Assembly: GCF_001653235.2 (NCBI RefSeq)
Contig: NC_035794.1
Span: forward strand, 3,038,001 to 3,102,000
Length of the DNA: 64,000 nucleotides
Direction of reading: 5' to 3'
Origin: Pochonia chlamydosporia 170
Lineage: Eukaryota > Ascomycota > Sordariomycetes > Hypocreales > Clavicipitaceae
The translations under genes were made by a program, and so were the position numbers. The notes below the pieces were generated by a model. That model did not search any database, was not told where the DNA came from, and saw nothing but the letters and a program-made list of their open reading frames with translations. This document shows positions 1 through 64,000 of this stretch, piece by piece. How positions within the stretch are numbered: position 1 is the first letter of the stretch; every line of letters begins with the position of its first letter.

Positions 1-3000
1 TTTATGTCGGTCGACCAACGGGCAAGTGATCTCTTGATCTGAATCACAAACCGGGAAACAGCTAGTGAGACGCCACCTATTATGAAGAGAGGACTTGTCG
101 GAATATCTTCCATTGAAGATACCGGATCACGCAAGATGTCCACCCGCTCGTCAGTTGCCTGTGACATGAACACAGAACAACTATGCTTAGAAAGATCAGG
201 ATGGTCGTAAGAGATGAAGTCAACTCCAGAGAAGCCATGAAGCCGAAGAATATCGTCCCATCTCTTAGGACTGATGCCGGGGCCGGTTGTTCTGCCTTCG
301 TCTACACCTAGCCACCATCCTTCTAAAGCCCCCATGAGACCTGTCTCGCGGAGCATGTTGCCCGTGACTTCGATAGCGATCAGATATCCCCCAGGTCGTA
401 ATAAAGCTCTCGTATTCCGGATTGTCTCGGACAAATTCCGCGTCGCATGAAGCACATTCGCAGCTATGACAATGTCGTAGCCTCCTTCTTCAAAACCTTG
501 CACGCCCGGAGGTTTCTCGACATTGAAGACTTTGAAACTTACTTTTCCAGACTGTCCTTCAGGAATGTTCTGCTCCAGAGTGCTGAAGAAACTACCCGAA
601 ATGTCTGTACATGTGTACGACGAATATGCATCGCCAATGGCGTCGAACACGCCGACTGTCGTTGCCCCAGTTCCGGCACCTATCTCAAGAATATGGGCTC
701 TGGGGAACTTGTGGCTCACTTGGCGCATTATGTCGGCAGTGTACGCATTGCAAGTTGCGAACCTGTGGTCCTCTCTGTAGAGTCTGCCGAGAAGATTGTT
801 CTCCAGCATGTGTTCCATCATTTCTGACTCTCCTCTCACAACTGACGGTAGGTTCTGGCCAACAGTTGTCAACATGGCAACAGCTATGTCATCGGTGTGA
901 CTATTACAAAGGCGATCTATGCTCTCTTGGTTGTCCAACAGCCATTCCGTTTCATAAGAGGCATATAAGTCATCGTAATCATTGGCTAAAGTGGTATTGA
1001 TGTATCGTAGGAGCTCTTGGTGGTGCCACTTCATCTGGGTTGGCGGTTCCCTGTCTATGTCCCGGGCGAGCTCTCTCATATAGAATAAGGTGACGCGCTC
1101 GTATAAATCGCTCATCTTTACCGTCTCTTCCAAACTGGGGGGGATAGCTTTTGACATAGTCAGGCTGTAGGGATTTCCGATGCCCCAAATGGTTTTGGCA
1201 AAAAGGTTTCGGTCATCGGAAGGTTCCGGTTCCCCAACTGATTTCAGCATCAGTCCCTCAATATGTATAGAGCTTGTGACTGATTTGAATGCAATAGTGA
1301 TGTCTGTTTCTACAAAACTCCTGTCGTGATTCCCCATTGTGGCCTCGATGTCCACACTAGTAGCGGTCGGGGTATTTTGAGTGGTGAGGCTGAGGTCAAC
1401 AACGGCCCGTCGAATACTAACTGGGAGGTATGTGCTGCCCATAGATTTCTCTGCTGTGGAAATAAATGTTGCAAGGCCAGCCTGAAACCCGGTATCCAGT
1501 ACAGCAGGATGCAGCATGTATTCATCTTCAAGATCCACGACTTCCCAGGAGGCCGTTGCCCTAGCCAAGCCCCACGATCTCTTGAGAGACGTCAGTTTCT
1601 TAAATGACCCTTCATAGACAATTCCCAGGCCAGCAACGGCGCGGTAGAACCTATCTACGCCCAGAGGAGTGAGCTCTGATTTGGATATGAAGTTTGGCGG
1701 CAGGTCCGAAGCTTCCCTCTCACCCATATGGATAAGAAGACCTGCTTCACATGTTGTTTCCAAAACACGATTGTCAGAACTACCATGACAAATAAACTCA
1801 GCCTTGATCACCGAGTTATTCGATATAGTATCAGGAGCAGCTTTGCTACGAATTGTGAAAAGTAGCTCAGCGCCATCATATTCATCGACGACGAGTGGTT
1901 TGAGAATATTCATGTTCTGAACCTCCACCAATCTTACTTGCCGATCACCAACAAATATTTTTGTGGCTTCTATAGCCGCGGTAACGTAAGCAGCTGCGGG
2001 AAATAGAACCTGACCCTGGAACGTATGCTGCTTCAGCCAAGGCATCTCGTCGAGACGGAGTATTCTTCGCCATGTCTTCTCACAGGGGAAGTTATCACGC
2101 AGGTGTCCCAAGAGACTATGCCACTCTTGACCAACATGGCCCAAGCGATAGTCTCGCGAAACACGAGACTCCCGCCAGTGAATCTGGTCGTGATCCCAGC
2201 AGTAGGATGGCAGGCCTTTCACTATGCCTGGGCAAGTTTGCAAACCGAATGCCTTTCTCCAGCTAGCAAAGTCGACGGATTTGGGATTGGAACGCATCCA
2301 GAGCATGCCGAGCGTCTCCGATAAGGTTTCTATGTCGGATTGATTTCGCCGCAAGCAACTTGCATATGGTAAAGCTGTTGATGACATGGGCTTCAGAATT
2401 TGCGAAACCGGCCCTTTCAAAGCTGGATGTGGCCCAAGTTCGACAGCCATGGTGAAATGACTTGGGTCACTTTGTATTGCAACCTCAACGGCTCTAGAAA
2501 ACAAGACTGTCTGCACCATGTTGCTGACCCAGTATTGACCGTCAAGCCCATGCTCATGGGCATTTTCTGGGAGAATTTCGAATTCTGGATGCACAGAGGA
2601 TATCCATCTAGAGCCACCTTGTGCCTCCCCCGTTCGAATTTTGATGTTTAACTTTTTGAGGTGTGAGAGGTAGGGCCCGGCACAGGGAGTCATATGCTGC
2701 GAATGATAGGCTGTATCAACTCGAAGCCGTTTGAATTGGATTTGAGACTCTTTCAAATACTCTTCAATTTCTTCAATAGCGTCAAGATTTCCTGAGAAAG
2801 TCACGCTGCACGGGGCATTACTAGCTGCCACACCGACTCTGCCGTCATACCAAGCTTCATCACAGAGCTTGACGGCATCGGAGTAAGACATACTAGCGGC
2901 CAACATGGCCCCAACTTCTCCATCAGGGCCCGTAGCGAGCTTCGCAACGTATCCCCTATAATACGCAATGCCCATGGCGTCTCTGAGACCTAAGAGACCT

Positions 3001-5008
3001 GCTGCGTATGCGGCTGCAATTTCCCCTGAAGAGTGGCCAAGTACGGTGGAGAACTTGGCTCCAAGAGAGCTTAGCAGATCGACCTGGGCAATCTGAATTG
3101 CAGTACATAAAGGTTGGGATATTTCAGCTTCTGAAAGGCGTGATGAGGCTTCATCTGCCAGTAACTCCTGTTGGAGTGACCAGGAAGGCGGGTCAGGAAG
3201 AGTAGACAGGGCGTCTTCACATCTCTGGATTGAGTCGCGAAATGGTTTGCAATGCTCAATAAGTTCCTTGCCCATTTGAGCTGCTTGTGCTCCCTACGAC
3301 AGACATATTAGCTGCAACAGGCCGGTTACCCTCATAGCGTGCATTCACATAGACTTACCTGGCCGGTGAAAATACCCAACAATTGAGGAACATTCCCTGA
3401 GGGCACCTTGTGCAAAGATTTCGTGATAACACCAGTCTCACTGCTCTCATCGAATCCTGTCAGCTTCTCCAAAGCGCTTATAAGTTCTTGACAGTCTCTA
3501 ACGGCGGGTATTGCAATACGATATGAGAAAATGCTTCTTCTTGACTGCAACGTGTAGCTTAAAGCATCCAAATCCACAGAAGAATTTTGGCGAATATACT
3601 CCAGCATATGTTGTAGCATAGCGGACAACGATCGTTTGGTTCGCGATGAAAATACAAACGGACCTATGAGCCCCGGCCATTTGTTGTCGCCATCTGATAA
3701 ATCCGCTTGCCGCGGTTCATAGCTCTCGATGATAGCATGTGCGTTTGTTCCCCCAAACCCGAAGCTGTTAACACTTGCTCGCCGAGGTTGGTCTCCTGTT
3801 TCTGGCCACGGAATTGGTGAAATAGGCACCTCAAGGTTGGTGTAGAAGGGTTGGATCGTCGGGTTCAAAACGTTGAAATGAAGATTGGGTGGAATAAACT
3901 TGTGCTGAATTGCCAGGGACGCTTTAATAAAACCAGCCAAACCAGCACATCCCTCAAGGTGACCTATTACAGTCTTAACCGAGCCACAGTACAAAGACTG
4001 GCCATTCTTGAAGTTTCCCTCAGAAAAGAATGCGTCATGAATAGCCTGCGCTTCAATGGGATCCCCTGTCTGCGTTCCCGTACCGTGACACTCAAAGTAT
4101 TGACAACGATCTCTCAACGGATCCAGGCCGGCACTTTGGTACGTTTTCCTAATGAGTGATGTTTGTGCTTCTGGGCTGGGCATTGTAATTCCGGTTGTGT
4201 GGCCGTCAGAATTAACGCCCGTCCCTCGGATGATACATTCGATATGATCTCCATCTTCTATTGCCTTGCTGAGAGGTTTCAAGACAATAGCTGCACACCC
4301 TTCGCCTCGCGCATATCCATTGGCGTCTTTATCCCACATTCGAGACCGACAATCCGGTGAAAGCATGTGTAACGATGATTGTGTAATGAACCAGTGCGGG
4401 TCTAGCAGCAGATTTACTCCAGCAACTACGGCTTGAGCAGCCTCGCCGTTCCGTAGTCCCTGAACAGCCAAGTGCAAGGCAACTAGTGAGCTAGAGCATG
4501 CAGTATCAAGTGACATGGATGGGCCCTGCAAGTTGAACACGTAAGATATGCGGTTTGATAGAAATCCTCTTGACAAGCCTGTTGATGCGTGGCTGTCCAT
4601 TGTGTCAGGGTCCCGAGACTGGATCGTGTAGTAGTCATCTGTCATAGCACCGACGTATACAGCGGTTTGTGAGCCTTCAACAGCATGGAGCGGCCAGCCT
4701 GCCGCCTCAAAGGACTCGTAGACGGTTCCCAAGAGTATGCGTTGTTGCGGATCCATCCCGGCGGCCTCTTTCGGGTTCATTTTGAAGAAGGGTGCATCGA
4801 AACAGCGAACATCTTCATCTAACAGGTATGCTCGCTGATGTAAGTGTTTGCTAGTTTCGTTTGGAAAGTTGGCAAAATTAAGTCGGTCCCTGGGAATGTC
4901 GCGAACTACATCTTTGGGTTCTCGGAGAAGTTGCCATAGTTTAGATGGACTACTGGCAGATCCAGGGAACCGACACGCGGTGCCAACAACAGCGATTGGC
5001 TCATTCAT
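1..5008 (-). CDS. Reducing type I polyketide synthase, N-terminal part (runs off left edge)
   Basis: Iterative megasynthase that builds and partly reduces a polyketide chain in the cytosol. The start is the ATG at 5008, whose first residues (MNEPIAVVGTACRFPG) are the usual start of a ketosynthase domain. KS: active-site DTACSSS, HGTGT and GHLEG are present. A 65-bp intron (3294-3358) interrupts the acyltransferase motif FTGQ/GAQ and splicing restores it. AT: nucleophile motif GHSSGE near 3030. DH: QHTFQG...FPAAAY near 2010-2040, with the catalytic His. C-methyltransferase: ILEIGAGTGATT near 670-700. The frame stays open to base 1, so KR, ACP and any later domains lie outside. KS and linker wording (PSKLWQLLREP, DRCQYFE) resembles the clade that includes PKS-NRPS hybrids; this is from memory of the family, and the C-terminus cannot be seen. 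No broken catalytic residue was found in the visible part. Confidence 0.93.
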
Positions 5009-6716
5009 GCTGTGAATTTGAATGATCACTGATGCCAACGAGTGATGGTTGTTTGTACTTTCTTGGAGTGGCACAGTAAAGAGAGCGTAAAATGAGGTAT
5101 GTTGCAGGATAGTCTCAGCAAGCACACAAAGAAGAAATCAGGTTTAGGATCTTCATTAATTTAGATTCTTGTGCATAATTATGAAGGGCTTCAGAAAAGA
5201 AAATAATAAACCTGACGGCCACCACGCCAATGGCTGACAAGGTAATCACGGTCGCCAGCATATGACCATCTGCACTTGAACACTTGTCTATCAAGGTCAA
5301 GTGATCGCGGTCAAACGTTCTTATTTGAACTTACTCCAAGCCACTTTTGTCTTATGAACCACTTCTAGCAAGATGCATTTGTCAAATTGCAAGTGAAACA
5401 GTTGTCAGATCACCACCTAGACACTGCTCGCTTGATAAGAGACTGCAAAAAAGTCAAGCTCATGGTGTCCATGTTGTGTCGGTGAGGCGAAAGGATCCGG
5501 GACCCAGGACTTTACTGCGGTGTCTGAGACTTTCGACACTTGGATGTAGATGTTAGGTGGATGCCAGTGTTACTCTGTGGGACACCAAAGAAACGCAGTA
5601 ACCATTTACGACGGCAATTTTGCTGTATCAGGCCGTGATATAGGGCGTACAACTATCACACATCATCTGGGTATAGGTATAGATGAAGGATCTAGGGCTC
5701 AATTCCACTTAAGAGGGAGAAACATGTGTCTTAGGCGATACAGGCTTAGACAACAAGGATAGCATGACCGGACGATTGGGATATTTGGTACTCATCCCCG
5801 CCACTACCGCGTATCATCGGAGATAACGAGGTCCGCAAGTCGATCAAGAAGCTACCGTAGTGGGAAAGCCAAACATAATATATCTTCAGGCCTCGAGAGA
5901 TGGAGTCAGCCCAGCAAACGATCGACGTGGCTCAATCTCGGCGTCGCGCTACCCGAGTCTATGGCCGTCGTTGGAAGCTATGAGTCTCCCAATTTGGCGA
6001 AGCTCATTTGAATTATCCAGTAGCAAAGCGACACCTGGCCAAAATAGGCAAAGGCGATAACGCAAGACCAAAGTCTGCGCTGTTTGCTTTTTCCAAGCCC
6101 AGGCAACTGGATACATCGCCCGATGCCTCTTTTTCTACCACTGAGTCGGGACGGACTTTGAACATCTCAGACAAGATTTACTCCTCCATCATCTAGATTC
6201 CTCAATGAGGCTTAGGGATTTGTATTATGACATGAGATCCGGTCATGTGAGTACTCATTGCTGCAACGGCCAGAGCACATCAGCTGGATGAAGCAAGAAA
6301 CCAGTGAGTAAGACGCAATATATACATGTCTGACATGTGTAATGATCTTAATGCTCCACCTGCTGGGCTGGACCCTTGATGCAGTACTTCCGATTCTGCA
6401 CTCATTTCCACATGGTGCTTGAACTGGAACAGGCGTCTTTGGTCTTGGTGCTGGAACAAATCCGTCTCACATGAAGCCCAGATTCCTAGTAACATGGCTT
6501 TCTCGGGGCTGCCGTAAAAGCCTCTGGCTAAGCATCGTCCCACAGGACCCCTAAACGAGTCCTGTAATGCGAAGTTGAACACGAGGGCTGATTAATTCCC
6601 GCACAAACAAGCTTGACAACTCATCACTATCGACTCCCACGCCCCTTCCAGCACCCAATCGACAACTTTTATAACCGCCATTTCTCTCATATCAAGACAT
6701 GTGACCTCTCCGTTGC
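5009..6716. other. Intergenic: PKS upstream region
   Basis: About 1.7 kb between the PKS start and the 3' end of the thiolase gene; both genes lie on the minus strand. Only short open frames without recognisable motifs are present. It must contain the PKS promoter, but no specific operator could be identified by eye. Confidence 0.6.
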
Positions 6717-8060
<1,344 letters not shown>

Positions 8061-9137
8061 TGTGGAGTTTGAAATGGCAGACGATGAATCAGTTGATGAT
8101 TCTGGCGTCCCGGCTATCCGGTACTATACTTTATGGATGATTCAATCTTCAGAATTGCTTTTTGTTTCTTGCCAATAGACATGTCTGATATTGATGTAAG
8201 CCACCAATCTTGACAGCGGACATTTTGCGACATCTCTCACCGCCGATCTTAAACGTGGCGTCTCAATCAAACTGAGCCAGTAAAGAGGTTAACGAGTGAA
8301 ATATGTTGAGACATTCATGCACGCAAATACCTGCTCTAGCATAGCGGTCAATGAAGTACCATTGGGACGGCTGGTTTTCCAACATGGGTCTCCAAGTATT
8401 CATTGATTCGCGCTTTGAAATGGCATGAGACTCGTAGCGTGTTTAACCAAACTGTAAGCTACCGAGTTACGTATGTGCTGAGGAGACTCTCCCGACGCCG
8501 GGACAAGGAAAGCGAAAACGATTGCCGATTATAGCGAATACACTACCACTTCTACGACCCTAACGGAGAAACGAATCAACAGTACAATGTCATGAAATGT
8601 CAAGCTACTAAAATTACGCAAAACACATTCATTTTTGCCTTAATTATAGTACTAGCATCCGTTTCGAGAAGTAGTACTAAAGATGAGTACCTAGAAGCTA
8701 ACCCCTAATGCCCAAGGTCAATCATGCCCAAATTTGTCTCCGATTAGTCGAAAGTTGAATCCACATCCATTTCAAATGGTCCAACCGCCATTCGCCAGCA
8801 TAATCAAGACAGGTAAGCCTCGTAGCAATTCTGTAAGTCGGTATTAATCTCATCGGAAACAGCTTGGGTATCGACTTTTCGATCATCTGGAACAGCAGAG
8901 GTGTATGCCTTACCCAATGCTGTAAAGCCAAGCTGAGTGCCGTTGACAACCCCAGAAATAATAGTCTTGATGGGAATCACAAGCTTTTTCGACGTTAGGT
9001 TTAGCAGCGATGCTACTGCCAGTGGTGGAAATAACCACAATTGGAACAGACGTCAGTGCTTCTTGTCGCTCCCTCACGTTGTTGATGTTTCGCCTACGCA
9101 TGATCACTCGTCATAGTTCTGGTATTCCTTTCACGGC
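8061..9137. other. Intergenic, AT-rich, no gene seen
   Basis: No open frame with recognisable motifs. The 8400-8720 part is AT-rich with scattered stop codons in all frames. Confidence 0.5.
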
Positions 9138-10895
9138 CTACCAGTTCTGAAATGAGCCACTCTCAGACGCTATCATTGCCTCTTTGTAGTCCCAGAAGTC
9201 TTGAGAATTATCACCGTTGGACTCAAGGTATTCTCTTTCGGACTCCTCCTTTACCAGCGCCTCCCATCGTCCCCTCCTGTTTGTCCGACAATGTGGCACA
9301 TCACACCACAGTACGTGTCGGTTGTCCTCAGTGAAGTGCATTTGTTGCCATTCCTTATCAAGAAGGCTCAGCCATCCGGGGCTAGTAGGCCTTTGAATAT
9401 GCCAGAGATGCCTACGTGAAAAAATGATTCGGTTCCAGTTGGAGAGCCACATGTATATGGAACCACAAAGTCTGCATTCGAGAACGACTTGCCGTTTACA
9501 TTCGCAGTCCTCAAAGCAATTGTAGATCGTATTTCCAACACCTCTTCTGAAGCAATCGCAGATTCCAGATCGAACAAATTTCCTGATCTCGTTATCTGGG
9601 GAGACGTGCGGGCAGAGCCTGTGGTTGTGCAACGCGCCTGCTTCGAGCAAACTGCGAAGCTTTTTGTGAATACTGTCCAAAGAAGGTCGGTATCGGTATC
9701 TCTGGCCAACTTCGAGCAAAGGTAGATCCCAACCGTATGCTACCTGGAATACAGGATTGAAGATCAGGATAGGACGTTGCCAGGTTCGGCGTCCGTAGAG
9801 TCGGGGGAACGGTGATCCAACTGAACCGATTCTCTCGTTGTACTTCCAATCAGGTTGATGTGCCCTGTCGGTGCAGGCGTCGCTATGCCCGAACAAGTGC
9901 GGATATCGGCCGGGTGGAACATAATGTTCTATATCTCGCCAGGTGGTGGGGGAGCATGAATTGTGATTGCAGAGGGTAACATGTCCAACTCGACCGATGC
10001 AGACACCGACCTGTTTAGTGTCGTGGTTGTCCTCAGGGGGGAACAGCGCGGCTGCGTGTAATCTCTTGCATCCGTGACAATATCGCAAGCTGCGTAGAGT
10101 TTCTAGCCGATCAGCGAGAGTCCCGCATTCCTCTGCCGCAAGACAAGGGGCACAGTACATCTCATGGTGCAAAGAATTGGCAATCATGTTCTTATCCGCG
10201 GCGCACAACAATTTCATGTTAAACATCTTGTGGATGCTGGATATTCCGACCTCTTGGTGAAACCCTTTAAAATCCTTCAAATCAAAAAGGTCCATGAATC
10301 TACCCGAAGTCTGGCGCAGGCAATACAAGGAGGGAGCTGACAAATGGCCCATTACTTGTAGCAAAAGTTCGTTGGGCATGGCCATGATAGAGACCCCAGG
10401 ACTCGCTGCTGGCGCGGTCACGAAAGAAGCCTCGGAACCTGCCGCTGGAATGTTCATGAGACAGACGTCGGAGCTCGCGGCTGGAGTGCTCTCCGTGCTC
10501 TCCGTGCTCTCCGTTGAAACTTCCCTAGCCTTGGCATCTGAACCCTTTGAATGGCAGTAGTCCTTCTCTTTTCGCTGTTTTCTCGCGCCCATATTCTCGA
10601 GGAACTTGTCGAAGAACTTTGCTATGGCCAACTGTAGCCAGCGGGAACGACTCTTGCCGGCGGGAGACTTGGTATAACTCGTGGTGGGTAGTAAGTCTGT
10701 AAGAACTTGAACTGGAGATGAACTGGCCCCAACCGGAGATCTAGTATGACCTGCGGCGGGTGGTGAGTCCTCAAGAACTTGAACAGGTGGTGCATTTGTT
10801 CCATATTGTTCAAAATCGGAGCTGAGGAGGCCGCTGAATTGGCCGCTGAAGTAGTCGAAGTGGTATACTTCTCTAGCCAGATATGGCGGTTTCAT
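9138..10895 (-). CDS. F-box protein, hypothetical
   Basis: Single-exon frame of 585 aa. The frame is open a little further upstream, but only from GTG, so the ATG at 10895 (MKPPYLAREV) is taken as the start. An F-box-like segment (MPNELLLQVMGHL...LYCLRQTSGRF) lies at about residues 173-205, which suggests a substrate adaptor of an SCF ubiquitin ligase. Before it is a low-complexity region with two imperfect copies of PVQVL-x-D-x2-P-x4-(H/Y)T-(R/K)SP and a run of Ser-Thr-Glu triplets. After it, many Cys and His occur in CxxC-like spacing (CAPC, CHGC, CxLCG), perhaps structural zinc sites. The C-terminal half matches no family I can name. Proteins of this layout are common and variable in filamentous ascomycetes. 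The substrate is unknown. Confidence 0.7.
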   Translation of the reverse strand: MKPPYLAREVYHFDYFSGQFSGLLSSDFEQYGTNAPPVQVLEDSPPAAGHTRSPVGASSSPVQVLTDLLPTTSYTKSPAGKSRSRWLQLAIAKFFDKFLENMGARKQRKEKDYCHSKGSDAKAREVSTESTESTESTPAASSDVCLMNIPAAGSEASFVTAPAASPGVSIMAMPNELLLQVMGHLSAPSLYCLRQTSGRFMDLFDLKDFKGFHQEVGISSIHKMFNMKLLCAADKNMIANSLHHEMYCAPCLAAEECGTLADRLETLRSLRYCHGCKRLHAAALFPPEDNHDTKQVGVCIGRVGHVTLCNHNSCSPTTWRDIEHYVPPGRYPHLFGHSDACTDRAHQPDWKYNERIGSVGSPFPRLYGRRTWQRPILIFNPVFQVAYGWDLPLLEVGQRYRYRPSLDSIHKKLRSLLEAGALHNHRLCPHVSPDNEIRKFVRSGICDCFRRGVGNTIYNCFEDCECKRQVVLECRLCGSIYMWLSNWNRIIFSRRHLWHIQRPTSPGWLSLLDKEWQQMHFTEDNRHVLWCDVPHCRTNRRGRWEALVKEESEREYLESNGDNSQDFWDYKEAMIASESGSFQNW

Positions 10896-11557
10896 TGGTG
10901 CAAGAGAGACCTGGCGAGTCACAGGTGCCCAGGTGATGTTTCCAGTGCTTAATTACAACGACAGAGACTAGGAGACCTGAGAAACCCAGTTTCTGGGGTA
11001 TACTGTACAACGTGAAGATGTGCTTGATGGGAAATTAGGCTCCAGGTTGAAAAGAGAACGAGACCAGAGTTTATGCTCAAGTTAAAGGGCAAGCTCAGCG
11101 ATAATGTTGCTCAGTCTGCATCAAGAACTGTCCCAGGGCGGCAGTGAGACTTGATATATAGCCACCAGGGGCTCATATTTAGGGTTTAGCCATGTAGTGC
11201 CGGTGTCTTGACAAGTGTGAACTTTATCCAAAGCTTTAGCGACTTAGGCAAAGGCTATTTCGGCATACTCGAAAGGGGAGAAGGTTAGGTTGTTGAATTG
11301 ACATCGTTTTATACCAGCTGACGGCGAGGCCAGCATGGTAAGGGGGCTGCTTTTGCTTCGCCAAAAAAGAAAAATGATTGAGATGGCTACTAGACCCGGA
11401 CAAGGTGCGCATAGATACCAGTTGACAAAGGTACATATGTAATGATGAAGCGCCTGACCTACAGACCCGTGGTACCGGGCCAGTCTGGAACTGTGACCTG
11501 TCCCAGACTGGGTGATGTCGAAACCTCCATGTCCCCATTGACGTGCGTTGGCGGCCG
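10896..11557. other. Intergenic: F-box gene upstream region
   Basis: About 660 bp between the F-box start and the 39-bp repeat block. Nothing coding is supported. Confidence 0.5.
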
Positions 11558-11676
11558 CGGGTGTTCTTTTGACGTGATTTGTCTCCCTCTTCAACACGGG
11601 TGTTCTTTTAACGTGGTTTGTCTCCCTATTCAACACGGGTGTTCTTTTAGCGTGATTTGTCTCCCTGTTCAACACG
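11558..11676. repeat. Tandem repeat, three copies of a 39-bp unit
   Basis: The unit beginning gggtgttctttt occurs three times with an exact period of 39 bp (the gtgttc core is at 11561, 11600 and 11639) and a few substitutions per copy. Because 39 is a multiple of three, one minus-strand frame reads a 13-residue repeat (VLNRETNHVKRTP and variants). It lies just 3' of the stop codon of the microexon gene and is flanked on both sides by gcggccgc. It could be 3' UTR, or part of an alternative C-terminus. Confidence 0.85.
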
Positions 11677-11694
11677 TTGGAGCGCGGCCGCGCC

Positions 11695-12814
11695 CTACTG
11701 TCCGCCTGGCTGGTTTGCTTGTTGTCGGAGATGCTCCCTCATCAAGCCGATCAGCCGCTCAATCAGGTTGTTCTGCCTGTTGACGAGGTCGAGCAATTCC
11801 TCCCTCTGGGCTTCCCGCTCTCGGGCCGCCGCCGACCGAGCATCGGCCTCATGCCCTGCCCAACGTATGTCAGCATCATTGTCATAATGGTGATGGACAT
11901 GTCTTTTCAATGGAACCTACGAAGCTTCTCCATCTCCAAGGCTGTCTAGTGTCAGAACTGTTGCAATGATCATGACCGCGTTTTTTACATACCGTGCCTC
12001 TGCCCCTCCTCCGCTAATTCGACGTTAGGATCATGATCTTCACATCACATCTATATTCGATGGGACGTACCGCGCCTTTCTTTCTCCCACCCTGTCTAAT
12101 GTCAGAAAAATTGCCACAATAATACCTGCGTATTTACCTACCAAGCCTTGCTCTCTCCCACTCTGTCTAATGTCAGAAAAATTGCCATAATAATAACCGC
12201 GTTTTGACGTACCGAGCCTTGCTCTCTCCCCATCTGTCGAATGTCAGAACTATTTCCATGATAATACCTGCGTTGTTACGTACCGCGCTTTTCTCTCTCC
12301 CACGCTGTCGAACGTCAGAACTATTGCCATAATAATAGCACTGTGCTTCTACGTACCGCGCCTCTCCTCCTCCTCCTCCTCTGTCTGAAGTTAGAGATCT
12401 ATTTACATCGGCGATTCATATGTCCATTCGATGGGACGTACCTCGCCTCTCTCTCTCCCAGACTGTATAATGTCAGAGCCATGGTCTTGATGATAATGCA
12501 TGTGTCCGATAGACGGACGGTATGTGGGACCTACCAAGCTTCCTCATCTCCTCCTCTGCTCATATTAGAACTTTCAGAACAGCTTCCATGAACACGGGTA
12601 AGAAAACCGGTAACCGTACCTTGCTTGGCGACTTCCTCCGCTTGGGAGAGTTAGCAAGCATATATCACTGATAATATCATGAACGATGTACGCTACCTCT
12701 CTTCGCAACGGCCCTTCTGTCCCCCCTCTAGGCGAACAAAATGCCTGCAATGACGCCGATTGCAGCTATCGCCGCAAACACAGTTTTGCTCGCGAAATCC
12801 TCCATCATCATCAT
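11695..12814 (-). CDS. Microexon-built charged-helix protein with N-terminal membrane anchor; in-frame TAG
   Basis: Not a family I recognise. An ATG cluster (12814-12805) begins a short peptide MEDFASK followed by an 18-residue hydrophobic segment ending FA. The frame then meets TAG at 12730-12728 and continues open to a donor after 12697. Ten microexons follow, all entered with two bases and left with one: 12640-12620, 12555-12535, 12462-12442, 12380-12357, 12304-12284, 12233-12213, 12162-12142, 12091-12071, 12013-11993 and 11941-11921. Nine are 21 nt and one is 24 nt. Each is flanked by a GT donor and an AG acceptor, and introns are 50-72 bp. Each adds a heptad such as WERERRE, WERARLG, WEKERRA or LEMEKLR. 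The last exon, 11855-11695, holds a leucine-rich coiled coil (EELLDLVNRQNNLIERLIGL) and the stop codon. Frame continuity across eleven introns supports a real gene. The TAG leaves open pseudogene, read-through, or splicing that removes it. Confidence 0.7.
12071..12356 (-). repeat. Tandemly duplicated exon+intron units, 71-bp period
   Basis: Exon starts at 12071, 12142, 12213 and 12284 are spaced exactly 71 bp apart (21-nt exon plus 50-nt intron); the next unit, to 12357, is 73 bp. The intron halves are near copies of each other: on the minus strand each starts GTACGT or GTAGGT, passes through a variant of ATTATTATGGCAAT and ends TTCTGACATTAGACAG or close to it. This is direct evidence that whole exon-intron units were duplicated in tandem. 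Confidence 0.9.
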
Positions 12815-12817
12815 CGC

Positions 12818-12930
12818 CACCATCGTCGTCGTTGTCGTTGTCGTCGTCGTCGTCGTCGTCGGGGTCGTCGTGGCGATGATGATGGTGGTGGTGGTGGTGG
12901 TGGTGGTGGTGGTGGTCATCGTCGTTGTCG
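12818..12930. repeat. Trinucleotide microsatellite (GTC/GTG)n
   Basis: About 110 bp of almost uninterrupted GTC then GTG triplets on the plus strand. On the minus strand it reads poly-Thr in the frame of the microexon gene and poly-Asp/His in a neighbouring frame. It sits directly before the ATG cluster of that gene, so the true start may move with repeat length. Confidence 0.9.
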
Positions 12931-14427
12931 AGGAGTCTGCTCGAGGTTACTGCTCTTGGACGCGCCTGTAAAGTCGATCCTTCCGCTGCCTGAAGCGAAG
13001 GAATCTCTTTCCCTCTTTTGCCTTTCTGTTCACTTTCCTCTCCCTTTCTGGCTCGTGCCATCTTGTTTTACAACACGGGTCAAGAGCCCAGACGTTTTTA
13101 AGGCATAACGACAGAGAAATCGTCTATCACTAGATTATCCCCTTCTTACTAGGTTATCCGTCCTTATGGTAGGGTCGCCACAGCAAGACGTTATAAGCTT
13201 TTATAAGACCATCCATCTTTTTGTCTTCTTCACTGTATGTAGTCTTTTTAGAATAGGGGGGATCCTAAAGCCGAATAGGTCTTCCCCTTCATCATGGTCA
13301 TTCAATTTAGCAGAATATTTCGCGGTGTCTTTCTTCCCTAATTCCTTCTCTCCTTCGTTCTTTCCTTTCTGTCTTTCTTCTTTCTTCTTTATTTCTTACA
13401 AGTTAAAGACAGCCCCACAGCCGCCGTCTCAAAACACCAGACTGCAGTTCCTCTCACCTCGATCAATTGATGTCCCCATCTCCTCCTACCGCTTCCAGTA
13501 TCCAATTATTTCCTTCAATCTGATGGACCGATTGTCCCACTTGACCTTTTCGGATAGTGCATTGTAGTCCAAAATACTTGAATGGAAAGATGTACTGTTA
13601 ACAGCAAAGTCAATCCAAGGAACCTTGACATTTGCGCGCTGTAGTTGTACGTACCCGTCTACCAGGGCAGTAAAGATCATTAAAACTTTACAAAGCAGGG
13701 TTATGCACCAAGAACCCTCGCTTTAAGCCATCAAAAATGGAATTAACATGAAAGTTTGCACATCGTTTTGCCCGTAGATTGACTCAGAGTCTCTCTTTAG
13801 GGAGTCGTCAAGAAAACTTGCACGAAAATTTAAACTCGTCAATCTGATGGCTGATACTTCTTATGCCTCCCTTTTTAGGTCTCTCTGTATACACACGCCC
13901 AAGCTGTTTGATATGCTACCTTGGATGCTTAAAGCATCAATTGATGTATCTTTTGATCAGAATTTAACAGTTTACTTACCTTTATTAGGGACAGAACATT
14001 GGAGCTGAGTGACTAAAATCACGGTTCTCGGTGCTTTCCAAACAAACAGAGAGGAAATATTAAAGTTTTGGGTTCTGGAAAACATACTCCGTTTCCCAAA
14101 GTCTGTAAGCTACCATGTTCAGATGTCTGGTATGAGAGACGACCGCTTCTCAAAGCGAATTTTTTGCCTCTGCACTTTAAAACCTTCCCGCACTTGGATA
14201 GCCTCTAAGCTATTAGCGCGAGCAAAAACCTAGTTGTTGCGGCCTGCCCCGGCCATTCAGAGGGCTTGCTACAGACCATCAAACTATATCCAGCTATCGG
14301 TGCATCCTTGAGTTTGCGTCAATACTTTAGTGTCTGGCCCTGTGCTTCTCAATTCTGTGCTGCTGTCCGTAATCGACGCAAGGTAGGACAAGTCTTCATC
14401 ATTCAACATACATCTTTTACGTTTTTG
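12931..14427. other. Intergenic, no gene seen
   Basis: About 1.5 kb. Short frames only. Pyrimidine-rich around 13320-13390 and AT-rich around 13700-14100. A 122-aa minus-strand frame (13061-12693) is dominated by the microsatellite and is not called. Confidence 0.5.
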
Positions 14428-15411
14428 TTAAATAATATCCTTGACAACATCATCCCGATAGTCAGTCTTCCTCGCATTCTCCTCCATCTGAGCAAGTCGC
14501 AACTTCCGCTTCTTCTGCTCCCTACGACGATACAAGAACACCCCAATGGCTACCAAACCTGCTGCTCCAACGATTGAGCCTACGATAATACCCGCCAAGG
14601 CGTTGGCTTTGAGTCCCGAGCTGCCAGAGCTGCCACTAGCTGGTGTACCAGAGTTATTATCTTTGCCAGCAGCCGCCTTCTTGTCGTCCTCCCCAGGCTC
14701 CGTAGCGTTGAAGCAGGGGATTCGGGTTTTGAAGTCCACGGCATTCACGTAGGTGATGTCGGCACAGGCGTAGAATGTCTGATTGTGCGGAGCATCCCAG
14801 TCTGCCTTGTAAATAATTTGGATGGTTGCATTGCTGCCTGAAGTCAACCGTGAAGGGGCGTCAGGAATATGTACGCATGTGTGGCCAGGGTTTAAGTCGT
14901 TGATATCAGTTGTTTCAACAACCGTCGTGAAGTCCGTATTCGTTTGCGGATCTGCACTTCTTTGTTAGCGGCCTCCTCGTCGAGGTCATGTGGAGCTATG
15001 CAAATTGACAAAAGATCTCCGAGGCAGAGATATTACGCACCGTTGGAGTATGAGATGCTAATTTTGCTGTTGTAGTAATCATCTTGTGCTACAAGAGCCA
15101 CCGCACCGCCGGCTAACAAGTATGTATGTTAGCAAATACTGATAAGCCCAACAACGACCATACGTATTGCAAAAAGACTTACTAAGGGGAAACTTTGTCC
15201 TGTTCCCAGCCGCTGAGCGAGAACCACAAGGTGCCTGGTTGTCCATGTCTCCTGACCAAACTCTGTCCGGCGGCCACATGAAGGCAGCAGGGCCCATGTC
15301 ATCGTCCTTTACGCTGGCGGTTGATGGGTTGGTAGGCTTCGGCTCACTCTGGGCTTTGGCAACCGAGGCCAAGGTCAAGCCAAGGCCAATAGCGATCCTG
15401 AGCAACTGCAT
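14428..15411 (-). CDS. X325/BIM1-like secreted domain with C-terminal membrane anchor
   Basis: Three exons (15411-15183, 15112-15041, 14951-14428) join in phase to 274 aa. Residues 1-20 are a signal peptide (MQLLRIAIGLGLTLASVAKA). The ectodomain carries MGPAAFMWPPDRVW and a Cys-containing APCGS, then a beta-rich segment with paired Cys (GHTCVHIP, FYACADITYV) and an N-glycosylation sequon. This is the layout of the fungal X325 / copper acquisition factor BIM1-like family, related in fold to LPMOs. A Gly/Ser linker follows, then one transmembrane helix (about 218-241) with RRREQKKRK on the cytosolic side and a short tail. The likely site is the plasma membrane facing the wall. The residue expected after signal cleavage is not His, so the family's copper site may be absent or different. 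Function is inferred from family only. Confidence 0.75.
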
Positions 15412-16757
15412 ATTGCCTTGATGGCCAACGAGAACTGTAAACGTAAATGATACAGTATGCTATTACCGGCGAAGATCAAAAACTTATCACCAGTTCGGGC
15501 CCATTCGCCATTTAAGTAGTCTGCCCTTCTTCAGGACTTTCCGAATACCGCTTCCAACCCGTAGACCCAGTCGGCTTGTGACATCTCGGACCTAAGGGTG
15601 GCGTCCGAGAAACAGCTCGCTTACGACTTGGCGGAGTGACATGTAAGAATGAATTTCTAACGCACTGCTCCGAATCGGTCAGTACCAAGACAGACTGGGT
15701 GGTATGGTATTTACTCTGTCGTACGACCAGTAGGGTAGTTCATGGCCCGTCGGGCTTAAAGGCCGAATAAGTCTTGATGCAGCAAAGACTGTTAGTGGGG
15801 TTTGTTCTGTCATGTATTGAAACTTATATTCAACCTTGTGACTAGATTTATGCATTATTTGCTTGGCGTGCCAGGAATATGATGGGTCTTCGGAGGTATG
15901 GGTGGGCTGATTTCATGGCCGTCGGATCAGATAAGATCCTGTCACAGTGTTGGTTGCGGCAAGGGCTGCCAGTTCAAGGAAGAAGGGATCCCTGCTGGTG
16001 TAAATGGGGAAAATATCATCTCTTCAACCGTGAGATGGACCTTTCCATCCGGTGTCCTGTGGAGTGTATCCACTGCGATTCTTGGTTCCATCCCATCCAT
16101 CGCCGACGCTCGCTCACTTACTTGCATGGTTCGTCTCGGATCAGATAAGATTGAGGCGGTTGATGGTCTCCACTTGCTGTTGTAAGAAATGTCATATACT
16201 GGAAGGATTCATATGCTCGTTGTGTCCGCGGAACTTTTGTCTCGTCGTTGGGGTCTCAACATCCGCAAGGGTCCGAGCCACAAGACCAATACAGAATGAA
16301 GCTGTGAAATGGATCCAATTGAAAGTAGACGGAAGAGAAGAGTGGAAGACTGTTACCACAGTTGCCATCGTGTAGCGCAATTACAGTCGTCAACGAGTTC
16401 TGGGATTCAGTAGCCTATTCAGATTCAGGGGAACCAGCCAACGGCACCAGGACAACAAGAATAACGCAACAGCCCCTTGTTGAATCCAGCCCATTGACGA
16501 CCAAGTTTCTATAAGACTTTGGGAGCAGGGTTGGAGAGATATCAGCGTAACTCCGAAAAACCGATTACCAGTTCGTCCCAGCTGTTCCTGGTACCTGCAT
16601 TCGCACATGTTTTGAAGATTGTCTATATAAATGGACATGCCGCAATCACACCAGTGTCTTACTCTCTCTTCGGCACCAGTTTCTTCATTCGTTGGAAAAC
16701 ACATCAGTCACTGCTTCTGCCCTTATCCTTCAAGATAATCGACATCTACTCCTTACA
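15412..16757. other. Intergenic between divergent genes
   Basis: About 1.35 kb separating the X325-like gene (minus) from the GPI-protein gene (plus), so it holds both promoters. No coding frame is supported. Confidence 0.5.
16624..16630 (+). promoter_or_regulatory. TATA-like box
   Basis: TATATAA lies about 130 bp before the ATG of the GPI-anchored protein gene at 16758, a plausible core-promoter distance for this group. Seen in sequence; function inferred. Confidence 0.4.
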
Positions 16758-17727
16758 ATGCATTCCGCTTCCGCAATCACTCTGCTGTCCGCTCTAAGCG
16801 TACTCGTCAACGCAGCTCCTGCGATTGACAAACGACAAGGCCCGGCAACCAGAACAATCACACAAAAGGCCCCATTCCAGGAACTCGAGAAGCTACCCGT
16901 TCTCCCCAACGGCGTTACGGTTGTGGACTTGAATATGTCTGAATATGCGTCTTTTGGCTATCCTGAAGACAGTGACCAGTTCAAATGCCACGGGACATGC
17001 GGTAAGAAGACCACTCTTATTATCAACTTGTTTTACTAATCATACTATAAATAGGTGCCGTCATTCGTATCGCCAATACTCCCGAAAAGTGTACCCATCC
17101 ATACGCTCAACCCTTTGTCAATTTCTGCTTCGGGCCCTGTCTTACCCTCAAGAACTTTAAGCCATACGGCCCTGCACAAAAGTTCAAAGACTCTTGCAAT
17201 CTTGTTGTAACTCAGCCTCGATCAAGCACTGTCGTTTCTACCACAAGCACCACTGCCGAAAGCCCTTCCGTATGTAAACTATTGAAAGCAATCGCATACC
17301 GAAACCCTCAACTAACGGACATAGGTAGAGCACGATCAGTACTAACACCGCCTCGCTGACTTCGACCGCCTCTGTTGCATATCCTACCGAGTCCCCAGCT
17401 TCAAGCGGACACTCTGCGTCCCCTTCTAAAACGTCATCTCTTCCCACTGGATCAGCAGCCGTACGCCCAAGCTCGCACCCGTCAGGTGTTGTCTCTGGAA
17501 CTGCAAGCGCTCCTACTGCAACAGGTACGATTGACTCTATTTCGCGTGAGAGCGTGATGATTGCTTCCATGCTTGCGCTGAGTTAGCTTGGGTTGATCAG
17601 ATGGCTAATTTAATATATAATAGGCACCCCGATTAGCACTGCGGTTGTCACTGCCGGTGCTGCTAATGCTTCCTTCAACGTTCTTGCTGCCATTACCGTC
17701 GCTACTCTTGCTATTATTATCTCCTAG
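16758..17727 (+). CDS. Secreted six-cysteine protein, probable GPI anchor
   Basis: Four exons (16758-17001, 17055-17269, 17329-17524, 17624-17727) join in phase to 252 aa. The N-terminal signal peptide (ALSVLVNAAPA) is followed by DKR, a Kex2-like site. The mature N-terminal half has six Cys (KCHGTC, KCTHP, FCFGPC, DSC). It is followed by about 90 residues rich in Ser, Thr and Pro, typical of O-glycosylated wall proteins. The C-terminus ends with a small-residue stretch (AGAAN) and a hydrophobic tail to the stop, as in GPI signals. The Cys spacing is not the eight-Cys CFEM pattern, and I cannot name the family. The third exon uses the second of two nearby AGs (exon start 17329); the first would give an immediate stop. 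Confidence 0.75.
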
Positions 17728-19144
17728 ACAACTGCCTCCGCTGCCAAAGATTAACAGTTGTGGCATATTTTGTGTCAGAAACAGCATCTCAAGTCTCGAT
17801 ATGTGCCTCTTGTAGGGTAATAATAGGTCTTCTGGAGATATTCTGTCCACATTAATTTCATTCATGATGCAATAATACTTATTTACCATATAAATTTAAA
17901 TCAATATCTGACGTTTAGCTCTTGCCTAAAGCACACGGCAAGACAAAAACGTCCTTGCAACTGCAGGATTCAAGTAGCTGCGGAACTGGCTGTGGAACTT
18001 GCATCAGCTTCTAGAATAAAATGTCGTGGCTGCGAATGGATGAAACGGTGACTAGTAGCTGCGTTTCATGACAAGCCATGCCGGACAATTCTGCATCAAC
18101 ATCCTCCAGGCTTCCATTGAGGACTCAACTGACCGATCGAGTGACAGTTGATCACTATACCATTGGCTCGTGTACCAAAATGAAACAAAGTGAGGACGTG
18201 ATATATTGCGATATCTTGCTCTCCGAAATGCGCATTAATTGTTACTGATCACAGAGCTTTTGCGACTTCAAATTCAGCCTGGTAACGGTGCTGAACCTGT
18301 TTTGAAGTGAGTCAAGTCTCCTTGGGTCGCATGAGTTCAGGCAGGGCCTAGTGAAATCAGGCCACTCCTATTTATTGGGTTTCAATTTCTCCGGCAATTA
18401 CTAAAATATGTTTGGCAAACTAGGGTACCGGTATTTAGCTCAGCGATACCACATATCGCTTTGTTACGGGCGACCCTACAAACCCAGTTGTACCGTCTTT
18501 ATTTCCCACCGTGATGTAGCATGTCAGCATGAAGAGGTAATGTTCTTGAAAGTCCTGGAAAGACATACCGCACACATACATCTTCCAGCCTGAAAAGCAG
18601 TGGATTTCAATGCTGAAAGTTGACTTCGGAACCCATGCCCCAAACGGATCGAAAGCGTATAATATCATGGCCGAAACAGAGGCTCAGGAACTAATTCCTG
18701 CTACAGTAGTTATGTTTATGTTATTACGCCGTGCCTACCGCCAGATATTTACACAATTTCACTATGCAGATACAGCTGAACTGGTGGAAAGCAAACTGTT
18801 CACTGGCCGAGTTTCGGCCGAACAGCGGTGTTGTCGATCCTCAAGCTGCAATAATGTTGGTTGGATAGAATTTTGTCCATTTGAGGAACGTGTGGCTTGT
18901 TCAAGTTCAACTCAATCCCCACCTCGCAAGAGAATACCGAGACAGCATGATGGCAACCAGCATACGGCAGGGCCAAGAATTCTATATGTCATATTTCCCC
19001 GCATCAAAGCATCTCAAAAGCAGATCGATCGCGGATGTCCGGATGGATGTTGTAACGACCCCTCAATAGCATCCTTCTTAGCTTTGGACTCTTCCATCAT
19101 TCTCCCAGTTTCATTTCAGTAGTATCTCAGCACGGGAGTTCATC
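17728..19144. other. Intergenic, no supported gene
   Basis: About 1.4 kb. A 170-codon plus-strand frame at 18610-19122 has no motif, no hydrophobic pattern and no coding feel, and is not called. The 3' part must hold the promoter of the dehydrogenase gene. Confidence 0.5.
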
Positions 19145-20745
19145 ATGTCGTCGACAATGAAAGCCGTCAACTACAATGGCCCATTCAAGGTCAAGGTTCA
19201 AGATGTTGATATGCCCCGAATAGAGCACCCGGACGATATCATTCTCAAGGTGACAACTGTGAGTCAGTTCGACTTCAACCCAATTTCACTTCAATGCTGA
19301 TTATCGCAAAGGCCGCAATTTGTGGTTCAGACTTACAGTGGGCTATACACTCAAATAATACCGGCACTATGCATTTTGGAAAGGCTTACAATTCCTAGCA
19401 TGTATGAAGGCAGAACCGCCGCAGAGCAGGGCATCACCTTCGGTTTGTTACCCTATATTGCCACCAGTAACAACGAGCTAAGTATACCAACTAGGCCATG
19501 AAAACATGGGAATCGTGGAACAAATCGGCGAGGGAGTGACGCTACTGAAAAGGGGTGACCGAGTCGTCATTCCATTCAATGTCGCCGACGGCCGTTGCCG
19601 CAACTGTGAAGAGGGAAGAACCGCATTTTGCACTGGAGTAAACCCCGGATTTGCGGGTGGAGCCTACGGTTCGTCTGTTAAATGATCCTTTGCTCAAGGT
19701 ATTAAACTGAATCAGTTACTTTGACCAGGATATGTTGCTATGGGTCCATATCGTGGAGGTCAAGCGCAGTATCTTCGTGTTCCATATGCAGACTTCAACG
19801 CCCTTCAGCTGCCCCCTGGAAAAGAGCACGAATCCGACTTCATTCTACTTGCCGGTGAGTTCTTCATGATCCTCGGATTTGCTTCCATGCTAAAGCTGGG
19901 CTAGATATTTTTCCAACAGGTACGTTTTAACTTCTAAGCGAGTAGAAACTTTGTTCCTTACCAGAACAGGATGGCATGGTGTCGAACTTTCCGGCTTCAC
20001 CCCCGGAGAGAGTATTGCCGTGTTTGGCGCCGGGCCAGTGGGTTTGATGGCGGCGTATTCTGCCGTTCTTCGGGGAGCCTCCCGTGTATTTGTTGTAGAT
20101 CGCGTTCCCGAGCGACTGCAGGCAGCCGAGAAAATCGGTTGCATTCCTGTTGATTTTACCAAAGGTGATGCTGTTGACCAAATTATCAGTCTTAACGACG
20201 GCATGGTAGACCGATCTGTAGATGCTGTTGGTTATCAAGCAATGGATAGCGGCGGCTCTTCCGAACAGCCAAATGTTGTTCTTGAGAACATGATTCGGGT
20301 CACACGGGCATGTGGTGGATTAGGTATTCCAGGGCTCTATGTTCCTAGGTTCAGCTCCCCTACTCCCTACTCCAATTCCAAGGGCACAATCAGTTTCTAA
20401 TGCTGTGTAACAGCGATCCGGGCGCCCCCGACAGTGCTGCAGCAAAAGGAATGATTAGTTTGAGTTTCGGAAAGCTCTTTGAGAAGGTTGGTTTCATTTC
20501 CCAGCTTTTTGTCTTACCAGCTGCAAGTAACACATGATTAGGGCTTGAAACTGGCAACTGGCCAGTGTAACGTTAAAGCGTACAATCGTTACTTGAGAGA
20601 CTTGATTGTTGCTGGGAAAGCAAAACCTAGTTTCGTGGTTTCGCATGAGATCACTTTGGACGACGTTGAGACTGCATATGATAAGTTTGACAAGCGTGTT
20701 GAAGGTTACACAAAGGTTCTCATACACCCAAATGGGGAAGTATAA
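19145..20745 (+). CDS. Zinc-type alcohol dehydrogenase, glutathione-independent formaldehyde dehydrogenase-like
   Basis: NAD(P)-dependent MDR enzyme. Nine exons: 19145-19258, 19312-19337, 19399-19442, 19495-19668, 19729-19854, 19905-19919, 19970-20348, 20414-20486 and 20542-20745. They join in phase to 384 aa, the usual length. The catalytic-zinc region AAICGSDLHMYEGR is rebuilt across an intron, and GHENMG follows. The Rossmann motif is AVFGAGPVGLMA. The sixth exon is only 15 nt and supplies DIFPT, which is conserved in this family. At the structural-zinc site three Cys are seen (CRNCEEGRTAFC), while the first expected Cys position reads Asp (NVADGRC). No neighbour suggests a dedicated pathway. 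The substrate could be formaldehyde or another aldehyde or alcohol. Confidence 0.88.
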
Positions 20746-22240
20746 ACCAGTGCGCAGCTCTCAATGTTACACATCTCCTGTGTTCATAGTATCTCCACAG
20801 AATGTTTAGCATATATTAATCTATTGACATCATTAATCGGCGAAAGCGACACGGCGGGGCCGATCTATATAACCAAAATCTAATACGCTCAGTCCACATA
20901 TATTACTTTAAAACCATAAATGGTACAAATTCGGCCTCTCATGAACATCGACATACGAAATTGTAGCGACTAAGTCTTCTGGCCCTTCCGCAAATCGGTG
21001 TTGTTCGGGGGGTTTGCTGAAATCCACACTCAAATGCAAGTCCTATGTGATACACATATCAGGTCCCATACTTTCGTGATCTTTGTTGTCGCATTATTGT
21101 AGTAGGCTGGTCAAGACGCAACAAAAGATTCTCGTCTGACTCAGTATGGAAGTTCATGCGGGGGTTCATCCAGTGCCACATGACCATATAGCATTATTGT
21201 GACATTTACCACCCCAGAAAAAGCCTTATTTGTGTATGAGCCTGTCCTGCTTGGAGTTTGAGCGCATCGTGATACACAAAGCCGTCGATCACACATACCA
21301 TCGTGCCCACATGGCGGACAAGCCTTTCCCAGAAGATCAGGAAGGACGTTTGACAGCCCTACCACCTCAAACGTCAAAGAAGGCACAATTGAGGCTGAGT
21401 CAATCAGGCTAGCTGGCAAGGCACTCTTGACCCATCGTCACGAAGTCTCTTTTCGCCATTACGTTGCATGGTGCCTGGACTACTGCCAATCAAAAGTATG
21501 CAGCCTGCAGCACCATCCAAGTAGACCTGGATATCCCGCGGTAGACAGTCTATCGAGTAACGCATGCCTCTTCAGTTGACGCTCGGAAGTTTCACGCCTC
21601 CAGCGCGCATACCGCTCAAATCCTCCGCAATTCTACCTCTGTATCGCAGAACAAGCAGCAATCCTTGGATGGCAGGTCCTCTCTGGAACTCCGTTGGAAC
21701 AAATGATGACATATCAGATTATATTTTTGAAGTCTCTTGCTTCTCGGCTTCCGGGCCTACCACGATGGGGTTGGTTTTACCATGCTCAAAGATGGTTGAA
21801 GTTATCACGGAGAGCTTCCAACAGTTGTGCAAGTGAGAGGTTTTCCATTTCATTGGTTGGTTGTAAGCCGCGGAGATTTATTGAAAATGTCAGTCCGGGG
21901 GTATGGTAACTGCCGAACAGTGTTGCAGTACAACTTGACATAGACTTGTTGGCAAGGAATAACTTCTTTGTGTAATTGTGTACTTGCATTCTTTTCCGAA
22001 CCTGCATATCTCGGAAACAACGTTTGTTCCTAGCTGACTGCACGAAGGCTACGAAAGGTCCATCAATTTGAGACCAGTGTGTCCAGGTTTCAAATCCTTC
22101 GCAGGACAAGCTGTTCTAAGATAACAGTGTTCAAGGTAAACAAAATTTTATTCGACGTACATCAGCCACATGGCCCCCAAACCGGCCTCGAAATTCTTTG
22201 GAACAACAAGTGGCCGCCTCGAACACTGTGATCCTGTCCC
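20746..22240. other. Intergenic, no gene seen
   Basis: About 1.5 kb between the convergent dehydrogenase and bZIP genes. Only short motif-free frames. Confidence 0.5.
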
Positions 22241-22995
22241 CTACCAACTCGACGAGCGACCGATTCCATATCTCTCCGGCTCTAACTGTAGTACATTCAA
22301 TTCATATTTCGGCATGTCCTCAAGCTGAATACAAGGTAAACAAGATGCGTAGTTTTTTGCAAGAGACGCATAACTTGATGCCTCATATGGTGATGAAGGA
22401 GCACTACCGGTGATAGAGGGTCGCGAATCCGGAGAAGAGCTGTCGGCAACATTGGTGACATAATTGCTATACGGCGAAATCTCCGATGCATACACTGTTT
22501 CGTATGCAGAAGAGCTATAATTTTCAAAAGCCTCCGTACTCTGCTCCCGTAATGACCCGCTCAGGGTCATGTCGATGCGTGCTTGTAAATGAGATAACTC
22601 GGCGCTGAGAGCTGCATTGCGCCGCCGCAAATCCTCGACGGTGTCGTTTGATACAATCTCGCCTTGAAGCCTCTGTACTTCTTTTTCGAGCCAGGCTGTG
22701 TAGCATTTCCGTCTGGTTCTCAATGTTCTCTGAAACTCCCTGTCTCTCGCGCGTTTCCGCTCACGCTGCGAGGGCGTCATGTTAGAAAGTTGTTTGGAAG
22801 CTATCACAGAAAAGGTTCCCCCTGTTAGCAAATTCATAACATAGGCTTAGTTGTACAGTTTACAGGGGCTGAAATACCATTTGGCTTGGCCGAACTTGTT
22901 GCTCCCCGAGTATTGAATGATGATGACTGCAGCGGTGCGTCGACTTGCGCAACTCCAAACAACATTTGGGAATCTTTCGTAGTCATGGCTGGCAT
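22241..22995 (-). CDS. bZIP transcription factor
   Basis: Two exons (22995-22878 and 22821-22241) give a 235-aa protein from the first ATG, or 232 aa from the next in-frame ATG at 22986; an in-frame TAA lies just before. The basic region RERKRARDREFQRTLRTRRK belongs to the fungal RERKRAxDR class of bZIP-like factors. It is followed by a leucine-spaced helix (LEKEVQRLQGEI, then VEDLRRRNAALSAELSHLQARI) that would dimerise. The C-terminal half is Ser/Tyr-rich with no known domain. The family acts in the nucleus on promoters in stress, secondary metabolism or development. Targets cannot be deduced here: the nearest metabolic gene is the dehydrogenase downstream, and the PKS is 17 kb away. Confidence 0.82.
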
Positions 22996-25900
22996 TATTT
23001 ACTTGTTGGTGGTATTATTGAATGCAAGTACTGTAACTGAGTTAGAAGTCGATCGGGGTAGAGGACATTATATAGTTTGGGAGAGAATCATTCAAAATCT
23101 CTGAAAGAGACGCATAACTCATTCAAAGTCAAGAATTGTTACATAAAGCCCTGTTCAGACGAATATTCTACTCAGAGATCGTTTGCAAAGACAGCCTAGA
23201 GAAAAGCCTATTCACATAGCCCGTTGGATTGGTTCCATGCTGTTTCAAACTTATCGACGCACCCCCAGCTGAAGCACGAGGCTATGACACAACTTTGAGC
23301 TCTACCACTTTTCCTATGGCAGGTTCCTTTTTGAGTATGTCGGAATGTCAAGGCCATGGAACACCCTGTCAATTTTGGTACATGCGCATCTAATACCGGC
23401 GCCCTTTGGAGCTTTCCCCACCTTCTTTTGTTATGATGCATGTGTATAGTCCCTCTCTGTATACCTGTCCTCGATAGTCGACTAATATAGAAATCTGACA
23501 TGACAACGACCGACCTGTGGTTATGCGTGCAGGATCGTCCATTTGCTGCTGCAACCCCACGACATGAGGCTAAGCTAGTCGCTGTCGGAGATCGTGAGAC
23601 AATCTGGAGTAGTTTGCGATACCTTGTTCGAGGCAGTGGTAGCTCATGGATACCATGTGGGTTTTATAGCCCTAATCTATCCTTGGTATATCATGAACAA
23701 TGGGGTGCCTCTCTGCCTCGCTGCCCTTACTTCTGGGTGACATTAGTATGGGCGACTCCAAGAATCTGACTCTATTGAATATTTCAGGTAGCCAGATTTC
23801 ATCTGCCTAGGTAGTCGATGCTGTTTGTCCAGACGGCGCAAGCATTCATGCCCCAATAGAGACCCGCTAGACTCAAACTTGGGATGGTTTGAAGCTTGTA
23901 ATAGAGTTGGCAGCTCAGCATACGCCTTAGATTAACGGTTTATGCAGCAATCATGACAAGGGCACCCCCAGTATTGCCATGAGAAAACCGAGTGACAACA
24001 ATAGACATACCAATCAATGCCACATTTGCAGCTATCTGAACTGCCGGAATGTCATCACGACCAGTCTCCCGCCCCCCTTCTTCCCCTCACACCTTCAAAC
24101 CGCATTCTGCATTAATCTTGGCCATGCATGATCGCATGAGAGGATGAAAGAATCATTCTCCCCACGGCCACGAGGAGCCATCACTTACAATTCTGTGACA
24201 GTTATGGGGTTAACAACTCAGATTACGAATGCAACTGTATCAAGAGAAAGACACAAGCAAAATCGACAACGAAGTCACAGATCAAAGGACTGGCAGAAGA
24301 ATACGAGGCTACTGGCATTAAGGTAATTCAGAGGCCGCCTGTTGTCGCAGAACAACACCAGACGATCGCATTTTGGTCTTGGCGATTGCAAGAGACAAAG
24401 ACGCAACACTCCAGAGCTTGTCCCAAACTTAAAGAGCAGATGATTCTATAGATATCCAGGCCGTAGAAAGGTGGCATTGAGTAACCCCGTATTTGTGTTT
24501 GTTCCAATCCAGACCCGGGCGCCCTATAAGTGCAACGCCAATCACGTCTTATTAGTTTCACACATTCATCAATCAAATTCAACCTGTATGTCACTGCGAC
24601 ACGTCGAAATTTTGACATGGTAATCTGCCCATCTTCAGATCGAACCGATATTGGCAGTTGGTTGTGGAAGATGCACAACGGCTACATACTATTTCCGTGC
24701 CCTTCCTAGTTATGTCACCGTCATGCCCAATCACGCAAAGCTCTCCCGCCGCGACTCGAAAACCAAGCTTATGCAAGTACAATCAAGACTCAGTATCAAA
24801 AGATTCCATAGACAGCAGTTATTTACGGAACTTAATGACCGACTTGCATTAAATTGGCTTGACTATCTGAATTAAAAATATGATTCTATTCATAGAGATA
24901 TTGAGAATTTTCACGCCATGATCCTGAAAGCCACCGGGTACCCGAGGTCATCATCGGACTAATGAGGTCATCACATCTGCTCCTGTCAGCATTCAAGATC
25001 TACATATCAGAGGTGTTTGGATATATCCAAGTATACACTAACACAGCTCAATATGCCCCAGCACATAACGCAATATGCTATACCTTTTCTCATTTAAATA
25101 CTTCTGACCACCCACTACAGCTACGGTGGTCTGGGTTGAAGCATACGACGATCCCAAGTACCACCCTTTTCAGGAAATATCAACCAGTAGGCCCAACGTG
25201 ATCAAGTACTTTTGTCCATGGACCGTGTTACCTCACCCCCATAATCTTAACCAGAGTATCGGTTATGTTTGTTTTATTTGGTTGGGGACTTGATACAGGG
25301 AGCCGTGCCCGGATTCAACACTTGGGGCCAACGTACGGTTTCGGATTCGTAACCGAGCAGAAACATGATTAGATATGGAGTCACATACTCTCCTTGCACA
25401 AGATGTGCATCCCAGAACGGCGTACATGCTCATGCAAAAACAAACCTGCAGACCTTGGGGTAAACACCAGCCTGCCCCCCTCGAACACGATGAGTCCTCC
25501 GTGAAGCAAACCCGCTTTTGTTTGCATCAAGTAATACTTAGCCATTCACCAGTGATGTTCAAATCCCATTACTATCCCCTAAGCTCCCTTGTCAATGTCT
25601 CACAAAAGCCCTTGCAACTAAGCCTTCCTGCCTCCTCGACAGTCCGATATCAACAAGGCGCGACTACCCCAATGTAACTAGTTCCATGGGACTGAGTCAT
25701 CCCTACCGCGCCAAATAAACCAAAGCCATCACCCCAACTTGCTAATGGACAGAATACGGACTACAGATATCGAAAATCGTGTCATCAAACCTCACCCGCG
25801 AGTTTGTTGCAGACTCCCGGACAACTGGCGTGTTTGGCGTCCCACCAGCGTTCCGCATAAAGTGCTTCACCCCTGCTGCACATAATGCGCACTACGGGCT

Positions 25901-26218
25901 CGGAAGAACCCGAATTGAAAATGAGTGGCTCATAAGATTGTTTCCCCCATTCCCTTTAGAAGTTGTCAACATGGGGTTCGAGCGCTCACCTCGATTAGGC
26001 TGAGGTGGCGCGATGATCTCACGTCTTGTGCAAGACTATGGAACATCTATCGAGTTGTTGGGTTGGGAGGGCAGGAATACACGAGCTGACGAATGTGCTT
26101 CGGTTTTGATAAGTATGATAGGAATCGCCTGACTTCGTCTCTTGGACTTCATTGTCTTTGTTTGGGGGCCTTCAGAATCGCAACAGCCCGCTGGCTCAGA
26201 CTGTTGACACCACCTCGA
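22996..26218. other. Long intergenic stretch, no supported gene
   Basis: About 3.2 kb between divergent genes with only short open frames (under 120 codons) that lack motifs, signal peptides or splice continuity. Stops are frequent in all frames, so this may be decayed sequence. No transposon ends were recognised. Confidence 0.5.
23068..23074 (-). promoter_or_regulatory. TATA-like box of bZIP gene
   Basis: On the minus strand TATATAA lies about 73 bp before the first ATG (22995) of the bZIP gene. Seen in sequence; function inferred. Confidence 0.4.
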
Positions 26219-28076
26219 ATGCCAATAGAAGTCGCCCGGTCTTCGACCATGGAGGACGCCGCAGAAGGATTCGATTCCTCGAGGCAGATGAGGCGCCTGT
26301 TTATACGAAGCCTTGTACGACTGGTCGTAACCATGGTTCTCGCTTTCACTGAGGGTGCTGTCCTATTCGTATATTCTACTCCGGCCGCCATTACGACTGC
26401 GCAACGGCAACAGTTCAACGCCTTGATCCTCGCTGTTTCGATTGCTCTTGGACTTAACGTTGCCAGCTCGCTCAAGTCCAATGTTAGCCATCTTCGATGG
26501 TGGCTCTTCAGTCTTAGAGAGAGGTCACCGCAAGAGGTGTGTACATACTCAGTCAGGCTTGAACGCGGCGATATGTCATACTAACTGCATGCCACAGGCA
26601 GATTTAATACTTCAAATCGAGGAAATCGGCCGCTTAGCAAAACTTGGGCTCACGACTCGACATTTCTCTGTCCGCTTCTTCGTAATGGTGTGGATATCGT
26701 TTCATCTAGTGAGTGTTCTAGACGAGATCATTCTCGAGTCGAGCCCAAACCGCTAATAATATAGGTCTCTCAAGTTGCCATCGCATTGCTCGGTTTAACG
26801 TATAATACAAACGATTCCACCAACTTCCTGGTCACTCAACCTGACCTCGTGTTTCTACGCAATATGACGGATATAAACAATGGTGTCAGACTTCGCGAAT
26901 TGTCCGATTCGCAGTCCGTTCTTGTCTTGAGACATGTCGCCAATAGGTGCGCCCGGATGAAACCATACCTGTTCATACATGATGATACGATCCCACTCCT
27001 GGCTTAGAGAGTCCTTGGACTAACGGCATGCAAGCTTTGGAAAAATGTCCATTCCGTGGCGAGTCGACGCTCGCGAGAGCACAGAATCGCTCGAGACAAG
27101 ATTGCCTCGTCCGGGTACGAAGATCGACGTTGATAACCATCCAATCTTCTGCGAAGCCGATACTACCACTTGTCGATTTGTATTCGCGGAGGATTCTGTC
27201 TCCAGTCAGGTGTCTGGACTCAATGTGGCAACCAATCGTCATGTCTCAGCTACAACGACATGTCAAAGCTGGAGAGTCAGCGGCGGTGGCAATGGGCTAG
27301 AGAAAAGTATTACTCTTGCCGATGGCTTTAATACTACGGTTGGGCCGATCCCAGCGCTCAACGGGCCGAACCAGAACCTCTTCATGTTTGATCCCAACAA
27401 CCCTCGGTCGTCAGGGGACTCGTGGGCAATCATTACCGTACTTGAAGCTTCAGATGTCAGACCCAGGTTCTATAGTTGCAATGTCACCCTTGGGCCCGTC
27501 GTCAACGCCAAACTGAGAGAACACCAGTTAGAAACCACTGTTAGGAGGTTGTCGACGCAGGCCATCGCACTTCAAAGCTACGGGCCTTCCACCACGGGAA
27601 CGACGAATAGTACCGATACTATGCAGTTTCAAAGCTATCCGGTGACTGATTACTATGGAGAGAAGGCTAGAGGCGACGTAAACCAAATGGGCAGTCGAAT
27701 ATCGATGTTTTGCATCGGTGCGCTCGGCGGTCTTTCACTCAACAGCCCCGTGGTGGAAGTACCGGGCATGGCACCAATTCAGAGTGCTTCGATCCAAGTA
27801 TTCGACTGGAATTACGTGTACATGATTCTCGGTTTCACCGTAGGCTTTCAGACACTTGTTTCAATCGCGTCAATCACGGTGGGCAGTCGTGTGCAAATCA
27901 ACTCCAGAAGTCATTTGGCCATGGCAACGTTATTACAGCCGGTTACACAGGACTTGGGCAAAGCCGTCTATACCGCTGATGAGAGGCACATCGCGAAACT
28001 CATGGGCCCAAGGGCAAAGCTTGCATATGTGCCCGATGAGCTCGGTGCTTACCACATAGTGAAGAGCGCGGGTTGA
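26219..28076 (+). CDS. Four-pass membrane protein with large extracytoplasmic domain, hypothetical
   Basis: Four exons (26219-26536, 26598-26708, 26765-26946, 27035-28076) join in phase to 550 aa. The intron before the last exon ends CTAAC...GCAAG, with its branch site close to the acceptor. Hydrophobic helices: LVVTMVLAFTEGAVLFVYS, FNALILAVSIALGLNVASSL, FVMVWISFHLVSQVAIALLGL, and near the C-terminus VYMILGFTVGFQTLVSIASITV. Between helices 3 and 4 are about 300 residues with several Cys and N-glycosylation sequons, presumably outside the cell. The soluble tail after helix 4 ends at the stop. This resembles a widespread family of uncharacterised fungal membrane proteins with the same topology; no function is known to me. 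An alternative start is the ATG at 26249. Confidence 0.72.
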
Positions 28077-28560
28077 GACAACATGGCTTGGTGGGTATGG
28101 GCACTAGATATTCTCCAAAAGAGACATATGTATCAATACTTTGACAAAAGTCAAACCTCTTCGCCATCGGAGCGTGAGTTCGCATCTGAGTGTGTACTCT
28201 CACATTATGCTTCTCTAGTGCCTCGGGCCAACTCTGTGCTTTACGCAGATAAAAGTGTGGAAAAGGTGTCAGGTGATGTGTCGCGGCTATATTTTAATTT
28301 TTGAAGATGGCATTACGTAGAATGCTGTTGTCTCATGACCTCATGCAGATTGGACGGCCACCCTCTTTCGTGGTTGCATTCACATGGCTTGATGGCTCTG
28401 CTGCCATTCATCGTGAACAACATCACCATACGGGCCGCATGTTGGTCACACAACATACATCGAGGCACCATAAAAACAGAAGATACGGCAAGAGCCTCTT
28501 GCAACATCCCAAGGCTAAACCACCTACTGACTTCCAACTCATTACGAAACTAAAAGAACC
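28077..28560. other. Short intergenic region
   Basis: About 480 bp between two plus-strand genes. Nothing coding is supported. Confidence 0.5.
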
Positions 28561-29008
28561 ATGCCGTTAGATCACATTGGCATTCACGTCGACGCCAAGC
28601 GTCACCCCATGGTTAAGGAGTGGTACGAGAAAGCTTTAAAACCAGTTGGCTACCAAAAGTTCAGAACAGAAGGCGAAAATGAGGAGATAGCCGGTTTTAG
28701 TTACAACGCCAAAAATTGCGAGTGGTGGGTGTTGTCCGCGCCCGAGCCGCCAAACCTGCCCATGCATTTTGCATTTCGTGTTGACAGTAAGAGAAGTGTC
28801 CATGGCTTCATTGACAGCACCAAACTAACTGGGTGTGATAGATAGAGCCCAAGTCGACGAATTTCACAGAATTGGCGTTGCTGCCGGTGGGCGATGCAAT
28901 GGACCTCCTGGGTTGAGGCCACACTATGGTGCGAATTACTATGCTGCATTCGTGTTTGACCCAGTTGGAAATAATGTTGAAGTGCTTTGCCTGGAGGCTC
29001 GTGAATAG
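28561..29008 (+). CDS. Glyoxalase/VOC-fold protein
   Basis: Two exons (28561-28786 and 28842-29008) join in phase to 130 aa, a typical single-domain length. The N-terminus PLDHIGIHV starts the first beta-alpha-beta-beta-beta module with its metal-ligand His. A second His lies in MHFAFRV, and the C-terminus FVFDPVGNNVEVLCLE carries the terminal acidic ligand. VOC proteins include glyoxalase I, dioxygenases and bleomycin-resistance-type binding proteins, and this sequence alone does not separate them. The closest annotated kind in fungi is usually 'glyoxalase/bleomycin resistance family'. Cytosolic; no targeting signal. Confidence 0.85.
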
Positions 29009-29393
29009 ATTACGGCTATGAGATAAAATATCTTGTCATTGTGACGTGAACAAGCTGGTTTTGGAGGCGCTATCGTCGCCTTGTAATCGCTGGATAGCTA
29101 TGGGTACTAGTTATTGACAGAGGAAATGCATTGATTTGACTAACTTGACTTTCTAACCCCGTAAGCTGATCACATTTCATGTTATAAACAGCGTATATTG
29201 AGATGAGTTATTGCATACTTAGACGTGGGCAGGCACTCGTCAGCACCAGACAAACTATTCATGGCCACTGCATCACGCAACGAACTGAGGCAGGTAGTTA
29301 GTTCGTTAGGGCCCCAAGACGTAACATGCATTACAGTTACACCGGTGTCGATGGAAGCAAGATGCTCTTATTGAATTCCTCTATATGGATCAT
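29009..29393. other. Convergent intergenic region
   Basis: About 385 bp between the 3' ends of the VOC and cysteinyl-tRNA synthetase genes. No feature seen. Confidence 0.5.
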
Positions 29394-31996
29394 CTACAGC
29401 CCTCCCTTGGCCTTCAACTCTTCATGCACCTTCTTTTGTTTGTCCCACATCTTCTTCAACGCCTTCAACTGGCTTTTTGGCACGTCGCTCCCATCCTTCA
29501 TCTTCGTTGGCATACCGCTCTCATCCCATGCGCTATATCTCTCGTCCTTCTTGAACATTTCCTCGGGCGGGATCTTGGCCTTTTCTTTGGCCTCCTGCTC
29601 AGCCTTTTCACGCGCAAGTCTAGCCTCCTCCTTTTTCTGAGCCTTTTCTGCCTCTCGTGCAGCTTTTTCTTCCCTAGCACGGATAAGTTCTGCAGCAGGG
29701 ATGAACTTGATGAGCGACGGCTGGTTATCAGGCCGGTCGTCAAGATACACTCCCAGATTGGTCAGATCAACGTCCCGGATTCGGTCAGTGATGGTGAGAA
29801 TGGCCTTTTTAGTCTCGGGGGTCTGTGATGAGACGACACGTCGGAGTTCGTCACGGATTTGCGAGACGACCCGGATATACGGAAGGGAGAGCTTCTCAAT
29901 GTCACGGGATCCAGTCGCAGCGACAGACTCAAAGTCTTTGGAGGGATCTTGAGCTAAAAGAGTGGCAATAACATCGCTCGAAATAGAGATTTTAGACACT
30001 TCGGCTGTGACAGACTCAACGATTTCAGCATAGGGCTGAACAGCCTTCTTCGGGTCTACGTCAGTTGCGATCGGGGACGCCCAGCCGAGACCGTCATAAG
30101 GCGGGTTCGCATTGGCGTCCAAGCCAAAAATGCCAGCCATCTTTGTGATCCATCGAGCAATGGCCTCGACGTGAGCGAGGTTGACGTCCTTGTTATTTTT
30201 GACAAATGCATTGGTGGTGTTGACCAACTTGAGGAGAACGAGCATAACTCGAGGGGTATCAAAGGAGTTGGTCAATGCATCCTCAGCTTCCTTCTTGGCC
30301 ATTTCTAAGTCGGCAAGAAGGCCAGTGGATGAGTCATCCTGGTTGACGGATAGGCTTTTGACGCCATAATCGACACCAGCTTCTGTAAGCCAAGATTTCG
30401 TGTTTGTGAAGAAGTTCTACACTTGTCAGTTTGAGTCTTTCTAACCGGACCCTAGGTCAACTTACGCTAATAGTAGTCTCCCAGTTGTCAGCCTGGGACC
30501 GCATATCCGGTGAGATTTCTACACCATCGTTCCACTTGCCCATGAGAAACACAATTCGCATGCTTCTGGGAGTGTAGGTGGTAGCGAGTGCATCCGATAT
30601 GGTCTGAAAGTTTTTGAGCGATTTGGACATTTTCGATCCGGAAATCGAAAGGTGGCCCATGTGCAAGAAATAATTGACCCAAGTATGTTCACCCTTACCA
30701 TGCTGGCAAAAGTATGCCTCGCTCTGTGCCAGTTCATTATCGTGGTGAGGGAATGCCAAGTCAATGCCGCCAGAGTGGACATCCATGCGAGATCCCAGAA
30801 CATCAGAGGCCATGACAGAGCACTCAATATGCCAGCCCGGTCTGCCATCGCCCCATTTGCTTGGCCAGTATGGCTCACCAGCCTTAGACTTCTTCCAGAG
30901 CGCGAAATCGCCGGCGCCACGCTTGCCTCCCAGATTTGTAGACAAAGACCCCTCACCCTCCTCTTGAAGGGCTTTGTCATTCCTGCTTTCCGGTCTTAGG
31001 CGAGCATATGTGTTGCCAGCCTTTTGGAAAGCAGCAATGTCAAAGTAGACAGAGCCCTCAGCTTCGTATGCAAAGCCCTTATCAACGATTTGCTCTACAA
31101 ACTTGGCAATCTCCGGCATGTATTCAGTGACACGAGTGATAACATCGGGTCGCAGAACATTGAGGTTGTCCATGTCCTCCATAAAGAGTGCCTCCATGCT
31201 CTTTGTCAGGTCGGTAAATATGGACTGATCGCTGGTGTCAATCGTCTCCTTGTATAGGGAGTCCAGGTAGGGTAAAAGGACTTCGTCGGCGCCTGGGAAG
31301 ATGGCATTTTGTTTGAGGGCTTCCGCAGCGGCGTCCATGTTGCCAATATGCATCTTGATCTTTGCTTCGGCGTCGCTGGGCTTGCCCTCGCCGGAGAGGG
31401 TGCCTCCAGAAAGCACGCGGCCGTAGGCAGCATCTCGTCGCGTGGTATAGTCCGTTTCGTTTAGTTTCGATGTGTCTTCTGCAAGGAGAGGCAAGTTTTT
31501 CGACGCATATGCTTGAAAAGCAACGAGACCAAGGGCCCTCAGCTCATCCTTGGTGTAGGTCTTCTTCTTTTCGAGGTCCAACAAACGCTGTCTTCTAGCC
31601 TTGATGATGATCTACGACAGTCAGTATGGAAGGGCATCTTGGGCTTTGCTGGGCCAATTCTACCTTGTCGTCAACATCCGTCATGTTCATGACATACTTG
31701 ACATCGAAGCCAAAGTAATGCATCATGATGCGACGAATGATATCGCTAGCCACATAGTTTCGAGCATGTCCCAGATGGCTTTTGTCGTAGACTGTAGGAC
31801 CGCACACATACCAGGAGACCTTGCCAGGCTCCATGGGCACAAAGGGCATAGGAGGCCCTGGCTTAAGGGAATTGTGCACTTTTAGCGAGTCCATGATGGC
31901 GGTGTTATGTCTTCGGCTAGAGAGAATGAAGGACGTCTTGGGAATAGTGGCAACTGGTGCGAATCTCAACCTGGGTGTGAGGCGGAAGAGATTCAT
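29394..31996 (-). CDS. Cysteinyl-tRNA synthetase
   Basis: Charges tRNA-Cys. Three exons (31996-31664, 31611-30466, 30416-29394) join in phase to 833 aa. Class I signature HLGH lies at residues 74-77 in [18 protein letters not shown], where the Cys is a zinc ligand. The rest of the zinc site is in [10 protein letters not shown] and [16 protein letters not shown] is present in [11 protein letters not shown]. The C-terminal part is long and Lys/Glu-rich ([22 protein letters not shown]), as in eukaryotic enzymes. The first 34 residues are basic and free of acidic residues ([11 protein letters not shown]..., SSRRHNT), like a mitochondrial presequence. A second ATG at 31894 (MDSLKVHNS) has an A at -3 and G at +4, so one gene may make both mitochondrial and cytosolic enzymes. 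Divergent from the tRNA methyltransferase gene. Confidence 0.96.
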
Positions 31997-32709
31997 CCAG
32001 GACAGGGTGCCAAGACGAGGATTAAGTAGCGGGAGAGCCTGGACGCGACAGAATCACCACCGACGCTGGTATTTGGTATAATGAGTCGTCGCCGGCCGAT
32101 GGTGGTGAAGGGGCACACGCAATCGCAGCCGCATTCGCAGTCGCAGTCAGACGTGGTTGTGTTGTTGGTGGTGGTGGTGGTGAGGTTGAGTCACCAGGGC
32201 GAGCTTGGGTGTCAACTGGTCAGAAATGCCACTTGGGCAATTTTGCTTTTTGAAAGCTGAGAGCTCCATGTGCTTTGTTGCCCCTCATTCTGAAGCTGGC
32301 ACCAGCCAGGATGGCTTCCTTATTTGTTACATGTGGGCCAGGCCAAAATTCCATTGCTATCAACACATCGTCTAGTACTCAACCAACAGAAAATATCAAC
32401 TAACTGGTTGATCTCGGCCGGGACAATCAACGCTTAATATCGCCCTAAAAGCTTCAAATACCTTGTAGAGCACGTTACAGTCGCCTAGTGAGCTGTTTCT
32501 GCCGGTTGCACTTGACTAGACAAGACTTCATCCAAGGACTGGTAGTGGGGCTTTTTCTCGTCCCTGCAGCCGCATGCAAGGTTCTCCATCTCAAGTTTTA
32601 TGTGGAGAGAAACTTTTCAAAATATTTGTTCGTCAACCTCACAACCCGACGGCAACCTCAAATACGCCGGCTCACACAAACATTGAGCTGCGGCCGGCCC
32701 AATTACACT
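31997..32709. promoter_or_regulatory. Divergent promoter region (Cys-tRNA synthetase / tRNA methyltransferase)
   Basis: 713 bp between the first ATGs of two tRNA-related genes transcribed apart. It includes a GTT/GGT-rich stretch near 32150-32185. The plus-strand frame of the methyltransferase is open upstream to 32488, but only with a non-ATG codon, so the first ATG (32710) is preferred. Confidence 0.5.
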
Positions 32710-34191
32710 ATGGCGGCCTCTACAGGATCTCAACCGTCCCATTTTCTCGAACCCACAGCGAAAACAGCACCGAATACGCTCGCAATCATCAGCCTTTCCA
32801 AAGAAAACTTTCAACCCATCACTCTGCAACAATCCGACAGTGCTGTGGATGGCTATGCAGAGGGCGTGACTCTAAACACCAGGTTCGGCTCGTTCCCGCA
32901 TTCCACGTTACTCGATATTCCTTGGGGTTCCCAGGTTCGAGCCTCCGTAGTCGATACAGGATCCCGGGGTCGCAAACGTCGGCGTGACGAAGTTGAAGAC
33001 GAAGAGACGCCTACCTCCAACCAAGATGACGGCAACGATACTCCGAGCTCGGCACCAGCAAAAAGAGCTGTTGTCGCTTCCAGCGGCTTCATTTACGTTC
33101 TGAGACCAACACCAGAGCTGTGGACAAGCAGTCTACCGCACAGAACACAGGTTGTCTACACACCAGATTATAGTTATGTCCTTCAGCGAATCCGAGCTCG
33201 GCCAGGCAGCAGAATTATTGAGGCGGGAGCCGGTAGTGGTAGCTTTACACACGCCTCCGCGCGTGCCGTCTACAATGGGTATCCCAAGTCAGATGCGGAT
33301 CTCAGGGGCAAGGTATTCAGCTTCGAGTTCCACGAACTTCGGTATGAAAAAATGCAAGCCGAACTCAAGCATCACGCCCTAGATGGTGTTGTCCAATTGA
33401 CACACAGGGATGTATATGATGAAGGATTTCTCATTAATGGCCAGTCTCCCAAGGCCAGCGCCATTTTTCTAGACCTGCCCGCTCCATGGGAAGCACTACA
33501 CCACTTGGCTCGGCGTAAGACGCTCAAGGGAGGCAAGCTCGATGACAAGCCAGGCGACTGGGAATCACCGCTGGATCCGAATCGGAGCGCATTTATTTGT
33601 ACCTTTTCACCCTGCATTGAGCAAGTCACACGAACAGTTACGGAGATGCGAACACTTGGTTGGACAGATATTGATATGGTTGAGATTGCAAACCACCGAT
33701 TCAACGTCATGCGGGATCGGGTCGGAGTTAATATTCCCAATGAGAAAGGCTTCAGCTCACAGCCCGGTGATGTTGGAGAAGCCGTCAAAAAGCTCAAGAG
33801 CGACCTGAAACGGACCCAAGATTTCCACAAGGGCCAAACATCCCAACTTGTTTCTGATGCATCAGAGTCCAAGATGGATGTTGACGGCTCCACCCCTGAG
33901 TCCAGCAGCAAAGACTCCAATAAAAGCGAGGACCCTTTGTGGTTGCAAGGCAGAGTAGTTCACCGCACGGAAAACGACCTGAAAACACACACCTCGTACC
34001 TGGTATTTGCTATCCTACCCCGCGAGTGGGATGAAGCCGCAGAAGAAGCAGCCATGGCCAGGTGGCCATGCGGAAGTGAAGGCAAGACGATTGGTAATCT
34101 GGACAAGCAGACTCGGAAGCAAGAAAAGAGAGAAATGCTCGCTGGCAGGAAGCGAAAGAAGCAAAGCGATGATACCCAGACAACCCAATGA
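32710..34191 (+). CDS. TRM61: tRNA (adenine-58-N1)-methyltransferase catalytic subunit (Trm61/Gcd14)
   Basis: Catalytic subunit of the nuclear Trm6-Trm61 complex that makes m1A58 in the T-loop of tRNA, including initiator tRNA-Met. Single exon, 493 aa. The SAM-binding motif IIEAGAGSGSFT lies at about residues 169-180. Family-typical segments follow: HRDVYDEGF, AIFLDLPAPWEAL (motif IV) and FICTFSPCIEQV. GRKRRR near residue 88, in an acidic/basic insert, may be a nuclear signal. An insert rich in Lys, Ser and Asp lies before the last conserved strand, and the C-terminus is Lys-rich. Fungal homologues share such low-complexity inserts. The 3' end is only 40 bp from the convergent ELO-like gene. 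Confidence 0.95.
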   Translation: MAASTGSQPSHFLEPTAKTAPNTLAIISLSKENFQPITLQQSDSAVDGYAEGVTLNTRFGSFPHSTLLDIPWGSQVRASVVDTGSRGRKRRRDEVEDEETPTSNQDDGNDTPSSAPAKRAVVASSGFIYVLRPTPELWTSSLPHRTQVVYTPDYSYVLQRIRARPGSRIIEAGAGSGSFTHASARAVYNGYPKSDADLRGKVFSFEFHELRYEKMQAELKHHALDGVVQLTHRDVYDEGFLINGQSPKASAIFLDLPAPWEALHHLARRKTLKGGKLDDKPGDWESPLDPNRSAFICTFSPCIEQVTRTVTEMRTLGWTDIDMVEIANHRFNVMRDRVGVNIPNEKGFSSQPGDVGEAVKKLKSDLKRTQDFHKGQTSQLVSDASESKMDVDGSTPESSSKDSNKSEDPLWLQGRVVHRTENDLKTHTSYLVFAILPREWDEAAEEAAMARWPCGSEGKTIGNLDKQTRKQEKREMLAGRKRKKQSDDTQTTQ

Positions 34192-34231
34192 AATAAAGTA
34201 GCAGTTGGAAAGCCCCCGATACCAAACGTGC

Positions 34232-34864
34232 CTATGACGACTTGACTTTGGTCGCTGCCTTGCCCGCCTTCGCCTTCTCTTTGAGATCCCTAATCCAAAG
34301 GACAAGATAGAGGGTCAGAAGACCCAAAACGAATTCATGCGGCCACAGGGGCTGCTCCCCGTCAATCTTCTTATGCCACCAAATCCACGCCTCTCCTCCC
34401 AATCCCACCAGCAGTTGAATCGTTCCAGTGACAGGCAACGCAGGTCGAAGGAACCCAGCTCCCCCGAAATACGCATACATCAAAACATGATGGAATGCGT
34501 TCAGTGCCGCGACAACTCGCCAGCCATGGCTGTAATGAAGCACGCGGACATAAGTGAGGTACGGCGTGGTAAGGTGATGCACCGCAAAGTGCAAGTCGAT
34601 ATCTCCGCCGCCAGCTCGGACACCAAGGATATCCACATATTCATAAAACTTGGATGCATGATACAGCTTTCTTGCCGTATCTTGATACCGCGGTATGAAC
34701 ATGAGAGCAAGCAGAGCAGCTGAGGCTAGCGAATAGAACCAACTATTGACCAACACCACTTTGCGCGCCACCGTGATAGGTCCATGTCTTGTAACATGAC
34801 GATGAATTGCCGCCCAGACTGACACAAAGGTCGTGGTCTGCAGAAACATAAACACAAGACTCAT
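34232..34864 (-). CDS. ELO-family-like membrane protein (short, degenerate boxes)
   Basis: Single exon of 210 aa, shorter than fungal fatty-acid elongases (about 300 or more). ELO landmarks appear in the right order: SKFYEYVDILG (for KxxExxDT), LHFAVHHLTTP (the His box, with an extra residue compared with HxxHH), NAFHHVLMYAYF (for HxxMYxYY) and TGTIQLLVG. About five or six hydrophobic helices and a Lys-rich C-terminus (KEKAKAGKAATKVKSS), as in ER membrane proteins. It may be a condensing enzyme with a shortened N-terminus or a non-catalytic relative. No upstream exon with a suitable splice junction was seen. Active elongases catalyse the malonyl-CoA condensation of very-long-chain fatty-acid synthesis in the ER. 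Confidence 0.75.
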   Translation of the reverse strand: MSLVFMFLQTTTFVSVWAAIHRHVTRHGPITVARKVVLVNSWFYSLASAALLALMFIPRYQDTARKLYHASKFYEYVDILGVRAGGGDIDLHFAVHHLTTPYLTYVRVLHYSHGWRVVAALNAFHHVLMYAYFGGAGFLRPALPVTGTIQLLVGLGGEAWIWWHKKIDGEQPLWPHEFVLGLLTLYLVLWIRDLKEKAKAGKAATKVKSS

Positions 34865-35042
34865 TTTTGTCGACTTTACATTCTAAGCAAGTTTGGCAAA
34901 TGTTGGATGTTTGTGTTGTGGTTGTGCAGCCTCACTCTGAGTCACAACTGCGCTGTCGGCCTTAGTAAGCGCGGTCGATCACGAACAAGACATAACGCAA
35001 TTCAAATATTGTCACTTTATTTTTGCATACTCTACGGCGTGA

Positions 35043-36332
35043 CTAATCCTGTAGACGGATCACAATCTTCCCCTTGATCTTACCCTCGCCAAAGTCAGTC
35101 AGAGCCGTGGCAAGGCTTTCGAACCCAGTTCCGTTGTAGACGTCGTACTCCAACGGAGTAAGCACACCGCTCGCCACATGTCCCTGCAGCGACGGAATCA
35201 TCTTCTTAGTTTCTTCGCTCACATGCTTGCCCAAGTCGTCATCCTGGCCCAGTTTACCGATCAGGACGTAGTACGAGGTGACGCCGTCTGGCATATCATA
35301 GTGGTTTCTACGCTTTGTTAGCCGTGTCCGTTTATAGGAACAAGGTAGTACGCACGCCTCGGACGTAGTATAGTATTTAGGACTCGCGGTTGACGCTTCA
35401 AGCATCTTGGCTGCAGCCTTATTCGATAGAGCGCTGGCATCGAACACGATGGAGTATTTGCCGCCAGTGATGGATTGAACTTCAGCGGCCTGTTCCTCGG
35501 GTGTGCCACGGTTATTGATGGCGGCTTGGGCGCCAAGTTTCAAAACAACCTATCCGGTATTCAGTATGCGTAGTAATGTCGTATTAGACGGGATGATTAC
35601 CGATTTGTTGGACGGCGAGCACGATGCCGCGACCTTGTATCCGCACAGGCGACCAATCTAACCAATTAGCCCATGTACCATAGAAGACTTCCATGAATAA
35701 CAAACCTGAATGGCATAATGTCCAACAGTACCACTTCCACCAAGCACAATAAGCCACTCGTCCTTCTCGGCAACCTTAGCCCCCGGCTCCGGCAGCGGAA
35801 CCTTCGCTCCAACAATGATACCAAACGCAGAAGTCTGTCTCATCAGCATCGTCCAACATCCTCACCAAATTCACAATACTCACAAGCGTCCCAACAGCAA
35901 TGGTAGAAGCCTGAGCGGGCGTCAACTCCCCCTCAACCTTGAACACATAGTCCTCATCTACCAGAAAGGTCTCCTGGAATGGAGAATACGCCTTCTGTCC
36001 AAGTCGACACTCGCTGTAGACGTAATCGCCCTTCTTGAGTTTTGTACACTCGGGACCCGTCTCGATGACTTGGGCGCAGAAATCGGAGCCGAGAACAGCA
36101 GGCCAGTCTTGGACTAGGACGCCATATTTCTGCATCACAGTTTCGCTTTCATCATGGTAAGTAGCGCACAAAGATCGGGAAGTAGGTAAGCAGGGTTGAC
36201 TTACACGGGGTTGAGTGCCACATAGACAGACTTCACAAGAGCATGTTTGGCACCAGGACTCGAGCGAGGCAAGTCATTGACGACGGTGAACGGCGCGCCG
36301 GCCTTTTCAACAGTAACTCCTGATTGAGACAT
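35043..36332 (-). CDS. MDR-family zinc-binding-like oxidoreductase (ToxD-like enoyl reductase)
   Basis: Six exons (36332-36205, 36145-35884, 35834-35706, 35657-35601, 35549-35356, 35307-35043) join in phase to 344 aa. The N-terminal GroES-like domain contains DWPAVLGSDFCAQVIETG. The Rossmann domain starts WLIVLGGSGTVGHYAIQ, binding NADPH, and is followed by FDASALSNKAA. The Cys/His ligands of the catalytic zinc are not seen, so it fits the zinc-free quinone/enoyl-reductase branch, annotated in fungi as 'zinc-binding oxidoreductase ToxD'. Such enzymes occur in both primary and secondary metabolism; here the neighbours are housekeeping genes, so no pathway is implied. The first intron's acceptor (GAAAG/C) is a slightly weak site chosen to keep the frame. 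Confidence 0.85.
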
Positions 36333-37090
36333 GGTACTTCTTTTCAACGAATATAGAATTGGAAGCTAGGGAGCTGATTTCACCTTGAAGAGATGATTTG
36401 GTAAATCTGACATCATAGGACTGACATCATTGCCAATTTATACCTCTCAAGCTACCCCAAATTCACGAATTGGCTCTCAAAGTAATCACGGACAAGTCGG
36501 CAATACTTCCTCCAAACAGTGGCGTTTCCCTCTGAAAATGGCAACCATCACGTCTTCTCAGCCCTAAAAGCGCATACTTCACACCAATGATTTCCATCCG
36601 CGGCTGAAAATGGCTCGAGAGCATCTTACCCCTCATGCCATCTTCATCAATTCACACTGGACCATAACTTTTCCACGCAATACATCCATGTGAAGCGCGT
36701 TCTGGACCCAGGCACCACCATAACGGGTGGCTAACTTGCACATTCTTCACCATTTCATAGGTTGGAACCCCTCAGTTCTCAAAATATTGCCCCCAAATTT
36801 GCTCAAAAAGCTGCAAGATTCCGGATGTCGTAAATTCTCGTTTACGCTATCCACGTCATGTAGCCGCCTAGGTGGCAAAGCAGCTATCTCCAAGCGAAGC
36901 TCCAGACGAGCAATGCCAAAAGTCAAAGGTGCAAGTCCCAAGCTGTCAGCTAACGCCACACTGCAGAGGCGCCCCACTCCCCACGGGCCGGATGAATAAA
37001 TGACCCGCCTAATCTTGCCTTCAACCACCAGAAAGTTTGAGATAGCTTCACGATGCCATTGACGCGACATTCGATCCAGGCACACCGAAA
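36333..37090. other. Divergent intergenic region
   Basis: About 760 bp between the oxidoreductase (minus) and Sm-D3 (plus) starts. It must hold both promoters; no specific site was recognised. Confidence 0.5.
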
Positions 37091-37557
37091 ATGACGTCCA
37101 CAATCGGCATCCCAATCAAGCTCCTCAACGAGGCACAGGTTTGTCCAGCCAGCACTTTCATTTTGCCACCGTTTGACAGAAACTGACGTGTGCAGGGCCA
37201 TATTGTGACCCTTGAAATCACAAGCGGTCAGACCTACCGCGGGAAACTGCTCGATGGTATGTACCCCTTCTTGCGCTGTCGTCTGGCGCTGTAGGCGTCG
37301 CATATTGGTGCTAATGTGTGGTAGCTGAGGATAATATGAATGTCCAACTAAAGGACATTACGGTCACCGCTCGCGACGGCCGCGTCTCCCACCTCGAACA
37401 AGTGTACATTCGGGGATCCCACGTGCGATTCTTCATCGTCCCGGACATGTTGCGCAATGCCCCCATGTTCAAGAGTAGGAACTTGAGAGGACGTGGTGTT
37501 GGTTTGGCAAGAGGAAGGGCGACTGTCAGTCGGGCTAGAGCTGGTGGACGGCGATGA
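37091..37557 (+). CDS. SMD3: Small nuclear ribonucleoprotein Sm D3
   Basis: Core Sm-ring subunit of spliceosomal U1, U2, U4 and U5 snRNPs. Three exons (37091-37138, 37196-37256, 37325-37557) join in phase to 113 aa. The Sm1 motif is rebuilt across exons: [20 protein letters not shown], then [16 protein letters not shown]. The Sm2 motif is [20 protein letters not shown]. The C-terminus has RG/GR dipeptides ([12 protein letters not shown]), a usual site of arginine methylation. Length and motifs are typical, and the start is fixed by the conserved beginning of the fold. Confidence 0.97.
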
Positions 37558-37769
37558 ATGTGACGCATGGAGGGTTTCGTATGAGGGGGCGGATGCAAAA
37601 TGATTAGCATAAAAGCTAGGGGGCTGGCGTTTGGGAATTTGGTTCAAGAAATTTCGTCTTATGATTTGGGGCCCGGATCAAGTGTAGAAGATTACACTAG
37701 AGGTGATGGCGGAGCTTCTACAAAGAAGAATATGCTACTATACAAATCTATATTCCCCCATATCGTACA

Positions 37770-39644
37770 TTACTTCATTCGAGCCAGTGCATCTTCTGCC
37801 TTGGCCACTAGCTCTTTCGTTGTTTGCAGTTCCCCCGTCTCTTCGACTCCGTTTGAACCGTTACTCTCCAAGACGGTAGCTACACTCTCTTCGGCTCCGC
37901 GAACTGCTTTGCGTCCTTCTTCCCGAACTTCCCCTTCCCAGAACGTTCTTGCCGCATCCCACTTCTTTTGCATTCTGCCTAGGCTGTACACGATTCCAAG
38001 GGCGGCAACCGCCCCAGCTTCATAGATGGTGGATGCAAATGACGAGACATATAACAGGGTTGCAAGAGACGTGGTTACACCAGAGGTGCCTAGGGATTGA
38101 ACCACCAACCTCTGTGCCAACGACTGCAACGCGGGTACAGTTTCATTTTGTAGGTAACGGCGGGTGAACGCAATGTGGCCAGGCCATTTTGGAAGCGAAG
38201 ATGATGACGTTGCGGCGAGGGCGGGAGCGTGCTCGCCTGAACCCAGCTTTCGAGACTCTGCGGTATTCACAGATGACGCTGGCTGAGGGTACTCTGGATG
38301 CGAGCCACCTAACTGCTCAATTCTGCCTGTCAGATAAACAAGTTCTTGTTCCGCAGTGGGCATAAATCGCTGGCTAAGCATCTCGTTCGTAAGCATGGCA
38401 ATATCGTCCACGCGCCAGAATAACTTCCACCATCCCAACTTGCGCCATCGCCGGCCCTTGAAGGCCATATCCAGCTCATCCTGTAACTCTGAATGAGCGC
38501 TCTGTGCCCATTCAGCAAGGCGTTGGTTCAAGGCGGCCACAGCCGGGTCATCGCTCTTCAAAGTCAGCGCTTTAGACAACATTCGTGTCTCAGCGAGTTG
38601 AATTTCCGATGTCGTATTCTGCAACAGTGACGCTATGAGTTTGCGTACAGCCAGTTTCGTCTCATCAGCGACGGGCTTGGCACCATTTTTGAGCCACTTC
38701 AGCAACGTAGGCACATTACTTGAAAACCATAAGCGCTCATAGTCCATAGCGTTTTGCGGTCCTTGACGAAACAACCCAATACCTCGCTCGGCAAGCGAGA
38801 CGTCCACAACGTCGAAGTTGGCCTGAAGTTGGTCCTTGGATACTCCGTCAAATTGGACTGCTGCGGTGATGGATTCGTCTGTTTCCGAGACCGGAAGGGC
38901 GGATACATTTACTGCACCCATTAACCCATCCGCAACAAGGAGGGCTTGGTGGACTGGCGTCGAAATCGGTGATACTCGGTCTTTGGCGGATGGTATATCG
39001 ACAGTTGGAACCAGTACTGCATCTTCCAAGCTTTGGATAGAAGTCTCTCCAGGTGCACCATATGGGACATTCACTTCCATTAGAAGGAACTCGATATTAT
39101 ACCCATCCAACTCCGGAGACGAGATATGCATCTCATCCAGGCCCGTCTCCTTCTCGATTTCGAGGGACACGGCATGTTTCTGTGGCGGGCCGACCCTCAC
39201 AATCAGCGGTTTGGTCTCATCCCGGTGCTCTAGCTCTCTTTCCCATGGCTGTTCCTCCTGTAGCGGATCAGCAAGCAAGGCACGAAGAACCCTCCGAGCT
39301 GTTGGCCCTGCCGCAGCACCGTTCGCCAGTCCCAAAATGGCGACACGTATGATCTCGGTGCCAGTAGCTTGCCGCAAGCCCTGAAGCGCCAATTGGAGTC
39401 TGGATATGTTTATCAGGTTTGGCGATTGCTTTTGAAGCTCAAGCAGCGTATTTTCCAGCTCGATTCGCGGGTTTGTCGAGGTCGAGAGAGCTCGTCGGGA
39501 AGCAGCTTCGGCTTTTGTCCTGAGCCGAGGACGAACTGCCTGAGAGGAGCACGCGCAAATCGGACACGGCGATGCAGCAAGCCGCCGTCCTTGTCGGAAG
39601 AGGCGATGCCCGCTGCGGGACAGCAGGGCGGACTTGGAGGCCAT
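37770..39644 (-). CDS. Mitochondrial protein, Mmc1-like
   Basis: Single exon of 624 aa. The first about 55 residues are Arg/Ser/Ala-rich without acidic clusters (SGHRLFRQGRRLA, ASRRALSTSTN), a strong mitochondrial presequence. A long helical and mixed region follows (LLELQKQSPNLINISRLQLALQGLR, then GPTARRVLRALLADP), with an amphipathic segment WRKLGWWKLFWRVDDIAML. Near the C-terminus is a probable membrane pair (TSLATLLYVSSFASTIYEAGAVAALGIVYSLG) and a coiled-coil tail. This arrangement matches the fungal Mmc1 family, proposed to act at the inner membrane and cristae. The name is from memory of the family and is tentative. Convergent with Sm-D3, 212 bp apart. Confidence 0.6.
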   Translation of the reverse strand: MASKSALLSRSGHRLFRQGRRLAASPCPICACSSQAVRPRLRTKAEAASRRALSTSTNPRIELENTLLELQKQSPNLINISRLQLALQGLRQATGTEIIRVAILGLANGAAAGPTARRVLRALLADPLQEEQPWERELEHRDETKPLIVRVGPPQKHAVSLEIEKETGLDEMHISSPELDGYNIEFLLMEVNVPYGAPGETSIQSLEDAVLVPTVDIPSAKDRVSPISTPVHQALLVADGLMGAVNVSALPVSETDESITAAVQFDGVSKDQLQANFDVVDVSLAERGIGLFRQGPQNAMDYERLWFSSNVPTLLKWLKNGAKPVADETKLAVRKLIASLLQNTTSEIQLAETRMLSKALTLKSDDPAVAALNQRLAEWAQSAHSELQDELDMAFKGRRWRKLGWWKLFWRVDDIAMLTNEMLSQRFMPTAEQELVYLTGRIEQLGGSHPEYPQPASSVNTAESRKLGSGEHAPALAATSSSSLPKWPGHIAFTRRYLQNETVPALQSLAQRLVVQSLGTSGVTTSLATLLYVSSFASTIYEAGAVAALGIVYSLGRMQKKWDAARTFWEGEVREEGRKAVRGAEESVATVLESNGSNGVEETGELQTTKELVAKAEDALARMK

Positions 39645-40687
39645 CGGTAGATGGGGAGTGTTTCGAGATGGCCGAGCTTGTACGGAGTATTCTGGTTATC
39701 GGATGCGAGCTGTGGGCGGGATTTGTCGAGCTCCTGGCGAGGCGCGGATAAACTTAAGGCCTTTCTGTGCTGAAGCAACCTGCTGACCTTCCACCTTCAC
39801 AATTCAACGTTTTCACGCATGTGGATAAATGTTGCATCCTCTGCATTCACTTTTTTACATGCCAAGAAATTTCATCTATTTTTTGCAAGGCTGAGAGTCG
39901 TTGATTGTCTTCTTTCCCGTCAGCTGGTTATTCGTCTAGTCAGAGGGCCATCAGTAGCCCGACAAGGTTCCGCAACAGATGATGGCTTCCGGCGAACAAT
40001 CAGTCGGTTCATTAACATTCCTGTCCACTTCATCGTATGAGCTCATGCGTGGACTACTTCGGCATGGACCGCATGGAGTGCACGACACAGTAATAACACT
40101 TGGAACGACTGGCATCGAAATGTAATCACTCAGGCAATGGGATTGAGACCATGACGCAAGGCCAGGCTCCTGCAGGCGAAGAACAACAGAATGCCAAGGA
40201 GTACTAATAACACTAACTGGAGGATGTCGTAGACGTCGCGTACAATATTCACAGCATTGTCATATCCCTCTACTCTGGAAAATTACGCCTTGCCACAGAC
40301 AATTCTCCGGCTGCTTCTAGAAGCAGTTAACGCAAAAATAGCCTGGCGTGGCTTAGCTGTCTGGGGATGAGATTGCCCTACACTGTGCCTCGATCGGTGG
40401 ATCACCAGAACAAAATCAGTGGTGGCTCGACTGAGTGGTCAGCAGCCATCAGCACAGTTGGACACTGTTGGCATGGATCCTTGGCGCCGTAATACGCCAC
40501 CCCGAAGGAGTGTTGCTGTGTATCGCCTGCGGCTAAGTTGTTCTGATGTCATCAGGATCTCAATGCCGACTCTCCGGAGCAACAAAGGTTCAAGGCGAAA
40601 TCCTTTGAGGCGTTGAAAGGTATATTATGGAGGTGTAGCCTCTACGAATTCGGCACACCAATCTCTCAAACGTAAAATTCAGCAAAT
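39645..40687. other. Divergent intergenic region
   Basis: About 1 kb between the Mmc1-like gene and the coiled-coil gene. No coding frame is supported. Confidence 0.5.
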
Positions 40688-41776
40688 ATGTCAGTACAAT
40701 CACAGATCATCGAAGCGGCAGCCACACAGGACGAGCTTCTCAAAGTTCTGTCAGACACCGACCATGCATCTCCGGCACTAAAAGAGCAACTCAAGTTGGT
40801 CGAGGATTTGAGAACTCACCTACGCAACTCCGACCACGCACTAAAGCAACTCAAGACCAAGCGCGAATTAAACTTGAAGCAACACGAAAAGTATCGAGAC
40901 AGCCACGTCCGCCGGTTTATGTACAAGGCAACCGGCAATCGGGAGAAGTTCGCAGAAAAGGCCTCCAATGGTGAGCAGGAGTACTTCGACGTACTTCAGC
41001 AAGCACAACAGGAGAATAACCAGAACGCTGCTGTCAAGCAGCAACTTGAAGACGCCTCGAGATCCCGAGACGAGCTCCAATCGCTCTCAGAGGTGCACGA
41101 CAATGCGCAACGTCAACTGGATGACATTTATGCCCGCATTTTCAACGGACAGACAGAAGGCTTTCCCGAGGAAGATGAGTGCGAGTCAAGGTGCAATGGC
41201 ATGCTAGCGACGTACCGCGAGTGCAGGGGAAAATGGGAGGCTGAAAATTCAGCGATGCAGGCCCTCTCCGCCGCAATAAAGTCCATGGACGAATCGATCA
41301 GGCACATAAACTCAGCTCTGTCATACTCCCGCTGGGACATGTTCGGCGGCGGCACCATGGCAGACGCAATGGAACGCAATGCGCTGGCAAAGAGTGATCA
41401 TGCTGCGATGCAGGCTCAATTGCAGGTGTCCAAGGCGCAAAAGGCATCGCCGTTTGTACAAAGCCTGCCCAATTTCAATATAAATCACGGGCACATCTTT
41501 TCCGATGTATTTTTCGACAACATCTTTACAGACATGCGGTTCCATGAGGAGATTAAGAGGGCGGCGGGGGAGTTGCAGCGGGCGGAGGGCGCCGTGAAGA
41601 ATGAGTTGACAAAGACCAAAGAAAGGCAGAGTGCACTGGGGACAGAACTGAGTCAGAGGGAGAATGAGTTGAAAAGAACAAGGGAAGAGTTGCAGAAGAT
41701 CCGGAGCGAGATATTCGAGAAGGTGTTGAATGAAAGGGGTGAGAAGGGAGCAGAGAGCAAGGCGGTCGAGGTGTGA
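40688..41776 (+). CDS. Coiled-coil protein, hypothetical
   Basis: Single exon of 362 aa. Two long heptad-rich helices: residues about 30-150 (LKEQLKLVEDLRTHLRNSDH and onwards) and about 290-355 (ELSQRENELKRTREELQKIR). Between them is a Trp/Gly/Phe-rich link with FGGGTMADAMERN and HIFSDVFFDNIFTD. No signal peptide, transmembrane helix or catalytic motif. The pattern resembles uncharacterised fungal coiled-coil proteins, and I do not recognise a named family. Base use is ordinary for the window. The start ATG has an A at -3. Confidence 0.7.
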   Translation: MSVQSQIIEAAATQDELLKVLSDTDHASPALKEQLKLVEDLRTHLRNSDHALKQLKTKRELNLKQHEKYRDSHVRRFMYKATGNREKFAEKASNGEQEYFDVLQQAQQENNQNAAVKQQLEDASRSRDELQSLSEVHDNAQRQLDDIYARIFNGQTEGFPEEDECESRCNGMLATYRECRGKWEAENSAMQALSAAIKSMDESIRHINSALSYSRWDMFGGGTMADAMERNALAKSDHAAMQAQLQVSKAQKASPFVQSLPNFNINHGHIFSDVFFDNIFTDMRFHEEIKRAAGELQRAEGAVKNELTKTKERQSALGTELSQRENELKRTREELQKIRSEIFEKVLNERGEKGAESKAVEV

Positions 41777-42558
41777 TCCGTTGACGCCAGTGTCGCCGTT
41801 TGTGTTATAGACTGTACGTAAACTTACGATGTAATGAATGAATTTTGTTGCAGCCCTACAGCTATCATTCGTGAAACCATGATTCCAACGTGAATCCGCC
41901 TCATTTGCCTTGACCAACCTCTCACGCAGGATAAGTTGTTAGTCGACGCACCGCCGTCAAATATAGCACAGACCACAAAATTGTTCGACATTGCCGGATA
42001 TCGCAGCCCTCCAGTCTCAGTCAACTTAACTAACGAAGCCGAATTTTACACCACTTACAATTCCCAAAACCATGGTCCACGTAGTCTCTGCCAAACATCG
42101 GCGTTCAACCCAACCGATGTCCGACATCTCTCACTACAAGCAACACTGCCCCACTGCATCGTACTGGCGCTCCAAGATCCGAACTGGCCAATCAGCCTGA
42201 AGCATGCTTCCCATCTCGGCGGTCTCCATGTCCGACACCAACGGTAGGGCTGGAGCTATGCCTTAACAGTATTGAGTAGATGATATTAGTATATTAAAAT
42301 ATTATTTGGGAATACGCAGGTGAGGCGTGGCGATTGCGTGTGCTGAATTAGCTTATGTGGTCGGTCGTTCTATTCTAGTCATGCATGTGGGATGACGTTG
42401 AAGTATAAAGTGCTTGATGGCCATGGAACGGAAACATCATCCAATCTTTATGATAGACACTCAATGAGATATCACTCTTGATGCTCTATTTGTTTCTTCA
42501 CATGTCCATCAGTATTTCTACACTTTACCAATATCACTTACACCAGAAATCCCCCAAC
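41777..42558. other. Intergenic
   Basis: About 780 bp. A plus-strand frame at 41936-42247 has no motif and is not called. Confidence 0.5.
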
Positions 42559-43488
42559 ATGTCTTCTCAAGGTAACCATCACACACCTCACAACTACACC
42601 ACATCTAACATCACAGAATCCAAACCCAACGGCTACATAGACCCCAACTTCCCCAACCCCCACGGCCCACACGACGTCCCCATCATAATCTACGGCTTCA
42701 CCCCGTCTTTCGCACTCGCCCTCTTCGCAGCAATCTGGTTCACAGCCTTCTTCCTCATCCACACCATCCAGCTCACCATCCACCGAACATGGTACTTCTC
42801 CAGCTTCACCATCGGTCTCCTCTTCGAAATAACAGGCTACATCGCCCGCAGCCTCTCTGCGAAACTCGACCCCTACCATCTCATCTACTTTGTCCTAAAC
42901 TACTTCTTCATCGTCACGGCGCCTGTATTCCTCGCCGCAGGCATCTACACCATTCTGTCTGTCCTGATATCCCGCCTAGGCACAAAGTACACACCCCTGT
43001 CATCAAAGTTCATACTGTGGTTCTTCATTACATCCGATGCAGTCGCTACTATTACCCAAGTGGCTGGTGCATCGTTGATTGGCTCTAAAACAAGCAAGCA
43101 TGAGGACCCGACGACCGCGAATAACATCCTCGTAGGAGGGTTGGCCTACCAAGTCTTTAGTATGAGTGTGTTTGTGCTTGTTGGCGGTTCGTTTCTATGG
43201 CGAGCTAGAAGGGTGTTGCGGAGGAAGAAACTGGTTGGATTTGCTGTGGTGTTTTGCACGGCTACATTGTTGGTGTATTTGAGGACGGTGTTTCGGCTGG
43301 CAGAGACGGCGGAGGGGTTATTTGGGTCTTTGCAGACGCATGAGGTTTATTTTGCGGTGCTGGAATTTGCACCGGTGGCGGCTGCGGTGGGATTATTTGC
43401 GGGATGGCATCCGGGACGATGTTTGGGAGGGAAGAAGATTGATCTGCAGGAGGATGGGAAGAGGTATCGACGTGTTGCCAGGGTGTAG
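42559..43488 (+). CDS. RTA1-like seven-helix membrane protein
   Basis: Single exon of 309 aa. The start is the ATG at 42559 (MSSQGNHHTP); an upstream in-frame ATG at 42478 would add a hydrophobic, probably non-native leader. Seven hydrophobic segments follow: IIYGFTPSFALALFAAIWFTA, the family motif FTIGLLFEITGYIARSLS, LNYFFIVTAPVFLAAGIYTIL, FFITSDAVATITQVAGA, GLAYQVFSMSVFVLVGG, VVFCTATLLVYLRTVFRLAE and YFAVLEFAPVAAAVGLFAGW. RTA1 proteins are plasma-membrane proteins linked to resistance to lipid-like drugs and to phosphatidylcholine/sphingoid-base movement. The first half of the gene is C-rich on the coding strand and the second half G-rich. Confidence 0.9.
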   Translation: MSSQGNHHTPHNYTTSNITESKPNGYIDPNFPNPHGPHDVPIIIYGFTPSFALALFAAIWFTAFFLIHTIQLTIHRTWYFSSFTIGLLFEITGYIARSLSAKLDPYHLIYFVLNYFFIVTAPVFLAAGIYTILSVLISRLGTKYTPLSSKFILWFFITSDAVATITQVAGASLIGSKTSKHEDPTTANNILVGGLAYQVFSMSVFVLVGGSFLWRARRVLRRKKLVGFAVVFCTATLLVYLRTVFRLAETAEGLFGSLQTHEVYFAVLEFAPVAAAVGLFAGWHPGRCLGGKKIDLQEDGKRYRRVARV

Positions 43489-43967
43489 GTTGTGACTGAC
43501 GCCGACCCAGAGTTTCGACGCAAAATAATGGTGAGTTTTGTGAGAATAAAATGTCCACACTTTTGTAGATTTAGAAAACTTTCGTTCACTGTAACGTGAG
43601 GAATAACAAACAGCTTTATATAAATAAAATACATGCCGGGTTGGGATGTTCTTTCCGTCGGCACATTGAGACTGGTTTGCCTCCAGTCTACACGAAGACA
43701 TGTACTTTGCTCTCTGGTGTTTCCCGTGCAGCAATCTTACCAGCACAACATTTGAAATCTTTTAAAACTCATATCGTAAACAAAATAAGCTCAATCCTAC
43801 ATTTCAATTAAAGCACATCACGTATTACAATTGTACAACCCACCATCCGTAGCACCAGGCAATCCATCCATCACACCCCACCAAAACACCAACTCCAACT
43901 CCAATTCCCCTCAGACCCAAAATCTCCACCACAAACCCAACATCACCATCATCACACCAAATCCAAA
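43489..43967. other. Intergenic
   Basis: About 480 bp. CA-rich just before the GH18 start. Nothing coding. Confidence 0.5.
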
Positions 43968-44978
43968 ATGCCTCCCATACCACCGCACAAAACCCCCCTC
44001 CCCCGCATAATAACCTACTACCAAACCCACCACACCCCCTCCGGCGACTTCATCTCCGTCCTCCCCCTCCTCACCCGACCATCCATATCCCTAACGCACC
44101 TCATCCTCGCAGCATGCCACATCAACGACCTCCCCACAGACATAACCCTCAACGACCACCCCCCAGACCACCCACGCTTCCAAACCCTCTGGGCCGAGCT
44201 CCGCGTCCTCCAAGCCTCCGGCATCAAAGTCCTCCTCATGCTCGGCGGCGCCGCACAGGGAACGTACGCGCGCCTGGAATCCGAACAGTTCGAGGCCTAC
44301 TACGCTCCGCTGAAGCAACTCATCAAGGAGCGAAACCTGGACGGCATTGACCTGGACGTTGAAGAGCCGATGACCCTGGGAGGCATCATCAAGTTGATCG
44401 ACAGGTTGAGGGCGGATTTCAGCCCTGAATTCATCATTACCATGGCACCGGTTGCCATGGCCCTGTTGGACCCGGAGAAGAACCTAAGCGGGTTTGACTA
44501 CGAGGCGCTGGAGGTCATGAGAGGCAAGGAGATTGCCTGGTACAACACACAGTTTTATTGCGGATGGGGAAACTTGAGCAATACGCTAATGTACGATTTG
44601 ATGCTGCAAAAGGGATGGAGTCCGGAAAAACTGGTCATCGGAGTCGTGACAAACCCTGCTAATGGATCTGGGTTCGTGCCGTGGGAGATGCTCTCTGCGA
44701 TCCTGGGCATTTTAAACAGGCGTCACCAGAACTTTGGAGGAGTCATGGGCTGGGAATACTTCAACAGTCTGCCGGGCGATGCGGGACGGCCCTGGGAATG
44801 GGCAGGCAACATGTCGATGCTTTTGAGAGCACACTCTCTTGGGCCTGTACCAACCCCAGCTGGAACAGAGACTCAACCAATTGTCGATGGTGAGGCAGAC
44901 CCAGATCCTGTCAACGACATCCCTTTGCAAGTGCCCACAGACTTTGACTATTACTCCGATAGTACAGGAGACGAATAG
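43968..44978 (+). CDS. GH18-family glycoside hydrolase without signal peptide
   Basis: Single exon of 336 aa. The catalytic motif DGIDLDVEE lies at residues 125-133, with the expected proton-donor Glu132. The barrel strands IKVLLMLGGAAQG, FIITMAPVAMALL and YNTQFYCGWG, and the late Trp in VMGWEYFNSL, match GH18 chitinase or endo-beta-N-acetylglucosaminidase folds. The N-terminus (PPIPPHKTPLPRIITYYQTH) is not a signal peptide, so a cytosolic role, for example deglycosylating misfolded glycoproteins (ENGase-like), is as likely as chitin breakdown. The C-terminus is acidic and disordered (DFDYYSDSTGDE). The substrate is not resolved. Confidence 0.88.
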   Translation: MPPIPPHKTPLPRIITYYQTHHTPSGDFISVLPLLTRPSISLTHLILAACHINDLPTDITLNDHPPDHPRFQTLWAELRVLQASGIKVLLMLGGAAQGTYARLESEQFEAYYAPLKQLIKERNLDGIDLDVEEPMTLGGIIKLIDRLRADFSPEFIITMAPVAMALLDPEKNLSGFDYEALEVMRGKEIAWYNTQFYCGWGNLSNTLMYDLMLQKGWSPEKLVIGVVTNPANGSGFVPWEMLSAILGILNRRHQNFGGVMGWEYFNSLPGDAGRPWEWAGNMSMLLRAHSLGPVPTPAGTETQPIVDGEADPDPVNDIPLQVPTDFDYYSDSTGDE

Positions 44979-45234
44979 CTAGACAAGATGACAACAGACC
45001 AGGCATGAAGAACATAAATCACGTAGTAGTAGTTGCGTTAGACACTGGTATAGAATCAGATTTATTCGTTCAAAAAGGTGGCAAGTTTCTAGTTGTACAA
45101 GCAGCAATAATATCGTGAATCCATCGCACCAACCCATCGCAAATATCTCTCTATCAATCTAAAAGCAATCGCCATATGTATATCTGGGAGTCTCTAACAA
45201 ATCTTAATCGCTCCCCACAGTCCGCAGCATCTTC
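44979..45234. other. Convergent intergenic region
   Basis: 256 bp between the GH18 gene and the secreted-protein gene. Nothing seen. Confidence 0.4.
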
Positions 45235-46419
45235 TCAATCGCATGCCATCCAAGGATCGCACTGTCCCTGAATTGTAAAGTTGTTAAACGCCGGGTAACT
45301 TCCCTTCACAGCTGCAATGATCGGGTCAAAGAAGTTCTTGTCGAAGCGACCAGTCTCGCAGGTGGAGCATGGAGTGGTAAGGTACCCAGCGTAATGAGTT
45401 TTGTAAGAGAGACGGCCAACCACATTGTTGGTGGCAAGATCAGTAGCCTGTAAGTTGAAGGATTCGGGCATCACCACCCAGTTTTGCGAAGTGTTGTTGT
45501 TGCCACTTCCCCCAGGGATGACAGGGTTTTGATTGAACCACAGGCTGTTAAGGCCAACGTCTCTTAAAGCCTTGATCAGAAGAAGTGTCATGTGAGTGTC
45601 TTCGTCAATCTGAATACCCGCACAGTCGATGGTGATGTTGTATCCGGGACCAATGGCTGGCTCGCCAATGCAACGGCCAGTGTTCTTGTCCCAGATGAAG
45701 TGGTTGATGAAGGACTGCCAGGTATCTTGCCAATTGATGAATCGGGGGTTTACACCTGAGTAAACGCTCAGAGTGCCCTTGTTGGGGTTGTAAGTTGGCG
45801 CAGGCGACCCCGAGGTAGTAACAGTAGAAGTGACAGTCTTGGGAGGACGAGTGTAAAAGGTAGTGGCAGGACTGGCAGTGGAGGAAGTCATGGTAGAAGG
45901 GTGGTCCATATCCTTGGGCCGAGTAGGGGGCTGGTTGTCATGATTGCAGACAAAAGCAGTCCAACAAATGGCATCATGATTGACAGTCTTGTTAATGGCC
46001 GCACTGACAGGGCGACCGCGGTAAGCCCAGCAGTTCAACATGTTCTTGCCGTCTTTGCTTGAGACAGCGCTGCCCGCCTTGAAGCCATCAGGAGTTCCAT
46101 CTTCAATGTAGGCAGTCCACACGTCACCGTTGGGCATGGTAGCAGTGACGCCTTGGGGCAGCCAGGGATAAGTACCGTCTTTGTAGGGAACCTGAACAGC
46201 CATTTCTGGAGCTTCGGGATATTTGGCAGCAGAAGCCGGCCATTTGATGTCTTCGTACCAGTTCATCTGGCGAGACGTGGACCAGTCTGGGTGTTCCTTG
46301 TCGTCCCCAATGCCACAGTCACAAAGAAGGAGGTCCCCTTTGGAAAACTTCTCTCCATGAACCATGGAGGTCAGACCGAGAAGGGCAACAAAGCCACTCG
46401 CAAGCTTGGTGGTCGTCAT
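45235..46419 (-). CDS. Secreted protein of unknown family
   Basis: Single exon of 394 aa from the ATG at 46419 (MTTTKLASGFVALLGLTSMVHG, a good signal peptide). The same frame continues upstream to an ATG at 46620, but that would bury the signal peptide. Two regions of similar size are joined by a Ser/Thr/Pro linker (about residues 185-230, e.g. TVTSTVTTSGSPAPTY). The N-terminal region has LLLCDCGIGDD, DVWTAYIEDG and CWTAFVCNHD. The C-terminal region has INWQDTWQSFINHFIWDK, a CSTC pair and a final CDPWMACD. N-glycosylation sequons are frequent. I cannot assign a family or activity; an extracellular or wall role is inferred. Confidence 0.75.
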   Translation of the reverse strand: MTTTKLASGFVALLGLTSMVHGEKFSKGDLLLCDCGIGDDKEHPDWSTSRQMNWYEDIKWPASAAKYPEAPEMAVQVPYKDGTYPWLPQGVTATMPNGDVWTAYIEDGTPDGFKAGSAVSSKDGKNMLNCWAYRGRPVSAAINKTVNHDAICWTAFVCNHDNQPPTRPKDMDHPSTMTSSTASPATTFYTRPPKTVTSTVTTSGSPAPTYNPNKGTLSVYSGVNPRFINWQDTWQSFINHFIWDKNTGRCIGEPAIGPGYNITIDCAGIQIDEDTHMTLLLIKALRDVGLNSLWFNQNPVIPGGSGNNNTSQNWVVMPESFNLQATDLATNNVVGRLSYKTHYAGYLTTPCSTCETGRFDKNFFDPIIAAVKGSYPAFNNFTIQGQCDPWMACD

Positions 46420-47155
46420 CTTGGAGGAGAATTGGATTGCTATCAGTTGATGAAGTGTGGTGTGAGGCAAGACAGTGAAGAGGTTTGAAAGTGAATGAGT
46501 TGAAGGATAGAATGGAGAGAAGAAGAGAAAAAGGAGAAAAAGGGAGAAAGGAAGAGAAATTCTAAAAGGGCGTAGGGAAGCACCTGACAGCTGGCTCCTT
46601 CCCAAGGCTGCCCATATCACTTAGACGGAAAGAGCAACCAGCTGGCACACATGAACAGGACGGCACGCAGTCCGGCTTCGGAGCAAGAAGCAAAATGATT
46701 GGAAACATTTCTATTTCTCGTAATTTGGAAATTGCATGCCGCTAACAGCTTGCATAACTCTTATGTCTGCTGTTTGCGTTTTGCTTTGTGTGATTGTACT
46801 GTTGGCAACCCAGATTTGAAGTACCATCACCAGTCCCATACTGTCCATACCCCAACATGCAAGAAGCATATTCAAGAAATGAAAAAGCCTTTCAATTGGA
46901 ACATTAAACCTCGACGATATTCCCATTCCACTCTCATAAATATAGATGCATAGCTTTGCAGCAGTGTCAACGATTGAAGATGGAATTTTGTCAGCTACCC
47001 TAGAAGGCGGACGATGGATCAATCGGCTCGGTCAAATTCCACACGATCCACATCGTTCTGTTCGTATTTCGCACTCAAGCTTATCAACAAAGGTCACCTC
47101 ACGAAGTTCGCCATGCTTGTCGCAATTCTCTCCGTAGACCACCTTTACTAAAATC
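46420..47155. other. Divergent intergenic region
   Basis: About 740 bp with both promoters. Purine-rich tract (AGGAGAAAAAGGGAGAAAGG type) at 46500-46560 on the plus strand, in the 5' region of the secreted-protein gene. Confidence 0.5.
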
Positions 47156-47737
47156 ATGTTTCGCCGCGCCAATAATTCAAATTGGCTTCGACAGCTACGG
47201 GTCGGCCGTCCAACCCCCTTCTTCACACCCGGACTCCGGCACGAATCCTCACAAGCTTCTCGGATCGACCGTATCACGGCGCGGCTGCCTCGACGGCTGC
47301 AGAAATACACCAATGGTCTTCGAAATGCTCCAGTATCGCACGTCGTGTCGTTTATGATTCTTCATGAGCTCACCGCTATCGTGCCACTGTTTGCCCTGTT
47401 CGCACTCTTTCACTACACAACTTTTGTACCTGTGGCGTACATGACATCGCACTTTGGGGACTACGTTCAGTCTGGCATTTCGCGATTTGAGAGATATTTC
47501 AGTCGCAAGGGGTGGTTTGGGTTTGGACCCGAAGATGCAGAAAAGGATAAGGCAGACGATGCAGTCGGCAAGTGGGAGAGCGGGGAGCAAAAGTACAAGA
47601 TTCTGGTCGAGGTGGCATTGGCTTATGCAGTTACCAAAGCCCTTCTGCCAATTCGCATTATAGGCAGCGTCTGGGCAACACCATGGTTTGCAGGTGTGCT
47701 ACTACGGATGAGAAGGGTTTTCACTCGTAAATCGTGA
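47156..47737 (+). CDS. Small mitochondrial membrane protein (Mrx11/FAM210-like)
   Basis: Single exon of 193 aa. A basic, acid-poor N-terminus (MFRRANNSNWLRQLRVGR) is a probable mitochondrial presequence. A membrane segment follows HVVSFMILHELTAIVPLFALFALFHY, and a second hydrophobic stretch lies near the C-terminus (ALAYAVTKALLPIRIIGSVWATPWF). Between them is a charged matrix or intermembrane loop. This order resembles the fungal Mrx11-type and FAM210/DUF1279-type inner-membrane proteins linked to mitochondrial translation. That assignment is tentative. Convergent with the NDP kinase gene, 134 bp apart. Confidence 0.65.
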   Translation: MFRRANNSNWLRQLRVGRPTPFFTPGLRHESSQASRIDRITARLPRRLQKYTNGLRNAPVSHVVSFMILHELTAIVPLFALFALFHYTTFVPVAYMTSHFGDYVQSGISRFERYFSRKGWFGFGPEDAEKDKADDAVGKWESGEQKYKILVEVALAYAVTKALLPIRIIGSVWATPWFAGVLLRMRRVFTRKS

Positions 47738-47871
47738 AATACTTGGAACACAATACGATTACGTCTTGACAGCCATTTTATTGTTCCAACTACATCGCTA
47801 TGTGGCACATATGTCGAACGTAGACAGCACTTGTCCCCGGGTTTTTATTCAACAATCTCGGTAGGAAGCAT

Positions 47872-48731
47872 TTAAGCCTTCTCGTAGATCCAGTCGAACT
47901 GGGACTGCTTGTAGCTGACAACATCACCCTCCTTGAACCAGAGAGCGATCTCCTTCTTGGCGTTCTCGACGGAGTCGGAGCCGTGGCAGACGTTGCGGCC
48001 GACATCGATGGCGTAGTCACCACGGATGGTGCCAGGGGCGGAGGCAAGGGGGTTGGTGGCACCGAGGATGGCTGGACGTGTTAGTGGCAACATGGTCAAG
48101 TATATTAAGGGTTGTACTTACTGCGGCCAGTCTTGACGGCATCACGGCCCTCCCAGACCATGGCGCAGATGGGACCAGAAAGCATGTCTGTAGCAAATTA
48201 GTGTATTGATCCACTTAGAAACGGTCTTCGTATACATACACTGGATGAGACCACCGAAGAAGGGCTTGTCCTTCAGGTCAGCGTCTGTAAAGTGTTAGCA
48301 ATTGAGTCAATGAATATGGAGGCGAATGTGTTCACGAACAGTGGGCCTCGAGGTGCTCCTTGGGGGGAGTGACGAGCTTGATAGCGGCAAGCTTGAAGCT
48401 GGTGACGATTAGCACAACAATTTCGCTCAATGGGCTGATATTCGCCTGATGGGAAACCACTGGTGATGAACGTACCCACGGCTCTCGAAGCGGGAGATGA
48501 TGGGGCCAACAAGGCCACGCTATACATGTTAGTGCATTGAAACACTAAAAGAGAAGAAACTCTTATCGAGGCTCACCTGGACGCCATCAGGCTTGATAGC
48601 AATGAAGCTATTCGCAATTTGTTAGGACGAGAGGTTGTGAAAAAAGCTTTTGGAGGGGTAAAATGGCGGGGTAGAAAAAAAAAGTTGCCGCTCTGGGATG
48701 GAGGTGCTCACGTCTGCTCGGTGGTAGCCAT
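47872..48731 (-). CDS. Nucleoside diphosphate kinase
   Basis: Transfers the gamma phosphate from ATP to NDPs through a phospho-histidine. Seven exons (48731-48712, 48607-48577, 48519-48476, 48398-48340, 48284-48240, 48187-48122, 48071-47872) join in phase to 154 aa, the normal length of a hexameric NDK. Active-site His118 lies in NVCHGSDS. Nucleotide-binding segments are [30 protein letters not shown] and GATNP. The C-terminus ends WIYEKA. Six short introns in a 465-nt coding sequence make this the most finely split ordinary gene of the window. The standard start is the ATG at 48731, but the same frame is open upstream to an ATG at 49073; see the separate entry. Confidence 0.96.
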
Positions 48732-49073
48732 TGTGCTTTTTTGTTTTGAGTCTAGAGAGACTTGTGGGATTGAAGTTGAGGTTGGAAGGGCTGAAAGGTC
48801 TGGAGAGGTTGAATGAACAGAGTTGGGATTGGGACGCTGGTGAGAGGAGACAAAGTAAATAGCGACGGCGGCCAAGGCGAAGAGGAGAGCAAAAATTGGT
48901 GGGGGGAGGGCTTCCAAGGCGCGCCGTAGCGGGTTTGGGCTTGGGTTCCGCTGGTTGCCACCTTGACGTCCATGTACTGTGTTGTCGCTCCTTCCATGTT
49001 GGCTTCGTTCATCGTGGTATCCTCTGTTTGTGCCTGAAGCGGGGTCCAGCTGCTCGTGGTGGGGTCTTGCCAT
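48732..49073 (-). other. In-frame 5' extension of NDP kinase with membrane segment
   Basis: From the ATG at 49073 (MARPHHEQLD) the NDK frame is open for 114 codons to its usual Met, with no stop. The extension has an Arg/Asn/Gly-rich start, a clean hydrophobic helix (PPIFALLFALAAVAIYFV, about residues 58-75) and a Ser/Pro-rich link. If translated, it would give a 268-aa membrane-anchored kinase. It could equally be a long 5' UTR that is open by chance. Confidence 0.4.
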
Positions 49074-49830
49074 GGTGATTTGACGACAGCGGTGAACGGA
49101 GCAGTTTGAGTTCGAAGCGGTTACCAAAGTTTTGATGGCCCGGTACAGTGCGGCAATCTGTCCCAACGATGCAGGTTGGGTGTTTTGTTGTTGTTGCTGT
49201 TGTTGTATCGCTCACAAGAAAGATAGATGGAGTTGGGCGCCGGCCGAGGCATAATCCTGTACCGGCTCGAAGTTATGATATCTGACAAGCCAATTGCCAA
49301 TTGTCAGGAGGAAATTGATGCCGTGACTCCGTGCCAATTCATCCTGAAGCACGTCGCAAGTTCATCAGCCCATCAACGTGATTGTTTGCGTAGCATGTCC
49401 ATACAGTGCCAATTCTACCACAACCGGCCATGTCAGTCCCGTTATCCAGAAGTTGAATCTAACGGGGTCCTTTTTGGCCCCGCCATGGCAACTCTCAGCA
49501 TTCAATGTTCTCGCACAACCTTCTCATTGGCCAGAGTCGACAACGCCCCGGTCCACAACAGGGAGCTACCAGCAGTGGCTCAGGGGACAGCTTTCATTGA
49601 CGATGTCTGGTTGAAACTCTGGACTCTAGGCACGTTGCCCACCTTCGACATCAATTAATCCAATTCACGACTGACAGACGGGATCTGGCCATTGTAACAC
49701 TGCCTGAGCCAGGCTTGGATGTACTGAGGAATCGAGTCATCCCATGTTGTTTTTCTACTCCGTTTTGTGATTTCATTCTCACCATTTCGTGGCACTTTCA
49801 ACAGCTCGGCCAGTCCGATCTTCAAGGACC
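49074..49830. other. Divergent intergenic region
   Basis: About 760 bp between the NDK (minus) and glucosidase II (plus) genes. A GTT-repeat run lies at 49180-49206. A 143-codon plus-strand frame (49227-49658) has no motif and is not called. Confidence 0.5.
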
Positions 49831-52800
49831 ATGAGGTCAACTCCTGGGCTGCCAGCCACATGGGCAGCTCTGCTGTGTCTTCTGGCAGCTTTGGCCTGCT
49901 TGCTTAACCCAGCTTGTAAGCTCGCATCTCAATGTTGTTTCAGCCTGTAGCTCTGCTGACACCTCGCTTTAGTCTCGGTCAAGGAACACGACTTTAAAAA
50001 GTGTGACCAGTCCGGATTCTGCAAGCGAAACCGCGCCTTTGCCGACGATGCTGCAGCTCACCGAACGACCTGGAGCTCTCCGTACGATGTTATTCCCGAA
50101 TCGGCCAGCCTCAAAGATGGCCAATGGCAGGCTGTGATTCTCAAGACGATCAATAATGGCGAGAGGGCGCGGTTTCCCATTACCGTTTCTCTACTGAAGA
50201 GTGGTGTTGCCCGCATCTCTATCGATGAAGAGAAGCGCCAAAAGAAGGAGATCGAACTACGACACAATAGCAAAGCCCGAAAAGAGCGTTACAGCGAGGC
50301 TGAGGACTGGGTCATTGTCGGTGGACTGGAGCTGGACAAGCAGGCGCAGGTCGCCTTCCAGGACAAGTCCCAGGTCAATATCAAATATGGCGGCGATCAG
50401 GACCTGGAGGTTGTCATTAAGTTTTCACCATTTGAAGTCGATTTCAAGCGTGGCGGCGAGTCTCATGTCAGGTTCAACGATCGTGGACTCTTCAACATGG
50501 AGCACTGGCGACCAAAGATAGAAAAGCCCACGGCCGAGGAGGGTAAGGGTGAAGATGGCACGAAGAACGATAGCGGCGAGGATGAGAGCACGTGGTGGGA
50601 TGAGTCCTTTGGTGGCAACACTGATTCAAAACCCCGTGGGCCGGAGAGTGTTGGCATGGATATTTCGTTTGTTGGATATGAACAGGTCTTTGGCATCCCT
50701 GAACACACTGGGCCAATTTCGCTCAAGCAGACCAGAGGTGGTGACGGTAACCACCAGGAGCCTTACCGTCTGTATAATACCGACGTGTTTGAGTATATCC
50801 TTGACAGTCCCATGACGCTATACGGCGCCATCCCCTTTATGCAGGCTCATCGCAAGGACTCCTCTGTTGGCGTCTTTTGGCTCAACGCTGCCGAGACGTG
50901 GATCGACGTTGTCAAGGAAAAGGACAGCAAGAACCCCCTCAACCTAGGCAAGGGGTCTACCAGCACGCACACGCATTGGTTCTCCGAAGCCGGTATTTTG
51001 GATGCGTTCGTCTTTATGGGCCCGACACCCCGCGACCTGACAAAGAGGTATGGCGAACTTACCGGTTATACTGCCATGCCACAGGAGTTTTCGATTGGAT
51101 ATCACCAGTGCCGTTGGAACTACATTTCAGATGACGATGTCAAGGACGTCGATCGACGGATGGACAAATATAAAATCCCTTACGACGTCATCTGGCTTGA
51201 CATTGAGTACACAGAAGAGAAGAAGTACTTCACCTGGGACCCTCATGCCTTTGCCAACCCCGTTAGCATGGGCCAGCAGCTGGATGCCCATGGCCGCAAG
51301 CTTGTGGTCATTATTGATCCTCACATCAAGAAGGTGGACAACTATCCCGTCAGCTCTAACATGCTCTCAAAGGACCTTGCCGTCCACAACAAGGACGACG
51401 AAACATATGAAGGATGGTGCTGGCCCGGCTCATCTAACTGGGTCGACTGTTTCAACCCCAAGGCCAACGAGTGGTGGAAGACTCTTTTCAAATATGATTC
51501 GTTCAAGGGAACATTGGAAAACACGTTCCTCTGGAACGACATGAACGAACCCTCGGTATTTAACGGCCCGGAGACCACTATGCCGAAGGACAACATTCAC
51601 TTTGGCAACTGGGAGCACCGTGACATCCACAACTTGAACGGCCTTACGTTCCACAACGCATCTTGGGAAGCCATGGTTAGCCGTAAGAAGGGAGAGAAGC
51701 GGCGCCCCTTTATTCTCACTCGTTCCTTCTACGCCGGGTCCCAACGACTTGGCGCTATGTGGACGGGCGACAATCAAGCCAGTTGGGAACATCTGGCTGC
51801 CTCTATCCCCATGGTCCTCAACCAAGGTATCTCCGGATTTCCTTTTGCAGGTGCCGACGTTGGTGGTTTCTTTGGCAACCCTGACAAGGACCTGATGGCT
51901 CGCTGGTACCAGACAGGTATATTTTACCCATTTATGCGTGCCCACGCTCATATCGATTCGCGCCGTCGCGAGCCGTATATGCTCGGCGAGCCTTACACCG
52001 AAATCCTAACCAAGGCTCTTCGCCTGCGTTATTCTTTGCTCCCCTCGTGGTACACTGCATTCTTCCACGCCAACCGCGAGGGTAGTCCCGTTGTGCGTCC
52101 CATGTTCTGGACTCACCCATCCGAGGAGAGCGGCTTTGCTATTGATGACCAACTCTTCGTCGGTACTACTGGCCTTCTTGCCAAGCCTATTGTCGAGAAG
52201 GACAAATTCTCTACTGATATTTGGATTCCTGATGACGAGGTCTACTTTGACTACACGACTTACCAGGTAATGAAGACCCAAAAGGGCAAGCGAGTCACAG
52301 TTAACGCAGCGATCGACTCTGTTCCCCTCCTCATGCGAGGTGGTCACATTTTCCCTCGTCGCGATATTCCCCGTCGCTCTAGCGCGGCCATGCGCTTCGA
52401 CGACTACACCCTCGTAGTTACTGTCTCCAAGGACGGTTCCGCAGAAGGCGACCTGTACGCAGACGATGGCGATACCTTTGATAATGAAAAAGGCCAGTAC
52501 ATCTACCGCAAGTTCAGCCTTGCTGATAACGTCCTCACATCTACTGATGCCGAAGGTCGCAACGCCAAGTCGGTCAAAGCGGGGAGTTGGCTTAAGGCCA
52601 TGCGCGACGTCCACGTCGATCGTATCATTGTTATCGGCGCCCCAGCAAGCCTGGACGTCAAGGAAGTGCAGGTCGAGTCGGAGGGCAAGAATTGGGCAGT
52701 CAAGGTTGATTACCACGCTGCTGAGAAAGGCAGAGCTGCGTTTGCTGTGCTTGGCCGTGTGGGTACTAAGATTGGCGAGGACTGGAGCATTAAGATTTGA
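49831..52800 (+). CDS. Glucosidase II alpha subunit (GH31)
   Basis: Trims the two inner glucose residues from N-glycans in the ER, so feeding the calnexin cycle. Two exons (49831-49915 and 49973-52800) join in phase to 970 aa, normal for the family. The N-terminal signal peptide is LLCLLAALACLLNPAFS, followed by the family start KEHDFKKCDQSGFCKRNR. Catalytic motifs: WNDMNEPSVFNGPE (nucleophile Asp about residue 551), and further on GADVGGFFGNPDKDLMARWYQ. YHQCRWNY and IPYDVIWLDIEYT are also present. As in other alpha subunits, no HDEL is seen at the C-terminus; retention depends on the beta subunit. No internal stop or frameshift. Confidence 0.97.
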
Positions 52801-53380
52801 GCGTGTTGTTAGCTTAGACACTGTAAGATACTAGTGACTATCTATTTATTTTGCAAAAAGGCACTATGACTTGGATACTGTGCGGTGAAATGCGAATGGA
52901 TGTTGCATTGCGTTTGCAAACGACAATTGTCGATCGTGGCGCTCCCAAGAGTGTTGTAGTGTTTAGATGTAAACACTACTATGGCTCAAGTATCTCGATT
53001 CTCCACTACGATGTATGTGAAAACTCGTCACAGAAGCACCATTTGCACAATATGATACAACAACTATTCTACCTGCGTTCCACAGCTGTGGGTTTTCCAC
53101 ACAAGCTTATGTCAGAAACGATATGAGCAAAGTACTAGCCAAAAGCCTAAAGGCATAATATAATATATGGGAATAAATATAAGTGTCTAATTATGAAAAG
53201 TAAATAACAGAACCAAAACTCATGGATTTCGCGAATGTATCCAAACACATCTCCATGCCTTGCTTGCTTATGATAACATATCCATCAACATATTTAAATG
53301 GCGACACGAAAAGTCAAAGCTGTGGGGTATGGTGAACAAATTGTGTAAAACATAAGAATAAACACAGCCAAGAAAACTAA
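52801..53380. other. Convergent intergenic region, AT-rich
   Basis: 580 bp, AT-rich from 53100 on. Nothing coding. Confidence 0.5.
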
Positions 53381-56300
53381 TTATCTCCGTTCCCAATTCT
53401 CCTCGTCACCCCAATCACCGCCAGAGTAATCGGCAGCCGGCCTTTGAGCCCACTTGTTATTGGCAGCTGGTACGTTCGCTGAAGGTGCTTGTTGTACTTG
53501 AGGTTGTGTACCATTTGGTGGGCGATTTCCGCCTGAGCCAGCAAACAGGGGTGCTGGCATCATGTTTTGATGTTGGGGCTGCTGAGGCTGTTGATTTGCT
53601 GGTGCCTGCATCTGTAGAGGCGGCACTCCCTGCGGCGGTATACTTGCTTGGCTAGAAATTGAAGGCGTCTTGGAATGGCCGGACGGCGACGGAGCGAAGC
53701 TGGGCTGACCCTGGTGTCCCATTCCCGTTTGGCCCTGTGGTTGAAATCCAGACTGAGGCGGTGCGAAGCCTTGTGAATGAGTGGTAATTGGCATTTGCAG
53801 AGGATGCACCTGTCCAAAGTATCCTTGGGCTGGAGGCATCTGTCCCGGTGGCGGCTGGCCAGGCATCTGTTGGCCAGGACGCATCTGAATAGGGGCCATT
53901 TGACCTGGCGGTCCTTGTCCCGGCACCATTGTCCCAGACACACGCATTTGCGGCGGCATTTGCTGCGGAAGTTGCCCTGGAATAGGACCGTGACCTGGCA
54001 ACTGATTTGGTTGGCCTGGCATCATCATCTGTCCTCCTGGCAGTTGGTTTGGCGCGACAGGTGGCATGTGCATCTGGCCCTGGGCTGGCGGCATGTTTTG
54101 GCTATGCTGGCTCTTCTTGTCGGACCCTACCGTAGATATTGACGCTGAGTCGGACATGCTTGGACGATTCCCATGGCTAAAGGGTCCCTGTTGACCTGGT
54201 TGTTGCCAGAAGTGGCTCGGACTATATGGACCCCCGGTCCATTGCTGTGGCCCAGGGTTAGGAATGGGACCTGGCTGAGGCGGCATCATCTGCTGTGGTG
54301 CTGGTTTGGGTTTGGCACTTCCACCCTTGAACCACTTCGTCCATTTCTTTTCTTTCTCCTTACCACCTTGTGGAGGGGCGTTGGGATTCGTGGCCGGATT
54401 CCATTGACCCTGGAATGCTGGAGCAGTTGGTCCCGGTGGCATTTGCGCGGGTACTATCCTTCCAGGAGCTATTTGATTTTGCATCTGACCTGGCATTTGG
54501 CCAGTTGGCAAAATAGGCTGAGGCTGTAGTCCAGGAACCGGTTGGCCGATAGGTGGTTGCCCCATGGGGGATTGCGGTGCTGGTGACTGTCCCAGTGCTT
54601 GTACTGGGCGTTGAACTTGACTTGGTGCAACTGGTTTGGGTTGATGCAGCGTGGGTCCATGCGGACTTCCTGGCGTGTCCGGTATCGACTGCTGCACACT
54701 GGATGCCATGGAGCTTGGCCGTGTGACTTGGGGCGTCTGATCTGGTTTAGGGCCAGGTTCACATTCGTCATGCTCTTCAATTCGGCCTAGAACGTGTCCC
54801 GAGCTAGGCGTAGACGGACCTGGCGGAGCAATCGGAACAAGATTGGCTTGGTTGGCAGTCTGTTTGACTTGATACCCAATAGGATGCTCGGTATCCTGAG
54901 TAGGTTCCCGCGGCAGTTGCTTTTCTTGACCGTGTGGCTGAGACGAAGGTTGTGGTTCCTGACCTTCCCTTGTTTCTTGTTTCTGGGGACGTGGTGGCGG
55001 AGAACTATGTTGCTGGAGCTGCTGCTGCTGTCGGTGTTGTGGCGTATCTTGCGTTGGAGGTTTGTCATGGGACGGCGGAGACTCAGTTGAATTTTGAACG
55101 GGAAAAAAGGAGCCTGCGGCATGCGCACGAATCTTTGCCGGAACAGGAGGGCTTTGTCCTTGAGTGCTTGGCGTCGTGGATTGTGTGTGGCTTGTTTGCA
55201 CGGCTGGTCCAGTAGCATCAGTCATCGGTGAGGGTGTATAGTTCGGACCACTCATGTTCGCATTTGAAGAGCTTCGCCTGCTTGGGTCCATGGGGGATGG
55301 CGATCCCAAGGCAGAGACTTGGCTATCTTCTCGTGGCCGAACGGGAGATACCTCACCAGGAGTGAATGTCGACGCTCGCCGAGGCCCCTGATTACTAACA
55401 TTAACTTGATTAGACTGCTGAGGATATTGAACAGCAGAGACCGGGGCTGGATCTGAGGCAGGCGTGTGTTGTCCGGACCCATTTGCGCTTTGAGGTCGAA
55501 TAGGCTGGCCCGCGGCTGCATTTTGAATCTGTTGCAACGCCGGTACCTGGAACTGCGAGCTTGGGCGTTGTTGCAATGACTGTTGCGGACTCCCAGCACT
55601 CGCATTTTGAACGTTCTGCGATTGAGGGACTTGAAATTGTGACACAGGAGGTTGTTGAGAGGGAGTAGGGACATTTTGAACCCCAATTGTCTGCGGAGCC
55701 TTCACAGGGAGCTGAGACGGCCTGGAGTTATCCTGTGGTTTTGTTGGTTGGCCAGCAGCTGCATTTTGAATGTTTTGAGCCAGAGGTACTTGGAAATGAG
55801 ATGCCGAGGATGGCTGCTGTTGAGCAGCTGCACCTTGGCTTCCGATGGATTGGGCAATGTCTGGAAGAACCTGCATTTTCGGTGGTCGAATGGGCTGGCC
55901 GGCTGATGCATTTTGGACGTTTTGCAAAGGTTGAACCTGAAACTGCGATGCTGTTGTTATTCGTTGCTGCTGCGGCGGCTGTTTCTGCAAAGGCGTTGGC
56001 TGGAATCCAGTTGATAGTGCTTCGGTACTTTGTGGTCGGAGTGGCCGAACACCTGTCGAGTTCTGAACTGTTTGCAACGGCTGAACCTGGAAATCTGAGG
56101 CCGGGATATGCGGTTGCTGCCGCTGCTGTAATGGTTGCTGAGAAGCCTCAACGACATGGCTGACTTGAGGCACAGGTTGAATACTTTGAGATGGTAGGGG
56201 CTGTCCGGCTGCCGCATTTTGCACATGTTGGATTGGTGGGGCATGAAATTCCCAGGACGCAGACTGAGGTTGATGCTGTGGTTGAGGCTGTAACTGTCCT

Positions 56301-58798
56301 GCCTCTACGGTGTGAAATTGCTGCGATGCTTGAACTTGTGACTGGGGCCTCACGGACTGTTGTTGTACTTGAGTGCTGGCGTTTGGCAAAGGATTTGAAG
56401 AGAGTCCGTCAGTAGCCGAGATCCGACCTACCTCTACTGTTCCGAAATCTTGGACTTGATGAAGTGGCCCAAAACTCGACGCTTGCTGTTGTTGAATAAT
56501 GGGGTCCTGAGTAACGCGTGTAGAGGTAGGTTGGATGGTCCCTACAACAGTTTGGGGTCGGGGAGGTTGACTAGCGACTGCCTCTTGGATCCGCTGCAGA
56601 GGTGATGGCTGCAATTGTGACGCCGGTCTTCCATGTTCTGATGATTCAGCTTGGCCGGATTGATGCTGCTGTACGGGTGTAGGACCAACCACTGAGTACT
56701 GGGACCCGTATGGAGCATGATTCATCACGGGCATAGCACTGGCTGGCCGGGCTGGTTGCATCGCCTGTGCAGCTTGCCAAGGAGGCTGTTGAAATGGAGG
56801 GTTTTGAGATGGCAGAGGAGGCTGGCCAGCTTGTGTTTGGTATGCAGGGCGCATGTGTTCGCCATGAAGGACAGAGTCTTGACCAGGTTGAGTGTTCTGG
56901 GCTATCTGCTGAGTTGATTGAGTTTGAGGCAGCACTTGTCCAGCATTGTTGATTCCCTGCCCTGGCTGACTTGGTGATCTACCTCGCGCGGGACGCAAAA
57001 CGGACGGAAATTTAGACACGCCTTCAACCTTTTGAATCTCTTCCTGTGGTTGGGCTGGCGGAGGGACGATCGCAGGTTGTGTTGGTGGTTGTTGCGCAAG
57101 CGGAAGACCCTGTATCGAGTTTCTATTCCTTGCAGGCTTCAGAATTGACGGAATATGTGTTAGGGAAGCTTCAGCACTGTCGTTTGTGTTGTTGTCGGCC
57201 GGCTGTTTCGTCGTTTCACCTGCTTGGGCTTGTGGGGGCGTCGCTGGTTGCGTTGATGTGCTTGCTCCAGGATTCTGCGGTGGTGACAGTATTTGAGGGA
57301 CAGAACTCGGGTCCATGCTGACTGAATCCCTTTTTACGTTCATCATTAGAGATACTTCGCGTTGGAGCCCTATGCTTTGTCTCTTTTCAGATGTAGATAG
57401 ATGCGAAGTCGTAGTCGTCTGGCCAGGCACGTATGCTTGATATGTAGGTTGTTGAGGTTGCTGCTGTGCAATAGGCGTGCTCGGTGAACCTGGCTGTTTC
57501 CTAGCAATCTTGAAGGTCTCTTGCTGGACTGAGGCAGCTGATCTACCCGATTGCTCTTGTGTGTATCGACTATCATCATGTCCATGGTATTGCTGCTTTC
57601 CTTGGTCTGCGTCAAATTGGGCAGCGATTGGTGCCGCAGTCAAGACTTGCTCTTCATTCTTGGCGACTAGCTGAATGGGTTGTTGGACTTGCTCTGGTGG
57701 CGCTGCTTGTGCAAGTTGGACATGTCCGTTTCTCGTAATATTGTCAGCATCCGCAGATTGCTTCCTTTCGGGTTCTTTTGGCGCGTTTACGATGGGAATA
57801 TCCTTTCCGTCAACAGGGCTGTATTTGGCTGGCAACTCAGCCATTCCGGCTCCTGACGCCGCTGCCATAGCTGTTTCAATCGGCGCTAGGACACTGTTGT
57901 CTGCAATCTCGACGGGATCCGGGTGTAGCTCAACATGCGCCACAGCCGTATGTTCTGTGGGCATCTCTGCGACGAATCCCACGGGATCGAACCGATGCAT
58001 CGTGTCCCCCATCATTTCCACCGGCATCTCACGACTGTCAATCATATGAACTGCAGACGAATCTGGTGCTTCTGCAACGACGAATGTAGACTCGACTTCG
58101 GCAGCTTGTGGCGACGAGACTGGCTCGCCCTCAACCACAGGGGCGCTCTCGATAACCGGAGGGCTTTCAATTACCATACCGCCCTGGACAGCGGCATCAG
58201 CAGGTCTCGGTGACACTGACGGCTCGCTCTTTGCCATCATAGGAGTTGTCTTGCCGCTTCCCAAAGGACTGACGCCCTTGGCAAGTGCGGATGCTGCCGT
58301 CTGAGGAGTTCCAGCCCCTTCAACCCTCTCACTTATTGCCCCAACAACGGTTCTCTTGGCCATTTCCTCTTCCTCCTCCATTAAAGGGCTCACATCGGCA
58401 TAGGTGCCAGGGCCAAGGAACATGAAGTTCTCTGGCTGGAATACACCATCCACCTCGCCTTCATCATCCCCTTCCCATATTGCGCTGATTGGTTTGGCTG
58501 TAGCAGACATGCCATACTTGTTGACGCCGCCGTTGCTCGCGGAGGCCGCTCGTCTTGCCTCAGTGCCAGTGCCAGAGGCACCACTGCCAGCCGAACTCGT
58601 TTGTCGTTTCACCTGCTGCTGCGATTCAAGTCGTTCCTCGGGAGCCAGGTCTGGTGCTGGCGCACCGGCCTCAATGAAGTCGGGGAACTCATCGCCTTCT
58701 GATGGGAAGTGGTATTGTATATGACCTGTTGGCTTGTACTTGTAGAACCAGCGTTGGCCGTCGTAGTCCCATTCCCAGCCGGGAGGCAGACCGGCCAT
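53381..58798 (-). CDS. Very large Pro/Gln-rich protein with N-terminal WW-like domain
   Basis: Single exon of 1805 aa from the ATG at 58798 (MAGLPPGWEWDYDGQ); the upstream ATG at 58849 would add 17 residues. Residues 4-32 fit a WW domain (LPPGWEW...RWFYKY...YHFP), but the second signature Trp is replaced by an aromatic. The rest is disordered and rich in Pro, Gln, Ser and Ala. In the middle a degenerate unit of the form FQVxxLQxxQNAxAGQPxRPQ recurs at least six times over about 300 residues. The C-terminal third is Gly/Met/Pro/Gln-rich (PGQMP type) with a short basic KEKEKKWTKWFKGG. The end is WGDEENWERR. WW domains bind Pro-rich ligands; this protein may act as a scaffold, possibly phase-separating. 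No function can be named. Confidence 0.8.
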   Translation of the reverse strand: MAGLPPGWEWDYDGQRWFYKYKPTGHIQYHFPSEGDEFPDFIEAGAPAPDLAPEERLESQQQVKRQTSSAGSGASGTGTEARRAASASNGGVNKYGMSATAKPISAIWEGDDEGEVDGVFQPENFMFLGPGTYADVSPLMEEEEEMAKRTVVGAISERVEGAGTPQTAASALAKGVSPLGSGKTTPMMAKSEPSVSPRPADAAVQGGMVIESPPVIESAPVVEGEPVSSPQAAEVESTFVVAEAPDSSAVHMIDSREMPVEMMGDTMHRFDPVGFVAEMPTEHTAVAHVELHPDPVEIADNSVLAPIETAMAAASGAGMAELPAKYSPVDGKDIPIVNAPKEPERKQSADADNITRNGHVQLAQAAPPEQVQQPIQLVAKNEEQVLTAAPIAAQFDADQGKQQYHGHDDSRYTQEQSGRSAASVQQETFKIARKQPGSPSTPIAQQQPQQPTYQAYVPGQTTTTSHLSTSEKRQSIGLQREVSLMMNVKRDSVSMDPSSVPQILSPPQNPGASTSTQPATPPQAQAGETTKQPADNNTNDSAEASLTHIPSILKPARNRNSIQGLPLAQQPPTQPAIVPPPAQPQEEIQKVEGVSKFPSVLRPARGRSPSQPGQGINNAGQVLPQTQSTQQIAQNTQPGQDSVLHGEHMRPAYQTQAGQPPLPSQNPPFQQPPWQAAQAMQPARPASAMPVMNHAPYGSQYSVVGPTPVQQHQSGQAESSEHGRPASQLQPSPLQRIQEAVASQPPRPQTVVGTIQPTSTRVTQDPIIQQQQASSFGPLHQVQDFGTVEVGRISATDGLSSNPLPNASTQVQQQSVRPQSQVQASQQFHTVEAGQLQPQPQHQPQSASWEFHAPPIQHVQNAAAGQPLPSQSIQPVPQVSHVVEASQQPLQQRQQPHIPASDFQVQPLQTVQNSTGVRPLRPQSTEALSTGFQPTPLQKQPPQQQRITTASQFQVQPLQNVQNASAGQPIRPPKMQVLPDIAQSIGSQGAAAQQQPSSASHFQVPLAQNIQNAAAGQPTKPQDNSRPSQLPVKAPQTIGVQNVPTPSQQPPVSQFQVPQSQNVQNASAGSPQQSLQQRPSSQFQVPALQQIQNAAAGQPIRPQSANGSGQHTPASDPAPVSAVQYPQQSNQVNVSNQGPRRASTFTPGEVSPVRPREDSQVSALGSPSPMDPSRRSSSNANMSGPNYTPSPMTDATGPAVQTSHTQSTTPSTQGQSPPVPAKIRAHAAGSFFPVQNSTESPPSHDKPPTQDTPQHRQQQQLQQHSSPPPRPQKQETREGQEPQPSSQPHGQEKQLPREPTQDTEHPIGYQVKQTANQANLVPIAPPGPSTPSSGHVLGRIEEHDECEPGPKPDQTPQVTRPSSMASSVQQSIPDTPGSPHGPTLHQPKPVAPSQVQRPVQALGQSPAPQSPMGQPPIGQPVPGLQPQPILPTGQMPGQMQNQIAPGRIVPAQMPPGPTAPAFQGQWNPATNPNAPPQGGKEKEKKWTKWFKGGSAKPKPAPQQMMPPQPGPIPNPGPQQWTGGPYSPSHFWQQPGQQGPFSHGNRPSMSDSASISTVGSDKKSQHSQNMPPAQGQMHMPPVAPNQLPGGQMMMPGQPNQLPGHGPIPGQLPQQMPPQMRVSGTMVPGQGPPGQMAPIQMRPGQQMPGQPPPGQMPPAQGYFGQVHPLQMPITTHSQGFAPPQSGFQPQGQTGMGHQGQPSFAPSPSGHSKTPSISSQASIPPQGVPPLQMQAPANQQPQQPQHQNMMPAPLFAGSGGNRPPNGTQPQVQQAPSANVPAANNKWAQRPAADYSGGDWGDEENWERR

Positions 58799-59923
58799 TG
58801 TAGGATTCGTCGTCTCGAGGTCAAGTCGTCTGTGTTTCTCCAGCAACAATCGTCGTCGTGGTTCGCTTCGGCTCTCGTCAGCTGGAGTTTAGGTCCGCGA
58901 TGTATCATCCCCACAAGATCCAGGTACGCAGATCAAGCAACAACGCTCGGCGAAAGCAACGAAAGAGAACAGCTGATGAAGCAGCTTGACGCTACAAACG
59001 CAACACAGCTCGCGGAGACTGATGCCTTACAGGAAACGAAAAACGACATGTTGCGCAGTTCAAGGGTAACCGCCCATCACCTTTCATCCAGGACACATGG
59101 GCGGCGCCACAATTCGCGGCTGAACTGCACCAGGCATGGACTTTGTCACTTTGTCCCTAGCTTCAATTTTGGGGCAGCCTGGTTCAATGTTCCTTCCCCA
59201 AGCTGGCTGAGGTGAACCCGCTTAACGACCCTGACCCTTGGAGCGGGGAGGCGCACCCCTAGCTCCTTCCTCAAAAGCTCCATCTGGTCTGTTGCCAGAC
59301 TGTCAATGGACGACTGCATCTGGCTTGGCAATCGCAAGTTTTATTGCAATGTAATTTCTGTCGGGTGCTCGTAAACCGTATGTCTAGCTAGTCTTGTCTG
59401 AAATTGGCTTGAGACAGAGTGAACAATGTCGGCTACTGGCAGATGAGAAGTTGAGTTTTCAACGTGTGCTAGCTACTGCAGCCAAGAGGCTTGCGCAATT
59501 GAATACTTGTTCGCAATCTGACGGCAAACACAGCTGATTCCCTTCATCCCAACTCCATCCCACAACTTCGTGCACGAATAAGACGAACTCATGGTCCCCC
59601 ACTTCAAAACATCCATAACTTTGCGCTAATTGCACGTCAATGTCTGTCCAGGTCAACACTTTATCGTCAGCATTCTATTTTTGTGGCTTCTTCTGTCTAA
59701 ATATATCCATTCATGTTGTGTGGTGCACTGCAATAAATGCCTGCTTTCGCTTTTCCATGTCTGGGGATTGATCAGCATTGATCTGCGTCACCCTGAGAAA
59801 ACACGATAATGGAAAAAGAGGTGGAGATGCAAACAGCGGGCTGTCCTGCCTTGCCTCCGGGTACCTAAAATAACTAGAGGAAGAAAAATGGATTGGAAAA
59901 ACATAATTCGTTATGCCCCCATC
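58799..59923. other. Intergenic
   Basis: About 1.1 kb between two minus-strand genes, holding the promoter of the WW-like gene and the 3' region of the channel gene. No coding frame is supported. Confidence 0.5.
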
Positions 59924-62539
59924 TCAAACCATGTCGCTCTGTGGCTGATGTTGTTGACTCTTAGTGCCACTCCGGTGGCGGCCAAAAAATCGCGAACGTT
60001 GTTGCGAATTCACCGACTGCGTTGGTGTGAGCGCAGCACCAGTGGTGGATGCTCGTGGCTCGCTCTCAGCTTCTCGTTGTTCAGCGATGTCTTTCTCTCG
60101 GATGGACTCCATTCGTCGTGCAAGTGATTGATCGCGCCGATTTTCAAAAACATCTTGGAAACCAACGATTGCTTCCTCGTTCGTTGTGGGGAGGCGTGTG
60201 CTTCTAACACTGTTATGACGGGGCATGGCGCCTCGTGACGGAGCCGGTCCTAGGCCGTGCCCAGCAGGATCATCGTGAAGCTGCTCTTTGCCATTGCTGT
60301 ATGGAGGCGGATGAGAGCCAGCATAGTACATGGGATATTCTCGACTGCCACCAGGATCGACACGCAGAGGGCCTTGGATGCCAATCTGTTCCAACTGAGC
60401 TAGCAGCTCAACAACGAACTTGTTGTGACGGTTGAGACGGAGAAGCTCATTTTGGAAATTGCTCTTGTGAATGAAAACCATGTTCATATTGGCAGAACGA
60501 ATCTGATCAACGCCGGTCATTTCCGTAATAATGGTCGGCTGGTAGTCACGTTTGTTGGCCAAGCAGAAGTCGAGCATACGGGCCTTCAGTTCTTCAATCA
60601 TCCAAGCAGGAGTACCAAATTTGAATTGCAATGGAATGACATCAGATAGGCCGTTGGATCGTCTTTGGTTGAGAATAAATAAAGTGTTGAGTATAGAATT
60701 AGGAGCTTGAACAATGTGGCCTTGTAGCTTTTTGAACTCGGTGTACAGAAGAGAAATCTCCGTCACGTAGTAGTCGTCGCCAGTCATGTTAGCGCCAGTG
60801 GAGCCATAAATGGTGACGCGGTCACCAACATCGAAAGGATGTTTGACAAAGACAAAGATAATAGACTGTAGAAACTCTTGGGCGGTGGCCTGGAGAACCC
60901 AAGCTAGACCCAAGATCGATGTGCTTGCTGACGCCAAGCCAGCTGCTGTAGAGCTGGAAAAGATTGATACAAAGACAATGATGGAGATGACTATGATGAT
61001 GAAAAGGAATACCTTATCGAGCTTCTGAATGACTGAGTCGAGATCCTTGAGGGAGGCTGCAATGGCCTTCTTCTCTAGATGGATTTCGTTGCACACCGCC
61101 TCGAATTCTTCGATAGATATATCGCCATTGAGATCCTTGTCAAAAACACCGAAAGCCGCATCGATCTCTTCCTGTGTGGCAAAGACCTGTTCCAAATCTT
61201 CGGGGTGAACAGTCTCCCGGTCCTCCCGAACTACACTGCGGTAGATGAGACGAGCCAGGGTGTGGGCAGACGAGGTAGATCGCAACAGCTCAGAAACGAC
61301 TTTGCGAGGCATATTTGGGTTGACCTTTCTGCCAATAAGGTCGTTTCCAACACGGTTGGCAACATATCCAACCTTCCCAAGCACTTGCCGAGCGCCTTCG
61401 TGAAAGTTGGCCATGGGAGTCTGCGCACCACTTGCAGTGCGAATTCCGTCCGCCCCCTGCCAAAACTTGTCCGTATCCTCCAACTTTCCTTTGGCAAATT
61501 CGAAAAGCTGCACAAGCTGCTTGATGTCGCCCTTGTTGTTCTCAATTCGGGTAGAGTAAGTGCGTTGGTGAAACGAGGTCGCAATCCACTGTATAAGAAT
61601 CTTTTCGGCGAAATTCAGGGTGAACAGGACAAATAGAGCAATAATGACCTTGTTGACAATATCCACCCAATCGTTTCCAGAGCTGTCCTTATCAGGTTTA
61701 CCACCTCGATGTCCATTGTTGGTCGGCTTAAAGGAGATCAAAATAGCTAGGAACCAGAGAAACAGAGCAGTGTGCAGCTCGAGCTGTGATCCAATATCTC
61801 GCCATTTTTTGGCATTGGTCGACCCCATCATGCGAGCAACACCGTGAAAGAGGTGTGGGAGCAAACTGGTGATCATTCGGGATACCCACAAGGAAGCCCA
61901 TACAATCTCAAGCCAGATTCCAAACCACATCAGCTGCACGCCCCCTTCACCTCCAACAAGATTGCTCCCATCGTTGTACTTGAAGGCACCAAGAAGAACA
62001 GGGATCAAAAGCAGTGCCGCGCCAGGAAATAAATAGACCACATAACGAATGAAGCGAGGGAATTTCTTAAGAAACAGCCAAAACTTGTACAGTGTGGCAT
62101 CCTCGTTTCTCTTCTTGACATGCTCCTCCTTGTTGACTGTTGGATTAAAAGCATCTTCTGGCTCGACATTATGAGCTCGGTTCTTAGATCGAGTCTTGGT
62201 CGCCTCGTGCTCTTGGTTTGAGATGTAGCGCTCTGCCCGCAGGAGCTCCAGATCATCGGTAAGACGGCTGGCATCAGCCCGCTGTCCGGATGGTGACATG
62301 GCCATCATTTCGATTCCTGCCGAATCTTGAGGCTGCAAGGTGTTGAAAGTGTCCAAGGATGGCGGAGAGGGCTTTTCATGGACGAAATCGCGGTCATTTT
62401 GATTGGAGTCTTGGAACTCAATGTCAGGGAAAGGTTCCGAGTCTGCTTGTGGTTGGTGGTGATGGTGATGTTGCGACTGGTGATGACGGTTGAGGTCGCC
62501 ATCGTGAGGTTGTCCTGAGCTGGCCATCTTGGGCCTCAT
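59924..62539 (-). CDS. Mechanosensitive ion channel, MscS type with EF-hand
   Basis: Single exon of 871 aa (or 867 from the ATG at 62527). Order: a disordered, His/Gln-rich N-terminus; hydrophobic helices at about 165-187, 205-222, 257-271 and 296-318; an EF-hand loop DKDLNGDISIEE at 467-478; helices at about 510-530 and 535-566 that include the pore-lining STAAGLASASTSILGLAWVLQ; and the MscS beta domain beginning FVKHPFDVGDRVTIYG. The C-terminal about 170 residues are disordered and charged. This is the layout of fungal Msy1/Msy2 channels, which sit in ER or cortical membranes and release calcium under hypo-osmotic stress. The EF-hand suggests calcium feedback. Confidence 0.94.
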   Translation of the reverse strand: MRPKMASSGQPHDGDLNRHHQSQHHHHHQPQADSEPFPDIEFQDSNQNDRDFVHEKPSPPSLDTFNTLQPQDSAGIEMMAMSPSGQRADASRLTDDLELLRAERYISNQEHEATKTRSKNRAHNVEPEDAFNPTVNKEEHVKKRNEDATLYKFWLFLKKFPRFIRYVVYLFPGAALLLIPVLLGAFKYNDGSNLVGGEGGVQLMWFGIWLEIVWASLWVSRMITSLLPHLFHGVARMMGSTNAKKWRDIGSQLELHTALFLWFLAILISFKPTNNGHRGGKPDKDSSGNDWVDIVNKVIIALFVLFTLNFAEKILIQWIATSFHQRTYSTRIENNKGDIKQLVQLFEFAKGKLEDTDKFWQGADGIRTASGAQTPMANFHEGARQVLGKVGYVANRVGNDLIGRKVNPNMPRKVVSELLRSTSSAHTLARLIYRSVVREDRETVHPEDLEQVFATQEEIDAAFGVFDKDLNGDISIEEFEAVCNEIHLEKKAIAASLKDLDSVIQKLDKVFLFIIIVISIIVFVSIFSSSTAAGLASASTSILGLAWVLQATAQEFLQSIIFVFVKHPFDVGDRVTIYGSTGANMTGDDYYVTEISLLYTEFKKLQGHIVQAPNSILNTLFILNQRRSNGLSDVIPLQFKFGTPAWMIEELKARMLDFCLANKRDYQPTIITEMTGVDQIRSANMNMVFIHKSNFQNELLRLNRHNKFVVELLAQLEQIGIQGPLRVDPGGSREYPMYYAGSHPPPYSNGKEQLHDDPAGHGLGPAPSRGAMPRHNSVRSTRLPTTNEEAIVGFQDVFENRRDQSLARRMESIREKDIAEQREAESEPRASTTGAALTPTQSVNSQQRSRFFGRHRSGTKSQQHQPQSDMV

Positions 62540-63806
62540 TAACTATGTGGAGGATCTCTGAACCTCGAGACCAATTGGCACACACCCAAAGGCAGAAAGC
62601 GGTAGATGTATATCTTGTGTAAGCTCCGTCAGCGCGACGTCACTCTGAGCACTTCGCCCAATGGAAACAGAATTCCAGATTGGTGAGGTCTCAAATTGCG
62701 AGTTCAACGCAGAGTAGTATATGTTGCTGAGCTTGTCAAAATGCGACAAATACGTCAGAGGTTCCTAAGTGTATGATGTCCTCTTAATGGCTGTTGGCGG
62801 TAGGTCCCTGTTGCGAAATGTCAGGTGGAGCGAATGACGAAATGAAGGCGCGAGGGTGGGTATTAAGCTGAATGTATGTTGTCGTGGCTATCGCGAAGAA
62901 CAAAGAACGAATGACAAGGAGACACAAGTCCCGGACCAGGTTGTTTTCCGCCGTGAGGTAAAAAGAACAAGTTGACAAGGCACTGTACAGTAGCAAATTT
63001 TAAACACAAAAGGCCCGGGAGGGCGGTGGATAAATAACACGGTCAGACAAAATGGAACTCTCCAAGGAACAATAGAAGAAGCGCGAGAGAAAAATCGAGA
63101 TGGGATCGGAAGGGTGTGAGGCGACAAGAGATGACTGGCTGGCCAGATGGAGACGGTGTGGGAAGGGAAGTGCTCGATTTGATCCAGTCAATGTTTGGCA
63201 ATGTTGGACCCTCGGAAAGCCGTTTTGAGAAAGAGGCACCAAACGGATGGGAAGGAGCGTTGCAGGTTTGTCCTCCATCGACGAGCAAATCGAGGCTAAT
63301 TGTTAAATCATCTGCACCAGGCCTCTGAACTTTACATCCAACAACATCCTCAGCCTGTACCTTGATCAATGATACTCCGTACATGCCCTCAGCAAAATCA
63401 AGGCACAGTCCCCACGGGCCAAGACCTTGTTCGACTTCGGGAATCACAGGCTCGTGCAAGGGTTAGTTGAGTCGTGCTCCACAAAGTAGACACTACACCC
63501 ACTCTTGAATCAAAAGCACGGAGTTTTTGCTGCACCTTGCAACCCCGAGATACACCAACTGCGTCTGTGGAGATCTGCCAGCAGCTTGCTTCTTGGCTTC
63601 ATCCACATGCCTTGGCAGGAAAAGAATTGACCAACGAGTCATCGCGCAATAGCGAGCGTCGGTGGAACCTGAGAGACCCCGGGTCTGTTCTGAGTTCCAT
63701 CCATACGATTTCAATTTTCCCACTCTGGTGTGCGTTGCCGTCACATTGCAAGCCGGCCCCTTGTTGCAGGAACTGTAAGAAAAATCTTACCATACCGATA
63801 TCTAAT
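62540..63806. other. Divergent intergenic region
   Basis: About 1.27 kb upstream of the channel gene. A minus-strand frame at 63043-63459 has no motif and is not called. Confidence 0.5.
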
Positions 63807-64000
63807 ATGTTGCTGAAAGTTCTTCAGCAGCTACAATCATGTCGCAGAGCGACTTCGTCTCTATTGTCGGTTATCAACACACCCAAAAACGCCAAGTTGT
63901 GCCGCATCTGCAAGGGCCAACGCCACAGACCTTCAAAGGAACGAGTCTCAGTTCACATACCACCAGGTGAGTTATCAGCCATGATCAACCAATGGGACAA
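63807..64000 (+). CDS. Start of an unidentified gene (runs off right edge)
   Basis: From the ATG at 63807 a plus-strand frame is open to the window end (64 codons). It begins MLLKVLQQLQSCRRATSS, basic and amphipathic like a mitochondrial presequence, and then has a CRICKGQRH segment. A possible splice donor (GTGAGT) at about 63969 means the exon may end before the edge. The shifted ATG at 63839 gives a frame that soon stops. Too little is visible to name a product. Confidence 0.35.
   Translation, partial: MLLKVLQQLQSCRRATSSLLSVINTPKNAKLCRICKGQRHRPSKERVSVHIPPGELSAMINQWD

Follow-up and report, generated by a model that had tools for sequence, protein, structure and literature searches.

Among the described genes closest to the locus reported here, troponin T has very small alternatively spliced 5' exons, the bicycle genes of aphids encode proteins with paired cysteine-tyrosine-cysteine motifs, and Xlr2 comes from Trichoderma virens, which belongs to the same order as the source fungus. 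In human fast skeletal troponin T, alternative splicing is established for 5' exons 4-8, most of which fall into one phase class, and the heptad domain is coded by separate 3' exons (PMC2447309). The bicycle genes form a family averaging approximately 17 exons per gene; they have been implicated as plant-gall effectors and are hard to detect by sequence similarity (PMC9168663). Schistosome microexon genes (MEGs) combine exons of 3-81 bp with introns of up to 5 kb, and their products are secreted (PMC10526429). A functional microexon in Xlr2 was reported in 2024 as the first in a filamentous fungus, in a paper that also mentions earlier microexon predictions and tests in S. pombe (PMC11121469). 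No report of a fungal array of heptad-sized exons appeared among the papers listed in searches of the open-licence literature.

The locus analysed here lies in a 64,000-nucleotide stretch of DNA (hereafter the window) and shares some features with each of these systems. Like the bicycle genes, it has many small internal exons, nearly all of which begin at codon position 2 in the aphid family and all ten of which do so here; unlike that family, it is a single fungal gene in which one exon equals one heptad and the exon-intron units are visibly tandem (PMC9168663). As in the schistosome MEGs, a run of very short exons (21-24 nt) occurs within one gene, but the introns measure 50-72 nt compared to up to 5 kb (PMC10526429). 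A block of mostly one-phase exons in the gene of a heptad-repeat protein is also found in troponin T, whereas here each exon is itself one heptad within a tandem exon-intron repeat (PMC2447309). Both Xlr2 and the present locus belong to filamentous ascomycetes; however, Xlr2 has one switch microexon in a transcription factor rather than an array (PMC11121469). Judged from the sequence, the array probably belongs to a protein-coding gene that is specific to its lineage, in a clavicipitaceous fungus resembling Metarhizium, and splicing would read a 71-bp repeat as one heptad per copy.

Structure of the exon array

The array occupies positions 12640-11921 on the minus strand and comprises ten consecutive microexons, nine of 21 nt and one of 24 nt (Table 1). 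The introns after exons 1-10 are 50-72 nt long and have GT...AG borders in all ten cases, and all ten keep the GT, a CTRAY branch-like motif and the AG. The first base of every microexon (10 of 10) is codon position 2, so that a single phase is maintained throughout, and the array runs into a 161-nt last exon whose stop is TAG. The exon lengths, borders and common phase claimed in the first-pass annotation, which had been made from the same sequence, are thus all present. That annotation also held that the joined exons read through uninterrupted, and they do, with no stop in the 123 codons ahead of the final TAG, whereas 5 and 2 stops interrupt the two remaining sense frames. However, stops are likewise missing from two of the three antisense frames, and for this reason the open frame counts as weak evidence. 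The further statement that Trp or another fixed residue recurs every seven positions holds for Glu, which is constant at the second full codon in all ten microexons, but not for Trp, which occupies the first full codon of just four microexons (3, 5, 7 and 8). The heptad register slips once because exon 4 contributes eight residues.

Table 1. Positions of the exon array and adjoining features within the window
Feature	Position	Strand	Description
Candidate 5' coding block	12731..12814	-	MMMMEDFASKTVFAAIAAIGVIAGILFA; moderately hydrophobic, frame leading to exon 1
In-frame TAG	12728..12730	-	separates hydrophobic block from array
31-nt stretch (RGDRRAVAKR)	12697..12727	-	after TAG; GTAGCG donor at its end, phase matching exon 1
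Putative intron 0	12641..12696	-	56 nt, GTAGCG...CTAAC...AAG
Microexon 1	12620..12640	-	21 nt, EEVAKQ (joined: EEVAKQE)
Microexon 2	12535..12555	-	21 nt, EEMRKL (joined: EEMRKLV); in-frame ATG inside
Microexon 3	12442..12462	-	21 nt, WERERR (joined: WERERRE)
Microexon 4	12357..12380	-	24 nt, EEEEERR (joined: EEEEERRA)
Microexon 5	12284..12304	-	21 nt, WEREKR (joined: WEREKRD)
Microexon 6	12213..12233	-	21 nt, GERARL (joined: GERARLE)
Microexon 7	12142..12162	-	21 nt, WERARL (joined: WERARLG)
Microexon 8	12071..12091	-	21 nt, WEKERR (joined: WEKERRA)
Microexon 9	11993..12013	-	21 nt, EEGQRH (joined: EEGQRHA)
Microexon 10	11921..11941	-	21 nt, LEMEKL (joined: LEMEKLR)
Last exon	11695..11855	-	161 nt, Leu-rich C-terminus and stop
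Introns 1-10 (stretch)	11856..12619	-	64, 72, 61, 52, 50, 50, 50, 57, 51, 65 nt
71-bp tandem repeat	12065..12363	.	Tandem Repeats Finder: 4.2 copies, 82% matches
H/D-rich ORF (MARARKGEE...)	12693-13061	-	122 codons, His and Asp runs, upstream; frame differs from array

Splice-chain scan and genome survey

The window was scanned for chains of short exons, each 6-42 nt in length and a multiple of three, whose introns span 44-110 nt and combine a GTRNG donor with a CTRAY branch-like motif and an AG acceptor; these motifs were picked after the array exons had been read. The output of this generic scan was precisely the ten-exon chain, and the longest chain on the plus strand and in two reversed sequences was 1. 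When the locus was resampled 2000 times under a Markov model with exon length left free, the longest chain was 0 in 891 resamples, 1 in 1065, 2 in 42 and 3 in 2. The exon-chain structure is real and statistically extreme, and the preserved exon lengths and splice signals suggest that the array is most likely coding.

The same scan was applied to 20 other stretches, all from contig 5 like the window (198,000 bases), where the longest chain was 3 compared to 2 in the reversed control; with exon length free, it was 3 in both real and reversed sequence. Isolated candidate exons were rarer in the real sequence (81) than in the reversed (147). The additional genes with runs of phase-matched 21-nt exons for which the earlier annotation had suggested searching did not appear in these stretches, where no chain exceeded 3. 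Other such genes may lie elsewhere, since the survey and the window together make up 0.6% of the genome. A suspected second array on contig 8 was read, and there is no array at that place.

The only chain of 3 in the surveyed real sequence lies within a gene read as V-ATPase subunit G (L013:3758-4300), whose joined reading, spliced by eye, matches the Pfam family V-ATPase_G (PF03179, 1.4e-31). This gene, which likewise codes for a charged-helix protein, needs a 9-nt exon, CCCGAGAAT, between short exons. Under the divisible-by-three rule the scan recovered 21 nt of the 34-nt exon that precedes the 9-nt one, and with exon length free it recovered all 34. Because the gene needs a 9-nt exon, the fungus appears able to splice exons that small, and subunit G serves as a positive control from the same genome.

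Predicted protein

The 71-residue rod encoded by the microexons contains 24 Glu, 16 Arg and 5 Lys (45 of 71 residues). Its identity at a lag of seven residues is 0.375 against 0.178, a value equalled by none of 2000 shuffles, which agrees with the earlier claim that each microexon encodes about one heptad, exon 4 with its eight residues aside; however, duplication of a 21-nt exon yields such periodicity by itself. Opposite charges at i,i+3/4 form 44 pairs compared to 28.5 +/- 4.0 in 5000 shuffles (p 0.0002). For a helix with 3.5 residues per turn, the hydrophobic moment of the rod does not exceed that of shuffles (p 0.67), and a coiled coil within the rod was rejected. The composition of the rod fits a charged single alpha-helix (SAH) better than a coiled coil. 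There is no cysteine among the 123 joined residues, and the motif of the bicycle proteins is accordingly missing.

Both the dominance of E, K and R (45/71) and the opposite-charge i,i+3/4 pairs (44 vs 28.5 shuffled) are shared with SAH domains (PMC5812594). Changes of SAH length among human transcripts are described as rare, whereas the gene structure of the array would permit length to change one heptad at a time (PMC5812594). In addition, some Arg-rich model peptides aggregate, and in the rod Arg (16) exceeds Lys (5) (PMC5812594).

The first-pass annotation had the helix end in a Leu-rich coiled coil. The tail is indeed Leu-rich, and a 32-residue core chosen by the analyst is amphipathic (hydrophobic moment at 103 degrees 1.09 vs 0.56 shuffled, p 0.044), but the whole 52 residues are not (0.61 vs 0.39 shuffled, p 0.15).

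Homologues and genomic surroundings

The joined reading was compared to 5.8 billion proteins and gave 1104 candidates, none at E <=1, while the last-exon ORF gave one candidate in the same collection and none at E <=10. These searches rely on gene prediction and on candidates of similar length; because gene prediction can miss such exons and the candidates are similar in length, the absence of homologues is weak evidence. As a control of the database, a neighbouring single-exon gene returned 543 relatives among 8000 candidates scored, of which 120 were listed, with many Hypocreales present; the closest named relative among the matches listed was from Metarhizium guizhouense (83%), and other relatives reached 96 and 88%. 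Neither the joined reading nor the H/D-rich ORF came close to the Pfam cut-off, solved structures gave no match at E <=1, and none of 94 pattern matches in viral contigs was a relative. Within the genome, the last exon, the hydrophobic block, the exon pattern (which covers only the Trp/Gly exon type) and the whole 1120 bases matched their own locus only.

Several other features surround the locus. An F-box protein ORF lies beside it at 9138-10922 (Pfam F-box-like, 4.3e-06), and two long minus-strand ORFs at 3-5125 resemble parts of a polyketide synthase. Directly past the stop of the array gene is a 39-bp tandem repeat (11558-11676; 3.1 copies, 92% matches), which would translate on the minus strand into a Lys-Arg-containing peptide repeat of 13 residues (LNRETNHVKRTPV) within a 143-codon ORF at 11244-11675. 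Triplet repeats form two more arrays just 5' of the exon array, at 12823-12916; their plus-strand units are TCG and TGG. Together with the 71-bp and 39-bp repeats, these make four tandem arrays in 1.4 kb.

The 5' end

The first-pass annotation presumably drew the start of the gene at MMMMEDFASK... (12814-12731); the in-frame TAG cuts this block off from the array. The hydrophobic block is the only obvious in-phase 5' coding block ahead of the array; its best 19-residue mean hydropathy is 2.17, which is not unusual, since 11 places in the six frames of the window score 2.5 or more. A splice route around the TAG was sought by eye among the GT and GC sites from 12814 to 12728, and no site had the right phase together with a usable consensus. 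In addition, the GTAGCG donor of putative intron 0 is further from the GTANGT form than the donors of the other array introns. The gene may start elsewhere, microexon 2 containing an ATG; alternatively, a 5' exon may have been overlooked, or the gene may recently have been inactivated in this strain.

It is conceivable, though unlikely, that the locus is a recent relic, functional until lately, whose inactivation in this strain is marked by the TAG. The in-frame stop would be explained in this way, as would the break of frame 5' of the array, including the H/D-rich ORF beginning at 13061 in another frame, and the failure to find homologues among 5.8 billion proteins is in keeping with it. Neutral decay would probably have harmed the splice signals and the 123 downstream codons, which are intact, but an inactivation that was recent would leave no such damage. 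We regard as less probable still a shorter protein that starts at the ATG of microexon 2, with everything upstream untranslated, giving a soluble helix without a membrane anchor. That ATG is in frame and the TAG would be bypassed; however, exon 1 is also 21 nt long, in phase and helix-coding, none of which an untranslated exon need be, and translation seldom starts inside a microexon. A coding gene whose splicing joins the whole array is the reading that we carry forward.

Origin of the repeat units

The 71-bp repeat unit corresponds to a 21-nt exon plus a 50-nt intron and involves about four units of the array; across the array there are shorter repeat families of up to seven copies, and exons and introns repeat together. 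The single phase, the single length and the lag-7 periodicity are partly explained by this duplication of exon-intron units. Compared over their full length, the interiors of introns 1, 2 and 10 agree with the other introns at 47-60%, no more than shuffled sequences do (mean 53%, 95th percentile 61%); the exons beside these diverged introns are still 21 nt long and in phase, with intact signals. The divergence of introns 2 and 10 is not total, as short shared ends persist, and the 3' end of intron 2 resembles those of the core introns with two mismatches. Introns 3 and 8 have identical first 16 bases, a sequence otherwise absent from the genome without mismatch. The way in which sequence is shared among the units points to at least one earlier duplication of several units and to a younger round that produced the 71-bp units with exons 5-8.

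In the youngest pair, identity is 85% between exons 6 and 7 and 87% between their intron interiors; amino-acid constraint therefore looks weak, the exons being no better kept than the introns. In a neutral simulation that starts from an ideal unit and treats copies as independent, the probability of finding all ten units still intact is 6e-4 for 5% divergence per copy and falls to 3e-7 for 10% and 2e-10 for 15%. Because of that independence, the youngest copies (6 and 7) weigh less than the simulation assumes. On these figures, neutral decay appears to fit the array poorly.

A non-coding minisatellite, in which a 71-bp tandem repeat merely carries splice-like motifs by chance, is very improbable. 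Part of the array is plain 71-bp repeat, with the 39-bp and triplet repeats on its flanks, and such an origin would account for the equal conservation of exons 6 and 7 and their introns and for the open antisense frames. However, the diverged units retain exon length, phase and signals, the neutral simulation also speaks against this reading, and the array continues in phase into an open last exon of 52 codons. Invasion of a once-continuous helix-coding exon by introner-like elements is extremely improbable, for although the spacing is regular, several array introns have ends in common and the intron 3'-end pattern shows a mild excess outside the array at two mismatches (23 places vs 13 in the reversed control), the 5'-end pattern shows none (13 vs 22), both 16-base patterns occur outside the array only with two mismatches, the single outside place that was read has no array, exons and introns repeat together, and a genome search with these patterns did not reveal near-identical introns dispersed in many genes.

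Possible implications for repeat proteins

Under the favoured reading of the locus as a spliced coding gene, a 21-nt exon and its 50-70-nt intron would have been copied in tandem several times, and splicing would take approximately 50 nt out of each copy, reducing 71 bp to 21 nt, or one heptad. The product would be a 71-residue Glu/Arg/Lys helix which, taking 0.15 nm per residue as the helical rise, could measure about 11 nm if fully helical; the short Leu-rich tail behind it might mediate oligomerisation or the binding of a partner. We infer that the locus is transcribed and spliced, that the helix may serve as a rod or spacer (a ruler), and that its length may change through copy number.

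The length variation of repeat proteins is normally restricted to DNA repeats with a unit divisible by three. The exon-intron units of the array are 71-93 nt long, and seven of the ten are not divisible by three; retention of a single intron produces a stop for eight of the ten introns and a frame shift for the other two. As in a coding minisatellite, there is a tandem DNA repeat within the gene, provided that the locus is a gene, but its 71-nt unit is not a multiple of three and only the spliced 21 nt is. Since the spliced exon is 21 nt, gain or loss of a 71-bp copy would change the protein by exactly seven residues, provided that splicing works. The earlier proposal that exons could be gained, lost or skipped without disturbing frame or register follows from this one-phase structure, with the exception of the 24-nt exon. 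We tentatively suggest, as a possibility less likely than not to hold in full, that the locus is a minisatellite buffered by splicing, in which a changeable 71-bp repeat is spliced into whole-heptad increments and strains or isoforms differ in rod length. Further genes of this kind may exist, as gene prediction may overlook them. If the splicing-buffered reading is true, splicing would lift the multiple-of-three limit and couple the repeat unit to the structural unit of the protein, the heptad.
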